DNA of 64,000 nucleotides, from assembly GCF_000271665.2 (NCBI RefSeq), contig NZ_CP010978.1, positions 1,892,501 to 1,956,500 on the forward strand, written 5' to 3'. A program made the translations under genes and the position numbers. The notes under the pieces were generated by a model. The model saw only the letters and a list, made by a program, of their open reading frames with translations, was not told where the DNA came from and made no database searches. Positions 1-64,000 of this stretch are shown piece after piece (position 1 is the stretch's first letter; each line of letters opens with the position of its first letter). Source of the stretch: Pelosinus fermentans JBW45. GTDB taxonomy: Bacteria > Bacillota > Negativicutes > DSM-13327.

Positions 1-231
1 TTGGCCATAATAAAAACAGAACTTCTTTTTAAGCAAGAGAAAATTCCATATAATTTGGCAGTTGGCCTTGGTGATCCTGCGGAGGAAATCGTTAAGAAGG
101 CAGAAACAGAAGGCTATGATCTACTGATTGTTGGTAGTCGTGGATTAAATAAATTGCAAGAATTTGTTATAGGAAGCGTGAGTAAAAAAATTGTTCATGT
201 AGTTAAATGCCCCGTCATGATCATCAAATAA
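1..231 (+). CDS. Universal stress protein (UspA family), C-terminal part, cut by window edge
   Basis: The visible 76 residues are the C-terminal half of a UspA-fold protein. They contain the run from YDLLIVGSRG through the family's ATP-binding G-2X-G-9X-G-(S/T) signature (GSRGLNKLQEFVIGSVS) and end in the usual KCPVMIIK strand. Family proteins are about 140 residues, so roughly 60 N-terminal residues lie to the left of the window, and the TTG at position 1 is probably not the true start. A hairpin terminator follows immediately. UspA proteins are cytoplasmic stress-related nucleotide-binding proteins; the specific role cannot be read here. Confidence 0.85.
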   Translation: MAIIKTELLFKQEKIPYNLAVGLGDPAEEIVKKAETEGYDLLIVGSRGLNKLQEFVIGSVSKKIVHVVKCPVMIIK

Positions 232-269
232 AAATTCACTACCCCAGATAATGGAGTAGTGAATTTTTT
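232..269. terminator. Rho-independent terminator after the Usp gene
   Basis: An 11-bp stem (AAATTCACTAC, 232-242, paired with 256-266) is followed by a T run. It lies between the convergent Usp gene and the SulP gene and can act in both directions because the stem base is A/T-rich. Confidence 0.85.
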
Positions 270-332
270 ACTATTAGTGTCCGCTTGGTTCATAGAGCCC
301 GATTCTTTCCACAAGCATTTCGCTTTCCTCAT

Positions 333-1724
333 TCAGCCAATAATGGTTATTTTTTTGTCTAGTTGCTGGTATTTGAGAATCACTTTTGCAATGGCATTTA
401 CAGCGGAATGATCCCATACATGTGAATTAGCAAAGTCAATGATAACTACGTTGGGATCTTCATTGTAAGTAAACTGGCTGGCAAAATCAGAGGTAGTACC
501 AAAGAACATCTGACCAAAGACCGTATAACATTTACTACCGTCTACTTGTATAGAAGAAGCAGTGCGAAGCTCCGCTATTTTCCAGGCAAAGATCAAAGCA
601 CTTAACAACACTCCCGCCATGACACCTTTCGAAAGATCATGAGTCGTGACGACAATTGCTACGGTAGTAAGCATAACGATTACATCCCCAGTGGGGATTT
701 TTTTTATATTCTGCAAAGAACTCCAGTCAAATGTGCCTATGGAGACCATGACCATTACCCCGACGAGGGCAGCCATGGGAATTTGTTTTACCACATTACC
801 CAAGACAATAATTAAGAACAGCAAGAAAATGCCGGCTACGAAGGTGGATAGGCGTGTACGACCGCCGGACTTCACATTAATGACCGATTGACCAATCATC
901 GCACAACCTGCCATGCCGCCAAAAAAACCTGCAATGACATTCGCAAAACCTTGTCCGCGAATTTCTTTATTCTTATTGCTTTTGGTATCTGTCATTTCAT
1001 CAACGATCGTTGCTGTTAGCAGCGATTCTAAGATACCTACAAGAGCAAGGGACAGGGAATAGGGAAAAATAATTAAGAGAGTATCCATACTAAACAATAC
1101 TTGAGGTAAATGAAAGATGGGGAGGGAATTTGTAATGGTCCCCATGTCCCCGACAGTATTCACATGCAGTCCTAAGCCAATCGTAGTTATGGATACTATA
1201 ATAATTGCTACTAATGCAGAGGGAACAGCTTTTGTAATCAATGGTAAAAGATAAATGATAGCCAGTGTAAAGGCTACTAGTGCATACATGATCCAGCTTT
1301 GTCCAATAAAATGGGGCAATTGTGCTAAAAAAATCAGTATGGCTAGGGAGTTAACGAATCCTGTCATTACGGAATGGGGTACAAAGGTGATGAAGCGTCC
1401 CAGTTTTAGAATGCCCATGGCATATTGTAAAATTCCCGCCAATATGGTTGCGGCAAATAAGTATTCTACGCCGTGATCCTTAACCAACGTCACCATAAGT
1501 AGCGCCATAGCGCCTGTAGCGGCAGAAATCATACCTGGTCTTCCGCCAACAATGGAAATGACAACCGCGATGCAAAAAGAAGCATAGAGACCAGTCATGG
1601 GGCTTACCCCAGCAATAATAGAAAATGCAATGGCTTCAGGAATTAAGGCAAAGGCTACCGTTATGCCTGCCAGAATATCAATGCGAGTGTTGGAAAACCA
1701 AGATTTATTTAGTTGTAGTTTCAA
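333..1724 (-). CDS. SulP family anion transporter with STAS domain, frameshifted at the 3' end
   Basis: A SulP-family (SLC26-like) inner-membrane permease of 463 residues for sulfate or another anion. About 12 hydrophobic segments cover residues 15-390, including the family-typical early [22 protein letters not shown] stretch (start only at residue ~18), and a STAS domain occupies the C-terminus ([20 protein letters not shown] near residue 430). The start has an AGGAGG ribosome site. The frame stops at TGA 333-335 right after KKITIIG, inside the STAS domain. Shifting by one base gives [20 protein letters not shown] and a stop at 274-276, which is the expected STAS end. One base therefore seems to be missing near 336. 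The substrate is not determinable from sequence. Confidence 0.85.
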
Positions 1725-1811
1725 TGAAAATAGTCCTCCTGTTTTTGTTTTAAATATACCTAGTGACTTTCCACTTTCAGAAAAGACGATGTCCGATATT
1801 CAATAGAGATC

Positions 1812-1840
1812 ATTATACATAGATTATTTACAGAATACAA
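1812..1840 (-). promoter_or_regulatory. Probable promoter of the SulP gene
   Basis: On the minus strand TTGTAT (1835-1840) is separated by 17 bp from TATAAT (1812-1817). The region is flanked by an 11-bp inverted repeat (CTTTCAGAAAA 1774-1784, complement at 1851-1861) that could be an operator. Confidence 0.45.
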
Positions 1841-2031
1841 TATAATAGTTTTTTCTGAAAGAAGTAGAATAATGAAAATTAAATGCAATCTTTTGAAAAA
1901 AATCTTTTGTGGCTATGATGATTCCACTTATCAAAGCAATGGGGACGATGGGAGTTGCATTTGGCATTAATGTTATTATCCATCGTGATTTCGAATGTGT
2001 ACATTTATGTTAGGTGTCTTAATCTAAATAC

Positions 2032-2076
2032 AAGAAGCCATTGAATACTGCGGAGTGCAGTTGTCAATAGCTTCTT
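2032..2076. terminator. Inverted repeat, possible terminator, in an otherwise gene-free stretch (1862-2150)
   Basis: AAGAAGCCATTGA (from 2032) pairs with TCAATAGCTTCTT (ending at 2076) with one bulge. No T run of convincing length follows. Nothing else recognisable is seen between the SulP promoter and the ncRNA promoter, apart from a 26-codon open frame at ~1917 without a ribosome site. Confidence 0.4.
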
Positions 2077-2154
2077 AATTTATGGTTCTATAACAAATAT
2101 TGTGTTTATTTCAACAAAAATAATGGGCAGAAAAAAATTTCGTGGCTCATTTAC

Positions 2155-2182
2155 TTGCAATCGTACCAAAAAGTAATATAAT
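2155..2182 (+). promoter_or_regulatory. Promoter of the candidate ncRNA
   Basis: TTGCAA (2155-2160), 16 bp, TATAAT (2177-2182). The predicted transcription start is near 2189, just before the structured stretch. Confidence 0.55.
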
Positions 2183-2188
2183 TAGAAA

Positions 2189-2447
2189 TAGGTGGAAATT
2201 AAAAAAGTCGCCGTGTCCTGAGAGTGGTGGAACACTCCCAGGCACGAGCAGGTGTCGGAGCACCTACACGTAACAGCTAGCTGTCTACGACGACAATTTA
2301 TTATACCGTGCTTTTCCCTTGAAAACAAGGGATGTTACGTTTCGGCATAATACAATTGAAGTTTTGGCAGAAGCTTAGCGTCTGCATGCAATCAAGACGA
2401 AGCAAAGCGCATGTGTAGGTTGAAAAGACCTCGCATGCTCTTTTTTA
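2189..2447 (+). ncRNA. Candidate structured non-coding RNA (~255 nt)
   Basis: The stretch has a promoter, no plausible reading frame and dense secondary structure. Three consecutive hairpins are seen: GTGTCCTG..CCAGGCAC (2213-2245), AGGTG..CACCT (2250-2265) and the self-complementary ACAGCTAGCTGT (2273-2284). They are enclosed by GTCG (2208) and CGAC (2288 or 2291), a multibranch junction. Further stems follow (CCCTTGAAAACAAGGG, 2316-2331; GCAGA..TCTGC, 2368-2384). The stretch ends in a terminator hairpin (2409-2438) with TCTTTTTT. It does not carry the signature sequences of tmRNA, RNase P or SRP RNA. A raiA-type RNA is one family worth testing; I could not confirm it. Confidence 0.5.
2409..2446 (+). 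terminator. Terminator of the candidate ncRNA
   Basis: GCATG-TGT-AGGT (2409-2420) pairs with ACCT-CG-CATGC (2428-2438), followed by TCTTTTTT. Confidence 0.7.
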
Positions 2448-2473
2448 GTTTCCCCTGAAACAAACTGTATGCT

Positions 2474-2508
2474 GGTTTCTTCTATCAGCATTTCGGATAG
2501 AAGAAACC
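2474..2508 (+). promoter_or_regulatory. Perfect 13-bp hairpin in the leader of the small genes
   Basis: GGTTTCTTCTATC (2474-2486), a 9-nt loop, and GATAGAAGAAACC (2496-2508). No T run follows, so it is more likely a leader or processing structure than a terminator. It sits 30 nt before the first possible small ORF. Confidence 0.5.
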
Positions 2509-2538
2509 TCCTACAGGATGAAGATGGGGGGATATAAA

Positions 2539-2652
2539 TTGGGTTCAGTACAAGGAAAGACAAAAGGTAAAAGTCAGGGCTGCCAAAGCAGCGCGCCAGC
2601 GTGCATTAGTAGTGAAGGTATAAGCGCACGAAAGGATAATGCACATGTTTAA
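2539..2652 (+). CDS. Possible 37-residue peptide, unknown
   Basis: A TTG start at 2539 follows GGGGGGA (2526-2532) at about 6 nt spacing. The frame encodes a Ser/Lys/Gly-rich peptide with two cysteines (QGCQSS, PACISS) and ends at TAA 2650-2652, overlapping the start of the next gene. The overlap would allow translational coupling. There is no recognisable homology, and it may be chance. Confidence 0.25.
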   Translation: MGSVQGKTKGKSQGCQSSAPACISSEGISARKDNAHV

Positions 2653-2890
2653 AACCTACAGAACAACAAACGAAACGATTATGGGTGAGGAAGCTGAGAG
2701 CGCTGATATTAAACTTACATTGATTACGGATGTTGATGGAAATGAATATGTGATGATCAAGACGCAAGAAGAAAAGGCTATCTATAATCTTTCACTGATC
2801 GGCCATGTGACTGAAATCGTTCAGGACGTTTCATTTGAAGAGTTTAGAAAAATTATCTATGCAAGACTAGACAAGCTTAAACAACATTGA
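2645..2890 (+). CDS. Hypothetical 81-residue protein
   Basis: I do not recognise this protein. The start chosen is ATG 2645, because AAAGGA (2631-2636) is 8 nt upstream; the ATG at 2639 would be only 2 nt from it. It is a small soluble acidic protein with alternating strands (IKLTLITDVDGNEYVMIKT) and a C-terminal helix rich in Lys/Arg/Glu. There is no signal peptide, membrane segment or cysteine. A terminator follows. The composition and strand-strand-helix pattern resemble small regulatory or structural proteins of Firmicutes, but no function can be assigned. Confidence 0.6.
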   Translation: MFKTYRTTNETIMGEEAESADIKLTLITDVDGNEYVMIKTQEEKAIYNLSLIGHVTEIVQDVSFEEFRKIIYARLDKLKQH

Positions 2891-2950
2891 ATTTCAGCAG
2901 CTTCAAGAGGGCAGGCTGCTGTCACAAAAGATAGCCTGAATGATTATTTT

Positions 2951-2977
2951 AAAAGCCGGGTGATTCCGGTTTTTTTA
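2951..2977 (+). terminator. Terminator after the hypothetical gene
   Basis: A CCGG stem extended by A/T pairs (2951-2970) is followed by TTTTTTT. Confidence 0.7.
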
Positions 2978-3194
2978 TTCCCCTATCAGACCGGAGGCAG
3001 ACTCCCGCCGATCGCCCCCTCCATTTCACTACAAATCTTGTCGTCGGCTGTATGTAATAGAGAGGTTCATAAAGAGATTATACAGTGCAATCAGGAATAG
3101 GGCTGTACACAATTCTCTTAACATACATGAATGGAAGATTGCATATCATCATATCATAACAAGGATAGGACAAATAATGATTGAGGTGGCAGTG

Positions 3195-3557
3195 ATGGAT
3201 GTAGTCGAAATATTAAAAGCACTGGGTGATGGGACTCGGCTGCGAATTTTGCACTTATTGTACAAGGAAACCTTATGTGTCTGTGATTTGGAAGCAGTGC
3301 TGAATCTCAGCCAGTCCAATGCTTCGCGTCATCTGATTAAACTCAAACATGCTGGGCTGATTGTCAGTGACAAACAAGCCCAGTGGGTCTATTACAGGGT
3401 GGATAAAACCAGCCTGGAGCGGTATCCCTTTGTGCGGGAGTTACTAGCCAAAGAACTGGAACAGCAGCCGCATTGTCAAAAAGACTTTGTACGGCTCACG
3501 AAATACCAAAGGCAGGGCGGCTGTTGTGAGACAAGGGTGAAAATGGAGGACGAATAA
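3195..3557 (+). CDS. arsR: ArsR/SmtB family repressor 1
   Basis: A 120-residue winged-helix metalloregulator with the ArsR metal-box TLCVCDL, whose vicinal cysteines bind As(III)/Sb(III) in the E. coli-type family, followed by the recognition helix SQSNASRHLIKLKHAGLI. The ATG at 3195 is preferred to the one at 3177 because GAGGTGG (3183-3189) sits 5 nt upstream. The C-terminal tail has an additional CC pair (GGCCETR). It is the first gene of the arsenic region and is followed by a decayed permease and arsC. It presumably represses this operon; the protein is a DNA-binding dimer by family. Confidence 0.9.
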   Translation: MDVVEILKALGDGTRLRILHLLYKETLCVCDLEAVLNLSQSNASRHLIKLKHAGLIVSDKQAQWVYYRVDKTSLERYPFVRELLAKELEQQPHCQKDFVRLTKYQRQGGCCETRVKMEDE

Positions 3558-3601
3558 ATATTGTAACGATTATATGATTGAAATAAAAATGATGCAGTTT
3601 T

Positions 3602-3818
3602 GATCATCACTGTTGCTATATCTATCCTCTACCATTTGATCGAACAATCAAATTTTGAATACTTTTGCTATGCTTATTTTGGAACTATCCGTATTATTTA
3701 TAGGAATCAGTGTTCTGATTAATTTACTTCAAATCTGGATTCCCTATGACAAAATCAATACGTAGGCTTTTTGGGAGAAACCGGATCATGGTACAATAAT
3801 GAGTTAGTTATTTGCGAA
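3602..3818 (+). pseudogene. Remnant of an ArsP/DUF318-type permease (N-terminal part)
   Basis: One frame (ATG 3669-ish onward, MLILELSVLFIGISVLINLL then QIWIPYDKIN) matches the first membrane helix of the permease family often encoded with arsR. The frame is broken by stops upstream, and a shift after KIN continues as RRLFGRNRIMVQ, as expected for the next loop. Nothing of the remaining ~250 residues is visible. This fills part of the 590-bp gap between arsR and arsC. The family call rests on one helix and the genomic context. Confidence 0.45.
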
Positions 3819-4016
3819 ATAGAACTGTATTGGAAAAGGGATATCCTTTTGTAGTACGGTTCTATTGCTTTACATAGTTATATATTATCGCGATTGCAGA
3901 ACATATTACCGTCGCAAAATGTTTATTATGGTCGCTATCGGCTTGTACGTGCCAGCATAAATTTTGCAGTTAGGTAGTATCTAGCTAAAATTAACACAAT
4001 GTTAACAAAGGGTGCG

Positions 4017-4073
4017 TTGACTAAAAAAACAATCGTAAGGTATGATGAAAACATATTCAAGAATTTAAATATG
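4017..4073 (+). promoter_or_regulatory. Promoter and possible ArsR operator before arsC
   Basis: TTGACT (4017-4022), 18 bp, TATGAT (4041-4046). A dyad CATATT (4052-4057) / AATATG (4068-4073) covers the expected start of transcription, the usual place for an ArsR operator. Confidence 0.45.
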
Positions 4074-4147
4074 ATGTGCTAAGGCAAAAATACGGCAGAC
4101 GGTTAGAGGTAACAAGACCATAATAAACATAACGAGGAGTGGGCATC

Positions 4148-4594
4148 ATGAAGAAAGCGAAATTGGTGATTATATGTACGCAAAACAGCGCACGCAGCCA
4201 AATGGCAGAAGCCTTTTTCAAAAAATATGGTGATGATATGCTGGAGGTTCACAGTGCAGGTTTTGAGCCTAAGGAAGTGAATCCATATGCGGTGCAGGTC
4301 ATGAAAGAGATTGGCATTGACATTAGCGGCCAGCATTCCAAAGGTGTTCGGGAGTTTTTAGGGAAAATGTCATTTGGCTACGTCATTGCTGTTTGTAAAA
4401 AGGCTGAAGGCAAGTGCCCCGTGATCTTTCCAGGAGCACGACAGTTGATATCCTGGCCCTTTGATGATCCGGCTGCTTTTGAGGGAACAGAAGAAGAAAC
4501 GCGGCAAAAGTTCCGGCAGGTGCGTGATGAAATTGAAGAGAAGGTCAAGGAGTGGTTACAGGACTACCGTGGTCAGCAGGATCATCTAAAATAA
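4148..4594 (+). CDS. arsC: Arsenate reductase, thioredoxin-coupled (LMW-phosphatase fold)
   Basis: A 148-residue protein that reduces arsenate to arsenite in the cytosol. It has the low-molecular-weight phosphatase P-loop CTQNSAR (Cys ~10) and the two resolving cysteines seven residues apart (VCKKAEGKCP, ~residues 79-86) of the S. aureus/B. subtilis ArsC type, so thioredoxin is the expected reductant. ATG 4148 is chosen because GAGGAG (4134-4139) is 8 nt upstream; the earlier GTG overlaps that ribosome site. The product arsenite is the substrate for Acr3 and ArsA in this region. Confidence 0.93.
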   Translation: MKKAKLVIICTQNSARSQMAEAFFKKYGDDMLEVHSAGFEPKEVNPYAVQVMKEIGIDISGQHSKGVREFLGKMSFGYVIAVCKKAEGKCPVIFPGARQLISWPFDDPAAFEGTEEETRQKFRQVRDEIEEKVKEWLQDYRGQQDHLK

Positions 4595-4642
4595 AATTGT
4601 CACCAGTAGGCAAAATTTGGTGGTTTCATGAGGGGGGTTATT

Positions 4643-6295
4643 ATGAAAATTATTATCATTGGTGGGGTAGCGGCTGGTACTTCTGCAGCAGCCAAAGCAA
4701 GAAGAAACAATGAAAATGCTCAAATTACATTATTTGATGCAGACAGTGATGTATCCTATTCAGGATGCGGCTTGCCATACTTTATTGGAACTGAAGTGGA
4801 AGACCGGGAGCAATTGGTTCCAAGGGATGCCGCATTCTTCAAACAGAAATATAATGTGGATGTGTACACCAGACATCAAGTGTTAGAAATTCAGCCGCAA
4901 AGTAAAGTACTCACGGTGCAAAATTTAGTTACGCAAGAAATCTTTCAGGAAAGGTATGATAAACTGGTTGTTGCTACTGGTGCAAAATCCGTTGTGCCTG
5001 CTATAGAGGGGGGCAATAAGCCCAATGTATTTTATTTACGGAATGTAATCAATGCCGACCGTATCCGTGAACAAGTGCTAACAGCCAATCCCAAATCGGC
5101 TGTAATTGTCGGGTCTGGATTTATCGGTCTTGAAATGGCGGAAAACTTAACAGCCAGAGGAATCGCTGTTAGTGTTGTGGAAATGGCAGGGCACGTTATG
5201 CCTGCGTTAGATCCAGATATGGCGGTATACGTAGCCGATCATCTGGTTGAGAAGGGCGTACAGGTAATCGTCAACGATTCAGTGATTCGCCTGGAAGGAG
5301 AACCTTCCGTCAGTAAAGTGATATTGAAAAGCGGCAAAGAAATCGACGCGGATTTTGTGATCATGGCTGTCGGGGTAAGACCCAATGTAGATTTGGCTCA
5401 AAAGGCAGGTATTGAACTCGGGCCAACAGGAGCCATCAAGGTCAATCGGAAGATGCAAACCAATCTGGATGAGATTTATGCCTGCGGTGACTGCGCGGAA
5501 AGTTATTCTTTAATGACTGGCAAACCTTTGTATCGGCCGTTAGGTTCTACTGCCAATAAAATGGGACGAATTACTGGTGATCAGATAACCGGCGGTGATT
5601 TGGAGTTCCGGGGAATTTTGGGGACAGGTATATTTAAAGTGTTTGATATGGCAGTAGGTCAGACTGGTCTTACGGAAAAGGAAGCAAAAAAAGAAGGCTA
5701 TGAGGTTGTTGTCTGTCATAATATCAAACCAGATAAGCCTGAATATTATCACGGCAGTGAGATGGTCATTAAGGCGGTTGCCGATAAAAACACTGGCAAG
5801 GTTTTGGGGGTGCAGATTGTCGGAAAATCTGGTGTCGATAAACGAATGGATGTCTTTGTGACCGCCATTACTTTCGGTGCGAAAGCAGAAGACTTATTTC
5901 ACCTGGATTTAGCCTATGCACCACCATTTTCGACTACTAAAGACCCGGTGATGTATACTGGAATGATTTTGGATAATGCCATCAGGCGCGGCAGAGAGCT
6001 GATGACTCCGGCTGAGCTACAGGAAAAAATAAAAAATGGCGAAGAAGTGAAGATTATCGATGCTAGGGTGACCAAGCAATACGAAAAAGCCCATGTCGAG
6101 GGTGCAGTGAATATCCCACAGGAGAATATTCGTAAAGCACTGGATTCCCTTGATAAAGAAATGGTTACAGTTACTTATTGTAACAAAGGGGTTACAGGGA
6201 ATGCCGCTCAAAATATTCTAATCAATCATGGTTTTAAGAACGTATATAACTTGTCGGGTGGCTATAAGAATTATAGCAAGAATAGCAAAAAATAA
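4643..6295 (+). CDS. CoA-disulfide reductase-like flavoprotein with C-terminal rhodanese domain
   Basis: A 550-residue cytosolic FAD/NAD(P)H oxidoreductase. The N-terminal FAD motif is IIIIGGVAAGTSAA, the CoADR active-site cysteine lies in SYSGCGLPYFIG (~43), a second Rossmann motif is VIVGSGFIGLEMAENL (~160) and the FAD-closing motif is IYACGDCAE (~280). Residues ~460-550 form a rhodanese domain with the active cysteine in VTYCNKGVTG. This architecture is known for CoADR-Rhd enzymes acting on CoA disulfides/persulfides or polysulfide. The start at 4643 follows AGGGGGG. Its place between arsC and arsR suggests a thiol- or sulfur-handling role in arsenic stress, which is inference. Confidence 0.88.
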   Translation: MKIIIIGGVAAGTSAAAKARRNNENAQITLFDADSDVSYSGCGLPYFIGTEVEDREQLVPRDAAFFKQKYNVDVYTRHQVLEIQPQSKVLTVQNLVTQEIFQERYDKLVVATGAKSVVPAIEGGNKPNVFYLRNVINADRIREQVLTANPKSAVIVGSGFIGLEMAENLTARGIAVSVVEMAGHVMPALDPDMAVYVADHLVEKGVQVIVNDSVIRLEGEPSVSKVILKSGKEIDADFVIMAVGVRPNVDLAQKAGIELGPTGAIKVNRKMQTNLDEIYACGDCAESYSLMTGKPLYRPLGSTANKMGRITGDQITGGDLEFRGILGTGIFKVFDMAVGQTGLTEKEAKKEGYEVVVCHNIKPDKPEYYHGSEMVIKAVADKNTGKVLGVQIVGKSGVDKRMDVFVTAITFGAKAEDLFHLDLAYAPPFSTTKDPVMYTGMILDNAIRRGRELMTPAELQEKIKNGEEVKIIDARVTKQYEKAHVEGAVNIPQENIRKALDSLDKEMVTVTYCNKGVTGNAAQNILINHGFKNVYNLSGGYKNYSKNSKK

Positions 6296-6412
6296 TGCAG
6301 GTGGTTTAAACATCATCTAGTAACCGATACAGAGGTAAAAAGGAGGGAGCTAATCACTCCCTATCCTCCTCAGACGAAAAAGTAGAAATGTGAGAAAGGG
6401 GAGGGGAGCTTC

Positions 6413-6712
6413 ATGGAGGGCGTAGCGTTGATTTTTAAAGCATTGGGGGATGATATTCGCCTGGAAATTGTAAAGATGCTGATTGATAAGGAACTTTGCG
6501 TTTGTGATATTTTAGCGGCTTTCGATAAATCACAGCCGGCCATTTCACATCATCTAAAGGTCTTAAAGCAATCCGGCATTGTAGTGGATAAACGTGACGG
6601 CAAATGGGTTTATTACCAATTGAATCCCGAAGCATTCAATCAGGTTGAGGTCTTTCTGCAGTTGTGTAAAACGGCAACGAATGAACGATATAGGACTTGT
6701 AGCCCTAATTAA
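6413..6712 (+). CDS. arsR: ArsR/SmtB family repressor 2
   Basis: A 99-residue winged-helix repressor with the ELCVCD metal box and the recognition helix SQPAISHHLKVLKQSGIV. The wing reads KRDGKWVYYQLN. GGGGAGGGGAG precedes ATG 6413. It is the second of three arsR copies in 6 kb and differs clearly from the other two in sequence (QPAISHHL rather than QSNxSRHL), so it probably recognises a related but distinct operator. A promoter lies 100 bp downstream and leads toward acr3. Confidence 0.9.
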   Translation: MEGVALIFKALGDDIRLEIVKMLIDKELCVCDILAAFDKSQPAISHHLKVLKQSGIVVDKRDGKWVYYQLNPEAFNQVEVFLQLCKTATNERYRTCSPN

Positions 6713-6813
6713 AATGCAATAAGGACAGGATAATTTTTAGTTATCGATTGCTGCTATGCCACGGGATTGCTCTCTAATGCGAGTAAGTTTAAAAATGAAC
6801 GCTAAATTATTTG

Positions 6814-6850
6814 TTGACATTCATGAGTAAAATCAAATATACTCATATAC
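6814..6850 (+). promoter_or_regulatory. Promoter upstream of acr3, with ATATAC repeats
   Basis: TTGACA (6814-6819), 18 bp, TATACT (6838-6843). The -10 overlaps a repeated ATATACTCATATAC (6837-6850) resembling the A/T-rich ArsR sites elsewhere in the region. Only a 14-codon open frame (from ~6870) follows before acr3; the stretch 6713-7087 otherwise looks like leader or eroded sequence. Confidence 0.45.
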
Positions 6851-7012
6851 GAGAGGCGGTTTTAAAAGAATGGCTAGGAACTGGAAAGAAATAAGCAATG
6901 ACAAAAGACTTTGTTAGGCTGATAAAGCTCACAGAGCATGGATGATAATTAAGAGCCCACTGTCGAAATTGATGGCGAGTGAATTTTTTTAGTGAGTACA
7001 TGCATGAATTCG

Positions 7013-7030
7013 ATTATATTCATATATAAT
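7013..7030 (+). promoter_or_regulatory. Candidate ArsR operator directly upstream of acr3
   Basis: A perfect 7-bp dyad ATTATAT / ATATAAT with a 4-nt spacer (7013-7030) that contains TATAAT (7025-7030), 58 bp before the acr3 start. Confidence 0.4.
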
Positions 7031-7087
7031 AAAGTAAAATGTTTTGTATCTCAAACATATGTTTACATTATGAGGAGGTTTATTTCT

Positions 7088-8155
7088 ATGTCTACAGAAA
7101 AAAGATTGGATTTTTTTGAAAGGTATTTAAGTTTATGGGTGGCACTATGTATTGTGATTGGTATTGGTTTTGGCAAGGTGTTCCCTGGGGTGGTTGATTC
7201 ACTGAGTAAAATAGAAATCAGTCATGTGAATTTACCTATTGCTATTTTAATCTGGCTGATGATTTATCCCATGATGCTGAAAATTGATTTTTCCGCTATC
7301 TTGAAGGTAGGCGACAGACCGAAAGGACTATTCATCACTTTGTTTGTCAATTGGTTAGTAAAACCTTTCAGCATGGCACTGTTAGGCTGGTTCTTTTTTA
7401 AATATGTTTTTATTGGTTTGATCGGTGAGCAAATGGCCAATGAATACCTTGCTGGCACTATTATTCTAGCGGCGGCACCTTGTACCGCTATGGTTTTTGT
7501 GTGGAGCTATCTGACGGATGGTGATCCTGCCTATACATTGGTCCAGGTGGCCATCAATGATTTGCTCATGCTGGTTTTATTTGCACCGATTGTTATGTTC
7601 TTATTAGGGGTTTCCGATATTATCGTTCCTAAAGATGTCTTGTTTATGTCTGTATTGTTGTATATTGTCATTCCGTTAGTAGCGGGTTATATTACCAGAC
7701 GTGTCTTGATTCCTTCCCGTGGTGAAGAATGGTTTAATGACAAAATATTGACTCCCTTAAAACCAGTAACCATTATTGCCTTGCTGGTAACCTTGGTTAT
7801 TATCTTTGCTTTCCAAGGAGAAGTCATTACCAATAATTGGTTTAGTATTATTCTGATTGCCATCCCAATTATCATTCAAGTTTACTTTAATTCCTCCTTA
7901 GCCTATGGTTTAGCCAGGTATTTTAAAGTGCCACATAATATTGCCTCGCCTGCGGCACTTATCGGGGCTAGCAATTTTTTTGAATTGGCGGTTGCGGTTA
8001 CTATTTCCTTATTCGGCTTAACGTCAGGTGCGACACTGGCCACTGTTGTCGGCGTATTGGTGGAAGTGCCAGTCATGTTGTCAGTATGCAGCTTCTGCAA
8101 TCGGACTCAGCACTGGTTTGGTTTAGAATCAAAGTCAACAACAGAAAAAGCCTAG
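7088..8155 (+). CDS. acr3: Arsenite efflux permease Acr3
   Basis: A 355-residue inner-membrane arsenite exporter of the ACR3 (BART) family with ten hydrophobic segments. The characteristic LAAAPCTAMVFVWSYLTDGDP contains the conserved membrane cysteine needed for arsenite transport, and the later SPAALIGASNFFELAVAVTIS stretch is equally typical. ATG 7088 follows GAGGAGG (7072-7078); the 32 extra codons of the longer open frame do not fit the family. With arsenite from ArsC as substrate it completes detoxification, and ArsA downstream may energise export in some ars systems. Confidence 0.95.
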   Translation: MSTEKRLDFFERYLSLWVALCIVIGIGFGKVFPGVVDSLSKIEISHVNLPIAILIWLMIYPMMLKIDFSAILKVGDRPKGLFITLFVNWLVKPFSMALLGWFFFKYVFIGLIGEQMANEYLAGTIILAAAPCTAMVFVWSYLTDGDPAYTLVQVAINDLLMLVLFAPIVMFLLGVSDIIVPKDVLFMSVLLYIVIPLVAGYITRRVLIPSRGEEWFNDKILTPLKPVTIIALLVTLVIIFAFQGEVITNNWFSIILIAIPIIIQVYFNSSLAYGLARYFKVPHNIASPAALIGASNFFELAVAVTISLFGLTSGATLATVVGVLVEVPVMLSVCSFCNRTQHWFGLESKSTTEKA

Positions 8156-8396
8156 ATGTTATTCCAGAATAGTAAGTGGTTCTAAAACTGTGTAGTATTC
8201 TTTAGCCCTAATGAGACAGAAGAGAGGAAGGCGAAAAGACTGTTTGGCAATATCTGAGGATCGGATGAAACTGGAACCTGCTATTTCAAACGTAGCATTG
8301 CTCCTAACGCAATTGATTTCTCAATAAGAAGGTTAAAAATAAACTATAGTAATGGTCTGGCTCTTTATGTGACTAAGAAATGCATATGGGATCATA

Positions 8397-8425
8397 TTGA
8401 CAAAATGAAAGCCCTAATATATGAT
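8397..8425 (+). promoter_or_regulatory. Promoter of the arsR-arsD-arsA operon
   Basis: TTGACA (8397-8402), 17 bp, TATGAT (8420-8425). Just downstream GAATATAGACATATAC (8433-8448) is a probable repressor site. Apart from this the stretch 8156-8488 holds nothing I can identify. Confidence 0.55.
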
Positions 8426-8488
8426 TAAAAGTGAATATAGACATATACTAAGGGTGCTAACACTTGATTTATAAAGGAGGTAGTCACA

Positions 8489-8848
8489 TTGAGTATAACA
8501 CGAATCGTAAAAGCATTAGGGGATGGAACCAGACTTAGGATTGTGAATTTATTACGAGTTGAAAATTTATGTGTATGCGAGATTGAAGCCATACTCCAAA
8601 GTAGTCAGTCTAACGTGTCTAGGCATTTGGCAAAACTTCGCGATGCGGGTATTATTTATAGTGAGAAAAAATCACAGTGGGTATACTATGGCATTAACGT
8701 AGATATAATAAAAGAGCATTCCTTTATAAAAACTTTATTAGATGAAGATTTTGCCAAACATCTTCAATATCAACATGATATAGCTACCCTGAGAACGTAT
8801 CGTGAACAGAACTTTGAATGCGGGCCGTTAATAATTACAAGTGCTTAA
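8489..8848 (+). CDS. arsR: ArsR/SmtB family repressor 3
   Basis: A 119-residue ArsR-type repressor closely similar to copy 1 (KALGDGTRLRI, LCVCEIEA, SQSNVSRHLAKLRDAGII). It starts at TTG 8489, with AAGGAGG 8 nt upstream. The metal box cysteines are present. It heads an arsR-arsD-arsA operon and most likely autoregulates it in response to arsenite or antimonite, ArsD acting as chaperone and weak co-regulator. Similarity to copy 1 suggests duplication of an arsR unit rather than independent acquisition. Confidence 0.92.
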   Translation: MSITRIVKALGDGTRLRIVNLLRVENLCVCEIEAILQSSQSNVSRHLAKLRDAGIIYSEKKSQWVYYGINVDIIKEHSFIKTLLDEDFAKHLQYQHDIATLRTYREQNFECGPLIITSA

Positions 8849-8936
8849 CACTTGTAATTATTAAATACTATATGAGTATAATTTGATATAGGAATATATG
8901 CTTATCGTAAGTCAATAAATTAAAGGGGCGATAAAA

Positions 8937-9311
8937 ATGAGTAAAATTGAAATTTTTGATCCAGCAATGTGTTGTGCAACAGGAATTTGTGGACCGGGTA
9001 TAGATCAAGAGCTTTTAAGAGTGGCTACGACTGTGAATACTCTTACTAAGAAGGGCGTTACGATCATTCGCTATGGTCTTTCTAGTGAGCCACAAGCCTT
9101 TGTCGATAATAAGAAGGTAAATGAGTATTTGATGAAGGAAGAAGTGGAAGTTCTACCGATTACAATCGTAGATGGAGAAGTGGTTAAGACCAGGAGCTAT
9201 CCTACAGCGGATGAATTTGCTCAGTGGTCAGGCGTATCGAAAGATGAAATAGCCGCTGCGGCTGCTGAAAAAGAGAATGGCTGTGGTTGTGATGAAGGTG
9301 GATGTTGCTAA
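8937..9311 (+). CDS. arsD: Arsenic metallochaperone ArsD
   Basis: A 124-residue protein with the thioredoxin-like ArsD fold. The N-terminal FDPAMCCATGICGPG holds Cys12, Cys13 and Cys18, which bind As(III) and hand it to ArsA in the characterised family. The C-terminus carries four more cysteines (NGCGCDEGGCC), also a family feature. AAAGGGGCG precedes the ATG. It lies 21 bp before arsA, which fits their direct protein-protein transfer of arsenite. Confidence 0.95.
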   Translation: MSKIEIFDPAMCCATGICGPGIDQELLRVATTVNTLTKKGVTIIRYGLSSEPQAFVDNKKVNEYLMKEEVEVLPITIVDGEVVKTRSYPTADEFAQWSGVSKDEIAAAAAEKENGCGCDEGGCC

Positions 9312-9332
9312 GTCAAAGTAGGAGGCTATTAC

Positions 9333-11084
9333 ATGTATAAATTGTTTAATCCAGATAATATAAAATTGACAAAGTATTTATTTTTCACTGGCAAAGGTGG
9401 GGTAGGGAAAACTTCGTCAGCCTGCGCTACTGCCATTACTTTAGCAGATCAAGGTAAAAAGGTTTTATTAGTCAGCACCGATCCAGCATCAAATTTGCAG
9501 GATGTTTTCGGTATCAGCCTTACAAGTAAAGGAACTCCCATTCAAGAAGTACCTAATCTTGTGGTAGCTAATCTGAATCCGGAAGAAGCAGCTAAGGCTT
9601 ATAAAGAATCAGTAATTGCACCTTATAAAGGTAAGCTTCCAGCAAGTGTTTTACAAAACATGGAGGAGCAGCTTTCCGGGTCTTGTACCGTGGAGATTGC
9701 AGCCTTTAATGAGTTTTCTAATTTTATTACCGATGAAAAAACACAAATAGAATATGACCACATTCTATTTGATACGGCACCAACGGGTCATACCTTACGG
9801 ATGCTGCAACTACCATCTGCATGGAGTAATTTTATTAGCGAAAGCACCCATGGAGCATCTTGTCTGGGGCAATTGTCAGGCCTGGAAAGCAAGAAAGAAG
9901 TATATAAGAATGCTGTTAGTACTCTAGCAGATGGCAAATTGACGACCTTGATTTTAATCTCTAGACCTGAATATTCCCCGCTGCAGGAAGCAGAGCGAGC
10001 TTCTAGAGAATTGAAGGAATTAGGGGTTCATAATCAACTATTAGTTGTGAATGGTGTCCTGGAATTAGATATTGAGAATGATCAAATAGCAGATAAACTA
10101 TATGCTAAGCAACAAGAGGCATTACGGAATATACCTGAATCTTTACGTGAAACTCCGACCTATAAAATTCCATTACGCGCCTATAATATAACAGGAATTA
10201 AAAATATCAGAATGCTGTTAAAAGAAGATTATTTAGAAAGTCAAAATTATAAGCTAAATAAAGAAGAATTGCCTAAAGTCAAAGCTTTAATTGAGGACCT
10301 TTACGCATCAAAAAAAAGAGTAATCTTCACTATGGGAAAAGGTGGGGTTGGGAAAACTACCTTAGCAGCGGCGATAGCCATCGGTCTTGCTGAGAAAGGG
10401 GTAAAAGTACATTTGACAACTACCGATCCAGCAGACCATCTGAAATTTGTAGTAGAAGAAGGTCATGGGATTCGGTTAAGTAAGATTGATGAGAAGGATG
10501 AGCTTCGTAATTACACCGAAACCGTTTTGGCAAAGGCAAGAGAAACAATGGCAGAAGAAGACATTGCGTATGTAGAAGAAGATCTTCGCTCTCCCTGCAC
10601 ACAAGAAATCGCCGTATTCCGTGCGTTTGCTGAGATTGTAGATAATGCGGATGATGAGATTGTGGTGATTGATACGGCACCCACCGGTCACACATTGTTA
10701 CTATTAGATGCTACACAAAGTTATCATAAAGAAATACAAAAATCCCAAGGCGATATACCACAAGCCGTGAAAAACTTATTGCCAAGATTGCGAGATGAAA
10801 AAGAAACAGAAGTAGTCATTGTAACCCTCCCAGAGGCCACTCCTGTATATGAAGCAATGCGATTACAAGAAGATCTAAAAAGAGCAGGTATTAATAACAA
10901 ATGGTGGGTTATTAATTCAAGTTTACTCATGACGAACACTCAAAGTCCATTATTAAAAACAAAATCCTTAAATGAAATTCCCTGGATCAATAAAGTGGAT
11001 GAAATATCACAAGGAAACTTTGCTATAATTCCATGGAAAGGCGAAGAAATAAAAGGCGAAAAATTAGTAGACTTAATCAGATAA
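9333..11084 (+). CDS. arsA: Arsenite-stimulated ATPase ArsA (two-domain)
   Basis: A 583-residue cytosolic ATPase made of two homologous halves. P-loops are GKGGVGKTSSAC (~residue 20) and GKGGVGKTTLAA (~335), and each half has a switch II DTAPTGHTLR/L (~149, ~449). Cysteines in SGSCTVEIAAF (~113) and RSPCTQEIAVF (~427) correspond to the metalloid-binding pair of E. coli ArsA. It receives As(III) from ArsD and drives export through the membrane permease. Here Acr3 would be the partner, a combination known from other Firmicutes. A strong terminator follows. Confidence 0.95.
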   Translation: MYKLFNPDNIKLTKYLFFTGKGGVGKTSSACATAITLADQGKKVLLVSTDPASNLQDVFGISLTSKGTPIQEVPNLVVANLNPEEAAKAYKESVIAPYKGKLPASVLQNMEEQLSGSCTVEIAAFNEFSNFITDEKTQIEYDHILFDTAPTGHTLRMLQLPSAWSNFISESTHGASCLGQLSGLESKKEVYKNAVSTLADGKLTTLILISRPEYSPLQEAERASRELKELGVHNQLLVVNGVLELDIENDQIADKLYAKQQEALRNIPESLRETPTYKIPLRAYNITGIKNIRMLLKEDYLESQNYKLNKEELPKVKALIEDLYASKKRVIFTMGKGGVGKTTLAAAIAIGLAEKGVKVHLTTTDPADHLKFVVEEGHGIRLSKIDEKDELRNYTETVLAKARETMAEEDIAYVEEDLRSPCTQEIAVFRAFAEIVDNADDEIVVIDTAPTGHTLLLLDATQSYHKEIQKSQGDIPQAVKNLLPRLRDEKETEVVIVTLPEATPVYEAMRLQEDLKRAGINNKWWVINSSLLMTNTQSPLLKTKSLNEIPWINKVDEISQGNFAIIPWKGEEIKGEKLVDLIR

Positions 11085-11113
11085 ATGGTAAAGAAATGCT
11101 AATGAATTAGATC

Positions 11114-11160
11114 AAAAGGGGCTGTCTCAAATTAAATTTTATTTTGAGACAGCCCCTTTT
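11114..11160. terminator. Bidirectional terminator between arsA and the CotF-like gene
   Basis: A perfect 18-bp stem AAAAGGGGCTGTCTCAAA (11114-11131) pairs with 11143-11160. A and T runs on both sides serve the two convergent genes. Confidence 0.95.
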
Positions 11161-11175
11161 ATGTAGCTTATGGTA

Positions 11176-11655
11176 TCAGGATTGTGTATTATACATACCT
11201 TTGCTTTGCATGTATTGGAAGATCCCTTGACCATGTCCTTGTTCTTCTTTTTGTATGTGGTTAAGAGCTTGACGTGCATTAGGATCAGCAAATTCGAAGA
11301 TCGCCGTATCATAGGCTCCGGAGACAAATTTTTCAGTCATTAGCATATCCGTACAGAGAGTACTGTCACTTTGACTTGCAATAGCTCCCTGAGAGGATGA
11401 TGAAGTTGTAGTTGAGTTGCTTTGCCCGGATTGCTGGTTTTGCTGTGAAGTCATATTGGGAATTTGACCGTTTAGCATTTGGTTGACAGTATTTAGGTGC
11501 TGCTGCTCTTGTCCAGCGTAGGAGTTAAACAACTGCTTTAGAGCTGGATCTTGGGCTTGATTAGCATAAGACTGGTACTTCTCTATACAGATCTGCTCAT
11601 GCTTTTTTTGATCTTCCAATAAAGATTTTTCTTTTGGGGTTAATTGTAGCGTCAT
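11176..11655 (-). CDS. CotF-like spore coat / ferritin-like protein
   Basis: A 159-residue protein with the coat-F pattern. An N-terminal helical part (LTPKEKSLLEDQKKHEQICI...EQQHLNTVNQML, residues ~5-60) is followed by a Gln/Ser/Thr-rich linker (~65-95) and a second helical part (LCTDMLMTEKFVSGAYDTAI...QKEEQGHGQGIFQYMQSKGMY). Glu/His pairs in both parts (KHEQ, EQQH; EKF, EEQGHG) recall ferritin-like di-metal sites. The ATG at 11655 follows AGGAGGTGA; the three codons upstream overlap that site. It suggests the organism makes endospores. The exact coat layer is unknown. Confidence 0.85.
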   Translation of the reverse strand: MTLQLTPKEKSLLEDQKKHEQICIEKYQSYANQAQDPALKQLFNSYAGQEQQHLNTVNQMLNGQIPNMTSQQNQQSGQSNSTTTSSSSQGAIASQSDSTLCTDMLMTEKFVSGAYDTAIFEFADPNARQALNHIQKEEQGHGQGIFQYMQSKGMYNTQS

Positions 11656-11744
11656 ATATATCACCTCCTGCTACTATTTTGTTTCATAACTTGAATTTTA
11701 TTCATGATTGTAAAAGGAGGTTAGTTATATCTTATAATTTTTAT

Positions 11745-13589
11745 TTATTTTTGCAAATGAAATGGGATGGTGGTTACAATAACATTTTCTCTTAAAATTA
11801 ATAAGGTGCGAAGGATCCAACCTGTTTGGTTATGCAGTAGGCGATGCCACCATTTCTTTGTTTGAAACTCAGGAATCAGAATTGTAATATAATCTTCGGG
11901 ATTTTTTTGATGTTCCAAATTGATAATGTAGTCTAGAATAGGCTGGATTACCAAACGATAGGGGGAATATACAGTTACGAGTTCAATTCCAGGATTCCAG
12001 CCACGCCATTTTTCTTCGACTTTTCTGCCAATTTCTTCGTCTGTGGCAATATGTAAGGCTACCACATCATTGCTAATGCTTTTAGCATACTTAAGTGTTT
12101 CAGCTACGACACTGGTGGGGGTAGCGATGGGGACGATTACCACATTCCTGCCTGTTTTTAGATTGGCTTTAATATTTGGATTGAAATCTTCTAAGGGAAG
12201 ATGTAATTGTTCAGCCATATCATTATAATGAGAGCGAATTTTTTTGAAAATACAAATCATAATAGGAATAAATACTAGGACAAGCCATGCACCATGAAAA
12301 AACTTAGTGATTGCAATAATCAAAACAACGATACCGGTAACGGTGGCACCGACGGTATTTACAGTGGCGCGTAGACGCCAGCCAGAAGTTCTTTCTTTTC
12401 TCCAATGAACTACCATGCCTATTTGTGCAATCGTAAAGGAAAGAAAAACACCGATGGCATATAATGAGATCAAATGTTCCGTATTTCCTTGATAAATTAG
12501 GATTAAAATGCCAGCAACAATACTCAGTAATACAATGCCATTAGAAAAATTTAATCGTTCTCCTCTTACTCCCAGATAACGAGGCATATAGCCGTCTCTA
12601 GCAAGGATGGATAATAAAAGAGGCAATCCGTTAAAAGAGGTGTTGGCAGCCAGGTAGAGGACTAACATAGTGGTAATTTGTATATAATAATACGCCCAGC
12701 CGCGTCCAAAAGTGAGTTCGGCAATTTGAGATAAGGCTGTTATATCATGCAAAGGTAAAATATGAAAATGCATAGTTAAAAATGAAGTGCCAATAAACAT
12801 AATGCCAAGGATTCCTGACATCCAATAGGTAGTGATTGTAGCATTGCGTGCTCCTGGAGAACGAAACATAGGGACCCCATTGGAAATTGCTTCAAGACCT
12901 GTCATGGAGCTGCAGCCATTTGCAAAGGCCCGAAGGACGAGAACTAGAATCGTCCAATCCATTTGTTTTACTAGTGATTCAGGAGGAAAAATGGGTGCTT
13001 GATTCGTAAGTGCTTGATATATTCCTGTGCCGATTAATGCGATAATGCCAAGAATAAAGCCGTAGGTAGGAAATACAAATGCGGTGGAAGATTCGCGGAT
13101 GCCGCGTAAATTTACTAGCATCAGGACTCCGAATAGAATAAATAAATCCATTGCAACTTCGTGTTGAGCAAAATGGGGGAAAGCTGAGATAATAGCAGCG
13201 GTTCCAGCAGATACACTTACAGCAACCGTAAGTGTATAATCGGCAAACAAGGCAGCTGCTGCGGTGAGTGCTGGCATTTCTCCTAAATTCCTAATGGCAA
13301 CAGAATACGAACCTCCTCCTCCTGGATTAACCTTAGCTACTTGTACATATGAAATGGTAACGATTGCCAATAGGGCCAGGATAGCCAGAGATATGGGTGC
13401 CAAATAGCTGTAAGTTAACATACCAGGAAGAGTTAGCATGAGCATAATTTGTTCTGGACCATAAGCTACAGAGGATAAAGCATCAGAAGAAAAAATTGAC
13501 AGAGCCTTCCATTTGGGGAGTTTTTCATTATGTATCTCTTGATTGTGTAACGGTTTGCCAATAAGGATTCGTCGAACGAATCGCATCAT
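11745..13589 (-). CDS. kimA: KimA/YdaO-type potassium transporter (APC superfamily with Usp-like C-terminus)
   Basis: A 614-residue protein with the size and sequence pattern of B. subtilis KimA. It shows RFLIGKPL-like MMRFVRRILIGKPL at the N-terminus, LSSDALSSVAYGPEQI (~35), NPGGGGSYSVAIRNLG (~88), FADYTLTVAVSVSAGT (~117), ANGCSSMTGLEAISNGVP (~225) and FSNGIVLLSI (~346). About twelve membrane helices run to ~450, followed by a cytosolic Usp-like domain (NVVIVPIATPTSVVAETLKYAKSI). KimA is a high-affinity K+/H+ symporter inhibited by c-di-AMP. No ydaO-type riboswitch core is apparent upstream, unlike in B. subtilis. Confidence 0.85.
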   Translation of the reverse strand: MMRFVRRILIGKPLHNQEIHNEKLPKWKALSIFSSDALSSVAYGPEQIMLMLTLPGMLTYSYLAPISLAILALLAIVTISYVQVAKVNPGGGGSYSVAIRNLGEMPALTAAAALFADYTLTVAVSVSAGTAAIISAFPHFAQHEVAMDLFILFGVLMLVNLRGIRESSTAFVFPTYGFILGIIALIGTGIYQALTNQAPIFPPESLVKQMDWTILVLVLRAFANGCSSMTGLEAISNGVPMFRSPGARNATITTYWMSGILGIMFIGTSFLTMHFHILPLHDITALSQIAELTFGRGWAYYYIQITTMLVLYLAANTSFNGLPLLLSILARDGYMPRYLGVRGERLNFSNGIVLLSIVAGILILIYQGNTEHLISLYAIGVFLSFTIAQIGMVVHWRKERTSGWRLRATVNTVGATVTGIVVLIIAITKFFHGAWLVLVFIPIMICIFKKIRSHYNDMAEQLHLPLEDFNPNIKANLKTGRNVVIVPIATPTSVVAETLKYAKSISNDVVALHIATDEEIGRKVEEKWRGWNPGIELVTVYSPYRLVIQPILDYIINLEHQKNPEDYITILIPEFQTKKWWHRLLHNQTGWILRTLLILRENVIVTTIPFHLQK

Positions 13590-13625
13590 AGTTGAATCTA
13601 CCTCCGATATTTATTGTGAAATGTG

Positions 13626-13749
13626 TTTTATCCGATGATTAAACCGCTCTAAGACTCCTATCTTCTATAAGCGGGAGTTAAAGCGGCTAAGTCCGAAGGA
13701 TAAATGCGAATAAAATTCAGGTGGAATTAAACTTCCATCTGAAATCTTA
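13626..13749 (+). repeat. Dispersed two-hairpin repeat, copy A
   Basis: Starts TTTTATCCGATGATTAAACC and ends with the hairpin around CAGGTGGAATT..AACTTCCATCTG. The first stem is imperfect here (CTCCTATCTTCTATAAGCGG core). It lies in the 525-bp space between kimA and the CWP-repeat gene and is shared with copies at 52884, 54034 and 55829. Confidence 0.75.
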
Positions 13750-13957
13750 GTCTTCTTGATAATGATGCCATAAGATTCTTGATTTTAGCTGGCTAAGGGA
13801 TGATAGACCATTTGGCATAAAATCAATTATACAGTAGTTATAGTAAAAGGAAAGGGCGATTTTAAACCATTTAGCAATAAATAACAATAATTTATACCAA
13901 ATAAAAATATCTATCATCAATATCCTTGTGATTAAGACTATTTTCTTCTATTTAGAT

Positions 13958-13995
13958 CTATTTGCAACAATTATCATCATAATTGTTGCAAATAG
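13958..13995. repeat. Perfect 17-bp inverted repeat upstream of kimA
   Basis: CTATTTGCAACAATTAT (13958-13974), loop CATC, then the exact complement (13979-13995). No T run follows on either strand, so an operator or a stable RNA hairpin is more likely than a terminator. Confidence 0.7.
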
Positions 13996-14033
13996 GGGAG
14001 TAGAATGTAGAAAAGTTATAAACGTTTAATTTA

Positions 14034-14061
14034 AAAGGCACCGGAAGTATCCGGTGCCTTT
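14034..14061. terminator. Terminator after the CWP-repeat gene
   Basis: A perfect 12-bp stem AAAGGCACCGGA (14034-14045), tetraloop, TCCGGTGCCTTT (14050-14061). It ends the minus-strand radical SAM / repeat-peptide operon. Confidence 0.9.
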
Positions 14062-14114
14062 AGAGTGTATATGCTTATACTTAAGGGTAGAGGGGAAGCT
14101 TTGCATAAGAGGTT

Positions 14115-14422
14115 TTAATCGCGACGAGGCCAGCACTGTTGACGAGGCCAGCACTGTTGACGGGGCCAGCACTGTTGACGGGGCCAGCATTGTTGACGAG
14201 GCCAGCATTGCTGACGAGGCCAGCATTGCTGACGAGGCCAGCACTGTTGTTGACGGGCCAGCACTGTTGTTGACGGGGCCAGCAAGAAGATGACGGACCG
14301 CACCCTACAATAACGACTCGTTCATCATCGTCATCGTCATCCCAGTCAGTCATTTCTGGTCGATCCCACTTAGGTCTTTGTTCGCTATTATCATAATAAT
14401 CATCATCATCGTCATAATACAT
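14115..14422 (-). CDS. Cys-Trp-Pro repeat peptide (candidate radical-SAM substrate), with one-base frameshift
   Basis: AAGGAGG precedes ATG 14422. The N-terminal ~46 residues are Asp/Tyr-rich (MYYDDDDDYYDNSEQ...DWDDDDDDERVVIVGCGPSS). Then come tandem CWPRQQ(Q) units. A single G seems missing in the GGG at 14255-14257; restoring it gives a 102-residue protein with nine CWP motifs (Cys ~47, 54, 61, 67, 73, 79, 85, 91, 97) ending PRRD and a stop at 14115. As sequenced, the frame instead runs to 14081 as an Asn/Ser/Ala/Gly/Val repeat. Differences among repeat units are third-position changes only in the CWPRQQ frame, which supports that frame. It lies 45 bp downstream of a radical SAM/SPASM gene. 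The function is unknown; a RiPP-like precursor or a modified coat peptide are possibilities. Confidence 0.6.
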
Positions 14423-14467
14423 ATTTTTATCCTCCTTTTTAGTCTAACGATACTCGCTATATCGAGG

Positions 14468-15700
14468 TTACCACTCACCTGTATAAGGATTATAGGAACA
14501 GGCAGCAGGAGGGGCCAGCCATGACTTATTGGAATCGTTGCCTTGGGCTAACGGGCGACAATCCGTGCAAGCATAGCGATATTCACAGTCCTTACATTTT
14601 TGGATTTGATTTTTGGTCGTATGCCAGCATTGTTGTAGTGGGTGATCCGTAAGTACATCAGCTAATGAATGCGTAAGAATATTGCCGCATACTTGATTTC
14701 TTGCAAAGATGCAAGGTATGACATCACCTGTGGAGGTAATCGCAAGTTTTCCTGCTAGGCATTGGCAGTAAGTCTGAGAAGCCGTAAAAGAAGCTTCGTC
14801 AGTGTAAAAGGGCGGTTTAATAGGCGGCTTGGTAAAAGTAGTTGGAAGTAAATGTTGATCATCTCCTCTGCCGGTGGGGCGAATCACATCGGGATACGCA
14901 TCGGGCATGCCCAATTCTTCATAAAGCTTAAGAATATTGGGTACTTCGTGTTCGTTGGCTTTCATAATAATAGAAGCAATGCGTAAAGGAATCTTAGCTT
15001 CTAATACTTTCTTGATGGCAGTCATGGTTTTCGTAAAGCTATTAGGATGCAAGGTTACGCTGTCATGGACGGAGGCGTTATTAGCATAAATGGTTGTAGC
15101 GATATTTACATTATATTGTTTAAAGAAATCGATACAGCTATCATCAACTAATGTACCGTTTGTAAAGATTTCGATATATTCATAGCCGATTTCATGAGCC
15201 TTGATGACTAGGTCACGCCACTTAGGGTACAGTAATGGCTCACCGCCAATAAATTGAATATCAGTAGCTCCTGCTGCTTTTGCCTCTTCTATAAGGGAGA
15301 GCCAGCGGTGATGAGGTACGAGATCCAATTCCTTGCGTGAAGGGCCACTTTCTGAGTAACAGTGTAGACACTTGCTGTTGCAGGCTGCTGTTAGTTCTAA
15401 CCACAGAAACTCAAGTTTTGCAGGGCAGTCTGGTAAGGAGCGCTCTGGAATAGAAGCAGAAGATGTTTCATGAAAAAATCCTAAATCTTTTTGTTCTAGC
15501 TTATTTAAGAAATTCATGTATTGCGTGCTTTCAGTAGATGACATATCCCAAAGATCCTCCAAGGCGTTGCTTTGGCAGGCGCTGAGTAGCCCAGCTGCAC
15601 TTTGGTTAATGGAATGAACCTTTCCTGTTTTAAAGTCGTAGATTGCACCACGAGCAGCACCTTTCACTAATTTGCAGTGTTTTTGTAAGTTATAATACAA
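14468..15700 (-). CDS. Radical SAM/SPASM peptide-modifying enzyme
   Basis: A 410-residue protein. Residues ~9-60 (LVKGAARGAIYDFKTGKVHSIN) resemble the PqqD-like peptide-recognition region found in RiPP maturases. The radical SAM cluster motif is CNSKCLHC (Cys107, 111, 114), with GGEPLLYP (~170) for SAM binding. The C-terminal SPASM region has many cysteines (YCQCLAGK, IPCIFARNQVCGN, CKDCEYRYACTDC, ACSY) for auxiliary Fe-S clusters. It starts at TTG 15700, with AAAGGAGG 8 nt upstream. It sits directly upstream of the Cys-Trp-Pro repeat gene, so that peptide is the likely substrate. SPASM enzymes commonly make thioether or C-C crosslinks; which one is made here is unknown. Confidence 0.85.
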   Translation of the reverse strand: MYYNLQKHCKLVKGAARGAIYDFKTGKVHSINQSAAGLLSACQSNALEDLWDMSSTESTQYMNFLNKLEQKDLGFFHETSSASIPERSLPDCPAKLEFLWLELTAACNSKCLHCYSESGPSRKELDLVPHHRWLSLIEEAKAAGATDIQFIGGEPLLYPKWRDLVIKAHEIGYEYIEIFTNGTLVDDSCIDFFKQYNVNIATTIYANNASVHDSVTLHPNSFTKTMTAIKKVLEAKIPLRIASIIMKANEHEVPNILKLYEELGMPDAYPDVIRPTGRGDDQHLLPTTFTKPPIKPPFYTDEASFTASQTYCQCLAGKLAITSTGDVIPCIFARNQVCGNILTHSLADVLTDHPLQQCWHTTKNQIQKCKDCEYRYACTDCRPLAQGNDSNKSWLAPPAACSYNPYTGEW

Positions 15701-15791
15701 CAGATCAGCCTCCTTTTATGGTGGATTTATTACATAATATGCAAAAAACGGTATCTTGGTGTGTGCCATCTTTCAAAAAAACAATCGGATG

Positions 15792-15820
15792 TTGACAAAA
15801 AATAAAATTGCATATATAAT
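15792..15820 (+). promoter_or_regulatory. Consensus promoter of tRNA-Gly
   Basis: TTGACA (15792-15797), 17 bp, TATAAT (15815-15820), 35 bp before the tRNA. Confidence 0.85.
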
Positions 15821-15854
15821 TAATAAGGTTATTGATGATAGTAAATTATAATAT

Positions 15855-15929
15855 GCGGAAGTAGCTCAGTGGTAGAGCATCGCCTTGCCAAGGCGAGGGT
15901 CGCGAGTTCGAATCTCGTCTTCCGCTCCA
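15855..15929 (+). tRNA. tRNA-Gly (GCC)
   Basis: A 75-nt cloverleaf with encoded CCA. The acceptor GCGGAAG pairs with CTTCCGC, the D arm holds AGCTCAGTGGTAGAGC, the anticodon loop CTTGCCAAG gives GCC, and the T arm is GCGAGTTCGAATCTCGT. Confidence 0.97.
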
Positions 15930-15941
15930 TAGAAAATATTG

Positions 15942-15969
15942 AACTCGGCAGTTATTGCTGGGTTTTTTG
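15942..15969 (+). terminator. Terminator after tRNA-Gly
   Basis: AACTCGGCA (15942-15950) pairs with TGCTGGGTT (15956-15964, two G-U pairs), followed by TTTTT. Confidence 0.75.
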
Positions 15970-16157
15970 CATATATCTTGTTTTTGTTATTTACTTATGG
16001 TATCATATGGGGTATGACATTCTAAAGTGTAGTGATTTATGTCTAAAGTAAGGAATTTATTTGAACTAACATAGAAAACATGTTAAAAATGGTAATACTA
16101 TTTTTGGCGTTACACATAATGTCGCCAACTAATTACATAGGGAGGATACAATACAAA

Positions 16158-17447
16158 ATGAAAGCAACAATGGAGAAAATAGACAATCATAAAGTGGTCT
16201 TTGAAATTGAAGTGCCTCAAGTAGAAGTAGCAAAAGCAGTTGAAAAGGCATATCGTAAATTATCTAATAAAGTAAATATTCCGGGGTTCCGTAAAGGAAA
16301 AACACCTCGTCGCATTTTAGAAATGCATATTGGTAAAGAAGCACTATTGGATGAAGCTTTTGAAATCATGGCTAGCCCTGCGTATGCTCAAGCTCTTGAA
16401 GATAATAAAATTGAACCAGTAAGCCGCCCTCATATTGATGTTGTTACCTTAGCGGAAGATAAAGATTTACTCTTTAAAGCTACTGTAGTGGCAAAACCAG
16501 AAATTGCTTTGGGACAATATAAAGGATTGAAGATTGCTGCAGCAGTAGAAGAAGTTACAGAAGAAAAAATCAACGCAGAAGTGGAAACGATGCGCAATAG
16601 TCATGCCAAAATGGTAGTAGCAGAAGATGCAGTTATTGAAGATGGTGATTTTGCTATTATTGATTTTGAAGGATTTGTAGATGGTGTAGCTTTCCCTGGC
16701 GGAGATGGCAAAGCCTATCCGTTGCAAATTGGTTCAAACACGTTCATCCCTGGCTTTGAAGAACAAGTAATTGGTGCAAAAGCCGGTTCTGAAATTGATG
16801 TAAATGTAACCTTCCCTGCGGAGTATCACGCTGCTGATTTGGCAGGCAAAGAAGCTGTATTTAAAGTAAAAGTTCACGATGTAAAACGCAAAGAACTGCC
16901 AACGTTAGATGATGAATTTGTTAAAGATGTAAGCGATTTTAATACCGTAGAGGAATTAAAGGCCGACATTAAGAATAAATTAGAAAAGGCTGCTAGTGAA
17001 AAAGCGGATCGTGATTTCCGTAATGAAGCTATTAAGCAAGCTGTGGAAAATGCCACAGTGGAGATTCCAGAGGTTATGGTGGAAGACCGTATTTCAAAAA
17101 TGATCGAAGATTTAGGTGCCAACTTAGAAAGTCGCGGAATGAAGCTTGATGACTATATGAAATACATGAACACAGACATAACAGCATTACGTCAAAACTA
17201 TCATGAATCAGCTGTAGCGAATGTTAAAACTGATTTACTGCTGGAAGCTGTTGTAAAAGCTGAAGCACTAGAAGTAAGTACTGAAGAAGTTGATGCTGAA
17301 ATTGCTACGATTGCTAAAGGATACGGCGCTGAAATCGAAGATGTAAAAGCGATTATCAACGGACAAGGAAAAATGTCTACTGTATTTGATTCCATATTGC
17401 GTAAAAAAGCAGCTCAACTGATTATTGACAGTGTAGAAAAAGAGTAA
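16158..17447 (+). CDS. tig: Trigger factor
   Basis: A 429-residue ribosome-associated chaperone with peptidyl-prolyl isomerase activity. The ribosome-binding signature NIPGFRKGKTPRRILE lies near residue 38. The FKBP-type domain spans ~150-240 (DGDFAIIDFEGFVDGVAFPGGDG...PGFEEQVIGAKAG), then a helical C-terminal chaperone domain. ATG 16158 is chosen over the frame opening at 16080 because GGGAGG (16140-16145) precedes it and the family starts MKATMEKID-like. It leads the conserved tig-clpP-clpX-lonB order and so belongs to the protein-folding/turnover island. Confidence 0.95.
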   Translation: MKATMEKIDNHKVVFEIEVPQVEVAKAVEKAYRKLSNKVNIPGFRKGKTPRRILEMHIGKEALLDEAFEIMASPAYAQALEDNKIEPVSRPHIDVVTLAEDKDLLFKATVVAKPEIALGQYKGLKIAAAVEEVTEEKINAEVETMRNSHAKMVVAEDAVIEDGDFAIIDFEGFVDGVAFPGGDGKAYPLQIGSNTFIPGFEEQVIGAKAGSEIDVNVTFPAEYHAADLAGKEAVFKVKVHDVKRKELPTLDDEFVKDVSDFNTVEELKADIKNKLEKAASEKADRDFRNEAIKQAVENATVEIPEVMVEDRISKMIEDLGANLESRGMKLDDYMKYMNTDITALRQNYHESAVANVKTDLLLEAVVKAEALEVSTEEVDAEIATIAKGYGAEIEDVKAIINGQGKMSTVFDSILRKKAAQLIIDSVEKE

Positions 17448-17478
17448 TAGAATAATAAATCAATAGAGGTGTTATGCT

Positions 17479-18084
17479 ATGAATTTTGTACCAATAGTAG
17501 TAGAGCAATCAAGTCGTGGGGAACGGTCCTATGATATTTTTTCCAGACTCCTAAAAGATCGAATTATATTTATTGGTGGCCCCATTGATGATAATGTGGC
17601 AAATGTAGTCATTGCTCAACTGTTGTTTTTGGAGTCTGAAGATCCTGAGAAGGATATTCATATGTACATTAACAGTCCGGGGGGTGTAGTGACGGCAGCT
17701 TTAGCAATTTATGACACCATGCAGTATATTAAGCCGGATGTTTCCACAATTTGCATGGGTTCAGCGGCCAGCGCGGCAGCATTCTTGTTAAGTGCAGGCG
17801 CAAAAGGAAAGCGTTATGCATTGCCTTTTGCTCGCATTATGATTCATCAGCCTCTGGGGGGAACTCAAGGGCAGGCGACAGATATTGAAATTCATGCACG
17901 AGAAATATTGAGACTAAGAGAACTCCTGAATGGAATTCTTGCAACTCATACCGGGCAGTCGCGGGAAAAACTTGAGCACGATACGGAACGTGATTTCTTT
18001 ATGTCTTCCGAACAGGCTAAGGAATATGGTCTTATTGATGCTGTAGTCGCCCGTGGAGAAAAACGTCATGAAAGTCCCAAATAA
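17479..18084 (+). CDS. clpP: ATP-dependent Clp protease proteolytic subunit
   Basis: A 201-residue serine peptidase forming the tetradecameric proteolytic chamber. The catalytic triad is visible as Ser98 (GSAASAAAF), His123 (MIHQP) and Asp172 (TERDFF). The N-terminal [22 protein letters not shown] is the processed/axial-loop region typical of ClpP. AGAGGTG precedes the ATG. It is 31 bp after tig and 15 bp before clpX, its ATPase partner, so they are probably cotranscribed. Confidence 0.98.
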
Positions 18085-18099
18085 AGAGGTGATATAAGT

Positions 18100-19362
18100 A
18101 TGTTAAAATTTGGGGATGACAAAGGTCAACTCAAATGTTCTTTTTGCGGTAAGTTACAGGAACAAGTTAAAAAATTGGTAGCTGGTCCTGGTGTATACAT
18201 TTGTGATGAATGTATTGAGCTTTGTAATGAGATTATTGAGGAAGAACTAAGCGGAGAGATTGATATCGAGCTTCGTGATGTTCCAAAGCCTAAAGAAATA
18301 AAAGATATTCTTGATCAATATGTAATTGGTCAGGATGCTGCTAAAAAAACATTGGCTGTAGCGGTGTATAACCATTATAAGCGTGTTAATTTTGGCAGTA
18401 AAATGGACGATGTGGAATTACAAAAGTCCAACATTGTAATGCTTGGACCAACTGGTAGTGGTAAAACGCTGCTGGCTCAGACTTTAGCCAAACTGCTAAA
18501 TGTACCTTTTGCTATTGCCGATGCAACATCACTTACAGAGGCTGGATATGTTGGAGAAGATGTGGAAAATATCTTGCTAAAACTCATCCAAGCGGCTGAT
18601 TATGATGTGGAGAAAGCAGAAAAAGGCATTGTCTACATTGATGAAATTGACAAAATTGCCCGTAAATCGGAGAATCCGTCAATTACTCGTGATGTATCTG
18701 GGGAAGGTGTGCAGCAGGCACTTCTAAAAATTCTTGAAGGTACTGTAGCGAGTGTGCCCCCTCAGGGAGGACGCAAGCATCCTCATCAAGAGTTTATTCA
18801 AATTGATACAACCAATATCCTGTTTATTTGCGGTGGTGCGTTTGATGGTATTGATAAATTGATCAGCGCTCGTACAGGCAAGAAGAACATGGGTTTTGGT
18901 GCTGAAATCAGAAGTAAAGGTAAAAAGAATATTGGCGATTTGTTACAACAAATTCTGCCGGAAGATCTTTTAAAGTTTGGTCTTATTCCAGAGTTTGTCG
19001 GTCGTTTACCAGTAGTGGTAACTTTAGATGCTCTAGACGAACAAGCTTTGGTGCGCATACTGTTAGAGCCTAAAAATGCTCTAGTAAAGCAATATCAAAA
19101 ATTCTTAGAGATTGATAATGTGCAACTTGAATTTAAAGAAGATGCATTAGATGCCATCGCTAAAGAAGCGTTGAAGCGTAATACAGGAGCACGGGGGCTT
19201 AGAGCGATTATTGAAGGTATTATGTGCAATGTGATGTACGAAGTACCATCTCGTGCAGATGTAGCAAAATGTACTGTAACAAAAGAAGTGGTCTTAAGTA
19301 AAGAAGAGCCTATATTAGTTACAGTTGATCGTAAATCTAAGAAAAAAGAAGAGTCGGCATAA
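18100..19362 (+). CDS. clpX: ClpX unfoldase
   Basis: A 420-residue AAA+ protein that unfolds substrates for ClpP. The N-terminal zinc-binding domain has Cys13, Cys16, Cys35 and Cys38 ([15 protein letters not shown]). Walker A is [12 protein letters not shown] (~115), pore loop GYVGEDVE, Walker [11 protein letters not shown] (~180), RKH loop [10 protein letters not shown] and the sensor-2 region [12 protein letters not shown]. The ClpP-contact IGF-type loop is at NMGFGAEI. A terminator follows, separating it from lonB. Confidence 0.98.
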
Positions 19363-19375
19363 AGACGACTAATGG

Positions 19376-19404
19376 AAAAGGAGAGACATTGTCTCTCCTT
19401 TTTT
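19376..19404 (+). terminator. Terminator after clpX
   Basis: AAAAGGAGAGAC (19376-19387), 3-nt loop, GTCTCTCCTTTTTT. Confidence 0.9.
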
Positions 19405-19490
19405 ATTTACTGTTTTTTACAGGATAAAATCAAGTTGTTTGCCTATACTAAATTCAGAATCAGAATTGTTGGGGAGGAGGTTTTGGATCA

Positions 19491-21167
19491 GTGGATTATG
19501 CGATAAATATTGTTACAGTAATACAATTCTTTTTTGCAGTTGTCATCGGATTGTATTTTTGGAATTTACTGCGATCACAACAAGGAAACCGGGTAGCAGT
19601 TGAACGAGAATCAAAAAAAGAAATTGACAAATTGCAGAAACTAAGATCAATCTCATTAACGGAACCTTTATCAGAAAAAACTCGACCCACGACTTTTGCT
19701 GAAATTGTTGGGCAAGAAGACGGTTTAAAAGCATTAAGAGCAGCTTTATGCGGACCTAATCCTCAGCATGTTTTAGTGTATGGACCGCCAGGGGTTGGTA
19801 AGACAGCAGCAGCAAGACTGATACTAGAAGAGGCTAAGCGCAATAGTTTATCGCCTTTCTCATCGAATGCAAAGTTTATTGAAATGGATGCTACGACAGC
19901 TCGTTTTGATGAACGTGGAATTGCAGACCCTTTAATTGGTACAGTGCATGACCCCATTTACCAAGGAGCAGGTCCTTTAGGGGTGGCTGGCATTCCTCAG
20001 CCAAAAGCTGGAGCGGTTACGAAGGCTCATGGTGGATTGTTATTTATTGATGAAATTGGTGAGTTGCATCATATACAAATGAACAAGCTGCTAAAAGTAT
20101 TAGAGGATCGTAAAGTGTTTTTAGAGAGCTCCTATTACAATAGTGAGGATACCAATATTCCAAGTCATATCCATGATATCTTCCAGAATGGTTTGCCAGC
20201 TGATTTTCGTTTAGTGGGGGCGACGACTCGTATGCCTCAGGATATTCCTCCTGCTATTCGTTCGCGATGTGTAGAAATATTTTTCCGTCCCATATTAGCC
20301 GATGAAGTGAGCAGGATTGTGTATAATGCTGCTAAAAAACTTAATTTTCCGATTGAGGACAAAGCCGTTGAAGTGATTAAACAATACTCTACCAATGGTC
20401 GTGATGGTGTCAATATTGTGCAAATTGCTGCAAGCGTTGCGATTAATGAGTCTAGGCAGTCCATCACTTGTAAAGATGTAGAATGGGTCATAAATTTTGG
20501 ACACTATAGCAGACGACCGGAAAAGAAAGTTCCTGATGCCCCTCAAGTTGGCTTCGTCAATGGATTGGCAGTACATGGAGCTGATATAGGGGCAATTACG
20601 GAAATTGAGGTAACGGCTGTTTCAGGCACTGGGAAACTTACCATAACTGGCGTGGTTGATGAAGAAGAATTAGATGTGCCAGGTCGTACCATACGCCGTA
20701 AAAGCATGGCGAAATGTTCTTTGGAAAATGTTATGACTGTACTTTCCAATTGTTTTAAAATGGATATACATAGTTATGATATCCATGTGAATTTTCCAGG
20801 TGGAGGTCCTGTGGATGGTCCTTCAGCAGGAGTGACAATGGCAGTAGCAATCTATTCTGCCATTAAGGGAATTCCCGTTGATAATAAAGTAGCTATGACA
20901 GGAGAGCTTTCCATTCGTGGTTTAATTCGTCCCGTAGGTGGGGTAAGCGCCAAGATCTATGCAGCGGAGCAAGCTGGAGCGTGCCGGGTTTTGATACCAA
21001 AAGACAATTGGCAAGAGTCCTATCAGGGGCTGTCCGTTCAAGTCATCGCAATTGAATCTCTTGAGGAAGCTATCGAAAACGCTTTAATAAAAACAGTCGA
21101 TATACTTCACAAAGATACTATAATACCTCAGCCTGAAATTTTAGCAGCAGCAGGTATGGAAATTTAA
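19491..21167 (+). CDS. lonB: ATP-dependent protease LonB (Firmicutes type)
   Basis: A 558-residue membrane-anchored AAA+ Ser-Lys protease. A single N-terminal helix (IVTVIQFFFAVVIGLYFWNLL) is followed by the B. subtilis LonB-like stretch PLSEKTRPTTFAEIVGQEDGLKAL, Walker [13 protein letters not shown] (~99) and Walker B GGLLFIDEIGEL (~180). The C-terminal Lon protease domain has the catalytic Ser in DGPSAGVTMAV and Lys in GGVSAKIYAAE. The start is GTG 19491 after GGGGAGGAGG; the nearby TTG leads to an early stop. In Bacillus LonB is forespore-expressed, which agrees with a sporulating host. Confidence 0.95.
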   Translation: MDYAINIVTVIQFFFAVVIGLYFWNLLRSQQGNRVAVERESKKEIDKLQKLRSISLTEPLSEKTRPTTFAEIVGQEDGLKALRAALCGPNPQHVLVYGPPGVGKTAAARLILEEAKRNSLSPFSSNAKFIEMDATTARFDERGIADPLIGTVHDPIYQGAGPLGVAGIPQPKAGAVTKAHGGLLFIDEIGELHHIQMNKLLKVLEDRKVFLESSYYNSEDTNIPSHIHDIFQNGLPADFRLVGATTRMPQDIPPAIRSRCVEIFFRPILADEVSRIVYNAAKKLNFPIEDKAVEVIKQYSTNGRDGVNIVQIAASVAINESRQSITCKDVEWVINFGHYSRRPEKKVPDAPQVGFVNGLAVHGADIGAITEIEVTAVSGTGKLTITGVVDEEELDVPGRTIRRKSMAKCSLENVMTVLSNCFKMDIHSYDIHVNFPGGGPVDGPSAGVTMAVAIYSAIKGIPVDNKVAMTGELSIRGLIRPVGGVSAKIYAAEQAGACRVLIPKDNWQESYQGLSVQVIAIESLEEAIENALIKTVDILHKDTIIPQPEILAAAGMEI

Positions 21168-21188
21168 GTTTATAAAGGTGGTAAGGTT

Positions 21189-21383
21189 ATGGATAGAATT
21201 GCTTTAATACTGGTCATTGTAGGGGCTCTAAATTGGCTTTTAGTGGGGCTATTTAAATTCGATTTAGTAGCCACGATTTTTGGCGGGCAAACTTCTTTCT
21301 TAAGTCGTATTATCTATGTATTAGTGGGCTTATCAGGCATCTGGTCCATCAGCTTTTTAAATAGAGGTAGAAGGTCAGCATAA
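21189..21383 (+). CDS. DUF378 small membrane protein (YuzA-like)
   Basis: A 64-residue protein with two hydrophobic helices (IALILVIVGALNWLLVGLF and IIYVLVGLSGIWSISFL) and the DUF378 hallmark ALNWLLVGLF. An AAAGGTGG site precedes the ATG. It follows lonB by 21 bp and probably shares its transcript. Function of the family is unknown. Confidence 0.88.
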   Translation: MDRIALILVIVGALNWLLVGLFKFDLVATIFGGQTSFLSRIIYVLVGLSGIWSISFLNRGRRSA

Positions 21384-21396
21384 GATATTGCAGGTT

Positions 21397-21434
21397 AGCA
21401 AGATAGCCTTCTACATAAAGAAGGCTATCTTGCT
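21397..21434. terminator. Bidirectional terminator between DUF378 and the FtsH-like gene
   Basis: A perfect 16-bp stem AGCAAGATAGCCTTCT (21397-21412) with its complement at 21419-21434. Confidence 0.85.
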
Positions 21435-21442
21435 ATTAAAAA

Positions 21443-22921
21443 TTAAAATGTTTTTAATAATACTCTGAATTCATCACCATCCAGGCATTCTTTTTCTAAC
21501 AATAAGGCGACTGCCGCTTGAAGGGTATCTTGACGATTAGAGAGAATGGTATAAACATACTGCTCCGTTTCCTTTATAATGGATGTTATAGTAGCATGTA
21601 AAAGATCCTTTGTGAGATCTTCTAAGGATATGATGCCTAATGTTGACATACCATTATGAATAATCTCTTTTGCTAAGTCGATTGCCTGCTTAAAGTCATT
21701 GGATGCACCTGTACTGCGATTGCCTAAGTTTATTTCTTCAGCGATGGCTCCAGCGAGTGCTACTGCAATTTTATTTTTAATGACATCCAATGTATATAAA
21801 TACGTATCATCTAATGTTGTTTGTCTTACATAACCTAAGGCATTACTGCGAGAAGCAATGTTAATTGTTGCCACAGAACCAGGTCGTGTGATTTCACTTA
21901 CTAATGCATGTCCTGCTTCATGGATAGCAATACGTTGTTTCTCCAGTGTGTTCGGTCTTCTATCTAATTTTTCACCCATGATTACTTTATCAATCGCACT
22001 TTGAAAGTGCTTAGATGTGATGGTTACCATTTCTTCACGCAGAGCCAGAATTGCTGCTTCATTGGTTAAGCTTTCTAAATGGGCTCCTGAAAAGCCAAAG
22101 GTATTTGCGGCAAGTGTTTCTAATGAGACATCTGCTGCTAATGGTTTATTTTTAGTATGCAGGCTAAGGATATGCAAACGTCCTTTTTTATCAGGCAGTT
22201 CTACTTTTACATGTCTATCGAAACGTCCTGGGCGCAGTAAGGCTGAATCAAGGATGTCGATGCGATTGGTAGCGCCAATAATTAATATCTTAACGCTGTC
22301 ATCAAAAGAGAGACCATCCATTTGTACCAAAAGTTCATTTAGGGTTTGGTCATATTCGGTATTACCTGCATTTTGCCCCCGTTTTCCTCCCAGAATATCT
22401 AATTCATCAATGAAAAGAATTGCACTATCTTTACGTTGCTGCTTGGCGAGGGATTTGGCAGATTGGAACAATTGACGTACACGCTGTGCACCAACTCCGA
22501 CATACATTTCTACAAATTCTGAGCCACTAGCCGAAAGGAAAACGGAATCTGTAAATTGAGCTGCTGCCTTTGCTAAAAGGGTCTTCCCCGTTCCTGGCGG
22601 ACCATTTAATAAAACGCCCTTTAATGGACGGATGCCTAGATGGCTAAGACGAGTTGAATCTTTTATAAATTCTACGGCTTCTCGTAATTCTTGCTTTGCC
22701 ACTTCTTGGCCGCCAATGTCATCAAATTGGATGAGGGAAGAGGCAGATAGTCCCTTCTTATTCACAGCAAAGGACCTCTTTGTAGCGTTAGCATAATAAA
22801 AGTAGATCCCAGTAATGATGAGCGCTGCAACAAAAAATACTAGGATACCGTCAAATCCCTGCCAAAGCATAAAAAGGAGAAGGCCTGCGACTGTACCTAT
22901 ACACAACTCTGTTAAATACAT
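21443..22921 (-). CDS. FtsH-like AAA+ zinc metalloprotease (short paralogue)
   Basis: A 492-residue protein with two N-terminal hydrophobic helices (residues ~5-45), a GGQEVAKQELREAVEFI linker typical of FtsH, Walker A GPPGTGKTLLAKA (~110), Walker B AILFIDELDILGG (~168), second region of homology ATNRIDILDSALLRPGRFDR and the zinc motif HEAGH (~337) with a downstream Asp ligand in ASNDFKQA. It lacks the large periplasmic loop of canonical FtsH and is about 110-150 residues shorter. It is encoded opposite to lonB and lonA, directly after a small membrane protein gene. It is likely an additional, perhaps stage-specific, membrane protease. Confidence 0.88.
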   Translation of the reverse strand: MYLTELCIGTVAGLLLFMLWQGFDGILVFFVAALIITGIYFYYANATKRSFAVNKKGLSASSLIQFDDIGGQEVAKQELREAVEFIKDSTRLSHLGIRPLKGVLLNGPPGTGKTLLAKAAAQFTDSVFLSASGSEFVEMYVGVGAQRVRQLFQSAKSLAKQQRKDSAILFIDELDILGGKRGQNAGNTEYDQTLNELLVQMDGLSFDDSVKILIIGATNRIDILDSALLRPGRFDRHVKVELPDKKGRLHILSLHTKNKPLAADVSLETLAANTFGFSGAHLESLTNEAAILALREEMVTITSKHFQSAIDKVIMGEKLDRRPNTLEKQRIAIHEAGHALVSEITRPGSVATINIASRSNALGYVRQTTLDDTYLYTLDVIKNKIAVALAGAIAEEINLGNRSTGASNDFKQAIDLAKEIIHNGMSTLGIISLEDLTKDLLHATITSIIKETEQYVYTILSNRQDTLQAAVALLLEKECLDGDEFRVLLKTF

Positions 22922-23461
22922 TTATCTCACCTCTTTATCATCTAATTGTCTGGGGATTACCTGATAGAGATTCCCCGTTGCAGTGGTGAGCTGAAGATAT
23001 AGATAATTAGTATCTATATATACTTGTACTTTTATATCAGCAGCAATGGCCTTTTCTTGAATGCTGTTATACATGGTGCTAAAGTTTCCTGTAGTGAGCC
23101 CTTCAAAAATTTGATGATGAATGGAATAATAAAACTCTTCCAAGGCGGGGGTCTTATGGTCATGGAGGATGAGTTTATATCGTTTGGTCCCGATGTTCGT
23201 CTTAATGGTGTGATTGATACTCTCGTAAGTTGTTTGCAGATTATTGATATTGCTAAGGGTCACATGAATTTCTAAAACGGTTTGAGCTTTGTCTTGGTTG
23301 TTTAAAGTTACAGCTTCCACACCTTCGATTTCTTCTAAGGCCAATGTTAATGGTTTAGTCATTGTGTGCTGTTGCCAAAAATAATAGCTGCTGCTGGCAG
23401 CAGCGAAGGTGAATAGGACACTGATGATAATAATTGACCAGTTGTATTTTTGCCAATTCAT
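22922..23461 (-). CDS. Membrane-anchored protein of unknown function, partner of the FtsH-like protease
   Basis: A 179-residue protein with one N-terminal helix (WSIIIISVLFTFAAASSSYYFW) and an extracytoplasmic domain of mixed strands and helices (TLNNQDKAQTVLEIHVTL, YKLILHDHKTPALEEFYYSIHHQIFEGLTTG). The start at 23461 follows GAGGGG at 8 nt; the 10-codon upstream extension overlaps that site. It abuts the FtsH-like gene with no gap, so the pair is one operon. It may supply the periplasmic/extracellular domain that the short protease lacks, or act as adaptor or substrate; this is inference. No family is recognised. Confidence 0.7.
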   Translation of the reverse strand: MNWQKYNWSIIIISVLFTFAAASSSYYFWQQHTMTKPLTLALEEIEGVEAVTLNNQDKAQTVLEIHVTLSNINNLQTTYESINHTIKTNIGTKRYKLILHDHKTPALEEFYYSIHHQIFEGLTTGNFSTMYNSIQEKAIAADIKVQVYIDTNYLYLQLTTATGNLYQVIPRQLDDKEVR

Positions 23462-23755
23462 ATATTTTCCCCTCTCAAATACCATGATCAAGAAGTCTTG
23501 CCCTGTGAAAACGTCACTTTCCTAAAAGAAAATCTTGACTTAGCTCTTGTACTAAATCAATGAATAAAACCTATCTAGTTAACATAATATATTATACTAT
23601 TGATTACAAATGGTGTAAAAGGTAAAATTCTACTATTTTCTATGTTTTTTATTTTCTACAAAAAGGATTTTTGCAGGGTAAATAAGAATATTTATAAATG
23701 TTAAGGATGAAAATAATAGTAATAGGATAAGGACAATTTAAAGGAGATTAATTTT

Positions 23756-26077
23756 ATGCTGAATAAAGTACGCACCATACCGCTGCTGCCCCTTAGAGGC
23801 ATCTTAGTTTTCCCATATATGATTATCCATCTTGATGTTGGTCGTGAAAAATCGATTAGTGCATTGGAAGAAGCCATGGTAAATGATCGCTTCATTATGC
23901 TTGCTACACAAAAAGATGCGCAGAATGATGCACCAACGCCAGAGGAGATCTTTACATTTGGAACCGTAGCTGAGGTGAAGCAATTATTAAAGCTGCCTGG
24001 TGGTACGATTCGAGTACTAGTAGAAGGATTGCACCGTGCTGAAGTAATAAAGTATACGGATTCGGAAAACTTTTATCAAGTAGAAGTTAAGGAATTTGAT
24101 GAGCCAGAAACACGTACTCTGGAAATAGAAGCCTTAACTCGTACAGCTATTGCCCATTTTGAGCAATGGGTAAAGCTGAGTAAAAAGATCCCACCGGAAA
24201 CTCTGGTTTCGGTTGTAGTCGTAGAAGAACCAGGTCGTTTAACAGACCTAATTGCCAGCCATTTATCTCTTAAAATTGAAGACAAACAAGCATTGCTTGA
24301 TGCTGTTGATGTAAAAGAACGCTTGGAGAAATTATGCGAAATTCTTGGGCGTGAGATGGAAATTCTCGAATTGGAAAAGAAAATCAGTGTTCGCGTGCGT
24401 AAACAAATGGAAAAAACACAAAAAGAATATTATTTGCGTGAGCAGTTAAAGGCAATTCAAAAAGAATTAGGTGAAAAAGACGATCGGGCAGCTGAAGTGG
24501 AAGAATACAGAAATAAACTCAAAGAGCAAGAGGTTCCTAAGGAAGTTGCAGAAAAAATTAATAAAGAAATTGAACGTCTTGAAAAAATGCCGGCGATGGT
24601 GGCAGAAAGCGCTGTTATCCGTACCTATCTTGATTGCTTATTAGCACTGCCTTGGACCAAAGAGACTGAAGACATGCTGGATGTTAATAACGCTGAAAAA
24701 ATATTGAATGAAGATCATTATGGTCTAGAAAAAGTAAAAGAACGTATTTTAGAATATTTATCGATTCGGAAATTGACAGAAACCATGAAAGGACCAATTC
24801 TTTGCCTTGTGGGACCTCCCGGTGTAGGTAAAACGTCTCTGGCTCGTTCGATTGCTAAGGCAATGGATCGAAAATTTGTCCGAGTCTCTTTAGGTGGTGT
24901 AAGAGATGAAGCTGAAATTCGCGGCCATCGCCGTACTTATGTTGGAGCCCTGCCTGGTCGAATTATTCAAGGGATACGTACTGCTGGTTCAAAAAATCCA
25001 GTATTTTTGTTAGATGAAATTGATAAAATGAGTGCGGACTTTAGAGGTGACCCGTCTGCTGCGTTATTAGAGGTTTTAGATCCGGAGCAAAATAATACAT
25101 TTAGTGATCATTACGTAGAAGTGCCTTATGATCTTTCCAGGGTTTTATGGGTAGTAACTGCGAATGTGATGCATACCATTCCTCGACCGCTGCTCGATCG
25201 TATAGAAATTATTAATATTCCTGGTTATACGGAAGAAGAAAAAGTCGAGATTTCAAAGCGCTATTTAGTCCCTAAACAAGTTCGGGACCATGGCTTAACA
25301 GATAAACAGATTGTTTTCTCTGATACTACCTTACAAAAAATCATTGGTGATTATACTCGAGAATCAGGTGTGCGTGGCTTGGAACGAAATATCGCTACGT
25401 TATGCCGTAAAGTAGCGCGTCAAATTGTGCAAGAAAAACGTACGAATGTGAAAGTAACGGCACAAAACTTGCACACCTATTTAGGTGCCCCTAGATATCG
25501 CCATACCCAGGCTGAGCGTCAGCCCCAGGTAGGAGTAAGTACAGGACTGGCTTGGACTGAAGTCGGCGGAGATGTTCTTGCAATTGAGGTTTCTGTTATG
25601 AAGGGCAAGGGTAAATTACTGCTGACAGGTCAGCTGGGTGAGGTCATGAGAGAATCAGCACAAGCAGGCTTTAGCTACATTCGCACTCGTGCTCAGGAAT
25701 TGGGCATTGATGGGAATTTCCAAGAAGAAACAGATATCCATATTCACTTACCAGAAGGTGGTATCCCTAAAGATGGACCTTCAGCAGGCATTAGTATGTC
25801 CACAGCAGTGGTCTCAGCGTTGACTAACAGGGCTGTGCGGAGTGATGTTGCAATGACGGGAGAAATCACCTTACGAGGACGAGTTCTGCCTGTAGGTGGC
25901 ATTAAAGAGAAAGTATTAGCTGCTCATCGTGTTGGTATTAAGACGATCATCATGCCGAAGGAAAATAAACGAGATATAGACGAGATACCTGCAAATGTAA
26001 AAAAACACTTAGAATTCGTATTGGTGGAACACATGGATGAGGTGCTAAAAGCGGCATTGGTGAGCAAAAGTGAGTAG
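23756..26077 (+). CDS. lon: ATP-dependent protease Lon (LonA)
   Basis: A 773-residue cytosolic AAA+ protease. The N-terminal substrate-binding domain (residues ~8-200, [16 protein letters not shown]) is followed by a coiled-coil, Walker [14 protein letters not shown] (~350), Walker [12 protein letters not shown] and the Ser-Lys dyad in DGPSAGISM (Ser ~676) and [12 protein letters not shown] (Lys ~717). AAAGGAG precedes the ATG. It overlaps engB by 8 bp, the order known from Firmicutes. It degrades misfolded and selected regulatory proteins. Confidence 0.97.
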
Positions 26078-26705
26078 TGAAGTAATAAAGAAAGATATGA
26101 ATATTACCAGTGGCCAATATATCGCTTCAGCTGTAAAAATTGATCAGTACCCCGAAGGTGAACTACATGAAATTGCATTTATGGGGCGCTCCAATGTAGG
26201 TAAATCTTCATTGATCAATTCATTATCAAGGCGTAATGGGTTAGCGCGTACAAGTGGCAGCCCAGGGAAAACCCAAACCCTTAACTTCTATAAGTTGATG
26301 GCTAAACTCAGTGATACGGATAAACGTGATTTTTTTCTGGTAGATTTACCTGGATATGGCTATGCTCGTACAGGTAAATCCAATCGGCAGCAGTGGGCAA
26401 AATTTATTGAAGAATATTTATTAAAATCTCCCAGGCTGCAACTGGTCTGTCAGTTAATTGATATCCGCCATGATCCGATGGATAGTGATATCAGTGCCTA
26501 TAAGTGGTTAATTGAAAATGATGTGCCAGTACAAGTGATTGCAACCAAAGCCGATAAACTCAATCGAATGGCTGTAAAAAAGAATGTGGAAGCAATTCGT
26601 AAAGGATTAGGAATGAAAGGTGATCATATTATTGCCTATTCTTCAGAAAAAGGTTTAGGTCGTCCAGAGTTACTTGACGTAATTGGGCAGATTCTGTTAA
26701 AATGA
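26070..26705 (+). CDS. engB: Ribosome biogenesis GTPase EngB/YsxC
   Basis: A 211-residue TrmE-Era-like GTPase needed for 50S subunit assembly. G1 is [12 protein letters not shown] (~35), the switch contains [15 protein letters not shown]3 is DLPGYGYAR and G4 is TKADKL. GTG at 26070 overlaps the lon stop region, indicating coupling. A terminator follows. Confidence 0.96.
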
Positions 26706-26716
26706 AATATAAATGC

Positions 26717-26747
26717 AAAGGAGAATAGCATCGGCTGTTCTCCTTTT
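26717..26747 (+). terminator. Terminator after engB
   Basis: AAAGGAGAATAGC pairs with GCTGTTCTCCTTT (one mismatch), followed by TT. Confidence 0.8.
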
Positions 26748-26972
26748 TGATGGAATAACTAACAATTCACTGCTGATTTTGAGCAAAGGAGTGGACTTGG
26801 TGCAATCCAGGTTCTTTTCTTTTAAAGTATATAGAATGGCTTCGATGGATACATTTACTTTGTATATAATCAGAATGTTATTTATTACTAAGCGCCGTTA
26901 CACTTACCATGTTATGGCATTCTGACTGTTTCATAGGGTATTTGGTACAAAATAAATAAAAAGGAGTTGTTT

Positions 26973-27425
26973 ATGCTTACTGCATTTGATAAGAGTTTAT
27001 TGAATATTATTCAAACAGATTTATCTTTTGAGAAGCGTCCTTTCGCGTTAGTGGCAAAAAAACTAGAAACAACGGAAGCAATCGTCATTGAAAGACTAAA
27101 GTTTTTAAAAGCGCAAGGTTTCATTCGCCGCATCGGTCCTTTTTTTGATTCTACCAAACTCGGTTATATTGGCACCTTAGTGGCATTGGAGGTAAAAGAG
27201 GAGTGTCTTGCCCAAGTGGCGGGCGTTATTAATTCTTATTATGGGGTTACTCATAACTATGAACGTGAAGCAGATTTAAATCTGTGGTTTACGCTATTAA
27301 GTCCAAACCTTTTGAAACAAGATGAAATATTAGAAACCATTCGTAATCTTGATGGTGTCGTGCGGTTGCTAAATTTGCCAGCTACTCAGAAGTTTAAAGT
27401 GAGTGTACAGTTTTCTTTAACCTAG
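26973..27425 (+). CDS. ahbA: Siroheme decarboxylase subunit AhbA-like (Lrp/AsnC fold)
   Basis: A 150-residue protein with an N-terminal AsnC-type helix-turn-helix (FDKSLLNIIQTDLSFEKRPFALVAKKL) and a ferredoxin-like domain. RRIGPFFDSTKLGY and the HNYER segment (THNYEREADLNLWF) match the AhbA/NirD-type siroheme decarboxylases, which convert siroheme to 12,18-didecarboxysiroheme for heme or heme d1 synthesis. ATG 26973 is chosen because AAGGAG is 6 nt upstream. The second subunit follows directly. Without the adjacent partner it could be mistaken for an Lrp regulator. Confidence 0.82.
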   Translation: MLTAFDKSLLNIIQTDLSFEKRPFALVAKKLETTEAIVIERLKFLKAQGFIRRIGPFFDSTKLGYIGTLVALEVKEECLAQVAGVINSYYGVTHNYEREADLNLWFTLLSPNLLKQDEILETIRNLDGVVRLLNLPATQKFKVSVQFSLT

Positions 27426-27470
27426 AAAATGTGAGAGTGGACTTCAAATAAGCTGGAAAAGAGGTGACTT

Positions 27471-27941
27471 ATGCTGGATGAATTAGATAAAAAGATTATC
27501 GTGATTATGCAGGAAGACTTTCCCTTAGTAGCTGAACCTTATCGGCAAATAGCAGAAAGATTAGGGATTCATGAAGATGAACTTTTAGGAAGATTGAAAG
27601 GATATCGTCAATCGGGCAAGATTCGTAAAATGGGAGCTGTTCTTAGACATCGGGAAGTTGGTTATGCAGCCAATGCATTATGTGCGTGGATTGTTCCTGA
27701 GGAGCGTATTGTTGAAATCGGAAAAATGTTGGCAAAAGATGCAGTAGTATCCCATTGCTATGCGAGGATATCCCAACCTGGCTGGCCCTATAATTTTTAC
27801 ACGATGCTTCATGCTCATACTCGTAAGGACTGTAAGGTGCTAGCGGAAGATATCGCTAAGCGCACAGGATTGCAGGAATATGTCATGTTATTTAGCACAA
27901 AAGAATGGAAAAAAATTAGTATGCAATATTTTAAAGACTAA
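27471..27941 (+). CDS. ahbB: Siroheme decarboxylase subunit AhbB-like
   Basis: A 156-residue partner of the preceding protein. It has the same layout: HTH part LDELDKKIIVIMQEDFPLVAEPYRQIAERLG, then RKMGAVLRHREVGYAANALCAW and SHCYARISQPGWPYNFYTMLHA. FPLVxxPY and the H-C-Y-x-R segment are typical of AhbB, where histidines near these positions contact siroheme. GAGGTGA precedes the ATG. Together they would form a heterodimeric decarboxylase of the siroheme-dependent heme pathway. Confidence 0.82.
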   Translation: MLDELDKKIIVIMQEDFPLVAEPYRQIAERLGIHEDELLGRLKGYRQSGKIRKMGAVLRHREVGYAANALCAWIVPEERIVEIGKMLAKDAVVSHCYARISQPGWPYNFYTMLHAHTRKDCKVLAEDIAKRTGLQEYVMLFSTKEWKKISMQYFKD

Positions 27942-27959
27942 TCATCAATGATAAGCGGT

Positions 27960-27998
27960 AGTAGCAGCACATGGATTGTACATGTGCTGCTACTTATT
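27960..27998 (+). terminator. Terminator after ahbB
   Basis: A perfect 14-bp stem AGTAGCAGCACATG (27960-27973) pairs with 27981-27994, followed by TATTTT. The following 300 bp to lctP hold only a 19-codon open frame (28215-28274, VIVILLEAHKAL) preceded by GATGAGG, which could be a leader peptide but is unsupported. Confidence 0.85.
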
Positions 27999-28302
27999 TT
28001 GAGTATTTTAGTATTTAATATAGTGAAAAAAGTAATTTATTATTGAACAGTAAAAAAAGAGGGATTGATTAGTAGGTGTAGAAATTTGGAGAATAAATAG
28101 AGTAAAAATTCTGTATTTTGAGATAATTTTCTTGGAATTGATAAATAGACATTATTTATTTAGGAGGTGCATAACTTGTAATGATTTATATAAAACTAAA
28201 CGGGGGATGAGGAGGTGATAGTAATATTACTTGAAGCTCATAAGGCATTATTATATCCTTCATCTAATAGTTAATAAGGTAAAAAGAAAGGGGTGTTACT
28301 GA

Positions 28303-29931
28303 ATGAATTGGACGCAAGTATATGATCCTATGCAGAATCTTGCTCTTTCATCATTACTGGCAGCTATTCCTATTATCGTAATTTTTTATTTATTGGCTAT
28401 TCGACGGTCTCCTGGACAAATTGCTGGCGCCTTAGCGTTAGTTTCTGCTATATTAGTAGCTATTTTTGTTTATCAAATGCCTCCAGGGTTAGCGATTACC
28501 TCGGCTGCTATGGGAGCTTTATATGGAATATTTCCTATCTTCTGGATCGTAATTACGGCTATCTTTATTTATAACCTTACAGTAGAGACGGGACAATTTC
28601 AAATTGTCAAAGACTCTATTGCGACGATTACGGATGATCGGCGTCTGCAAGCTCTCTTAATTGCTTTTGGTTTTGGTGCTTTCTTGGAAGGGGCAGCAGG
28701 ATTTGGAACCCCTGTGGCGATTTCTGCTGGTATGTTGGTGGGGCTTGGCTTTAATCCTTTATATGCTGCAGGATTATGTTTGATTGCCAATACTGCTCCA
28801 GTAGCTTTTGGCGGCATTGGTATTCCTATCATTGTTGCTGGTCAAGTTACAGGACTCGATACTATGAAAATTAGTGCCATGGTAGGAAGACAGCTTCCGT
28901 TTTTATCCATTATTATTCCGATTTGGTTAGTGGTATTAATGTCGGGCTGGAAGGCTGCAAAAGAAGTATTGCCTGCGTGCTTAGTGGCGGGTATATCCTT
29001 TGCTGGCGTACAATGGTTTTCATCTAACTATATTGGGCCAGAACTCCCCGATATTTTATCTTCACTTGCTTGCATCGTTGCTTTAACAATATTCCTAAAA
29101 TATTGGAAGCCAGCAAACATCTGGCGATTTGAAAATGAACCAGCACCGACTCTTGTTGCTGACAGAGCTGCTTTGACTCTTGGCAAAGTTCTAAAAGCAT
29201 GGTCTCCATTTATAATTTTAACAGTAATGGTCATTTTATGGGGATTAAAACCGGTGGTAGCATCATTAAATACTGTAACTATTAATTGGATAGTGCCGGG
29301 TCTTGATAAACTTGTTACACAGGTTGCACCTATTGCAAAACAACCAGTAGCTTTAGCGGCTCTTTATAAAATCAATTGGTTAAGTGCTGCAGGTACAGCA
29401 TTATTTATTGCAAGTATTCTTACAGCTGCTGTTCTAGGTGTTGGTCCTAGCCGATTTATTGCTGTTTTTGCAAAAACCTTCAACCAGTTATTGAAACCTT
29501 TGATCACCATTCCTTGTGTTCTAGGTTTAGCTTATGTTATGAATTACTCAGGAATGAGCTCTACTCTAGGTCTATTCCTTGCGGGTTCAGGTTCGCTATT
29601 TCCATTCTTCTCTCCGTTCCTAGGGTGGCTAGGAGTATTTTTAACAGGGTCCGATACTTCTGCCAATGCTTTATTCGGCAATTTACAATCTGTTACTGGG
29701 CAGCAGATTGGTGTTGATCCGATCTTAACAGTAGCGGGAAATTCATCAGGTGGTGTTTGCGGCAAGATGATTTCTCCACAAAGTATTGCTGTGGCAACCG
29801 CAGCTACAGGATTAGTTGGCAAAGAAGGCGACTTGTTTAGCTTTACAGTAAAACATTCTCTAGTCTTGGCTGTGATTGTAGGTCTCATAACCTATGTACA
29901 GGCTTATTGGCTCAATTGGATGATCCCTTAA
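28303..29931 (+). CDS. lctP: L-lactate permease (LctP family)
   Basis: A 542-residue inner-membrane lactate/H+ symporter with about 13-14 hydrophobic segments. Family landmarks are NWTQVYDP at the N-terminus, GAFLEGAAGFGTPVAIS (~128), APVAFGGIGIPI (~165), TGSDTSANALFGNLQ (~448) and GGVCGKMISPQSIAVA (~485). AAAGGGGTG precedes the ATG. No lactate dehydrogenase gene is adjacent; a terminator follows, so it is a single-gene unit. Confidence 0.95.
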   Translation: MNWTQVYDPMQNLALSSLLAAIPIIVIFYLLAIRRSPGQIAGALALVSAILVAIFVYQMPPGLAITSAAMGALYGIFPIFWIVITAIFIYNLTVETGQFQIVKDSIATITDDRRLQALLIAFGFGAFLEGAAGFGTPVAISAGMLVGLGFNPLYAAGLCLIANTAPVAFGGIGIPIIVAGQVTGLDTMKISAMVGRQLPFLSIIIPIWLVVLMSGWKAAKEVLPACLVAGISFAGVQWFSSNYIGPELPDILSSLACIVALTIFLKYWKPANIWRFENEPAPTLVADRAALTLGKVLKAWSPFIILTVMVILWGLKPVVASLNTVTINWIVPGLDKLVTQVAPIAKQPVALAALYKINWLSAAGTALFIASILTAAVLGVGPSRFIAVFAKTFNQLLKPLITIPCVLGLAYVMNYSGMSSTLGLFLAGSGSLFPFFSPFLGWLGVFLTGSDTSANALFGNLQSVTGQQIGVDPILTVAGNSSGGVCGKMISPQSIAVATAATGLVGKEGDLFSFTVKHSLVLAVIVGLITYVQAYWLNWMIP

Positions 29932-29957
29932 TCTTTTAAAGTATACGAAACGAAAAG

Positions 29958-29993
29958 ATACTGGGTTGAGAGTTTTCTCCACCCAGTATTTTT
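29958..29993 (+). terminator. Terminator after lctP
   Basis: ATACTGGGT (29958-29966) pairs with ACCCAGTAT (29981-29989), followed by TTTTT. Confidence 0.88.
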
Positions 29994-30164
29994 ATGGTAG
30001 TATAGTGAATTTAGCAAGAGAATTTGCCATTTCATATGATAATTTGACATATTGCGTTAAAAAGAATTCTCGAAGGTTGTCATAAAAATTTAAAAAAGCA
30101 ATAGACGTAAAGACAGATAATAGTGTATTATAGTAACAGACTTTGCGTGTAGGTGATTAAAATA

Positions 30165-31133
30165 GTGAATAAAAATTCGATGTTTGATGTTGTAAAAAGT
30201 GATTTGATGTTATTGGAAACGGAATTACTTTCTGTTATACACTCTCCCGAAAAATTAATAACGGATATTAGCAAACATTTAGTAGAAGCTGGTGGTAAAC
30301 GATTACGTCCTGCTTTGTACTTTATGTGCACCAAAGGCCGAGTAGCTGATATGGAAAAAATAATGCCAATGGCAGTTGCTATTGAATTAATCCACATGGC
30401 TACTTTGGTTCATGATGATGTAATTGATAATGCAGCAACTCGTCGCGGGAAAGCAACTGCTAACTCTTGTTGGGGCAATCATTCATCGGTATTAATTGGT
30501 GATTATTTATTTGCTAAAGCTTTTTCCCTAGTGGCAAATAAGGTTAGTAACGAAATGCTTAAAGTATTGACAGATGTTATCTGTTCTATGTGTGAAGGTG
30601 AAATTAATCAGAATCGAAGTACCTTTCATGCAGATCAAAAAGAAAGTGATTATTTAGGACGTATTGAACAGAAAACTGCGAATTTTATTGCTGCTAGCTG
30701 TGAGTTAGGTGGTTTGGCAGTGGGACTGTCTGCTGAAGAAACGAAAGCCTTACGGGAATATGGATACTCATTAGGAATGGCTTTTCAAATCACAGATGAT
30801 ATTTTAGATGTTACTGCATCTTCAGAACAAATTGGTAAACCTGTCGGTAATGATTTAAGGCAAGGGATTGTAACATTGCCTATCATTTATGCTTTGGAGC
30901 ATAGCTCACATAAGGATGAGTTACGAGAGATTGTCCAAACTAAGAATATGTCGGAAGAGAAAATTAAACGTGGCTTGGCGATTCTTCATGAAACAGATGC
31001 AATCGAGTATTCCTACAGCCGTGTTGCAGATTATTTAAAATATTCACGTAATGTTATACCTGTCAACATATTGGGAGAACATAGGGAAGCATTTATTGCA
31101 GTAGCTGATTTTGTAGGTTTGCGTAATTATTAA
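30165..31133 (+). CDS. Trans-polyprenyl diphosphate synthase (heptaprenyl type, component II-like)
   Basis: A 322-residue cytosolic prenyltransferase. It elongates allylic diphosphates with isopentenyl diphosphate, probably to make the quinone side chain. The first Asp-rich motif is VHDDVIDNAATRRGK (~80) and the second ITDDILDVTA (~205); GGKRLRPALYF (~42) binds IPP. GTG 30165 is preferred because AGGTGA is 8 nt upstream, but the earlier GTG at 30153 cannot be excluded. UbiD and UbiA homologues 1-3 kb downstream suggest a role in menaquinone. Chain length cannot be told from the sequence. Confidence 0.88.
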   Translation: MNKNSMFDVVKSDLMLLETELLSVIHSPEKLITDISKHLVEAGGKRLRPALYFMCTKGRVADMEKIMPMAVAIELIHMATLVHDDVIDNAATRRGKATANSCWGNHSSVLIGDYLFAKAFSLVANKVSNEMLKVLTDVICSMCEGEINQNRSTFHADQKESDYLGRIEQKTANFIAASCELGGLAVGLSAEETKALREYGYSLGMAFQITDDILDVTASSEQIGKPVGNDLRQGIVTLPIIYALEHSSHKDELREIVQTKNMSEEKIKRGLAILHETDAIEYSYSRVADYLKYSRNVIPVNILGEHREAFIAVADFVGLRNY

Positions 31134-31190
31134 ATTTTATGGGTAGTATATAGATAACATTTATTGTGAAAGTTTTTGTTATAAATGCAG

Positions 31191-31222
31191 AAGACTTGGT
31201 GCGGGCCAAGTCTTTTCTTTTT
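31191..31222 (+). terminator. Terminator after the polyprenyl synthase gene
   Basis: AAGACTTGG (31191-31199), 5-6 nt loop, CCAAGTCTTTTCTTTTT. Confidence 0.88.
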
Positions 31223-31279
31223 AGAGGATTTTAGGTATAATAGGTAAATAAGTTCTACTTAGAAAGGGGTTATGTATCG

Positions 31280-31471
31280 ATGTTTAGTTTCAGCATGCCT
31301 GAATTAGTATTAATATTAGTAATCGCACTTGTTGTTTTTGGCCCTGGCAAACTTCCAGAAGTCGGTAAAGCTTTAGGTAGAGGTATTCAGGAATTTAAAA
31401 AGGCTACAACTGGAGAGATAAAGCAAGATCCTATAATAAAAGAAGAGAGTAAGACAGAAGAAAAAAAGTGA
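31280..31471 (+). CDS. tatA: Twin-arginine translocase subunit TatA
   Basis: A 63-residue protein with a short N-terminal transmembrane helix ([18 protein letters not shown]), the [22 protein letters not shown] hinge and amphipathic helix (hallmark FGPGKLPE), and a charged tail. TatA oligomers form the passage for folded twin-arginine substrates. AAAGGGG precedes the ATG. It is 10 bp before tatC; no tatB is present, the usual situation in Firmicutes. Confidence 0.96.
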
Positions 31472-31481
31472 GGAATACTCA

Positions 31482-32231
31482 ATGTCGGATATAATAAGTA
31501 CGGATAAGGATGATGATCAGCTTGAGGATGGTGCTATTGACAACGGAATGTCTTTAGTGGAACATCTGCAAGAATTACGACGCAGGCTGATTATTATTAT
31601 TATAGCTGTAGCTGCGGGGAGTCTGATTAGTTATTTTTATGCTGCCGAGTTAGTACAGTATATTACGGCTCCTGCTGGTAAGTTGTATTATATGAGTCCG
31701 GCGGAAGCCTTTTTTACTTATATAAGAGTATCTGTTTTTGCTGGTTTTCTATTAGTGTTGCCGATTGTGCTGTATCAAATTTGGGCGTTTGTCGTGCCAG
31801 CATTAACGAAGAAGGAGCATATGGCTTCTCTTATTTTAGTGCCTTCCTCTGTACTGTTATTTTTTATAGGACTTGCCTTTTCCTATGCTCTTGTATTACC
31901 AGCGGGAATTAAATTTTTTATGGGATTTGCTACAGAAAATCTTCAGCCTTTGCTATCTTTAGGCGAGTATTTATCTTTTGTCATCTCCTTTTTACTGCCC
32001 TTTGGTTTTATCTTTGAGTTACCGTTATTTATCATCGTTATGGCTAAATTTGGCCTCATAAGTTCGAGCTTTTTAACTGGCAAGCGTAAACATGTTTTAG
32101 TGTTATCATTTGTGATAGGTGCTGTTATTTCACCTACTCCAGATATTTTTTCTCAGACTATGGTGGCTGTGCCTGTAATTGTATTATATGAACTTAGTAT
32201 TTTGATTGTAAAATACCTTTTAAAGAAATAA
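31482..32231 (+). CDS. tatC: Twin-arginine translocase subunit TatC
   Basis: A 249-residue, six-helix membrane protein that recognises the twin-arginine signal. Family signatures are MSLVEHLQELRRRLI (~23), SPAEAFFTYIRVSVFAGFLLVLPIV-like motif (SPAEAFFTYIRVSV, ~73), YQIWAFVVPALTKKE and ISPTPDIFSQTMVAVPVIVLYE-type end (SPTPDIFSQ, ~220). It forms a minimal TatAC system with the gene just upstream. Confidence 0.95.
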   Translation: MSDIISTDKDDDQLEDGAIDNGMSLVEHLQELRRRLIIIIIAVAAGSLISYFYAAELVQYITAPAGKLYYMSPAEAFFTYIRVSVFAGFLLVLPIVLYQIWAFVVPALTKKEHMASLILVPSSVLLFFIGLAFSYALVLPAGIKFFMGFATENLQPLLSLGEYLSFVISFLLPFGFIFELPLFIIVMAKFGLISSSFLTGKRKHVLVLSFVIGAVISPTPDIFSQTMVAVPVIVLYELSILIVKYLLKK

Positions 32232-32264
32232 TATTCGTGAAAAGCCAATGAAAGGAAGTTATAT

Positions 32265-33725
32265 ATGGCATTTACTGATTTACGTGAATTCATTCATGCT
32301 CTAGAAGAGCGAGGCTGGTTGAAGCGCATTCAAGAAGAGGTAAATTGTGACCTGGAGATTACAGAGATCACTGATCGGGTATCTAAAATGTCTGGTGAGA
32401 AAAATGTAGCCTTACTTTTTGAAAATGTAAGAGGCTACAATATGCCTGTGCTCATGAATGCTTTTGGCAGTATGGAGCGTATGGCGCTGGCTTTAGGCGT
32501 AGACAAACTTGATGATATTGCAGCAGAAGTAAAAGAAATCTTCAAATTACCTTATATTTCTGTACAGAATAAATTAGATTTGCTGAAAATTATTCCTACC
32601 GCTAAGCGGGCGATAAACTTCCCTAAGTATGTAAAGAGCGGACCATGTAAAGAAGTGATTATTAAAGATCAGCCTTCGTTAGATAAATTTCCTATTTTAA
32701 AATGCTGGCCTGGTGATGCTGGCAAATTTATTACATTGCCTTTAGTATTTACTAAAAATCCTTTGAATGGTAAGCGAAATGTGGGAATGTATCGTTTGCA
32801 AGTGTATGATGGACAAACGACAGGTATGCATTGGCATATTCATAAAAATGGGGCAGAAAATTATCGGGCTCATCAGACATTAGGTAAAGATCGTATTGAG
32901 GTGGCTGTAGCTATTGGTACTGATCCAACTCTTACATATGCGGCTACGGCTCCATTGCCGAAAGATATTGATGAAATGGTATTTGCAGGATTTTTGCGTA
33001 AAAAATCCGTAGAAATGATTAAGTGTGAGACGGTGGATGTGGAAGTACCAGCTCATTCGGAAATTGTCCTGGAAGGGTATGTGATGATTGATGAATTGAG
33101 AAGGGAAGGACCTTTTGGTGACCATACGGGTTATTATTCCCTTGCTGATGATTATCCTGTGTTTCATATTACTTGTATTACTCATCGTAAAGATCCTATT
33201 TATCCAGCTACCATCGTAGGCAAACCGCCAATGGAAGATTGTTTCTTAGCAAAGGCTACAGAACGTATTTTCCTGCCTGTATTGCAAATGAATTTACCAG
33301 AAATCATTGATTTGAACCTGCCTCTGGAAGGTGTTTTTCATAATTGTGCCGTAGTATCGATAAAGAAAACCTATCCCCAGCAAGCCAAAAAAGTAATGCA
33401 TGCGATTTGGGGTATGGGGCAAATGATGTTTACTAAAATGGTTATTGTCGTGGATGAACACGTTAATGTGCAGGATATGAATGAAGTATGGTGGCGCGTG
33501 TATAATAACATTGATGCTCGCCGTGATATTGTGATGGTGGATGGACCACTGGATGTACTGGATCATTCTTCGCCGATGCCAAACTGGGGGACCAAAGTGG
33601 GGATTGATGCCACAAAAGCCTGGGCTGCCGAAGGCTATACCCGAGAATGGCCGGATGAAATTGAAATGTCAGCAGAAATAAAAGAGATGGTTGACAAGAA
33701 ATGGAAGGGATTGGGTCTTGAGTAA
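32265..33725 (+). CDS. UbiD family prenylated-FMN decarboxylase
   Basis: A 486-residue decarboxylase of the UbiD family, which uses prenylated FMN. FADLREFIHALEERG-like N-terminus (FTDLREFIHALEERGWLKRI), IHKNGAENYRAH and REGPFGDHTGYYS, which holds the catalytic Glu, are visible; DHSSPMPNWGTKVGIDATKAW is at the end. The gene overlaps the following UbiA homologue. In organisms using the futalosine route the equivalent pair (MqnL/MqnP) acts on 1,4-dihydroxy-6-naphthoate intermediates. Menaquinone synthesis is therefore likely, but a ubiX/mqnM partner is not in the window. Confidence 0.9.
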   Translation: MAFTDLREFIHALEERGWLKRIQEEVNCDLEITEITDRVSKMSGEKNVALLFENVRGYNMPVLMNAFGSMERMALALGVDKLDDIAAEVKEIFKLPYISVQNKLDLLKIIPTAKRAINFPKYVKSGPCKEVIIKDQPSLDKFPILKCWPGDAGKFITLPLVFTKNPLNGKRNVGMYRLQVYDGQTTGMHWHIHKNGAENYRAHQTLGKDRIEVAVAIGTDPTLTYAATAPLPKDIDEMVFAGFLRKKSVEMIKCETVDVEVPAHSEIVLEGYVMIDELRREGPFGDHTGYYSLADDYPVFHITCITHRKDPIYPATIVGKPPMEDCFLAKATERIFLPVLQMNLPEIIDLNLPLEGVFHNCAVVSIKKTYPQQAKKVMHAIWGMGQMMFTKMVIVVDEHVNVQDMNEVWWRVYNNIDARRDIVMVDGPLDVLDHSSPMPNWGTKVGIDATKAWAAEGYTREWPDEIEMSAEIKEMVDKKWKGLGLE

Positions 33726-34566
33726 AATTAAAGCACATCTTGATAATATCGTATTGTCGCATACTGTATTTGCCTTACCTTTTTCCTATATTGGTGCTAT
33801 ATTAGCAGCTGGCGGTATACCTACAGGCAGAGAATTCTTCTGGATTACTTTGGCTATGGTGGGCGCACGCAGTGCAGCTATGGCATTAAATAACTGTATT
33901 GATTTAAAATATGACAAATTACAGCCAAGGTTTGCAAATCGCCCCATGGTAACCGGGGCGGTTAAGCCTTGGGAGGCAATACTTTTAACATTGGCCAGCT
34001 TGGGGCTATTTGTCTGGGCAGCAGCCAATTTACATCCTTTATGCTTACAATTGGCTCCCTTGGCAATACTCCCTTTAGTCATCTATCCCTATATGAAACG
34101 ATTTTCCTGGACTTGTCATTTAGTTCTGGGTTTGGCTTTATCCATTGCACCCATTGGCTCTTGGGTAGCGATACGGGGAGATATTACCATGCCTATCCTC
34201 CTGCTTGGGTTAGCTGTTGGGGTATGGATTGCTGGTTTTGATGCTATTTATGGCTGTCAAGATGTTGCTTTCGATAAAAAGCATGGGTTGCATTCCATGC
34301 CAGTACGCTTTGGCATACCAAGAACATTGGCTATATGTAAAGCAATGCATGTGATTAGTATTATGGGCTTTTATTTAGTAGGACAGCTCATGAACATGCA
34401 TGGAATATATTATGCGGGTGTAGTACTTGCTGCATTGGTATTAATTTATCAGCATTCCATTGTCACCCCTACTGATTTTCGCTTGGTGACTCAAGCTTAT
34501 TTTATGCGTAATGGCTTAGTAAGTATTGCTTTATTAGTATTTACTGTAATTAGTATTCTGGCATAA
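33718..34566 (+). CDS. UbiA family prenyltransferase (MqnP-like)
   Basis: A 282-residue membrane prenyltransferase with about eight helices and the two Asp-rich motifs NNCIDLKYDK (~55) and GFDAIYGCQDVAFDK (~178), which bind the Mg-diphosphate of the polyprenyl donor. The start is taken as TTG 33718 (MSKIKAHLDNIVLSHTVFALPFS), inside the end of ubiD with a 4-codon overlap and GGGA-type site upstream. The longer frame from 33691 adds no family-like residues. It couples the polyprenyl chain to an aromatic acid in quinone synthesis. Confidence 0.9.
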   Translation: MSKIKAHLDNIVLSHTVFALPFSYIGAILAAGGIPTGREFFWITLAMVGARSAAMALNNCIDLKYDKLQPRFANRPMVTGAVKPWEAILLTLASLGLFVWAAANLHPLCLQLAPLAILPLVIYPYMKRFSWTCHLVLGLALSIAPIGSWVAIRGDITMPILLLGLAVGVWIAGFDAIYGCQDVAFDKKHGLHSMPVRFGIPRTLAICKAMHVISIMGFYLVGQLMNMHGIYYAGVVLAALVLIYQHSIVTPTDFRLVTQAYFMRNGLVSIALLVFTVISILA

Positions 34567-34637
34567 AGAAGATTGGATTAAGGCAGAAATAATATTTTTT
34601 CTACGCCAGAGAGAAAAACAGCATGGGGGGATGTTAT

Positions 34638-35510
34638 ATGACAGCAACATTATTAGAAGGTAAAGTTTTTGCAGCAGAAATAAAAAAGAGTGTGCACAAG
34701 GATGTTGAAAAGTTTATAAAGTCACAGGGGATTATGCCTGGACTGGCAGTAATCATTGTTGGGGAGAATGCTGCCTCAAAAGTATACGTAGCCAATAAGC
34801 ATAAGGCTTGTGAAGAATTAGGCATTTATTCAGAAGTGATACGTATGCCGGCAAGTGTCACTAAGCAAGAATTATTAGAACAGATTCGTGTCTTGAATGA
34901 AAGTACTACCATTCACGGTATTTTATTACAATTACCATTGCCTGATGCTTTAAAACATGATGAAGCAGAGCTTTTAAAAGCAATCCACCCTGATAAAGAT
35001 GTGGACGGATTTCATCCTGTAAATGTGGGTAAATTAGCAATCGGTCAAGAGCATCTTGTACCGTGCACACCTGCTGGCTGTATCAAAATTTTAGAACTTG
35101 CCAATGTAGAAATTGCGGGTAAACATGCAGTAATCATTGGGCGGAGCAATATTGTTGGTAAACCAATGGCAAATTTATTATTGTCCCGTCATGCTACAGT
35201 AACTATATGTCACTCTCGGACTGCCAATTTACCCAGCATCACTTCCCAAGCTGATATCTTAATAGTTGCAATTGGCAAAGCTCATTTTGTGACTAAAGAT
35301 ATGGTAAAACCAGGTGCTGTAGTAATTGACGTGGGAATCAATCGCCTTGCAGATAAAAAATTAGTGGGTGACGTTAACTTTGAAGATGTAAAAGAAGTGG
35401 CAGGGGCCATTACCCCCGTACCAGGCGGCGTTGGCCTTTTGACCATTGCGATGTTACTTAGTAATACGGTAAAAGCTGCCCAGTTGCAGTGTCATAAAGA
35501 ACATAAATAG
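34638..35510 (+). CDS. folD: Bifunctional methylene-THF dehydrogenase / methenyl-THF cyclohydrolase
   Basis: A 290-residue cytosolic enzyme of one-carbon metabolism, interconverting 5,10-methylene- and 10-formyl-THF with NADP. The active-site Lys is in YVANKHKACEELGI (~54). Further signatures are QLPLPD, DKDVDGFHPVN, IIGRSNIVGKPMANLLL and the C-terminal PVPGGVGLLTIAML. ATG 34638 follows GGGGGG (34625-34630). fhs lies 100 bp downstream, and together they give the formate-to-methylene-THF segment. Confidence 0.96.
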   Translation: MTATLLEGKVFAAEIKKSVHKDVEKFIKSQGIMPGLAVIIVGENAASKVYVANKHKACEELGIYSEVIRMPASVTKQELLEQIRVLNESTTIHGILLQLPLPDALKHDEAELLKAIHPDKDVDGFHPVNVGKLAIGQEHLVPCTPAGCIKILELANVEIAGKHAVIIGRSNIVGKPMANLLLSRHATVTICHSRTANLPSITSQADILIVAIGKAHFVTKDMVKPGAVVIDVGINRLADKKLVGDVNFEDVKEVAGAITPVPGGVGLLTIAMLLSNTVKAAQLQCHKEHK

Positions 35511-35530
35511 ACCAATTCATTCGGTAGTGT

Positions 35531-35587
35531 TACAGCCAAATGATACTTGAAACAAAGCGATTGTATCAAGAATTCACTTTGGCTGTA
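35531..35587 (+). promoter_or_regulatory. Inverted repeat between folD and fhs
   Basis: TACAGCCAAA (35531-35540) is complementary to TTTGGCTGTA (35578-35587), enclosing a second imperfect GATAC/GTATC stem. No T run follows. It may be an attenuator-like structure or stabilise the fhs mRNA. Confidence 0.4.
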
Positions 35588-35609
35588 GTTATATAAGGAG
35601 GTATATAAA

Positions 35610-37277
35610 ATGAAAAGTGATGTTGAAATTGCGCAAGAGGCCCATATGATACATATTGAAGAAGTTGCCAGTCAACTTGGCATTACGCAAGATGATCTTG
35701 AACTTTATGGAAAATATAAAGGGAAGGTATCATTACAGACTTGGGAAAATATTAAAACTCGCCCTGATGGTAAGTTAGTATTGGTTACCGCTATTAACCC
35801 GACAGCGGCAGGGGAAGGTAAAACAACGACTACAGTCGGTCTTGGCGATGCGTTACATCAAATTGGAAAAAAAGTGGCCATAGCGCTGCGTGAGCCATCC
35901 CTAGGACCCTGTTTTGGCATGAAAGGTGGTGCTGCTGGTGGTGGATATGCGCAAGTAGTGCCGATGGAAGATATTAATTTACATTTTACTGGAGATTTTC
36001 ATGCAATTACAACGGCTCATAATTTATTAGCCGCTATCATTGACAATCATATTCATCAAGGAAATGAATTAGGCTTAGATCCTAGGCGTATTACCTGGCG
36101 CCGTGTGATGGATTTAAATGAACGTTCACTACGCTCGATTATTTGCGGACTAGGCGGGAAAATAAATGGTATACCCCGGGAAAGCGGTTTTGATATTACG
36201 GTTGCTTCAGAAATGATGGCTATTTTATGTTTAGCCAGTGATTTAGATGACATGAAGGCTCGTATCGGTAAGATTATTATTGGTTATACCTACGGAAATG
36301 AACCCATTACTGCTGAAGCATTACATGTCACGGGAGCTTTGACGTTATTGTTTAAAGACGCTATAAAGCCTAATTTAGTGCAGACATTAGAACATACTCC
36401 GGCTTTTGTCCATGGCGGACCTTTTGCTAATATTGCCCATGGCTGCAATAGTGTAATGGCGACTAAATTTGCATTAAAACTGGCTGATATTTGTGTTACA
36501 GAAGCTGGTTTTGGTGCTGACCTTGGTGCTGAGAAATTTTTAGATATTAAGTGTCGGTTTGCGGGGATCAAGCCAGATGCAGTGGTAATTGTCGCTACTG
36601 TTCGCGCTCTTAAAATGCATGGTGGCGTACCTAAAACAGAGTTAGTGGGAGAAAATATGCCAGCTTTAGAAAAAGGCTTGGCGAATTTGACAAAACATAT
36701 TGAAAATATGCAGAAATTTGGTTTGCCAGCAATCGTTGCTATTAATGCGTTTCCTATAGATAGTTCCCAAGAACTTGAATTTGTAAGACAAAAATGTGTG
36801 GAGTTGGGTGCTGAGGTTGCTTTATCAGAAGTATGGGCTAAAGGTAGTCAAGGTGGCATAGAACTGGCCCAAAAAGTTCTCGCAGCTTGTGAGCAGCCTG
36901 GCAATTTCAACTATCTATATGATGTGAATGCGTCGATCAAGGATAAGATCGCAACTATTGCCAGGGAAATATATGGTGCCGAAGGGGTTAGTTATACTCC
37001 TCAAGCGGAAAAGACAATTAAGGAGCTTACAGCGTTAGGTTTTGATAAAACACCTATATGTATGGCTAAAACTCAATACTCTTTGAGTGATGATATGACC
37101 CAATTAGGAAGACCTACTGGCTTTACCATCACTGTGCGTGAAATTCGAGTAGCAGCAGGAGCTGGATTCTTAGTAGCACTGACAGGTGAAGTGATGACCA
37201 TGCCAGGGCTGCCTAAACGTCCAGCGGCAGAAAAAATGGATATTGATAATGTTGGAAAAATTGTTGGCTTGTTTTAA
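35610..37277 (+). CDS. fhs: Formate--tetrahydrofolate ligase
   Basis: A 555-residue ATP-dependent enzyme that forms 10-formyl-THF from formate. The nucleotide loop is [20 protein letters not shown] (~65), followed by [24 protein letters not shown] (hallmark [11 protein letters not shown]) and a C-terminal [24 protein letters not shown] precedes the ATG. It is characteristic of acetogens and of amino-acid- or purine-fermenting anaerobes; together with folD and nfnAB it points to a redox-flexible anaerobic metabolism. Confidence 0.97.
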
Positions 37278-37335
37278 GTATAAGCAAGAATTAGGACAGG
37301 TTTCATTATAAATGGTGAATCGCATTGATAAAGTA

Positions 37336-37363
37336 TTGACTTATCATGAGAAAGGGATAAAAT
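37336..37363 (+). promoter_or_regulatory. Probable promoter of nfnAB
   Basis: TTGACT (37336-37341), 16 bp, TAAAAT (37358-37363), in the 200-bp space before nfnA. Confidence 0.45.
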
Positions 37364-37477
37364 TAGAGACATATTACTAATAAAAATTGGACTATTATTT
37401 ACATTACGATTCGAGAAGTTTCTGGGAAGGTGAAATAGGTAAGGGGTTTACCTTTCCTTAATTAAAGGAGGTTTCTT

Positions 37478-38332
37478 GTGTATAAAATTCTTGTAAAACA
37501 GCAGTTGGCGCCAAGTGTTCAACTTTTTGAGGTGGAGGCGCCTCTGATTGCTAAAAAAGCAAAACCCGGGCAATTTGTTATTTTACGTGTAAATGATCAA
37601 GGGGAGCGTATTCCTCTAACCATTGCCGATTTTAATCGGGAAAAGGGCAGTGTTACCCTTATTTTCCAAGAAGTAGGTGCTTCTACAGTTGAGTTAGGTC
37701 GCTTACAGCAAGGCGAGTTCTTATTAGATTTAGTTGGTCCTTTGGGTAAGCCTACTCATATTGAAAAGTTTGGTACGGTTGTCTGCGTAGGTGGTGGTAT
37801 CGGTATAGCACCGGTATATCCTATCGCTCGTGGTCTGAAAGAAGCAGGTAATGAAGTGATTTCAATTATTGGGGCCCGTTCGGAGGATATTTTGATTTAT
37901 GAAGAAGAAATGGCAGCAGTCAGCGATGAATTGATCATTACAACAGATGATGGTTCAAAGGGAATTAAAGCTTTGGTTACCCAGCCACTAAAAGAATTAT
38001 TAGATTCCGATAAAACCATCAGTCTAGTAGTGGCGATTGGTCCTGTTATTATGATGAAATTCGTTGCAGAAACAACCAGACCTTATGGGGTTCCTACAGT
38101 GGTTAGCCTGAACCCTATCATGGTGGATGGTACTGGCATGTGCGGCGGCTGTAGAGTTTCCGTCGGTCAGGAGAATAAATTTGCCTGTGTTGACGGTCCC
38201 GAATTTGATGCCCATAAAGTTGACTTTGAAAGCCTAATGGCGCGTCAGCGTATGTATAAACCTCATGAAAAACAGCATAGTGAGTACATTGCTGGTAAAA
38301 GAGAGGAGGGCTGTAAATGTCACTCTCACTAA
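37478..38332 (+). CDS. nfnA: NADH-dependent ferredoxin:NADP+ oxidoreductase subunit A
   Basis: A 284-residue FAD and [2Fe-2S] protein. It has an FNR-like barrel (ERIPLTIADFN, ~45), NAD-binding VCVGGGIGIAPVYPIARGL (hallmark GGGIGIAP, ~107) and a C-terminal cysteine cluster (GTGMCGGCRVSVGQENKFACVDGPEFDAH) for the [2Fe-2S] centre. GTG 37478 follows AAAGGAGG. It overlaps nfnB by 16 bp. Subunit A binds NADH in the flavin-bifurcating NfnAB complex; homologues are also annotated as sulfide dehydrogenase beta or GltB-like, so activity is inferred from the pairing. Confidence 0.92.
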   Translation: MYKILVKQQLAPSVQLFEVEAPLIAKKAKPGQFVILRVNDQGERIPLTIADFNREKGSVTLIFQEVGASTVELGRLQQGEFLLDLVGPLGKPTHIEKFGTVVCVGGGIGIAPVYPIARGLKEAGNEVISIIGARSEDILIYEEEMAAVSDELIITTDDGSKGIKALVTQPLKELLDSDKTISLVVAIGPVIMMKFVAETTRPYGVPTVVSLNPIMVDGTGMCGGCRVSVGQENKFACVDGPEFDAHKVDFESLMARQRMYKPHEKQHSEYIAGKREEGCKCHSH

Positions 38333-39723
38333 ATAAAAATCCAATGCCAGAGCAAGAACCTAAGGTACGGGCAAAGAATTTTGCTGAGGTAAGCCTTGGT
38401 TATACGGAAGAGCTAGCGAAAGCAGAAGCAGCACGCTGCCTGCAATGCAAAGCAGCACCTTGCCGTAAGGGCTGCCCCGTACAAGTTGATATTCCTGCTT
38501 TTATTAAAGAGGTAAAAGAAGGAAATATGGATGTAGCCATTGCAAAAATAAAAGAAGTGAATAGCCTTCCAGCAGTTTGTGGCAGGGTATGTCCTCAAGA
38601 AGAGCAATGCGAAAAATACTGTGTCTTGGCTAAAAGAGGGGAAGCAGTAGGTATTGGTCGTCTAGAACGCTATGTGGCAGATACTGCCCGCAATAAAGGA
38701 GAAAGTATCGCTGCAATTGATTATGCCCCTGATGCACAGAAAGTAGCTGTCATTGGTTCTGGACCGGCAGGCCTGGCAGTAGCAGGTGATTTAGCGAAAA
38801 AGGGGTATAAAGTTACGATCTTTGAAGCCTTACATTTGCCAGGTGGTGTCTTAATGTATGGTATTCCCGAATTTCGTTTGCCAAAGGACGAGGTAGTTCA
38901 AGTAGAGATTAACAATTTACGCAAGCTTGGCGTAGAAATTGTTGTGAATGCTGTAATTGGCAGCACCTTTACCGTTGATGAACTCATGGAAGAAGAAGGC
39001 TTTGATGCTGTATTTATTGGTACAGGAGCAGGACTTCCTTACTTTATGGGAGTTCCAGGAGAAAATCTGAATGGTGTTTATTCTGCAAATGAATTTTTGA
39101 CTCGCTGCAATCTGATGAAAGCCTATCGTTTCCCGGAATGCGGTACACCCATTCATGTAGGAAAAAAAGTAGCGGTTGTCGGTGGTGGCAACGTAGCCAT
39201 GGATGGAGCAAGAACTGCTCTGCGCTTAGGGGCAGATCGTTCCTATATCGTGTATCGTCGTTCGGAAGCTGAGTTACCAGCAAGATTAGAAGAGATTCAT
39301 CATGCAAAAGAAGAAGGCATTGATTTTCAATTTCTCACAGCTCCTACTGCTGTAATCGGCAATAAGGATGGCTGGGTCACAGGCCTTCAATGCGTACGAA
39401 TGGAGCTGGGTGAACCCGATGCCTCTGGACGTCGCCGTCCTATTGAAATTCCAAATTCTGAATTTGTATTAGAGGTAGACACTGTCATTATCGCCATTGG
39501 TCAAGGTCCTAATCCTTTAGTACAATCTACTACAAAAGGATTAGATACGAATAAAAAGGGCAATATTGCTGCTCACGAAGAAACTGGCGTTACCAGTAAA
39601 CCAGGTGTATTTGCTGGTGGTGATATTGTAACTGGTGCAGCCACGGTTATACTAGCCATGGGCGCAGGCAAAAAAGCTGCAGCGGCTATTGACAGTTATT
39701 TGCAGGACAAGAAAGCAAAATAA
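38317..39723 (+). CDS. nfnB: NADH-dependent ferredoxin:NADP+ oxidoreductase subunit B (GltD-like)
   Basis: A 468-residue flavoprotein with N-terminal [4Fe-4S]-binding cysteines (CLQCKAAPCRKGCP, CGRVCPQEEQCEKYC), FAD site VAVIGSGPAGLAVAGDLAKKG (hallmark GSGPAGLA, ~148) and NADPH site KKVAVVGGGNVAMDGARTALR (hallmark GGGNVAMD, ~285). This is the bifurcating subunit that reduces NADP+ with electrons from reduced ferredoxin and NADH. A long terminator follows. A fossil of the 3' end of a related gene lies at 55743-55865. Confidence 0.93.
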   Translation: MSLSLNKNPMPEQEPKVRAKNFAEVSLGYTEELAKAEAARCLQCKAAPCRKGCPVQVDIPAFIKEVKEGNMDVAIAKIKEVNSLPAVCGRVCPQEEQCEKYCVLAKRGEAVGIGRLERYVADTARNKGESIAAIDYAPDAQKVAVIGSGPAGLAVAGDLAKKGYKVTIFEALHLPGGVLMYGIPEFRLPKDEVVQVEINNLRKLGVEIVVNAVIGSTFTVDELMEEEGFDAVFIGTGAGLPYFMGVPGENLNGVYSANEFLTRCNLMKAYRFPECGTPIHVGKKVAVVGGGNVAMDGARTALRLGADRSYIVYRRSEAELPARLEEIHHAKEEGIDFQFLTAPTAVIGNKDGWVTGLQCVRMELGEPDASGRRRPIEIPNSEFVLEVDTVIIAIGQGPNPLVQSTTKGLDTNKKGNIAAHEETGVTSKPGVFAGGDIVTGAATVILAMGAGKKAAAAIDSYLQDKKAK

Positions 39724-39795
39724 TAAAATAGAATGTATAGCTTAGAGATATTTTCCCTAAGGACAAGTAGGGTAAGGGTTAATTCCTCTGTATGC

Positions 39796-39843
39796 CATCA
39801 TAAGAAAAGCCTTCGCAGGTATGCGAAGGCTTTTCTTATGATG
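39796..39843. terminator. Long bidirectional terminator after nfnB
   Basis: A perfect 22-bp inverted repeat (39796-39817 with 39822-39843) with internal AAAA/TTTT runs (AAGAAAAGCCTTCGCA). It separates the convergent nfnB and sigma-54 activator genes. Confidence 0.9.
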
Positions 39844-40004
39844 TATTCGGCATAGCGACACAGTGATGCTCGGACAGTGAAAGTATGTTATACGTTGGTT
39901 ATAAGAGCGTTATCCCAAGGGCAAAGCAAATTTTTTTGCGGTATTATGCCTTTGGGCAAATCTCTTATATGTAAAATGATGTGAGGTGAGCGTGCTGAAA
40001 AAAA

Positions 40005-41243
40005 TTATTTTAGGTTATATTTTTTTAGCTTGTATTGTAAAAGTTGGCGAGTAAGTCCCAAGGATTTTGCTGTCCGTGTAACATTGCCATTTGATTTATT
40101 GAAGGCGGCGCAAATTAACTCTTTTTCCATTGTATCCCGCAGTTCGATAGGTTTTGCTGATTCGGCACGACTCATGTTGGCTGTTTGCGTAGATTTTGAC
40201 ATTGCTAGAAGATTAGACTGAAATAGTGATGGTAGGTGGTGCATTTGTATTTCTTGCTCAGAGGCTACAAGATTCATTGCTCCTTCAATTGCATGCTGAA
40301 GTTCTCGTATATTTCCGGGCCAGGAATACTGCTGAAAAGCGTCTAATACTGCGGCTGAGACTCTTTTTATATCCAATTCCATACTTGAATTATACTTTTC
40401 AATAAAGTGATCGATGTAAATTGGAATGTCATCTTTGTGTTCGCGCAAAGGAGGTATGTGAAGAGCCACAGTGTCAAGACAGTAATATAGATCTTCTCTT
40501 AATTGTTTTTGGGCAATGGCGTCAAAAGGATTCACATCGATTGTGGAAATAATTCGGACACTAATGGCCGTTTCATTCGTTGCTCCCACTCTGCGAATAG
40601 AGTGCTCTCGGAGAACTCGCAATAGCTTTGCCTGTAGATTAATGTTCATCGAATTAATTTCATCGAGGAGCAAGGTTCCACCTTGCGCTTGTTCAAAAAA
40701 GCCCGGTCGGTCGAGGGCATCAGTGAACCCCCCTTTAACAGTTCCGAAAAGCAATCCTTCTAGCAGATGCTCTGGCAGAGCCGCACAGTTTATTGCAACA
40801 AATGGACCTTGCTTACAAAGGCTAGCATTATGAATGCTTTGTGCAAACAGCTCTTTTCCTGTTCCTGTTTCACCATACAGTAATATATTTGATGAGGTTC
40901 GTGCCGCTCGATTTGCTTGTATCTTCACGGTTTTTAATGCATCAGAGTTTCCAATGATATCAGAAAAAGTATAGCGGGCGCTAAAAGGTTGTGTTACATT
41001 CAGCGGGTTCTTCTGGGCAGAAAGGTTTTGCTGCAAGTCAGTGATTTTTTTTGAGTTTTCATCTTCCAATTGAGTCTTCATCGTATTATATAGAATTGCT
41101 GTCTCATGTTTATCAATTACCTGAATACCTATATCCAAGCTATTTAAGAATGTTTCATATAATATTAATTTTTGTTCAGCTATTGCCAATTGCTCTCTTA
41201 GTTTATACTCCTGATCCATTATTATTTTTTTAGATTTTGTCAT
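40005..41243 (-). CDS. RocR-like sigma-54 activator, degenerate paralogue lacking its PAS region
   Basis: 412 residues, closely similar to the activator at 54159-55634 but about 79 residues shorter. After LEDEN the sequence jumps to SKKITDLQQNL, so the PAS-type sensor region is missing by an in-frame deletion. The AAA+ domain keeps Walker A GETGTGKE and Walker B GGTLLLDEIN, but the sigma-54 contact loop reads GGFTDA (GGFTGA in the paralogue, GAFTGA in most) and DLYYRL is DLYYCL. Both changed residues are strongly conserved in the family. The Fis-type HTH at the C-terminus is intact (NGNVTRTAKSLGLTRQ). GGAGG precedes the ATG. It probably cannot activate transcription by itself but may still bind DNA or join mixed oligomers. 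Confidence 0.85.
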   Translation of the reverse strand: MTKSKKIIMDQEYKLREQLAIAEQKLILYETFLNSLDIGIQVIDKHETAILYNTMKTQLEDENSKKITDLQQNLSAQKNPLNVTQPFSARYTFSDIIGNSDALKTVKIQANRAARTSSNILLYGETGTGKELFAQSIHNASLCKQGPFVAINCAALPEHLLEGLLFGTVKGGFTDALDRPGFFEQAQGGTLLLDEINSMNINLQAKLLRVLREHSIRRVGATNETAISVRIISTIDVNPFDAIAQKQLREDLYYCLDTVALHIPPLREHKDDIPIYIDHFIEKYNSSMELDIKRVSAAVLDAFQQYSWPGNIRELQHAIEGAMNLVASEQEIQMHHLPSLFQSNLLAMSKSTQTANMSRAESAKPIELRDTMEKELICAAFNKSNGNVTRTAKSLGLTRQLLQYKLKKYNLK

Positions 41244-41317
41244 TTATCGTTCCTCCATATCAAAGTCCAGATTTCTCGAAAAACCAAGAGGTTATATGAA
41301 TCGGCATCTGATTTGGT

Positions 41318-41384
41318 CATGTTACTTTATAAAAAGATGCCTCCCAGTTTTATAGCTGGGAGGCATCTTTTATAAAGTAACATG
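41318..41384. terminator. Very long inverted repeat / terminator between the riboswitch and the degenerate activator
   Basis: Arms of 30 and 29 nt (41318-41347 and 41356-41384), with one unpaired A, and an internal GATGCCTCCCAG..CTGGGAGGCATC stem flanked by A and T runs. It works as a terminator on either strand. Confidence 0.85.
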
Positions 41385-41400
41385 TATAACAAATACAAAT

Positions 41401-41420
41401 CCCGGCGCAAAAACGCCGGG
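41401..41420 (-). terminator. Hairpin following the cobalamin riboswitch
   Basis: CCCGGCG (41401-41407) pairs with CGCCGGG (41414-41420). On the minus strand it follows the aptamer by ~40 nt and is followed by a U-rich ATTTGTATTTGTT, so it can serve as the expression-platform terminator. Confidence 0.6.
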
Positions 41421-41459
41421 ATAAAAGTACAGTTTGATACATGTGTACTTAATCCCCTC

Positions 41460-41656
41460 CCCATCGCTCGTGGGTCAAATGGTGACTGTCAAATAGGCAG
41501 TTCTCCTGGCTCTAGTTCATCGCTTACCCAAACCTTCCCAAGATGTTCGTCTCAGTAGTATTCATTGAGTTTGCTCCCCATTACAGTGGCGGGACCGCGC
41601 CGGTATCACACCGGTCTTCCCTATTAAGCCCTTGCGGGCACCTATTTCAATAGTAT
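41460..41656 (-). ncRNA. Cobalamin riboswitch
   Basis: On the minus strand the stretch reads TAGGTGCCCGCAAGGGC at the 5' end, then GACCGGTGTGATACCGGC, the conserved GCCACTGTAATGGGGAGC, and finally the B12 box GAGCCAGGAGAACTGCC with a GTAAGCGATGAAC-like segment between. This is the order of a class-I cobalamin aptamer. It is followed by terminators (41401-41420, 41318-41384) and then by the degenerate sigma-54 activator gene. No cobalamin transport or synthesis gene follows. The divergent ornithine cluster encodes an adenosylcobalamin-dependent mutase. Confidence 0.92.
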
Positions 41657-41695
41657 TTAATTCAATAATTGCAGATAATTCTATAATTCGAAATC

Positions 41696-41725
41696 ATCAT
41701 AACATCGTATATGATGAAATGTCAA
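41696..41725 (-). promoter_or_regulatory. Promoter of the cobalamin riboswitch transcript
   Basis: Minus strand TTGACA (41720-41725), 18 bp, TATGAT (41696-41701). Upstream lies an 11-bp inverted repeat (41725-41735 / 41761-41771, core ATCGATAATA). Confidence 0.65.
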
Positions 41726-41828
41726 ATCGATAATAGTAATATGTGCTAGAATCTCTTTTTTATTATCGATTATAGAGAAAATCTATTGAGGTTGCTCTCT
41801 TTATTTCAGACAAACTCTAAGATTAATC

Positions 41829-41842
41829 TTTGCAGCTGCAAA
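41829..41842. promoter_or_regulatory. Candidate enhancer site for the sigma-54 activator (orr)
   Basis: The perfect palindrome TTTGCAGCTGCAAA lies about 105 bp before the predicted start of the sigma-54 transcript, a typical enhancer distance. It shares TTTGCA/TGCAAA half sites with three palindromes upstream of ord. Confidence 0.5.
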
Positions 41843-41914
41843 AAAATTGGCGGTATTTTCCGGAAATCATTAAACTAATATGCAATAATGCGGGGAATTG
41901 AAGGTTATTTGCGT

Positions 41915-41930
41915 TGGCATCATTATTGCA
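41915..41930 (+). promoter_or_regulatory. Sigma-54 promoter of orr
   Basis: TGGCATCATTATTGCA fits TGGCAC-N5-TTGCA with the GG and GC at the right distance. Its -12 half also forms a 10-bp inverted repeat with TGCAATAATG at 41881-41890. Confidence 0.8.
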
Positions 41931-42026
41931 TTAAAAGAAGGTAAGTAGTGGCAATAGGGTGCCAGATTGGCAAGCTATTAAATATAGCAAGAGTGCAAAG
42001 CTTCGTAAAAGATGGAGGTAGGTACT

Positions 42027-43109
42027 ATGGGTTATCCTTTTATTGAAATTGATCTTGATAAAATTACTGCTAATGCTCGTTTGATCGTTAACATGTGTAA
42101 TGCTCATAATATCCAGATTGTCGGTGTGGCTAAAGCTGTGTGTGCGGATATCGATGTAGCTAAGGCTATGTTAGCTGGTGGAGTGCCTATGCTAGGGGAT
42201 TCACGGGTTCAAAACCTTCGCAGGCTTCGAACGGCTGGTATTGATGTTCCGCTGCTGCTGCTAAGGATTCCAATGCCGAGTGAAGTGGATGAAGTGGTGA
42301 AAATTGCTGACTGTAGCTTAGTTTCTGAGCTTTCAACGATCAGTCAGCTGAGCCAGGCTGCCATCAAGGCTGGAGTTATTCATGACGTAATCCTAATGGT
42401 GGACATGGGAGATTTAAGAGAAGGAGTTATGCCGCAAAAAATTTTGCCTCTGGTTCAGCAGATCCTTTTGTTATCGGGAATACGTTTGCAAGGACTTGGC
42501 GCAAATTTTGCTTGTTATTCAGGCAAAATTCCTACACAGGAAATTCTTGAAAAACTTGTTGCGTTAACTCAGCAAGTTCGAGATGCGTTTGATTTGACAT
42601 TACCCATTATTTCTGGTGGTAATTCTGCTACTATTGACTTACTAATGACTAGTGCCATGCCAGCGGGAATTACTCAATTACGAATTGGAGAAGGTATTTT
42701 ACTCGGGCGGGAAACACTAAAGCGGAATCCTATTCCGGGGGCTTACCAGAATTCTTTAATTCTACATGCTGAGATTGTCGAGGTGCAGGAAAAACCATCA
42801 GTGCCGTCAGGAGAAATTGCCCAAGACGCTTTCGGGAATATACCGGTACTTATTGACCGAGGTATCCGAAAACGAGCGATTGCAGCCATTGGTCGCCAAG
42901 ATGTTGAAATCGATAATTTAACGCCAATATTAACAGGAATTGATATTTTAGGCGGTAGCAGTGATCATTTGATTCTTGATGTCAGTGATGCTGCTGAAGA
43001 TATTGCTGTCGGCAGTGAGGTTTGTTTTTATTTGCGGTATGGAGCTTTGGCTCATGCCATGGTTTCGCCCTATGTATCTCGCGTTTACAAACACGGCAAT
43101 ATTAAATAA
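42027..43109 (+). CDS. orr: Ornithine racemase
   Basis: A 360-residue PLP enzyme of the alanine-racemase/YggS fold that interconverts L- and D-ornithine. The PLP lysine is in IVGVAKAVCAD (~38). MVDMGDLREGVMP (~130), GLGANFACYSGKIP (~158) and ISGGNSATIDLL (~198) are hallmarks of Orr-type racemases. ATG 42027 is preferred because GGAGG is 8 nt upstream. It is the first gene after the sigma-54 promoter and starts the D-ornithine pathway completed by OraSE, Ord and OrtAB downstream. Confidence 0.93.
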   Translation: MGYPFIEIDLDKITANARLIVNMCNAHNIQIVGVAKAVCADIDVAKAMLAGGVPMLGDSRVQNLRRLRTAGIDVPLLLLRIPMPSEVDEVVKIADCSLVSELSTISQLSQAAIKAGVIHDVILMVDMGDLREGVMPQKILPLVQQILLLSGIRLQGLGANFACYSGKIPTQEILEKLVALTQQVRDAFDLTLPIISGGNSATIDLLMTSAMPAGITQLRIGEGILLGRETLKRNPIPGAYQNSLILHAEIVEVQEKPSVPSGEIAQDAFGNIPVLIDRGIRKRAIAAIGRQDVEIDNLTPILTGIDILGGSSDHLILDVSDAAEDIAVGSEVCFYLRYGALAHAMVSPYVSRVYKHGNIK

Positions 43110-43162
43110 TGCATGTCATTGTTTAAGCAGATATATCATCCTTACTTGGGGGAATTTTTCAT

Positions 43163-44053
43163 ATGAAATTTAAGGCAAATCTATTACTTTTACTTACTGC
43201 GGCCATCTGGGGATTTGCATTTGTAGCACTTCGGGTAGGTGTAGAGTATATAGGTCCATTTACCTTTACCGCTATACGATTTGCATTAGGCAGTCTTTTT
43301 TTACTGCCATTTATTTTTTATAATAATAAATTTAGAAATAAAAATGAGGCAGGTAATGAGGCGAGAAAGAGTTGGCAGGTCGGTCTTTTAGCGGGTTTAA
43401 TCCTTTTTATAGCGGTCTCTTTTCAGCAAGTCGGATTGAAGTACACGACGGCTGGAAAAGCCGCATTTATAACATGTTTATATATTGTACTCGTTCCAAT
43501 TATGGGAGTGTTTTTAAAGAAATATATTACCATCAGTACCTGGTTTGGCTCTATATTTGCTGTAATTGGACTGTATCTCTTATGTGTTAAAGAAGGCTTT
43601 ATTATTTCATATGGTGATTTTCTTCAGCTAATAGGAACTTTTTTCTGGACAGCGCATATTTTATTAATTGATCATTTTGCCCGAAGAATTGAAGCATTTA
43701 AGTTAGCTTTTTTTCAGTTTATGACTTGCGCCTTACTTAGCTTAGGGAGCGCCCTAGTACAAGAAACGGTCACTATTAGGGCGCTTTTACAAGCCGGCAT
43801 ACCAATTTTATACGGTGGGATTTTTTCTGTTGGCATTGGGCATACCTTGCAAATTATTGGTCAGAAATATACCTTTCCTTCTCATACTGCTACTATCCTT
43901 AGTATGCAGACGGTTTTTGCAGCATTTGGAGGTTATTTATTGCTTGGTGAGTTGCTGGGATTACAAGAGATCCTAGGATGCATATTCATGATAGTAGGAA
44001 TGTTTTTGCCACAAATACCTGCGCTTGCACAGAAAAGGTATGCGAAGAGTTGA
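43163..44053 (+). CDS. EamA/DMT-family transporter
   Basis: A 296-residue inner-membrane protein with ten hydrophobic helices and two EamA repeats (LLLLTAAIWGFAFVALRVG at the start; LQLIGTFFWTAHILLIDHFARR at ~155). DMT transporters commonly export amino acids or metabolites. Placed inside the ornithine cluster, it may export alanine or another product, or import ornithine; nothing in the sequence decides this. GGGGGAA precedes the ATG. A fragment of the repeat seen at 52994 follows its stop. Confidence 0.85.
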   Translation: MKFKANLLLLLTAAIWGFAFVALRVGVEYIGPFTFTAIRFALGSLFLLPFIFYNNKFRNKNEAGNEARKSWQVGLLAGLILFIAVSFQQVGLKYTTAGKAAFITCLYIVLVPIMGVFLKKYITISTWFGSIFAVIGLYLLCVKEGFIISYGDFLQLIGTFFWTAHILLIDHFARRIEAFKLAFFQFMTCALLSLGSALVQETVTIRALLQAGIPILYGGIFSVGIGHTLQIIGQKYTFPSHTATILSMQTVFAAFGGYLLLGELLGLQEILGCIFMIVGMFLPQIPALAQKRYAKS

Positions 44054-44062
44054 ATGCATTTC

Positions 44063-44102
44063 AGTTCGCTCTAAGAGGGGACGACCCAAGGTCCATTTAT
44101 AG
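44063..44102 (+). repeat. Repeat fragment E, related to the insert in copy B
   Basis: AGTTCGCTCTAAG followed by GACCCAAGG and CATTTAT matches 52994-53031 with a few changes. It starts 10 bp after the eamA-like stop codon. Confidence 0.5.
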
Positions 44103-44127
44103 TAAGCTAGGTAAGGTGCCAAATGCT

Positions 44128-44220
44128 GCAAATAAATTTGCTCACTTATAAAGGGAGGTATATGTCTATAAATTATCGAATAGCAAATTTATATTTGCAG
44201 ATGGTGCAAATTTTTTTGCA
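44128..44220. promoter_or_regulatory. Three palindromic candidate enhancer sites upstream of ord
   Basis: GCAAATAAATTTGC (44128-44141), GCAAATTTATATTTGC (44183-44198) and TGCAAATTTTTTTGCA (44205-44220). They lie about 200-290 bp before the predicted sigma-54 start site and share the half sites of the palindrome before orr. Another match (GCAAATTTTTTTGC) is at 39926-39939 near the degenerate activator. The rest of 44054-44470 contains no credible gene. Confidence 0.5.
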
Positions 44221-44394
44221 GATGTCGTTATATTTAAGAGAGTTATATAGAGTAATAACGAGCCAGGGAAGTGACATATGCCGTTACCAACACCCTCCTG
44301 ATATTTTACTAACCTACGATTATATTGAAAATAGATATTTGATAATTTAGAAAATTAAATGAGATGAAAAAAATTATATTGTACTAGCTTAGAT

Positions 44395-44410
44395 TGGCAT
44401 GAATGTTGCA
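44395..44410 (+). promoter_or_regulatory. Sigma-54 promoter of ord and downstream genes
   Basis: TGGCATGAATGTTGCA matches the -24/-12 consensus exactly in spacing and differs from the orr promoter only in the 5-bp spacer. Confidence 0.82.
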
Positions 44411-44470
44411 ATATGCAGTTAGTAAGCAAGTTGATAAATGTGCTTGCAAAAATTGGGGAGGTTTTATTAT

Positions 44471-45514
44471 ATGGAAACAGTAAAAGTAATTCTATGGGGC
44501 TTGGGTGCAATGGGAAGCGGTATGGTCAGAGACATTGTACAGAACAAGAAAGGAATTGAAATTGTTGGTGCCATTGGGCAAAATCCTCAAAAAATTGGAA
44601 AAGACCTAGGGGATGTCTTGGGACTCGAAAAAAAACTGGGAGTTATAATATCTAAAAGCCCTGGAGAAGTATTGAATAATACGAAGGCGGACGTGGTACT
44701 GCTTTCTACTCAGTCGCTTACCAAAGAGGTATTTCCAGAGATTAAGCTGATTGTGGAATCTGGCAAAAACGTTATCACGATTGCAGAGGAAATGTCAGCA
44801 CCGCAAGTGGAAACACCTGACTTGGCAAAAGAGATGGATGCACTTGCTAAAAAGCATAATGTGACTATTTTGGGAACTGGCGTTAACCCTGGTTTTGTGC
44901 TAGATACATTGATTTTAACATTGACTGGTGCTTGTCAAGTTGTCAACAAAATTTGGGCAGCCAGAATTAATGATCTTTCCCCTTTTGGCCCGACAGTGAT
45001 GAAGAGCCAGGGAGTTGGCACTACTTTGGAAGAGTTTAATAAAGGTGTAGAGAATGGCACGATCGTCGGACATATTGGTTTCCAACAGTCCATTTACTTA
45101 ATTGCTAATTCCCTTGGCTGGAAGCTGGACAAAGTGGTAGAAAGCCGCGAACCTATTATTACTAAGGTTTATCGTGAAACACCTCATGTTCAGGTTCAAG
45201 CTGGTATGGTTGCTGGCTGCCGTCATGTTGCACGCGGTTTATATAATGATCAGGAGATTATTACGTTAGAGCATCCACAGCAAATACATCCAGAGTTAGA
45301 AGGGATAAAAACCGGCGACTACATTACAATTGAAGGTACACCGACAATCAAGTTTGCTGATGAACAAGAAATTCCTGGAGGAATTGGTACAATGGCCACT
45401 GCTGTGAATATGATTCCGCAAGTAATTAATGCCAGGGCAGGCTTATTGACTATGCCAGAATTACCTGTGATTACTGCTCTAATGGGTGATGTACGAAAAC
45501 TAGTAACAAGATAA
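44471..45514 (+). CDS. ord: 2,4-diaminopentanoate dehydrogenase
   Basis: A 347-residue NAD(P)-dependent enzyme that oxidatively deaminates (2R,4S)-2,4-diaminopentanoate to 2-amino-4-oxopentanoate. The Rossmann motif is VILWGLGAMGSGMVRD at the N-terminus. GTGVNPGFVLDTLILTLTG (hallmark GVNPGF, ~137), LSPFGPTVMKSQGVG and EIPGGIGTMATAVNMIPQV follow the pattern of the DapB-like Ord family. ATG 44471 follows GGGGAGG. It sits directly behind a sigma-54 promoter and a 4 kb run of pathway genes follows. Confidence 0.93.
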   Translation: METVKVILWGLGAMGSGMVRDIVQNKKGIEIVGAIGQNPQKIGKDLGDVLGLEKKLGVIISKSPGEVLNNTKADVVLLSTQSLTKEVFPEIKLIVESGKNVITIAEEMSAPQVETPDLAKEMDALAKKHNVTILGTGVNPGFVLDTLILTLTGACQVVNKIWAARINDLSPFGPTVMKSQGVGTTLEEFNKGVENGTIVGHIGFQQSIYLIANSLGWKLDKVVESREPIITKVYRETPHVQVQAGMVAGCRHVARGLYNDQEIITLEHPQQIHPELEGIKTGDYITIEGTPTIKFADEQEIPGGIGTMATAVNMIPQVINARAGLLTMPELPVITALMGDVRKLVTR

Positions 45515-45519
45515 AAAAA

Positions 45520-45540
45520 GGGATGTAATTTACATCCCCC
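45520..45540 (+). terminator. Weak hairpin after ord
   Basis: GGGATGTAA pairs with TTACATCCC, without a T run. It may allow partial read-through to the permease gene. Confidence 0.4.
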
Positions 45541-45710
45541 TGTTATAGACAATACCCCTAATTGATAATATGATTCAGAACTGCCTTTTTGGGTTTCCTT
45601 ATGGATTAGGATTGTTGCTTTTTAAGTAGGAGTACAAGGGAAAAATGTACAAATGAAGGAGGATAGTAGGCAGAGTGTAATCACTGGAAAATAAACGAGG
45701 GGGACTAATA

Positions 45711-47147
45711 ATGAATGAAAAATTTAATGGAAAAATTGAGCAGGCTATAGCGCAGCAGTCAGGTTTGGATCGGGGGATGAAGAGTCGACATTTATTTATG
45801 ATTACGCTGGGGGGCGTTATTGGAACCGGATTATTTCTAGCTTCTGGTTCCACAATAAATCAAGCTGGACCGCTTGGTAGTGTAATAGCCTATATGATTG
45901 GCGGCTTTATCATGTATATGGTCATGATGTGTTTGGGTGAACTCGCTGTGGCAATGCCTGTATCCGGTGCGTTTCAAACCTATGCGAGCATGTTTATTTC
46001 GCCTTCTATTGGTTACTTATTAGGCTGGCTATTCTGGTTAAACGGGGCGACAACGATTGGAATTGACCTCGTGGCAGCAGGTATGCTCCTAAATAATTTG
46101 ACAGGAATTTCTGAATGGATTTGGGTACTCATATTTGGTGGTGTATTATTTGCTTTGAATTCCTTGCGGGTAGGGGTTTTTGGTGAATCTGAATTTTGGT
46201 TTGCTGGTATAAAAGTAGCAGCCATCATTGCCTGTATTATAGTGGGTGGTTTGTCAATGATGGGATATATTGGCGGTCATGAACCAATTGGCTTTAATAA
46301 TTATTTTACAGATGGCATATTTCCTAATGGTGTAGGTGCAATTTTAATAGCTATGCTCACGGTTGCATTTGCTTTTAATGGGACAGAAATTATTGGGATT
46401 GCTGCTGGCGAAAGCCAAAATCCAGAAAAAACTATTCCCAAAGCGGTGAATGCCACTGCATTTAGAACGCTATTGTTTTATGTTCTATCGATGATTGTTG
46501 TTGCAGCTATTGTTCCTTGGAGAGAAGCCGGCGTAAAAGACAGCATTTTTGCTGAAGTTTTTCAATATGCAGGCATCCCTGGTGCCTACACGATTATGAC
46601 ATTAGTGGTTATTACTTCGGCACTTTCTTGTGGCAATTCATGGGCTTATAGTGCCACCCGTATTTTGTGGGCAATGTCTAAAGATGGTATGGCGCCGTCT
46701 GCTTTAAGCAAATTAAATAGTCATCAGGTTCCTATGAATGCGTTGATTTTGACTATGGCTGTTTCTGGCATGTCTTTGTTATGCAGTGTGTTTGCCGCAG
46801 ATACAGTATACCTTTGGCTGATTTCGATTTGTGGGTTAGCAGGTGTGCTAGGTTGGATGGGTATATGTGCTTCCCAATATTGCTTCCGAAAGCAATTTGT
46901 TGGTAATGGAGGAAATGTAGAGAATTTGAAATATAAAGTTCCTTTATTCCCCCTAGTTCCAGCTTTAGGTTTTTTTCTCAATGCCCTCATTGTAATCGGA
47001 TTATGGTTTGATGATAGTCAGCGTATTGCGATTTATGCTAGCGTACCGTTTATTATCATTGTTATGATATATTATTATAAGGTTGTTTCACCGCGTCGGG
47101 GATTGATTCAGATGGAGAAGGCAGAACGCACAGATAATCAAGCATGA
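45711..47147 (+). CDS. Amino-acid permease (APC family, AAT type)
   Basis: A 478-residue, twelve-helix inner-membrane symporter. The N-terminal GLDRGMKSRHLFMITLGG and GVIGTGLFLASGSTINQAGP (hallmark GGVIGTGLF, ~38) are typical of the LysP/GabP/basic amino-acid group, with AFAFNGTEIIGIAAGESQNPEKTIP-like motif (FNGTEIIGIAAGES, ~222). It lies between ord and ortA, so ornithine is the most likely substrate (inference). AACGAGGGGG precedes the ATG. Confidence 0.9.
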   Translation: MNEKFNGKIEQAIAQQSGLDRGMKSRHLFMITLGGVIGTGLFLASGSTINQAGPLGSVIAYMIGGFIMYMVMMCLGELAVAMPVSGAFQTYASMFISPSIGYLLGWLFWLNGATTIGIDLVAAGMLLNNLTGISEWIWVLIFGGVLFALNSLRVGVFGESEFWFAGIKVAAIIACIIVGGLSMMGYIGGHEPIGFNNYFTDGIFPNGVGAILIAMLTVAFAFNGTEIIGIAAGESQNPEKTIPKAVNATAFRTLLFYVLSMIVVAAIVPWREAGVKDSIFAEVFQYAGIPGAYTIMTLVVITSALSCGNSWAYSATRILWAMSKDGMAPSALSKLNSHQVPMNALILTMAVSGMSLLCSVFAADTVYLWLISICGLAGVLGWMGICASQYCFRKQFVGNGGNVENLKYKVPLFPLVPALGFFLNALIVIGLWFDDSQRIAIYASVPFIIIVMIYYYKVVSPRRGLIQMEKAERTDNQA

Positions 47148-47181
47148 TTTCTGAATATTCACAAAAGAAGGGAGAGTTACT

Positions 47182-47493
47182 ATGTCGCAAGCACAGAAAG
47201 GTGATTGGGTACAAATATATCAGGTGATTTTACCGGTGGGCGAACGTGCACCACAGGTGCCAGCAGAAACAGCAGGTGTTCCTTTGGAGATGTGGGTGAA
47301 AGGATTTTTAGAGGAAGAACAAGCACAAGTGGGTACTGATGTAACTATTCGTTCACTGGCTGGTCGCTTACTACAGGGACAGTTGGTAGCTATAAAACCC
47401 GATTATGAGGTTAACTATGGCTTTCCTCAACCAGAATTGTTAACGATTGGTGTTGAATTAAGGGCGATATTGGAGGGGAATGGTAATGTCTAA
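47182..47493 (+). CDS. ortA: 2-amino-4-oxopentanoate thiolase, alpha subunit
   Basis: A 103-residue subunit of the PLP-dependent thiolase that cleaves 2-amino-4-oxopentanoate with CoA to alanine and acetyl-CoA. GDWVQIYQVILPVGERAPQVP at the start (hallmark ILPVGERAPQVP), PLEMWVKGFL, AQVGTDVTIRSLAGR and VNYGFPQPEL are typical of OrtA. GGGAGAG precedes the ATG. It overlaps ortB by 8 bp from the preferred ortB start, indicating coupled synthesis of the two subunits. Confidence 0.92.
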   Translation: MSQAQKGDWVQIYQVILPVGERAPQVPAETAGVPLEMWVKGFLEEEQAQVGTDVTIRSLAGRLLQGQLVAIKPDYEVNYGFPQPELLTIGVELRAILEGNGNV

Positions 47494-48901
47494 TACTAGC
47501 TACCAAGCGGTAATTGCTCGGAAACCGGAAATTATCAAAAAAGCAACGAATATTGATTATGCTGCATTTGAAAGTGGTGAGATTGGGTTTGATTATGAGC
47601 GCATGATGAGCCAGGTGGCATATAGTTTGAATAAGATTCGTCAAATACAACAGGAAACCGGAGTTGGCAATACGCCGTTACTGGAACTAAAAAATATTAC
47701 GGCTTTGGCGAGACAGCTAGCTGGTCCAGGAAAGGGTGCCAGGATTTTTATCAAAGATGAAGCCTGCAATCCGTCAGGCAGCTTTAAAGCACGGCGGGCT
47801 TCGGTATCCGTTTATCATGCTAAACAGCATGGGTATAAAGGGGTTGTTGCTGCAACTAGTGGTAATTTTGGTGCAGCAATTGCTTCCCAAGCTGCCATGC
47901 GTGGCTTAAAAAGCATTATTGTTCAAGAAGTGTTTGACAGCCGTGGCATTGGACAGCCGGAAATATTGGAAAAAGGAAGAGCCTGTGAAGCATATGGTGC
48001 TGAGGTTATTCAAATGACTGTTGGTCCAGAACTTTTTTATCAATTCCTTCTTGTGCTGGAACAAACAGGCTATTTCAATGCATCTTTATATACTCCATTT
48101 AGTATTTGCGGCATTGAAACATTAGGAACCGAAATCGCAGAACAGACGTTATTGGCGACAGGGCGAAAGCCAGATGCCGTTGTTGTAACCCATGCTGGTG
48201 GCGGGAATGTGACTGGTACAGCGCGAGGCTTGCAACGGGCTGGTTGTGAAAGCACCCAGATTGTTGCTGCTAGCGTTGACTTGAAAGGTCTGCATATGGC
48301 CAGTGACATTGATTTTAACCGTAAATCGTTTACTACCGGACACACTGGTTTTGGCATGCCGTTTGCGACTTCCCCTGATCGTGCGGATGTACCGCGGAAT
48401 GCGGCACGACCATTACGCTATATGGATCGCTATGTAACGATTACGCAAGGCGAAGTATTTTATGTAACTGAAATGTTGGCTATGCTGGAAGGTTTGGAAC
48501 GTGGACCAGCTGGTAATACGTCATTGACCGCTGCGTTTGTGATGGCTCAGCATATGGAATGTGATGAGGTTATTGTTGTGCAAGAAACGGAATATACGGG
48601 TGCTGGGAAACATCCTTCTCCACAGCTTTCATTTGCCAAAAAGAATGGGATTGAAGTGCGTCGCGGTAATCCAATCGAAAATGTGCCAGGCAAAGCGATC
48701 ATTATCCCTGAACATCCTGGGCAAATCAATATCAAAGACATTAATTTGGACAGAGTACGTCAATCTTATCTTCGTAATGCGCTAGGTAGTGTCGGTACTG
48801 GAGCACTGCATCCTCAGGATATTGAATTCTTGGCAGCTGAAACTAGGCTGGAAGCAGCAATCGTTGAGAAAAAAGTCCGTGAGATACAAGCGAACCTGTG
48901 A
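47486..48901 (+). CDS. ortB: 2-amino-4-oxopentanoate thiolase, beta subunit
   Basis: A 471-residue PLP fold-type II protein similar to threonine synthase/cysteine synthase folds. The PLP lysine is in NPSGSFKARRAS (~94), with ATSGNFGAAIASQAAMRG (~125) for phosphate binding and THAGGGNVTGTARG (~235). ATG 47486 is used because GGAGGGG (47472-47478) is 7 nt upstream; the ATG at 47480 is too close. It is the catalytic subunit that ends the pathway with alanine and acetyl-CoA. Confidence 0.93.
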   Translation: MSNTSYQAVIARKPEIIKKATNIDYAAFESGEIGFDYERMMSQVAYSLNKIRQIQQETGVGNTPLLELKNITALARQLAGPGKGARIFIKDEACNPSGSFKARRASVSVYHAKQHGYKGVVAATSGNFGAAIASQAAMRGLKSIIVQEVFDSRGIGQPEILEKGRACEAYGAEVIQMTVGPELFYQFLLVLEQTGYFNASLYTPFSICGIETLGTEIAEQTLLATGRKPDAVVVTHAGGGNVTGTARGLQRAGCESTQIVAASVDLKGLHMASDIDFNRKSFTTGHTGFGMPFATSPDRADVPRNAARPLRYMDRYVTITQGEVFYVTEMLAMLEGLERGPAGNTSLTAAFVMAQHMECDEVIVVQETEYTGAGKHPSPQLSFAKKNGIEVRRGNPIENVPGKAIIIPEHPGQINIKDINLDRVRQSYLRNALGSVGTGALHPQDIEFLAAETRLEAAIVEKKVREIQANL

Positions 48902-48939
48902 TGTTCGACAGGCTAATTCATTGGTTACAATTTGGTTTT

Positions 48940-48972
48940 AGGGGGTGATCCCAGATATTTCTGGGAATTATA
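48940..48972 (+). promoter_or_regulatory. Ribosome site of oraS separated from the start by a hairpin
   Basis: AGGGGGTGA (48940-48948) is followed by the perfect hairpin TCCCAGA-TATT-TCTGGGA (48949-48966), then ATTAT and ATG 48972. If the 18-nt hairpin forms, the effective spacing to ATG is about 5 nt; otherwise it is 23. Confidence 0.5.
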
Positions 48973-49337
48973 TGCAGAGAAATGATGATTATTTACAGCG
49001 AAGAGTTCATCTAGCACCTTTGACGGATGAAGAATTAAAGGATCGTTTTTGGGAATTGGCAAAACAACTAGTTGAGCCGCTGGTTGAACTGGCAGATACA
49101 CATACTTCGCCGTCGGTGGAGCGTTCGGTATTGTTACGCATGGGATTTTCTAGTATGGAAGCCAAAGAAATTGTTCAGCATTGTGAGGAACAAGGACTTC
49201 TGGGCAAGGGGGCTGGTCATGCTGTATGGCGGCTAGCTGCATTAAAAAAGATAGACTATCGTGAAGCTGGCTTGCAGTTAGGTAAAGGTCAAGGTTGGGA
49301 GAAATTAGCGCAGTTTTGGGCAAAGGGGGGAGCCTAA
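48972..49337 (+). CDS. oraS: D-ornithine 4,5-aminomutase, small subunit
   Basis: A 121-residue subunit, the length known for OraS. RRVHLAPLTDEELKDRFWELAKQ, ERSVLLRMGFSSMEAKEIV and GLLGKGAGHAVWRLA are highly typical. The start at ATG 48972 matches the family N-terminus; a GTG at 48945 would add nine unrelated residues. It forms a heterodimer/tetramer with OraE. Its TAA overlaps the oraE ATG (TAATG). Confidence 0.93.
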   Translation: MQRNDDYLQRRVHLAPLTDEELKDRFWELAKQLVEPLVELADTHTSPSVERSVLLRMGFSSMEAKEIVQHCEEQGLLGKGAGHAVWRLAALKKIDYREAGLQLGKGQGWEKLAQFWAKGGA

Positions 49338-51538
49338 TGATATTGAATCATGAAGATAAGATTTCGTTGGAAGCAATATTAACAGATCTACAGACATATC
49401 GTCCCAAACGCAAAGGCTGGACGTGGCGCAAACCCCATGCAACTGGGAAAATCGGTCCTTTTACCTATAAGCAGACATCGGAATCCCTTCAAGCGTCTGG
49501 AGGATTACCCGCATCCAAATATTTCAATAGTATTGATCCCCAGCCTGATTGTGTTATTACTACTGAAATAGCCTCAGGACGATTTGAGGACGATATTCGC
49601 CGGATGCGTATGGCAGCTTGGCACGGTGCGGATCATCTTATGGTTATTCGTACGGCAGGACAAAGCCACTTTGATGGCTTAATTGAAGGCACTCCTGAAG
49701 GTGTGGGCGGTGTGCCGATTACGCGCAAACAACTTCGCGCAACCCGCAAAGCACTAGACTATATTGAAGAGGAAGTCGGTCGCCCGATTAATTTTCACTC
49801 TTATGTAAGTGGTGTAGCAGGCCCAGAAGTTGCCGTGTTGTTTTCTGAAGAAGGAGTAAATGGAGCGCACCAAGACCCACAATATAATGTATTGTACCGC
49901 AATATCAATATGTACCGTTCCTTTGTTGATGCTGCTGTTGCCAAGAAAATGATGGCAACAAGTGGTATGGCCCAAATTGATGGTGCACACAATGCTAATG
50001 CTACGGCGCGTGAAGCGTGGAAAGTAATGCCAGAATTGATGGTGCAGCATGCTATCAATTGTCAATATTCTGTAATGGTAGGGATGCTCAAGGACAAGAT
50101 TTGTTTGTCTACCGTGCCGCCAACTGCGCCGCCAGCTCCGTGTATTAGCTTGGATCTGCCCTATGCTGTAGCATTGCGCCAACTGTTCAAGGGTTATAGA
50201 TTTCGCGCACAAATGAATACTAAGTATATGGAATCCTGCACACGGGAAGTTACAACTACCCATGTGCTGAATACGTTGCTGTCAAGATTGACCAGTGCCG
50301 ATATTCAAAGCACGATTACACCAGATGAGGGCCGCAATGTTCCTTGGCATTATAATAACATTCATGGTGTAAATACCGCGAAACAAGCGCTGCTTGGGCT
50401 AGATGGTATTATGGATTACGTCACTCTCAATTTTGACGGACCTCTGGGTGAAAAAGTTCGTGAATTAAAAGAACGAGCTTGTTTATTCATGGAAGAAATT
50501 GTGGCATCCGGCGGTTACTTTACGGCAGTCAGCCAAGGGTTCTTCGTAGATTCAGGTTTCTATCCAGAACGAGGTGGAGATGGTATTGCGAGGCAAATGA
50601 ATGGCGGCGTTGGAGCAGGCACCATAGTTCCCCGGGATAAAGACTATATGGCACCGGTTTGTGATCACTTTGGTTATAATAAGTTGCCAGCAGATTGTAG
50701 TGTTACCGAACCATGTGATTTGATTGACGGTTGTACCTTATGCCATTCAGAAAAAATCCAGTGGATTGATGAACTGGATCCAGAAGATAATGTATATAAG
50801 CGGTTGGCTCAGAATGAAACAGAACGTAAAGAAGGGTTATTACGGCCAGAAGTACAGTGGCATGGTGACGGTATCGTTTGTATGACCATGTTCTTGCCGG
50901 CAGCAGAACGTGTGGCAGAATTTGCTGCAAAGGATATTGCGGAACGATTGGGATTAGAAGATGTTGAAGTTATTCACAAACAAGCCATGCATCCTTCAGA
51001 GGGAGCACTAATTGAAGTAAAAGGTAAGGTACCATTCGGTATCGATCCGGCAAAATTAGTGATTCCGCCTTTAGTTGAACCTCTAAGTGAAGAGGCAATC
51101 AGGCAATACGTTAGTGAGAATAAGTTGAAAATCGTGGCAGCCACAGTAGGGGAAGATGAGCATTCTGTTGGTCTAAAGGAAATCCTTGATATTAAGCATG
51201 GTGGGATTGAGAAATTTGGCATCGAATGTAATTATCTGGGAACATCCGTATCGGTAGAAAAACTAGCAGATGCGGCGGTGGAAATTGGCGCAGACGCGAT
51301 TTTGGCTAGTGCAATTATCTCCCATTCTGATATTCATCGCATCAACATGCGGCGACTACATCAATATTGCCAGGAAAAAGGCATTCGACAAGATCTGATC
51401 GTTGTTTGTGGTGGAACACAAATTACGAATGAAATGGCCAAGGAAGAAGGCATGGATGCTGGCTTTGGTCGTGGTACGAAAGGCGTTCATGTAGCTAGCT
51501 TTTTAGTCGATCAGCATCGCGCAAACAAGAAAGGGTGA
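49337..51538 (+). CDS. oraE: D-ornithine 4,5-aminomutase, large subunit (adenosylcobalamin and PLP dependent)
   Basis: A 733-residue catalytic subunit that moves the terminal amino group of D-ornithine from C5 to C4, giving 2,4-diaminopentanoate. The TIM-barrel part contains FEDDIRRMRMAAWHGADHLMVIRT-type sequence (hallmark RMAAWHGADH, ~95). The C-terminal Rossmann domain has the cobalamin motif D-x-H-x-x-G (GEDEHSVGL, ~610) and a nearby ILDIKHGGIE whose lysine may hold PLP. ATG 49337 follows GGGGGGAGCC and overlaps the oraS stop. Its cofactor links this operon to the cobalamin riboswitch 10 kb upstream. Confidence 0.96.
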   Translation: MILNHEDKISLEAILTDLQTYRPKRKGWTWRKPHATGKIGPFTYKQTSESLQASGGLPASKYFNSIDPQPDCVITTEIASGRFEDDIRRMRMAAWHGADHLMVIRTAGQSHFDGLIEGTPEGVGGVPITRKQLRATRKALDYIEEEVGRPINFHSYVSGVAGPEVAVLFSEEGVNGAHQDPQYNVLYRNINMYRSFVDAAVAKKMMATSGMAQIDGAHNANATAREAWKVMPELMVQHAINCQYSVMVGMLKDKICLSTVPPTAPPAPCISLDLPYAVALRQLFKGYRFRAQMNTKYMESCTREVTTTHVLNTLLSRLTSADIQSTITPDEGRNVPWHYNNIHGVNTAKQALLGLDGIMDYVTLNFDGPLGEKVRELKERACLFMEEIVASGGYFTAVSQGFFVDSGFYPERGGDGIARQMNGGVGAGTIVPRDKDYMAPVCDHFGYNKLPADCSVTEPCDLIDGCTLCHSEKIQWIDELDPEDNVYKRLAQNETERKEGLLRPEVQWHGDGIVCMTMFLPAAERVAEFAAKDIAERLGLEDVEVIHKQAMHPSEGALIEVKGKVPFGIDPAKLVIPPLVEPLSEEAIRQYVSENKLKIVAATVGEDEHSVGLKEILDIKHGGIEKFGIECNYLGTSVSVEKLADAAVEIGADAILASAIISHSDIHRINMRRLHQYCQEKGIRQDLIVVCGGTQITNEMAKEEGMDAGFGRGTKGVHVASFLVDQHRANKKG

Positions 51539-51543
51539 ATAGG

Positions 51544-52899
51544 ATGAAAACTGTTGATATGTTGGTTGCCGAAATTGGCAGCACGACGACTGTTGTAAAT
51601 GCCTTTCATAGTATTGATACAGATGCGCCGATTTTTGTTGGGCAGGGGCAGGCAGCTACGACCGCATTGGCAGGTGATGTCACTATTGGTTTATATCAGG
51701 CAATTGCTTGTTTGGAAAAAAGGCTGGGGACTCAGCTCGCTTGGCAGGAGATGGTGGCTTCCAGTAGTGCAGCTGGTGGTCTTAGGATGACGGTACATGG
51801 TCTAGTTTATGATATGACTGTGAAAGCGGCGCAGGAAGCGGCTCTAGGGGCTGGTGCGAACATTTATTGGGTGACAGCCGGCGAACTGAGTGATGCTGAT
51901 ATTGACACGATTGAACGCACTAAGCCGAATATTATCTTATTGGCTGGCGGGGTAGATTATGGTGAAAAAGCGACAGTAATTGCTAATGCCAGGCGTTTGA
52001 GTCATCTGACTTGTCCAATACCGATTATCTATGCTGGTAATAGGGCAGTTAGCGATGAAGTACGGCAGATACTGACTGCAGGTAATATACCAGTGACGAT
52101 AGTCGAAAATGTTTATCCGCGGATTGATCAGTTGAATATTGAACCAACACGCCGGGAGATTCACGATGTGTTTGAAAAACACATCGTCGAAGCTCCTGGT
52201 ATGCAAAAAATTAGGGAATTGGTGAATGGAAGTATCATTCCAACACCAGGAGCTGTCATGAAGGCTGCCCAATTGCTACGTAAAAGTATCGGGGATTTAA
52301 TGGTCTTAGATGTGGGCGGAGCGACAACCGATGTTCACTCTGTAACAGAAGGTGATCCGGAAATCACAGCCATGCTGGTTGGTCCGGAGCCATTTGCCAA
52401 ACGCACGGTAGAAGGCGATTTGGGAGTCTATGTAAACGCTGATAATGTACTGGCACTTTGTGACAATAGTAAGCTTTGTAAACAGCTGGACTGTACACCA
52501 CAAGAATTGACTATTTTACGGACACCACTGCCGGCTACTGATAAAGAAAAATTATTTGCAGGTTATTTGACGGATATGGCTGTACAGACAGCCGTAAATC
52601 GGCATGTTGGTAATATTGAGCATATTTATGGTCCAACCGGAAGGTTAACAGTTGCTAGAGGTAAAGACTTAACTGGAGTTAAATGGATCATCGGCACAGG
52701 TGGGGCATTGACTCGTTTGCCGGTGGGACTGGATATTTTGACAAATATTAACGCGCCGTCTAGTAGTAATTTGTTGCTGCCACGGCAGGGGCACGCTCTG
52801 CTTGATCGGCATTATATTATGGCATCTGCTGGAATGTTAGCCCAGAAGTATCCCCAGGCTGCTTTGGGTATCTTGCGGCAAAGTTTATCCGATGACTAA
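51544..52899 (+). CDS. MutL/GlmL-like ASKHA protein, probable mutase reactivation factor
   Basis: A 451-residue protein with actin-like nucleotide-binding motifs: LVAEIGSTTTVVNAF (phosphate 1), IILLAGGVDYGEKATVIANA, LMVLDVGGATTDVHSV (phosphate 2) and WIIGTGGALTRLPVG (adenosine). MutL/GlmL proteins accompany B12-dependent mutases and are believed to exchange damaged cofactor. The gene follows oraE by 5 bp. ATG 51544 is preferred. The last codons (SLSDD and the stop) lie inside the dispersed repeat that begins at 52884, so the natural C-terminus has been replaced. Confidence 0.85.
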   Translation: MKTVDMLVAEIGSTTTVVNAFHSIDTDAPIFVGQGQAATTALAGDVTIGLYQAIACLEKRLGTQLAWQEMVASSSAAGGLRMTVHGLVYDMTVKAAQEAALGAGANIYWVTAGELSDADIDTIERTKPNIILLAGGVDYGEKATVIANARRLSHLTCPIPIIYAGNRAVSDEVRQILTAGNIPVTIVENVYPRIDQLNIEPTRREIHDVFEKHIVEAPGMQKIRELVNGSIIPTPGAVMKAAQLLRKSIGDLMVLDVGGATTDVHSVTEGDPEITAMLVGPEPFAKRTVEGDLGVYVNADNVLALCDNSKLCKQLDCTPQELTILRTPLPATDKEKLFAGYLTDMAVQTAVNRHVGNIEHIYGPTGRLTVARGKDLTGVKWIIGTGGALTRLPVGLDILTNINAPSSSNLLLPRQGHALLDRHYIMASAGMLAQKYPQAALGILRQSLSDD

Positions 52900-53091
52900 A
52901 CTGCTCTAAGACTCCCCATCTTCTATCTCGTTAACAGAATGTAATCCCCTTCCCTCTGGTCAGCAGGATAACAGTCTGTAGAACTCGAAGTAAGTTCGCT
53001 CTAAGGGTCTCTAGACCCAAGGCTCACTTATATAAGTGGGAGTTAAGAGCGGCTAAGATTCAGGTGGAGTTAAACTTCATCTGAATCAAGT
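52884..53091 (+). repeat. Dispersed two-hairpin repeat, copy B (with internal insert)
   Basis: Begins TTTATCCGATGACTAAACTG inside the preceding gene and supplies its TAA. It is interrupted after CTTCTAT (~52926) by roughly 95 bp, which include AGTTCGCTCTAAGGGTCT..AGACCCAAGG, then resumes ATAAGTGGGAGTTAAGAGCG and ends with the CAGGTGGAGTT..CATCTGAA hairpin. Confidence 0.75.
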
Positions 53092-53152
53092 CTTTTTATC
53101 TAACATCTCGGGTTTCCGAGAGATACATTGATAATGTGGGAGGAAATTTCAG

Positions 53153-54046
53153 ATGGATTTAATAATATATACATTAAATTCTTTTGCAAAAACAGAAGAT
53201 GGAGGAAATCCTGCAGGTGTTGTATTACAAGCAGATGGTCTTTCAGATGAAGAAATGTTAAGTATTGCACAGCAAGTTGGCTTTTCTGAGACAGCATTTG
53301 TGCAAGAGTCAGAGGAAGCAAATTATAAAGTACGTTTTTTTACTCCTAATTCTGAGGTGGATTTATGCGGTCACGCGACAATTGCAACGTTTACCTTGTT
53401 AAAAATTAAAAAAATTATTGGAGATGGAATTCTGTGCCAAGAAACAAAAGCGGGCATTTTAAATATTGAAGTTTATAATGATAAAATTTACATGAACCAA
53501 AATACCCCAGAGTATTTTAATATCATTGATAAAAATGAGATTGCAGATAGTTTAAATATTACTCAGAATGATTTTATTTCTCACTTGCCTGTTCAGATAG
53601 TTTCTACTGGGCTAAAAGATATAATGATTCCTATCAAAAGCTTGGATAGGTTATTAGCGATAAAACCAGATCTTGAAAAAATAACTGCTTTAAGCAAGAA
53701 GTATAATGTAAGTGGTTTTCATGTTTTTTCGTTAGAAACTAAATTTGATTCTACTGCACACTGTAGAAATTTTGCACCTCTTTATAATATAAATGAAGAG
53801 TCTGCTACGGGCACATCAAATGGAGCTTTAGCTTGTTATTTGTATAATTATGGGATTGTTAATAAAGAACAATCCTCTGAACTTATATTTGAACAGGGAT
53901 ATTCCATGCAGAAACCCTCTGAAATATTAGTTCGGCTAAAGATAGATAAAAATAAAATTTGCGAAGTAAAAGTTGGAGGAACGGCTATTATAAAGCAAGA
54001 ATTGTGCTTGGGCAAACCAATTTTTCCTTTATCTTTTATCCGATGA
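53153..54046 (+). CDS. PhzF family isomerase/epimerase
   Basis: A 297-residue protein of the diaminopimelate-epimerase-like PhzF fold. The catalytic region is FAKTEDGGNPAGVVLQAD (~12) and GFSETAFVQESEEANYKVRFFTPNSEVDLCGHATIA (hallmarks SETAFV, VDLCGHAT), and the second half has ESATGTSNGALACYLYNYG. GGAGG precedes the ATG. Substrate is unknown. The final residues SFIR and TAA lie in repeat copy C, so the original end is lost or altered. It sits between the ornithine operon and its activator; a role there is unproven. Confidence 0.88.
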   Translation: MDLIIYTLNSFAKTEDGGNPAGVVLQADGLSDEEMLSIAQQVGFSETAFVQESEEANYKVRFFTPNSEVDLCGHATIATFTLLKIKKIIGDGILCQETKAGILNIEVYNDKIYMNQNTPEYFNIIDKNEIADSLNITQNDFISHLPVQIVSTGLKDIMIPIKSLDRLLAIKPDLEKITALSKKYNVSGFHVFSLETKFDSTAHCRNFAPLYNINEESATGTSNGALACYLYNYGIVNKEQSSELIFEQGYSMQKPSEILVRLKIDKNKICEVKVGGTAIIKQELCLGKPIFPLSFIR

Positions 54047-54155
54047 CTAAACCGTTCTAAGACTCCCATTTTCTACAAGTGGGAGTCTTAGAACGGTTTA
54101 GTTCTTGGATAAGTGCGACTAAGATTCAGGTGGAGTTAAAACTCCATCTGAAACA
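54034..54155 (+). repeat. Dispersed two-hairpin repeat, copy C (best preserved)
   Basis: TTTTATCCGATGACTAAACC begins inside the PhzF gene and provides its stop. A perfect 22-bp inverted repeat follows (54047-54068 / 54080-54101), then GATAAGTGCGACTAA and a second hairpin TTCAGGTGGAGTT / AACTCCATCTGAA (54125-54152). It ends 4 bp before the activator's stop codon and may also serve as terminator for both convergent genes. Confidence 0.85.
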
Positions 54156-54158
54156 TCT

Positions 54159-55634
54159 TTATTTTAGGTTATATTTTTTAAGTTTGTACTGTAAAAGCTG
54201 GCGAGTAAGTCCTAAGGACTTTGCCGCCCATGTAATATTGCCGTTTGACTTGTTGAACGCGGCGCAGATTAGTTCTTTTTCGATGGTCTCTCGATGTTCG
54301 ATTAATTTTGTGGGTTCGGTACAATTTATATTGGCTGCATGCAAAGATTTTGATACCGTTAGTAGATTAGACAAGAATAATGCCGGTAGGTGGTGCATTT
54401 GTAGTTCCTGTTCTGTCGATACAAGGTTCATGGCTCCTTCGATTGCATGCTGAAGTTCTCGTATATTGCCTGGCCATGAATGCTGGTAAAAAGCGTCTAA
54501 CACTGTGGCTGAAACTTTCTTTATATCCAATTCCAAACTCTGATTATATTTTTCAATAAAGTGATCGATGTAAATTGGAATGTCCTCTTTATGTTCGCGC
54601 AGAGGGGGTATGTGAAGGGTTACAGTGCCAAGACGATAATAGAGATCTTCCCGTAGTTGTTTTTGGGCTATTGCATCAAAAGGATTCACGTTTATTGCGG
54701 AAATAACTCGGACATTAATAGCTATTTCATTTGTTGCTCCCACTCTGCGAATGGAGTATTCTTGGAGTACTCTCAATAGTTTAGCCTGTAGATTAATGTT
54801 CATGGAGTTAATTTCATCGAGGAGCAAAGTTCCACCTTGAGCTTGCTCAAAAAAACCCGGTCGGTCAAGGGCACCGGTGAATCCCCCTTTGGCAGTTCCG
54901 AAAAGCAATCCTTCTAGCAGATGTTCTGGCAGAGCCGCACAGTTTATTGCAACAAATGGACCTTGCTTGCGAAGGCTGGCATTATGAATGCTTTGTGCAA
55001 ACAACTCCTTTCCTGTTCCTGTTTCACCATACAATAGTATATTTGATGAGGAACGTGCCACCCGATTTGCTTGTACCTTCACGGTTTTTAATGTATCAGA
55101 GTTTCCAATGATATCAGAAAAAGTATAACGGGTGCGAAAAGGTTGTGCTACATTCAGCGCATTCTTCTGGGCAGATAGGTTTTGTTGCAAGTCAATGATT
55201 TTTTCGGCGAGCATCTGAATAAAGGTGATATCTTTGGCGATTTCCAGAGCTCCAACCAATTTATTGTTAAAGTATATCGGTGTAGTGCTGTTTACTGTGA
55301 TGACTCTTTTATTTTGAGCAGTAATATAAGTTTGCCGTCGGTCATTTAAAGGTCTCCCCAATTTTAACGCAGTAATGAGGGTACTGTCTTCTGCTTGCAG
55401 ATAAGGCATTGTGTTTAACAATTTCTTACCTAGTACATTGTTGACGTCTTCGCCTTCTAATTTTGCCATCATACTATTATATACAATTGTTGTCTCTTGC
55501 TTATCAATTACCTGAATACCTACATCTAAGCTATTTAAGATTGTTTCATATAATAATAATTTTTGTTCAGCGATTGCCAGCTGTTCTCTTAGTTGATGTT
55601 CTTGATCCATTACTAGCTCTTTGGATTTAGTCAT
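54159..55634 (-). CDS. RocR-like sigma-54-dependent activator with PAS domain
   Basis: A 491-residue enhancer-binding protein. The N-terminal PAS-type sensor (~25-140; ILNSLDVGIQVIDKQ, GALEIAKDIT) is followed by an AAA+ domain with Walker A GETGTGKE (~200), GGFTGA sigma-54 loop, Walker B GGTLLLDEINS and the arginine-finger region DLYYRL, then a Fis-type HTH (NGNITWAAKSLGLTRQLLQYK). The LFGTxKGGFTGALDRPGFFEQA stretch (hallmark GALDRPGFFEQ) is like B. subtilis RocR, which controls arginine/ornithine catabolism. ATG 55634 follows GGGGGAG. It is the likely activator of the two sigma-54 promoters of the ornithine cluster; the effector sensed by PAS is unknown. Confidence 0.88.
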   Translation of the reverse strand: MTKSKELVMDQEHQLREQLAIAEQKLLLYETILNSLDVGIQVIDKQETTIVYNSMMAKLEGEDVNNVLGKKLLNTMPYLQAEDSTLITALKLGRPLNDRRQTYITAQNKRVITVNSTTPIYFNNKLVGALEIAKDITFIQMLAEKIIDLQQNLSAQKNALNVAQPFRTRYTFSDIIGNSDTLKTVKVQANRVARSSSNILLYGETGTGKELFAQSIHNASLRKQGPFVAINCAALPEHLLEGLLFGTAKGGFTGALDRPGFFEQAQGGTLLLDEINSMNINLQAKLLRVLQEYSIRRVGATNEIAINVRVISAINVNPFDAIAQKQLREDLYYRLGTVTLHIPPLREHKEDIPIYIDHFIEKYNQSLELDIKKVSATVLDAFYQHSWPGNIRELQHAIEGAMNLVSTEQELQMHHLPALFLSNLLTVSKSLHAANINCTEPTKLIEHRETIEKELICAAFNKSNGNITWAAKSLGLTRQLLQYKLKKYNLK

Positions 55635-55742
55635 ATTTTGCTCCCCCATTTAAAGGTATCATATTTTCAATATTCTGCATTTTATAAAAAATTCCTATCT
55701 ACCAGACATTGGTAATCAAATTATATTTTGAATATTCCCCGT

Positions 55743-55865
55743 ATAAATGTTTTGGCCATGGGGGCAGGAAAGAAGGCGGCAGCAGCCATTAACAGCTACC
55801 TGCAAGAAAAGAAAACAAGAAAAAAAAATTCAGGTGGAATTCAAAATCCATCTGAAGTTAAGTAG
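55743..55865 (+). pseudogene. Fossil 3' end of an nfnB/gltD-like gene
   Basis: The frame reads INVLAMGAGKKAAAAINSYL then QEKKTRKKN, nearly identical to the nfnB C-terminus at 39723 (VILAMGAGKKAAAAIDSYL then QDKKAK) but with many synonymous differences. The homologous part starts abruptly with no upstream gene. After KKN the frame runs into repeat copy D and stops at 55863-55865. Confidence 0.8.
55829..55858 (+). repeat. Dispersed repeat, copy D (second hairpin only)
   Basis: TTCAGGTGGAATT..AATCCATCTGAAG, matching the right-hand hairpin of copies A-C. It begins exactly where the nfnB-like coding match ends. Confidence 0.65.
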
Positions 55866-55935
55866 ATTATAGAGATCTTCTTAACTTCCAGTTGTAGAAA
55901 GAGAGTTTAGGGTGGCTGATGATCGAATAAAATAG

Positions 55936-55964
55936 TTGACAATTATAGCATTATAGTATATCAT
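55936..55964 (+). promoter_or_regulatory. Promoter of tRNA-Lys
   Basis: TTGACA (55936-55941), 17 bp, TATCAT (55959-55964). Confidence 0.6.
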
Positions 55965-55987
55965 ATAAATGTTGCTGAAATTAATAC

Positions 55988-56063
<76 letters not shown>

Positions 56064-56071
56064 GTAAATTA

Positions 56072-56106
56072 TAGCCTTCGCAGACTTAGTTCTGGAAGGC
56101 TTTTTT
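56072..56106 (+). terminator. Terminator after tRNA-Lys
   Basis: AGCCTTC pairs with GAAGGCT, followed by TTTTT. Confidence 0.8.
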
Positions 56107-56138
56107 GTTTCTACAACAACCCTACAACAATGCCATAG

Positions 56139-56188
56139 AAAAAGCCCGTGAATATCGCCTCTTTGGAGGATAAATTCACGGGCTTTTT
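56139..56188. terminator. Second, bidirectional terminator
   Basis: AAAAGCCCGTGAAT (from 56139) pairs with ATTCACGGGCTTTT (to 56188) around a ~20-nt loop, with A and T runs. Between the two terminators is the direct repeat CTACAACAACCCTACAACAA, of a kind sometimes seen beside tRNA-integrated elements; no integrase is in the window. Confidence 0.75.
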
Positions 56189-56274
56189 TATTGTTGTTCG
56201 CCTCACAAAGGCAGTCATTCCTTGATGACCGATTGCCATTGGCAGGTTAATCGCACGTCTAACCTCTGCTTGTC

Positions 56275-57477
56275 TTAATTAGGGCTTTGTTTGGGCTCGT
56301 CTATTGGGAAAATGTATCGGCTTCGCCCGGCACCAAGACCGGCATATAGAAGAAGTAACGTGATAATTAGCCATACGACAATAGAAGAAGCCCAGGTTTG
56401 CGTGTAATCAAATAGATAACCAATTATAATCGGACCTGCGGCCGCTAACAAATAGCCCACAGACTGAGCCATTCCCGATAACTCTGCAGCTTGGGCGCCA
56501 TTGCTGCTGCGTAGCCCGATAAAAGTAAATGCTAAGCTGATGCAGGCACCTCCGCCAACTCCCATCAAGGCAACTGATGTAGTGAGCAGTAGTATATTTT
56601 TACTCAGCAGAAGTCCAAGCAGTCCCATAAAATAGACCAGGCAGAAAATTGCCGTAATACCACGTTGGTCGTTGAGGCGATCAGCTAATATTGGTACGAT
56701 AAAAGAGGCAGGGATGGCAATGATCTGGAAAAAAGACAGTAGCCAGCCGGCAGTTGCCATACTTAAGCCATGGCTTTGGAGAACTGCAGGAAACCAGGCA
56801 ATGAAACAATAAAAAAGAAATGACTGCAGCCCCATAAAGAAGGCCACTTGCCAGGCCAGAGAAGAATGCCAAACAGCGTTAGCGGTGGAAGCTGGTCTTG
56901 CGACTTTCACTGCTCTTTCGCGATGATAAAGTTGAGGCAGCCAAAAGATGATGGCTGCTACAGCAACCAAGATCCATACCAGCAGGGACTGACGCCATCC
57001 CCAGTGGAGATCGTTGGCAAGCGGCACGCTCATGCCAGATGAAATTCCCGCCGAGAGAGACATGGCAATTGAAAAAATACTAGTCATTAACCCCACTTTT
57101 TCGGGGAATTTTTGTTTTATAATACTGGGGATTAGAACATTCCCGACCACAATTCCCATACCAATCAGAAATGTTCCGGCGAACAAGGCGGCACTTCCTC
57201 CTGCAGAGCGCAGTAGTATGCCGGCAATTAATACAATAAGGCCAAGAAATATGGCAAGTTCATTGCCTATTTTGGTGCCTAATTTAGAAGAAAGCAGCGA
57301 AAGTCCGGCAAAGGTAAGCAATGGCAGTGTCGTAAGGAAGCCAGTCATACCGTTTGAAATACCAAGATCAGACCGTATATCGCTAACGAGCGGTCCTACT
57401 GCTGTCAGCGGAGTTCTTAAATTAGAAGCAATAAAGATAATTCCTAAAACAAGTAATACATTCTTGTGTTTTAGCAT
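56275..57477 (-). CDS. MFS transporter, CynX/NimT type
   Basis: A 400-residue, twelve-helix major-facilitator protein. LGIIFIASNLRTPLTAVGPLVSDIR (hallmark SNLRTPLTAVGPL) at the N-terminus, GNVLIPSIIKQKFPEKVGLMTSIFS (hallmark GNVLIPSIIKQ, ~112) and the GAQAAELSGMAQSVGYLLAAAGP stretch (~330) are typical of the cyanate/nitroimidazole (CynX/NimT) group. The substrate is not known. No cyanase is nearby. The 280 bp upstream (57478-57759) have no supported gene. Confidence 0.9.
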   Translation of the reverse strand: MLKHKNVLLVLGIIFIASNLRTPLTAVGPLVSDIRSDLGISNGMTGFLTTLPLLTFAGLSLLSSKLGTKIGNELAIFLGLIVLIAGILLRSAGGSAALFAGTFLIGMGIVVGNVLIPSIIKQKFPEKVGLMTSIFSIAMSLSAGISSGMSVPLANDLHWGWRQSLLVWILVAVAAIIFWLPQLYHRERAVKVARPASTANAVWHSSLAWQVAFFMGLQSFLFYCFIAWFPAVLQSHGLSMATAGWLLSFFQIIAIPASFIVPILADRLNDQRGITAIFCLVYFMGLLGLLLSKNILLLTTSVALMGVGGGACISLAFTFIGLRSSNGAQAAELSGMAQSVGYLLAAAGPIIIGYLFDYTQTWASSIVVWLIITLLLLYAGLGAGRSRYIFPIDEPKQSPN

Positions 57478-57759
57478 GGGTGTACAGTGTCCTTTCAGTG
57501 CTCAATATTCTTAATTGATTACAAATCATGATTGAATTATAGATGACGTGATTGATAGATAAAAATGGAAAATACTATGCCGGCCGCATACCACCATGGA
57601 GATACACTGTCGAGCCATTCCAACATGCTTGACACCGCCTTTACGGTCGCCATCGTCCGACTGATGGGAACAGTTATACTTGTGGCTCTAATAGCCCAGA
57701 CCATCCATACATGTTTTTTTCACATTGTTCATGCACTGGCAGCATATCTCCTTAGTGGT

Positions 57760-59055
57760 TTATTCGCTGCCTATCGCCTTGTCGAGTCGGGCTTTGCTGA
57801 TGTTATAGTCAAATAATGAGTTAGTATAGTTGGTTTTTGCCTGGTTTAGTGCCAGTTCGGCATCCATAACATCTAAATTGGTACCGACACCAGCACTATA
57901 AGCTCTTTGCGCAATAGCAAAATTCACACTGGCTTCTTCAACAGCTACCTTGTTGGTGCTTATTCGTTTTTCTGCTTCCATCATACTCAAATAAGCATCG
58001 CTGATTTCCAAGGAAATGTTATCCTGTGTTTGTTGCGCTTGTTTTCGTGTGGCTAACTCACCTGATTGTGCCTGCCTGATTTTGGCTTTGGTATTGCCGG
58101 AGTCAAATAGGTTAAATTGGGTTACCAACATAGCGGTCCAATCTCTGTTCGCCGTGCCTGCAAAGTCGTCATTATCCCAGGCCATGGTCCCGGTCAGTAT
58201 AACCTTGGGATGTTGCCCGCTTTGGGCAATTTTGATTTGTGCTTCTTCTATTTTAATATTCGCCTGCTGTTGAGCCATCTCCGGACGATGCGTCAATCCA
58301 TAGGCGGTAACGTCGTCAAGAGCCAAAGCATATTCTTGATAGATAAGCGGTTCTGTCAGCGTAATTTCGCTGCGAAGGGGTAAACCCATCGTTTTATTTA
58401 GGCTGTAGACGGCTAAATCATAATTGTTTTGCGCTTTTACTAAATCGTTTTCCCCATTTGCCAGCCGGACCTTGGTTTGCAGTACGTCATGCCAGGGTGC
58501 CACGCCGGTATCGTACATTTTCCGGACACGAGTAAGATGAGCGCTAAAATCATTCACCGTTTGTTTGGCAATTTCTAATAGGGTCTGGTTTTGCAGCATA
58601 TTATAATAACCTGTACTGGCCTCTAACTTGAGATGCTGTTTGGTGGCTGCGATTTCAAGCTGAGACACCCTGTGACTGAGTTTCGCTTGTTCAATTGCGT
58701 TTTCCGCTTTGCCGCCAGTGTAGAGCGGGAGGCTGGCAGTTATTTGGTTGCTGAAATAGTTATAGGGGGAGACAGCTGCCGAAGAGGGTGACCAGGTGGG
58801 GGGAGAATTGGAACGCATATCCGTATGGGTATAATCAATGGATACAGCTTTATTGGTCTGAGCCTCTCTCAGCGCCCAGACGGTCTGGTCTGTGCGCGCT
58901 TCTACAATCTGCAATGCCGGATTATTCTTATAAGTCAGAGCAATACTGGCATCAAGCGAGAGTTCTAACGGCGCTGCCAGGGCAGTTTGACAAAATAGAG
59001 TGGACGCAAGAATTGGTACGAAGAGCGTTTTTATACAAAAATAGGATGTTTTCAC
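57760..59055 (-). CDS. TolC-family outer-membrane efflux protein
   Basis: A 431-residue protein with an N-terminal signal peptide (KTSYFCIKTLFVPILASTLF then CQTALA-A) and two OEP repeats of long coiled-coil helices (ITASLPLYTGGKAENAIEQAK; LVTQFNLFDSGNTKAKIRQAQ). The start is GTG 59055 with AAAGGAG 8-9 nt upstream; the longer open frame adds residues without signal character. TolC proteins form the outer-membrane channel of tripartite pumps, so the host has an outer membrane. Together with the RND and MFP genes just upstream it completes the pump. Confidence 0.93.
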   Translation of the reverse strand: MKTSYFCIKTLFVPILASTLFCQTALAAPLELSLDASIALTYKNNPALQIVEARTDQTVWALREAQTNKAVSIDYTHTDMRSNSPPTWSPSSAAVSPYNYFSNQITASLPLYTGGKAENAIEQAKLSHRVSQLEIAATKQHLKLEASTGYYNMLQNQTLLEIAKQTVNDFSAHLTRVRKMYDTGVAPWHDVLQTKVRLANGENDLVKAQNNYDLAVYSLNKTMGLPLRSEITLTEPLIYQEYALALDDVTAYGLTHRPEMAQQQANIKIEEAQIKIAQSGQHPKVILTGTMAWDNDDFAGTANRDWTAMLVTQFNLFDSGNTKAKIRQAQSGELATRKQAQQTQDNISLEISDAYLSMMEAEKRISTNKVAVEEASVNFAIAQRAYSAGVGTNLDVMDAELALNQAKTNYTNSLFDYNISKARLDKAIGSE

Positions 59056-59217
59056 AGTTGTCTCCTTTCGATTGGAATATTTTAATTTTATATTGCTATG
59101 CCAAAGATCTTTTATGCAAAGCAGCAGAGTGACAGGGGAATGCAGTAAGCTAAACAAATGTCTGTCATTACGCTGCATTCGCCGCTGTCAGCTAATCATA
59201 AAAAGACTGCCGCGGTT

Positions 59218-59457
59218 TTAGTTGAGATAAAAATTATTTGCTTTAGCAAAGTTTACTGGATCTGTAGATGCGTTTGGCGGGATTTTGGATCCCTTGACTT
59301 GGTCATATAAAGGGACTTGCTGCGATAAAACTGATACGTAAAGAATCCCGATTTCGGCAGCAAAGGAACGGGCTAACGCTACTGCATGAGACAATGCCTT
59401 GCGTGAATGGACAGAACCGTCTACGGGGACTAAAATTTTTTTATACAAAACCTCCAT
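59218..59457 (-). pseudogene. Truncated universal stress protein (N-terminal half only)
   Basis: 79 residues. YKKILVPVDGSVHSRKALSHAVALARSFAAEIGILYVSV is the first half of a UspA fold with the Asp/Gly nucleotide residues. The sequence then ends in NFAKANNFYLN and a stop, lacking the G-2X-G-9X-G-S half. ATG 59457 has AAGGAG 9 nt upstream, so it may still be translated. It lies between the RND pump and tolC genes, in the same direction. No continuing Usp frame is found downstream. Confidence 0.7.
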
Positions 59458-59538
59458 GATAAGCAACTCCTTATTAAATGTATCGGTGACCTAACAAACT
59501 AGAGGAATTCGCTGGCTTCCAGCGCAATTTGCTCCATG

Positions 59539-62500
59539 TTACTGAGACATTGACTTTCCTTCATCATTTAAGGAATTATTTTTTGTACCGGCATCTGGTT
59601 GTGCCTTATACCAGGCAGCATACATAACCGGCAGCACCAGCAAAGTCAAGATGGTTGCTCCCAGTAAACCGCCGCCGATGGCAATCGCCATGGAGCCCCA
59701 CAAAGTACTGGATATCAGCGGAATCATGCCTAGTATAGCGGCTGCGGCTGTTAGCAAAATAGGGCGAAAGCGGCTGATTGTCGCTTCCACAATAGCGTCC
59801 CATAGCGAGTCGCCGGCCACCAGATATTGTTCAATCTGGTCCATCAATATAACGGCATTGCGCATAATAATACCGAACAAGGCCAGAATTCCCAATTGGA
59901 CCACAAATCCCATAGGACTTCCGGTGAGGAGGAGACTGATGGATACACCGATAATACCAAGCGGCGCTGTTAAGAGGGTTAACAGCATTTTCGGTATACT
60001 TTGCAGCTGCGTCATGAGCAGAATCATAATTACAATCATCATGGCTGGGATGGGTTCCGCCAGGAACTTGCTGCTCTTAATGCTGCGTTCCGTTGCACCG
60101 TCAAATTCAATGAAATAGCCGGCTGGCAGACTGATTCTGAGTTCCTGGAGGCTGCCGTAAACTTGCTTGGTCACGTCCGAGCCGGTAAGTTTAGACGTGG
60201 GATTCAGTTCCGCCTGTACCATAATCATGGGTAGCAGGTCGCGCCGGTAAATTAAGCCTTCTTCGGCGTCATAACGGATGGTGGCGATTTGGTCAAGCGG
60301 GACATATTTGCCGTTGCCGATATGGATGTTGAGGTCTTTTATCCGTTCCGGGTTATTACGGTCCTCTTCCGCAAAACGGAGAACCATGCTGACGGTTTTA
60401 TCATGCTCACGAAATTCGGCAATAGGTGCTCCAGACAACTGGGTTTGGAGGGATGCAGCCAATTCATGGGAACTGAGTCCGAGAGCTTTTGCTTTTGCCT
60501 GGTCAATCTCCAAGTGGAGCACTTTGCTTTTCTCATTCCAGTTGAGGTTTACGTTTTGTGTAGCCGGATGGGCAGCCATGACGGTGCGGACTTGTTCAGC
60601 GATTTCACGAACTTTTTCATGGTCAGGGCCTTTTATCCGCAGCATCACCGGATAATCGGGTCCCGTTCCGGTGAATAATAACTTTATATGCCCCCGAACA
60701 CCTGTAAATTCGGTGTTCAATAATTGCTCGGCTTTTTGGGCCAGTGTATTACGGGCTTGAACATCCTTGGCCACTACAATGAATTCAGCGAAATTCGATT
60801 TATTGAAGGTTGGTTCAAAACTGAGCACAAAGCGGGGAGCTCCTTCACCTACATGATAGGTGTAATAGGAAATATTCGGGTCGCCGTCCAATTCTTTAGC
60901 AAACTGACGGGCCACTTCCTCGGTGTTGGTCAGGGAAGCTCCTTCCTGTAATTTGAGCTGGATGACGAGTTCAGGACGGCTGGAAGCAGGAAAAAATTCC
61001 TGTTTGACCAATCCCAAAAGAAAGATAGAGCCGATAAATGCGGCGGCAGTAGCTGTTAGTACGGTTTTGCGGTGACGCATGCACCATAGTAACAAGCGTT
61101 TAAATCGCCGATAAAACGGGGTGTCATAAAGGTCATGGTGCGCATTGCTTTCACCGGTTGTTTGCTGGGCCGGTTTTATTTTAATAAACAGGTACCCGAG
61201 CAAAGGCGTGACTGCTCCGGCAACCAGCCAGGAAGCAATGAGGGCGAAGAATATAACCCAAAAGAGAGTGACGCAAAAGTCAGCGGCAAGCCCTTTGGAA
61301 AAACCGATAGGAATAAAGCCCGCGCAGGTTATTAACGCGCCGGTCAAACGGGGATAGGCGGTAGAGGTATAGGAAAAACAAGCAGCGTCAAAGCGGCTCC
61401 AGCCTTGCTCCAGCTTGACGATCATCATTTCAGTGGCGATGATGGCATCATCGACCAACAAGCCTAGCGCAATGATGAGAGCCCCCAGCGATATGCTCTG
61501 CAGGGCGATGCCTGTCAGGTACATTAAGGTAAAGGTAATGGCAATGACCAAAGGAATGGTTAGGGCCACGACCACGCCGGACCGCATACCCAGACTGGCA
61601 AAGCTTACGATTAAGACGATGACGATTGCTTCGACCAGGGATTCAACAAATTCGCCGATGGAGGATTCCACAACCTTCGGCTGATTGACAGTTTGATTGA
61701 TTTCCAGCCCGGCCGGCAGTTCTTGTTTTATTTGGGAGAGAGTACTATCAAGATTTTTACCCAGTGTCAGAATGTTGCCGCCGGGTTCCATCGCCAGCGA
61801 AATGCCGACGGCCAGCTGACCGTTATAGAACATTTTCGGGTTGGATGGTTCGGCATAGGCGCGAGTCACCTTGGCTATGTCTCCCAGACGGAAGGTGCGG
61901 CCACCAGCCTGAATGGGCGTAGTGCGGATGTCTTCCAGATTTTCAAACATCCCGGTAATTCGTAAGTAAGCATTGTCCGATACCGTTTCCAGCATGCCGG
62001 CGGCGGCCATGGCATTTTGCTCCTTTAAGGCGGCTGTAATTACGGACGGATCAAGACCTAAACGGGCCAGTTTGCTATTTTCGATTTCAATATAGATTTT
62101 TTCGGTTTGCACCCCCAGGAGCTGGACTTTGCTTACGCTGGGAACGCTTAAGAGAACGCGGCGGATTTTTTCGGCTCTTTCCCGCATTTCCTCGTAGGTA
62201 TACCCATCGCCGGTCAGCGTATAGATCACGCCATATACTTCATCGAACCGATCATTGAAGCTGGGTTGTGAAACGCCTTCCGGGAAGGTTCCTTTGATAT
62301 CATTCACCATATTGCGGGCTTCCACCCATCTGGCCCGAAGCTCCTTGGCGGGCACCTGATCTTTGAGATTGACGTAGATCACCGTATATCCCGGTGTAGA
62401 GTAACTTTTCAGATAGTCAAGCCCAGGAAGGTCCTGCAGTTTCTTTTCAATTTTATCCGTAACCTGCTCTTCCATCTGGCTGGCGGTGGCTCCTGACCAG

Positions 62501-62658
62501 GCAACGCTGACAATCATTTGTTTAATGGCAAAATCCGGGTCTTCCATGCGTCCCACATTCTGATAGGAGAAGAGGCCGGCCACAAAAAAGAGGATGATAA
62601 AGAAATAAATGAATTGTTTGTGGTTTAATGACCAGGCGGTAAGGTTAAAATGGCTCAT
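59539..62658 (-). CDS. RND efflux pump, AcrB/HAE-1-like
   Basis: A 1039-residue inner-membrane proton-driven exporter. FFIILFFVAGLFSYQNVGRMEDPDFAIKQMIV at the N-terminus (hallmark GRMEDPDF) is common in the Firmicutes/Geobacter-type RND branch. GLLVDDAIIATEMM (~400) carries the proton-relay Asp pair, and two large periplasmic loops and twelve helices fit the family. It overlaps the MFP gene by 4 bp. The substrate could be drugs, solvents or metals; no metal-specific motif was recognised. Confidence 0.94.
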   Translation of the reverse strand: MSHFNLTAWSLNHKQFIYFFIILFFVAGLFSYQNVGRMEDPDFAIKQMIVSVAWSGATASQMEEQVTDKIEKKLQDLPGLDYLKSYSTPGYTVIYVNLKDQVPAKELRARWVEARNMVNDIKGTFPEGVSQPSFNDRFDEVYGVIYTLTGDGYTYEEMRERAEKIRRVLLSVPSVSKVQLLGVQTEKIYIEIENSKLARLGLDPSVITAALKEQNAMAAAGMLETVSDNAYLRITGMFENLEDIRTTPIQAGGRTFRLGDIAKVTRAYAEPSNPKMFYNGQLAVGISLAMEPGGNILTLGKNLDSTLSQIKQELPAGLEINQTVNQPKVVESSIGEFVESLVEAIVIVLIVSFASLGMRSGVVVALTIPLVIAITFTLMYLTGIALQSISLGALIIALGLLVDDAIIATEMMIVKLEQGWSRFDAACFSYTSTAYPRLTGALITCAGFIPIGFSKGLAADFCVTLFWVIFFALIASWLVAGAVTPLLGYLFIKIKPAQQTTGESNAHHDLYDTPFYRRFKRLLLWCMRHRKTVLTATAAAFIGSIFLLGLVKQEFFPASSRPELVIQLKLQEGASLTNTEEVARQFAKELDGDPNISYYTYHVGEGAPRFVLSFEPTFNKSNFAEFIVVAKDVQARNTLAQKAEQLLNTEFTGVRGHIKLLFTGTGPDYPVMLRIKGPDHEKVREIAEQVRTVMAAHPATQNVNLNWNEKSKVLHLEIDQAKAKALGLSSHELAASLQTQLSGAPIAEFREHDKTVSMVLRFAEEDRNNPERIKDLNIHIGNGKYVPLDQIATIRYDAEEGLIYRRDLLPMIMVQAELNPTSKLTGSDVTKQVYGSLQELRISLPAGYFIEFDGATERSIKSSKFLAEPIPAMMIVIMILLMTQLQSIPKMLLTLLTAPLGIIGVSISLLLTGSPMGFVVQLGILALFGIIMRNAVILMDQIEQYLVAGDSLWDAIVEATISRFRPILLTAAAAILGMIPLISSTLWGSMAIAIGGGLLGATILTLLVLPVMYAAWYKAQPDAGTKNNSLNDEGKSMSQ

Positions 62659-63773
62659 AGGGCATCACCGGTTGTTTTTACCCTCTGTCCTTCTTTCAAT
62701 TTATGAACGCCGGCGCTGACAATCAGGTCGCCTGGCTGCAGTCCAGCCAGTACCTGGATAGTGCCATTACCGAAGGGCCCGGTCTGGATGGAGCGCAGTG
62801 TCAGAATATTGTCGTTCACAACCCAGACGGCGGGCGTATCGCCAGTCTGATAGAGTGCAGACAGTGGAATGGAAAATGCAGTATGGGCAGCGCCGCCGGC
62901 TAAGGAAACGGTGGCCGTCATACCCAGTTTGACAGATGGCGGCGGATTGAGCAGGCTGACGCGCACTTTGAAGGTACGAGTCGTCGGATCTGCCATAGGG
63001 GCGATTTCCCGTACGGAGCCATTCAGTGTCACGTTAGGCAAGGCCCAGAAGGTAATGTGGAGCTGTTCGGCGGCTTTTAGTTCTTCCAGCCGGTTTTCAG
63101 GAACATAGATTTCGATTTCCTGCTCTCCGTCTTGGATAACAGTGACAACCGTCTGGCCGGCGCTGACAACCTGGCCGGCCTCGGCGGTGATTGTGGAGAC
63201 AACCCCTGCTTGATCGGCTTTCAATAAGGTGTAATCCAGCTGATTAGCGCCTTGCGTATACTGGGCCCCTGCCTGTTGCACAGCAGCCGCCGCTGCATCA
63301 TAGGCATTGACATACTGGTCATACTGAGCGCGGCTGATCGCGCCGCTATCCAGTAATTGCCGGTAGCGGTTCAAATTGCTTTCTGCCAGCCTAAGTTGTG
63401 ATTGGGCGGAATATACCTGAGCAGAATTACTGCTTACCGTCTGCTGAATGTCTTTAGCATCAATCTGCATCAGCACATCGCCGGCATTGACTACGCTGCC
63501 TAGCTGCACATTGCGTTTGATGATCTTACCGGTAACTTGGAAGGCCAGCTGGCTTTCCAAGCGGCCGCGTACTTCACCGGCATAGCTATAACCCTGCCCT
63601 GCAGTTACTGGCTGGACGACCTGGGTACGGACCACTGGAAGGCTTTCTGGTATACTGGTTGTTTTTGCAAAATGTGTTTTTGCCATGACTCCGGCCAGTA
63701 GGCATCCTACCACTAAGGCGGCCAGGGCATAATAACGTTTTTTTCGGCTGAGATTCAGTCGCATGTTGAACAT
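62655..63773 (-). CDS. RND periplasmic adaptor (membrane fusion protein)
   Basis: A 372-residue lipid- or helix-anchored adaptor. An N-terminal hydrophobic segment (RYYALAALVVGCLLAGVMA) is followed by the lipoyl halves (GRLESQLAFQVTGKI; LKADQAGVVSTITAEAGQVVSAGQTVV), a coiled-coil hairpin (AQVYSAQSQLRLAESNLNRYRQL) and beta-barrel domains. ATG 63773 follows AAGGAG. It links the RND pump to TolC and is the first gene after a tetR-type regulator. Confidence 0.92.
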   Translation of the reverse strand: MFNMRLNLSRKKRYYALAALVVGCLLAGVMAKTHFAKTTSIPESLPVVRTQVVQPVTAGQGYSYAGEVRGRLESQLAFQVTGKIIKRNVQLGSVVNAGDVLMQIDAKDIQQTVSSNSAQVYSAQSQLRLAESNLNRYRQLLDSGAISRAQYDQYVNAYDAAAAAVQQAGAQYTQGANQLDYTLLKADQAGVVSTITAEAGQVVSAGQTVVTVIQDGEQEIEIYVPENRLEELKAAEQLHITFWALPNVTLNGSVREIAPMADPTTRTFKVRVSLLNPPPSVKLGMTATVSLAGGAAHTAFSIPLSALYQTGDTPAVWVVNDNILTLRSIQTGPFGNGTIQVLAGLQPGDLIVSAGVHKLKEGQRVKTTGDAL

Positions 63774-63818
63774 CGAAACACTCCTTATCGTATATAATCT
63801 GTTTTTTCGGAAGAGAAT

Positions 63819-64000
63819 TTACGGTGCGCGCCGGGCGATGCCAAACAGCAGAATGTCCAATAACTCCGTCAGACATTATTTGCACTAGCCTGGTATCGAC
63901 AGGGCGCAGCTGACCGCTGGTGATGCCCGAATTAATGGCGGCAGCAATTCTCTGCCACTGGCTCTCGCGCAGCTCCATGATGCTGCCCCATTCTTCCGGG
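63819..64000 (-). pseudogene. TetR-type repressor, C-terminal part, frameshifted and cut by window edge
   Basis: The minus-strand frame from the window edge reads PEEWGSIMELRESQWQRIAA (and on to VDTRLVQIMS). A one-base shift at about 63870 continues LTELLDILLFGIARRAP and stops at 63819-63821, the hydrophobic C-terminal helix expected of TetR ligand-binding domains. One base therefore seems missing. Unshifted, the frame runs on into the adaptor gene. It probably controls the pump operon that begins 45 bp downstream. Confidence 0.6.

Follow-up and report, generated by a model that had tools for sequence, protein, structure and literature searches.

A SPASM radical-SAM enzyme and C-x-P-repeat precursors: a probable RiPP-type maturation system of endospore-forming Negativicutes

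What is made by a radical-SAM enzyme that lies beside a small gene of repeated Cys-Trp-Pro units in the genome of Pelosinus fermentans JBW45, and does the pair belong to a system that extends beyond this locus? The window, that is, the whole stretch of 64,000 nucleotides that was analysed, carries both genes on its minus strand (Table 1). Genome comparisons across the class Negativicutes show two gene families, the enzyme and a set of C-x-P-repeat (CxP) precursors, that co-occur, share a promoter-like motif and are linked to spoIVA. The reading preferred here, which is probably correct, is a RiPP-type maturation of CxP-repeat precursors in endospore-forming Negativicutes, most likely with a thioether product in the outer layers of the spore.

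The larger gene had been described in the initial annotation as a SPASM radical-SAM enzyme, and this identification is borne out by Radical_SAM and SPASM Pfam domains, both above their cut-offs. The CxxxCxxC cysteines (C107, C111, C114) and seven SPASM cysteines (C314, C330, C369, C372, C378, C381, C401) are invariant across a 29-row alignment of the enzyme, so that all ten cluster cysteines expected of a sactipeptide or ranthipeptide maturase are conserved. The TTG start is common to 44 of 49 orthologue loci. A PqqD-like N-terminal region had also been proposed, and the predicted fold agrees with it: the AlphaFold2 model (mean pLDDT 87.8, with block means of 81-96 over residues 1-80) places four strands and three helices ahead of the barrel, which is the arrangement of a PqqD/RRE domain. 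The profile match is weak, with PF05402 (PqqD) scoring 13.4-17.2 bits in all four orthologues tested, in each case below the cut-off of 23.4; for the window's own protein a wnt model, at 13.4 bits and likewise below cut-off, gives an E-value slightly better than that of PF05402.

Table 1. Features of the enzyme-precursor unit, in window coordinates
Feature	Position	Strand	Basis
Sigma-K-like promoter of the enzyme, CACC-N16-CATATTATGTA	15731-15761	-	looser form in 39/49 orthologue upstreams
SPASM radical-SAM maturase, 410 aa, TTG start	14468-15700	-	Pfam domains and 29-row alignment
N-terminal domain, residues 1-80, PqqD/RRE-like by predicted fold	15461-15700	-	AlphaFold2, weak PF05402
Radical-SAM motif CNSKCLHC, residues 107-114	15359-15382	-	Cys invariant in 29/29 rows
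SPASM cysteines, C314 to C401	14498-14761	-	invariant; PF13186 34.6 bits, cut-off 21.5
Precursor start and leader (MYYDDDDD..KWDRPEMTDW..), to first CWP unit	14285-14422	-	motif shared with other precursors
Nine CWP units, last CWPRRD; units 3-9 out of frame with units 1-2	14115-14284	-	
Unit 2, frame-breaking, 20 nt long and so 1 nt short of 21	14244-14263	-	in frame in 4/4 sister loci
Possible terminator hairpin, GGCACCGGA-loop-TCCGGTGCC, then TTTT	14037-14058	-	direct inspection of sequence

The small gene begins, as had been noted, 45 bp downstream of the enzyme stop, with an ATG at 14422 and an Asp/Tyr-rich first part. The nine CWP units attributed to it are present in the DNA, but they do not form one translated frame in this assembly, a break that was overlooked when the gene was taken to be a single intact repeat gene. 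Unit lengths run 21, 20 and then 18 nt, unit 2 reading GGCCC where unit 1 reads GGCCCC, with one C fewer; because unit 2 is 20 nt long, the leader is not in frame with the seven CWP units at the end. The leader frame reads MYYDDDDDYYDNSEQRPKWDRPEMTDWDDDDDDERVVIVGCGPSSSCWPRQQQCWP, thereafter out of repeat, and holds two CWP units, the other seven, to CWPRRD, being open only in another frame. A unit of one open gene is consequently ruled out by the unit-2 frame break in this assembly. In the four sister loci compared (L002-L005) unit lengths are multiples of three and a single ORF runs throughout; the gap in the window's gene may be an assembly error or a mutation. A possible terminator, of the kind reported earlier, can be seen directly as a hairpin of a 9-bp stem and a 4-base loop with TTTT next on the minus strand, but it is absent from the output of a terminator and sigma-70 promoter scan, which returned nothing for this unit, this hairpin included.

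The recurrence of the pair was assessed by searching 380 genomes of the class with the enzyme at E<=1e-40. Matches were found in 52, of which 50 are orthologues, the other two genomes (G261, G320) holding only a paralogue of 33-34% identity. Two orthologues (G010, G314) were set aside because their contigs end at or inside the enzyme gene, leaving 49 loci from 48 genomes, one of which (G005) contributes two copies. An adjoining CxP gene, defined as an ORF with at least three CxP whose start lies within 300 nt of the enzyme end, was present at 35 of the 49 loci, the window's broken gene counted in. The initial annotation had held that absence of the repeat gene beside orthologues would refute the pairing. 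Such absence is seen at 14 of the 49 loci, yet five of the 14 have a precursor slightly further off: a CxP ORF lies directly upstream of the enzyme at three (L017, L025, L055), L019 (read in L044) has two at 1.9-2.5 kb downstream, and L033 has one at 4.2-4.5 kb ahead of the end of the enzyme. At the other nine loci (L013, L014, L022, L023, L028, L029, L053, L057, L061) the stretch read contains no ORF with at least three CxP.

Precursors elsewhere in the genome were sought with a profile, A2, built from 15 precursors and run against the class at E<=1e-4. It matches in 49 of the 380 genomes, comprising 47 of the 50 enzyme genomes and two of the 330 others (G007, G320; Fisher p 6e-54, kinship ignored), and when the 12 genomes that contributed rows to A2 are removed the figures are 35 of 38 and two of 330. 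The conserved pair of precursor and enzyme that characterises a RiPP is thus found both locally and genome-wide, as the initial annotation had proposed, and the concern raised by loci that have no adjoining repeat gene is largely answered at the genome level, where all but three enzyme genomes (G025, G027, G305) have a precursor somewhere by profile; one of these three, G027, has two CWP-repeat ORFs near the enzyme despite the lack of a profile match. G007 and G320, in which precursors but no enzyme orthologue were found, are drafts of 85 and 87% completeness. Among 60 relatives A2 matches in 28, own genome included, and this spread, together with mostly synonymous differences between units, indicates that the CxP-repeat gene is more than a chance reading frame.

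Besides the local precursor, the window's own genome has seven orphan ones with open frames (L132-L138); two were located via a leader DNA pattern, four via a promoter pattern and one via the profile. A decayed precursor that retains its promoter-like site is also present. It is very likely that the SPASM enzyme acts on the CxP precursors as its substrates.

The precursors were compared in a set of 63 ORFs, selected for at least three CxP and a loose leader motif, in which the window's broken gene appears twice (L001, L080). The leader motif W[DE]xPE[IM] and acidic residues are common to the precursors. In a 15-row precursor alignment the W and P of the W..PE motif are invariant, ahead of the CxP core, and the loose W..PE motif occurs in all 63 ORFs, which were selected for it. 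A conserved recognition motif followed by a separate core is the layout expected of a RiPP leader and its substrate. In the core, 773 of 784 cysteines sit in C-x-P, with x drawn from 18 residues (Phe 175, Trp 110, Tyr 105, Asn 102, Arg 85 and Ser 79 being the commonest), and the most frequent inter-unit spacings are 5, 6, 4 and 7 residues. Core variants include CWPRQQ, CFPRQT, CSPRQCNPNRW and CNPSCRPN. Neighbouring units differ by 759 synonymous and 158 non-synonymous single-nucleotide codon changes, in a comparison whose units were chosen as starting with C-x-P and thus have two positions fixed by that choice. Nothing in the unit is constant except Cys and Pro, which suggests either that Pro takes part in the reaction or that it sets a turn, the acceptor then being the backbone or a variable position. 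The second arrangement would resemble the alpha-carbon thioethers. Overall, thioether chemistry on the CxP units has about an even chance of being correct.

A link to sporulation is provided by SpoIVA, which was scored by TIGR02836 in the 380 class genomes and found in 52. The enzyme is restricted to spore formers to the extent that SpoIVA is present in 47 of the 50 enzyme genomes but in only five of the other 330 (both 47, enzyme only 3, SpoIVA only 5, neither 325; Fisher p 1.4e-50, kinship ignored). In the 60-genome set the corresponding numbers are 27, 2, 4 and 27. The three enzyme genomes that have no SpoIVA (G004, G043, G305) are drafts of 65, 83 and 93% completeness. Five genomes have SpoIVA but no enzyme (G007, G014, G032, G048, G320), and in G014, G032 and G048 the precursors are absent as well, so that both parts of the system are missing together. 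Spore formation and the CxP system may both be tracking shared ancestry.

Expression is addressed by a promoter-like motif, which was scanned for in the 150 nt upstream of the enzymes, and in the 150 nt upstream plus the first 60 nt of the ORF for the orphan precursors. Of the 49 enzyme upstreams, 39 contain the pattern CA[CT]-N14-19-CATAnnATG, for which 100 rounds of shuffling gave a mean of 0.11 and never more than 1, and 41 contain its -10 core, while 18 of 27 orphan-precursor upstreams have the full pattern and 19 the core (shuffle mean for the core 0.79); the full motif is missing from 10 of the 49 and nine of the 27. Among 980 random 150-mers drawn from the loci, 11 carried the loose pattern and 27 the -10 core, rates above those of the shuffles; some of these 150-mers may have sampled the real sites again. 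Across the window's genome, AC-N16-CATATTATGTA with one mismatch matches at 24 sites and its reversed control at 19, and the pattern is therefore not enriched as such. The exact form CACC-N16-CATATTATGTA, which was singled out after and not before this search, occurs seven times in the same genome, once before the enzyme, five times before precursors and once before the decayed one; a longer promoter pattern has four sites, every one at a precursor, against none for the control.

The sigma-K consensus is AC-N17-CATAnnnTA, and the enzyme and precursor motif, a candidate sigma-K promoter, matches it except at the last base of the -10 element. The motif was not seen by eye upstream of the window's Coat F (CotF)-domain gene, which lies at 11176-11664, past an amino-acid permease, as the second gene downstream of the unit, a position in keeping with a spore system. 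As a sigma-K control gene dpaA (TIGR02853) was sought, but it gave no match above cut-off in 21 of 21 genomes, the search having worked in all 14 control genomes. A specific regulator, instead of sigma-K, may lie behind the shared motif. A role of the system in sporulation is nevertheless likely, and the earlier suggestion that the product stays in the cell or spore gains support from the co-occurrence with SpoIVA together with the shared sigma-K-like motif.

Several known systems resemble parts of this one. Sactipeptide and ranthipeptide maturases such as SkfB and CteB are SPASM enzymes that act on leader-plus-core peptides with Cys donors, and SkfB is the top PDB entry for the enzyme both by profile (96.2 bits) and by Foldseek, although in Foldseek the enzyme superposes loosely on SkfB, SuiB and CteB (TM-score 0.5-0.6, rmsd 8-15 Å). 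The present system differs from SkfB and CteB in its 14-20% Foldseek identity, in a C-x-P repeat core that has no fixed acceptor, and in its many scattered precursors and sporulation link. Grasp-with-spasm (TIGR04193) is the best NCBIfam model for the enzyme, its best stretch being C-terminal, but membership is ruled out by a score of 117.5 bits against a cut-off of 175, and the two neighbours scanned contain no ATP-grasp domain. The CXXX-repeat system (TIGR04115, rSAM_Cxxx_rpt) is, by name, a radical-SAM system for Cys-repeat targets, and some precursors here have period-4 CxPx repeats; here, however, Pro is fixed in the units, and the window's enzyme is not among the five matches of TIGR04115 in its genome, none of which is above cut-off. 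The TvgB/TvgA system likewise has one SPASM-family enzyme working repeatedly along a repeated core motif, but the core is TVGG, Val is modified to give poly-cyclopropylglycine, and the cluster includes an oxidase and peptidase/transporters (PMC9062424).

The enzyme scores below the cut-off of each of the best 25 of 68 NCBIfam models. Three intact precursors had no NCBIfam match, and six searched in Pfam gave one sub-threshold match. Among titles and abstract openings of the open-access literature, and in passages of PMC9062424, PMC8939145 and PMC10352776, neither a CxP-repeat RiPP family nor such a Negativicutes spore system was found. A SPASM enzyme paired with a precursor is a known kind of system; what appears new is the class of CxP repeats, the dispersal of the precursors and the tie to spores.

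A scan of genome contigs with the enzyme kept 79 loci of the best 80 of 110. In a 60-row tree with a midpoint root, Ruminiclostridium sufflavum (L180, 59% identity) is the sole row from outside the Negativicutes in the orthologue clade, with 100/100 support, a placement that may reflect transfer or contamination; no CATAnnATG was seen by eye upstream of its enzyme or precursor. A further 49 distant loci among the best 80 of 110 (L182-L230) have 26-40% identity, and a few are Negativicutes paralogues. Their hosts, by record title and within that same set, include Clostridia, Patescibacteria, a Woesearchaeon, Bacteroidetes, a Deltaproteobacterium, Treponema and a Synergistaceae MAG, among others. 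A small ORF with at least four CxP within 1.5 kb was found, among these best 80 of 110, at 31 of the 37 distant relatives whose match starts in the N-terminal domain, and at three of the 12 whose match starts after it. Of the last three, the ORFs at L213 and L225 seem genuine, whereas that at L216 seems an artefact. A CxP-rich ORF is also present at each of L205 and L212 but was removed by the overlap rule of the count. The distant leaders are of several types: GG-type in Selenomonadales paralogues, twin-arginine-like in the Woesearchaeon and the Deltaproteobacterium, and ECLT-type in several Clostridia.

Under the preferred reading of a RiPP-type spore system, the enzyme and precursors would be made by the mother cell late in sporulation, from sigma-K-like promoters. 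The PqqD-like N-terminal domain probably holds the acidic leader, KW[DE]xPE[IM]xxW, while the radical-SAM centre would work unit by unit along the C-x-P repeats, most likely joining the sulphur of each Cys through a thioether to a carbon of some residue close by. At most loci an adjoining precursor would be the substrate, the scattered ones being served in trans. The peptides would then most likely form a tough, cysteine-rich part of the spore outer layers, a location that is somewhat favoured. A bolder version, in which one mother-cell enzyme cross-links all of the dispersed CxP peptides into a thioether-hardened layer and represents one lineage of a wider multi-phylum and archaeal family, is offered tentatively, as somewhat less likely than not.

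Other explanations have been weighed against this one. A secreted RiPP, such as a bacteriocin or signal, that is merely retained by spore formers and is not a spore component would be in keeping with the nearest PDB relative, since SkfB makes a killing factor, and with the Selenomonadales paralogues (L034, L050, L069) that lie beside GG-leader CxP peptides, a class of peptide that is usually exported. The orthologue leaders, however, are by eye devoid of the LDKVSGG motif of those paralogues, and the two neighbours of the window's enzyme that were scanned are the permease and the CotF-domain protein, with no peptide exporter. Eight precursors with variable repeats, dispersed in one genome and many sharing a sigma-K-like motif with the enzyme, also sit poorly with this explanation, which is judged unlikely.

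Alternatively, the Cys of each C-x-P could be oxidised to formylglycine, yielding a polyaldehyde peptide that links to spore-coat amines. The sulfatase motif is built round C-x-P, anaerobic sulfatase-maturating enzymes act on C-x-P-x-R, and the substrate Cys of anSMEcpe sits in a C-x-P context. This SPASM enzyme is among the solved structures nearest to the window's enzyme (2.9e-14 by profile; Foldseek ranks 10, 11, 13 and 14), and Cys and Pro are the only fixed residues in the repeat unit. The position to compare is D277 of anSMEcpe, directly after the second SPASM Cys (C276-D277), an Asp that serves as the catalytic base: in the HMMER alignment it lies opposite Ile, and the 29 rows have Ile in 27 and Val in two. 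The repeats listed show no fixed Arg at +4, and Arg stands at +3 in only 389 units of the 63 ORFs; the substrate here is, moreover, a peptide repeat. Because the Asp is missing in the enzyme, formylglycine formation is disfavoured and is regarded as decidedly unlikely.

It is improbable that the CxP peptides are unmodified spore proteins, disulphide-joined or metal-binding, with the enzyme acting on another target in the same regulon. Cys-rich coat proteins are known, and the nine loci that have no CxP gene in the stretch read would accord with this, but precursors occur in 47 of 50 enzyme genomes against two of 330 others, and distant relatives whose leaders are unrelated show the same pairing. 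Cross-links from Cys to Trp or another aromatic residue inside each CWP unit, the chemistry suggested by the initial annotation, would suit the 390 of 773 units in which x is Phe, Trp or Tyr and the window genome's precursors rich in CWP or CFP, but the remaining x are Asn, Arg, Ser or other residues (for example the CNPSCRPN repeats in L018), and since Trp shares the position with 17 other residues linking Cys to Trp cannot be what happens to these units in general, which leaves this the most improbable of the explanations.

To our knowledge, radical-SAM RiPPs are known mostly as antibiotics, signals or cofactors. The RiPP-type spore system proposed here would place a SPASM radical-SAM enzyme in a different setting, as it appears tied to endospore formation across the class, with about eight candidate substrates in the genome of P. 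fermentans JBW45, mostly in trans. If this is true, the system would bring a new chemistry for spore armour and a large family of repeat peptides for enzymology.

Within the window, a perfect TTGACA-17-TATAAT match on the + strand, divergent from the SPASM radical-SAM maturase, sits just ahead of a tRNA-like gene recognised by eye, and a Coat F domain protein is encoded by the second gene downstream of the CWP-repeat precursor.

Features near the maturase gene (window coordinates)
Feature	Position	Strand	Remark
Perfect TTGACA-17-TATAAT	15792-15820	+	promoter scan
tRNA-like gene	about 15857		
Coat F domain protein	11176-11664		

Elsewhere in the same genome, a decayed precursor around 2469179 (loci L133 and L084) retains the promoter-like site and a remnant, DFDRNWKDRPG, and lacks a Cys-x-Pro core; reverse transcriptase-like ORFs were seen by eye close to it. 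An orphan precursor (L134, 3229-3522) carries a histidine run, HHHHHHH, amid its CWP units.

The orthologue of Ruminiclostridium sufflavum (L180), which may have arisen through transfer or contamination, falls within the Negativicutes clade, and this locus also has a CxP precursor of its own. Among Selenomonadales, enzyme paralogues at L034, L050 and L069 are adjoined by clusters of GG-leader peptides, the cores of which (GCQPSWSPCEP) are similar to those of the spore-linked precursors.

In a distant deltaproteobacterial relative (L182), the N-terminus of the CxP peptide (+1275..+1799) is twin-arginine-like, and part of its C-terminal region appears to resemble a peptidoglycan-binding domain. 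The Woesearchaeal relative (L188) has several CxP precursors upstream of the enzyme, with RRDFLRKAGTAVVVGL-type leaders that are possibly Tat leaders.
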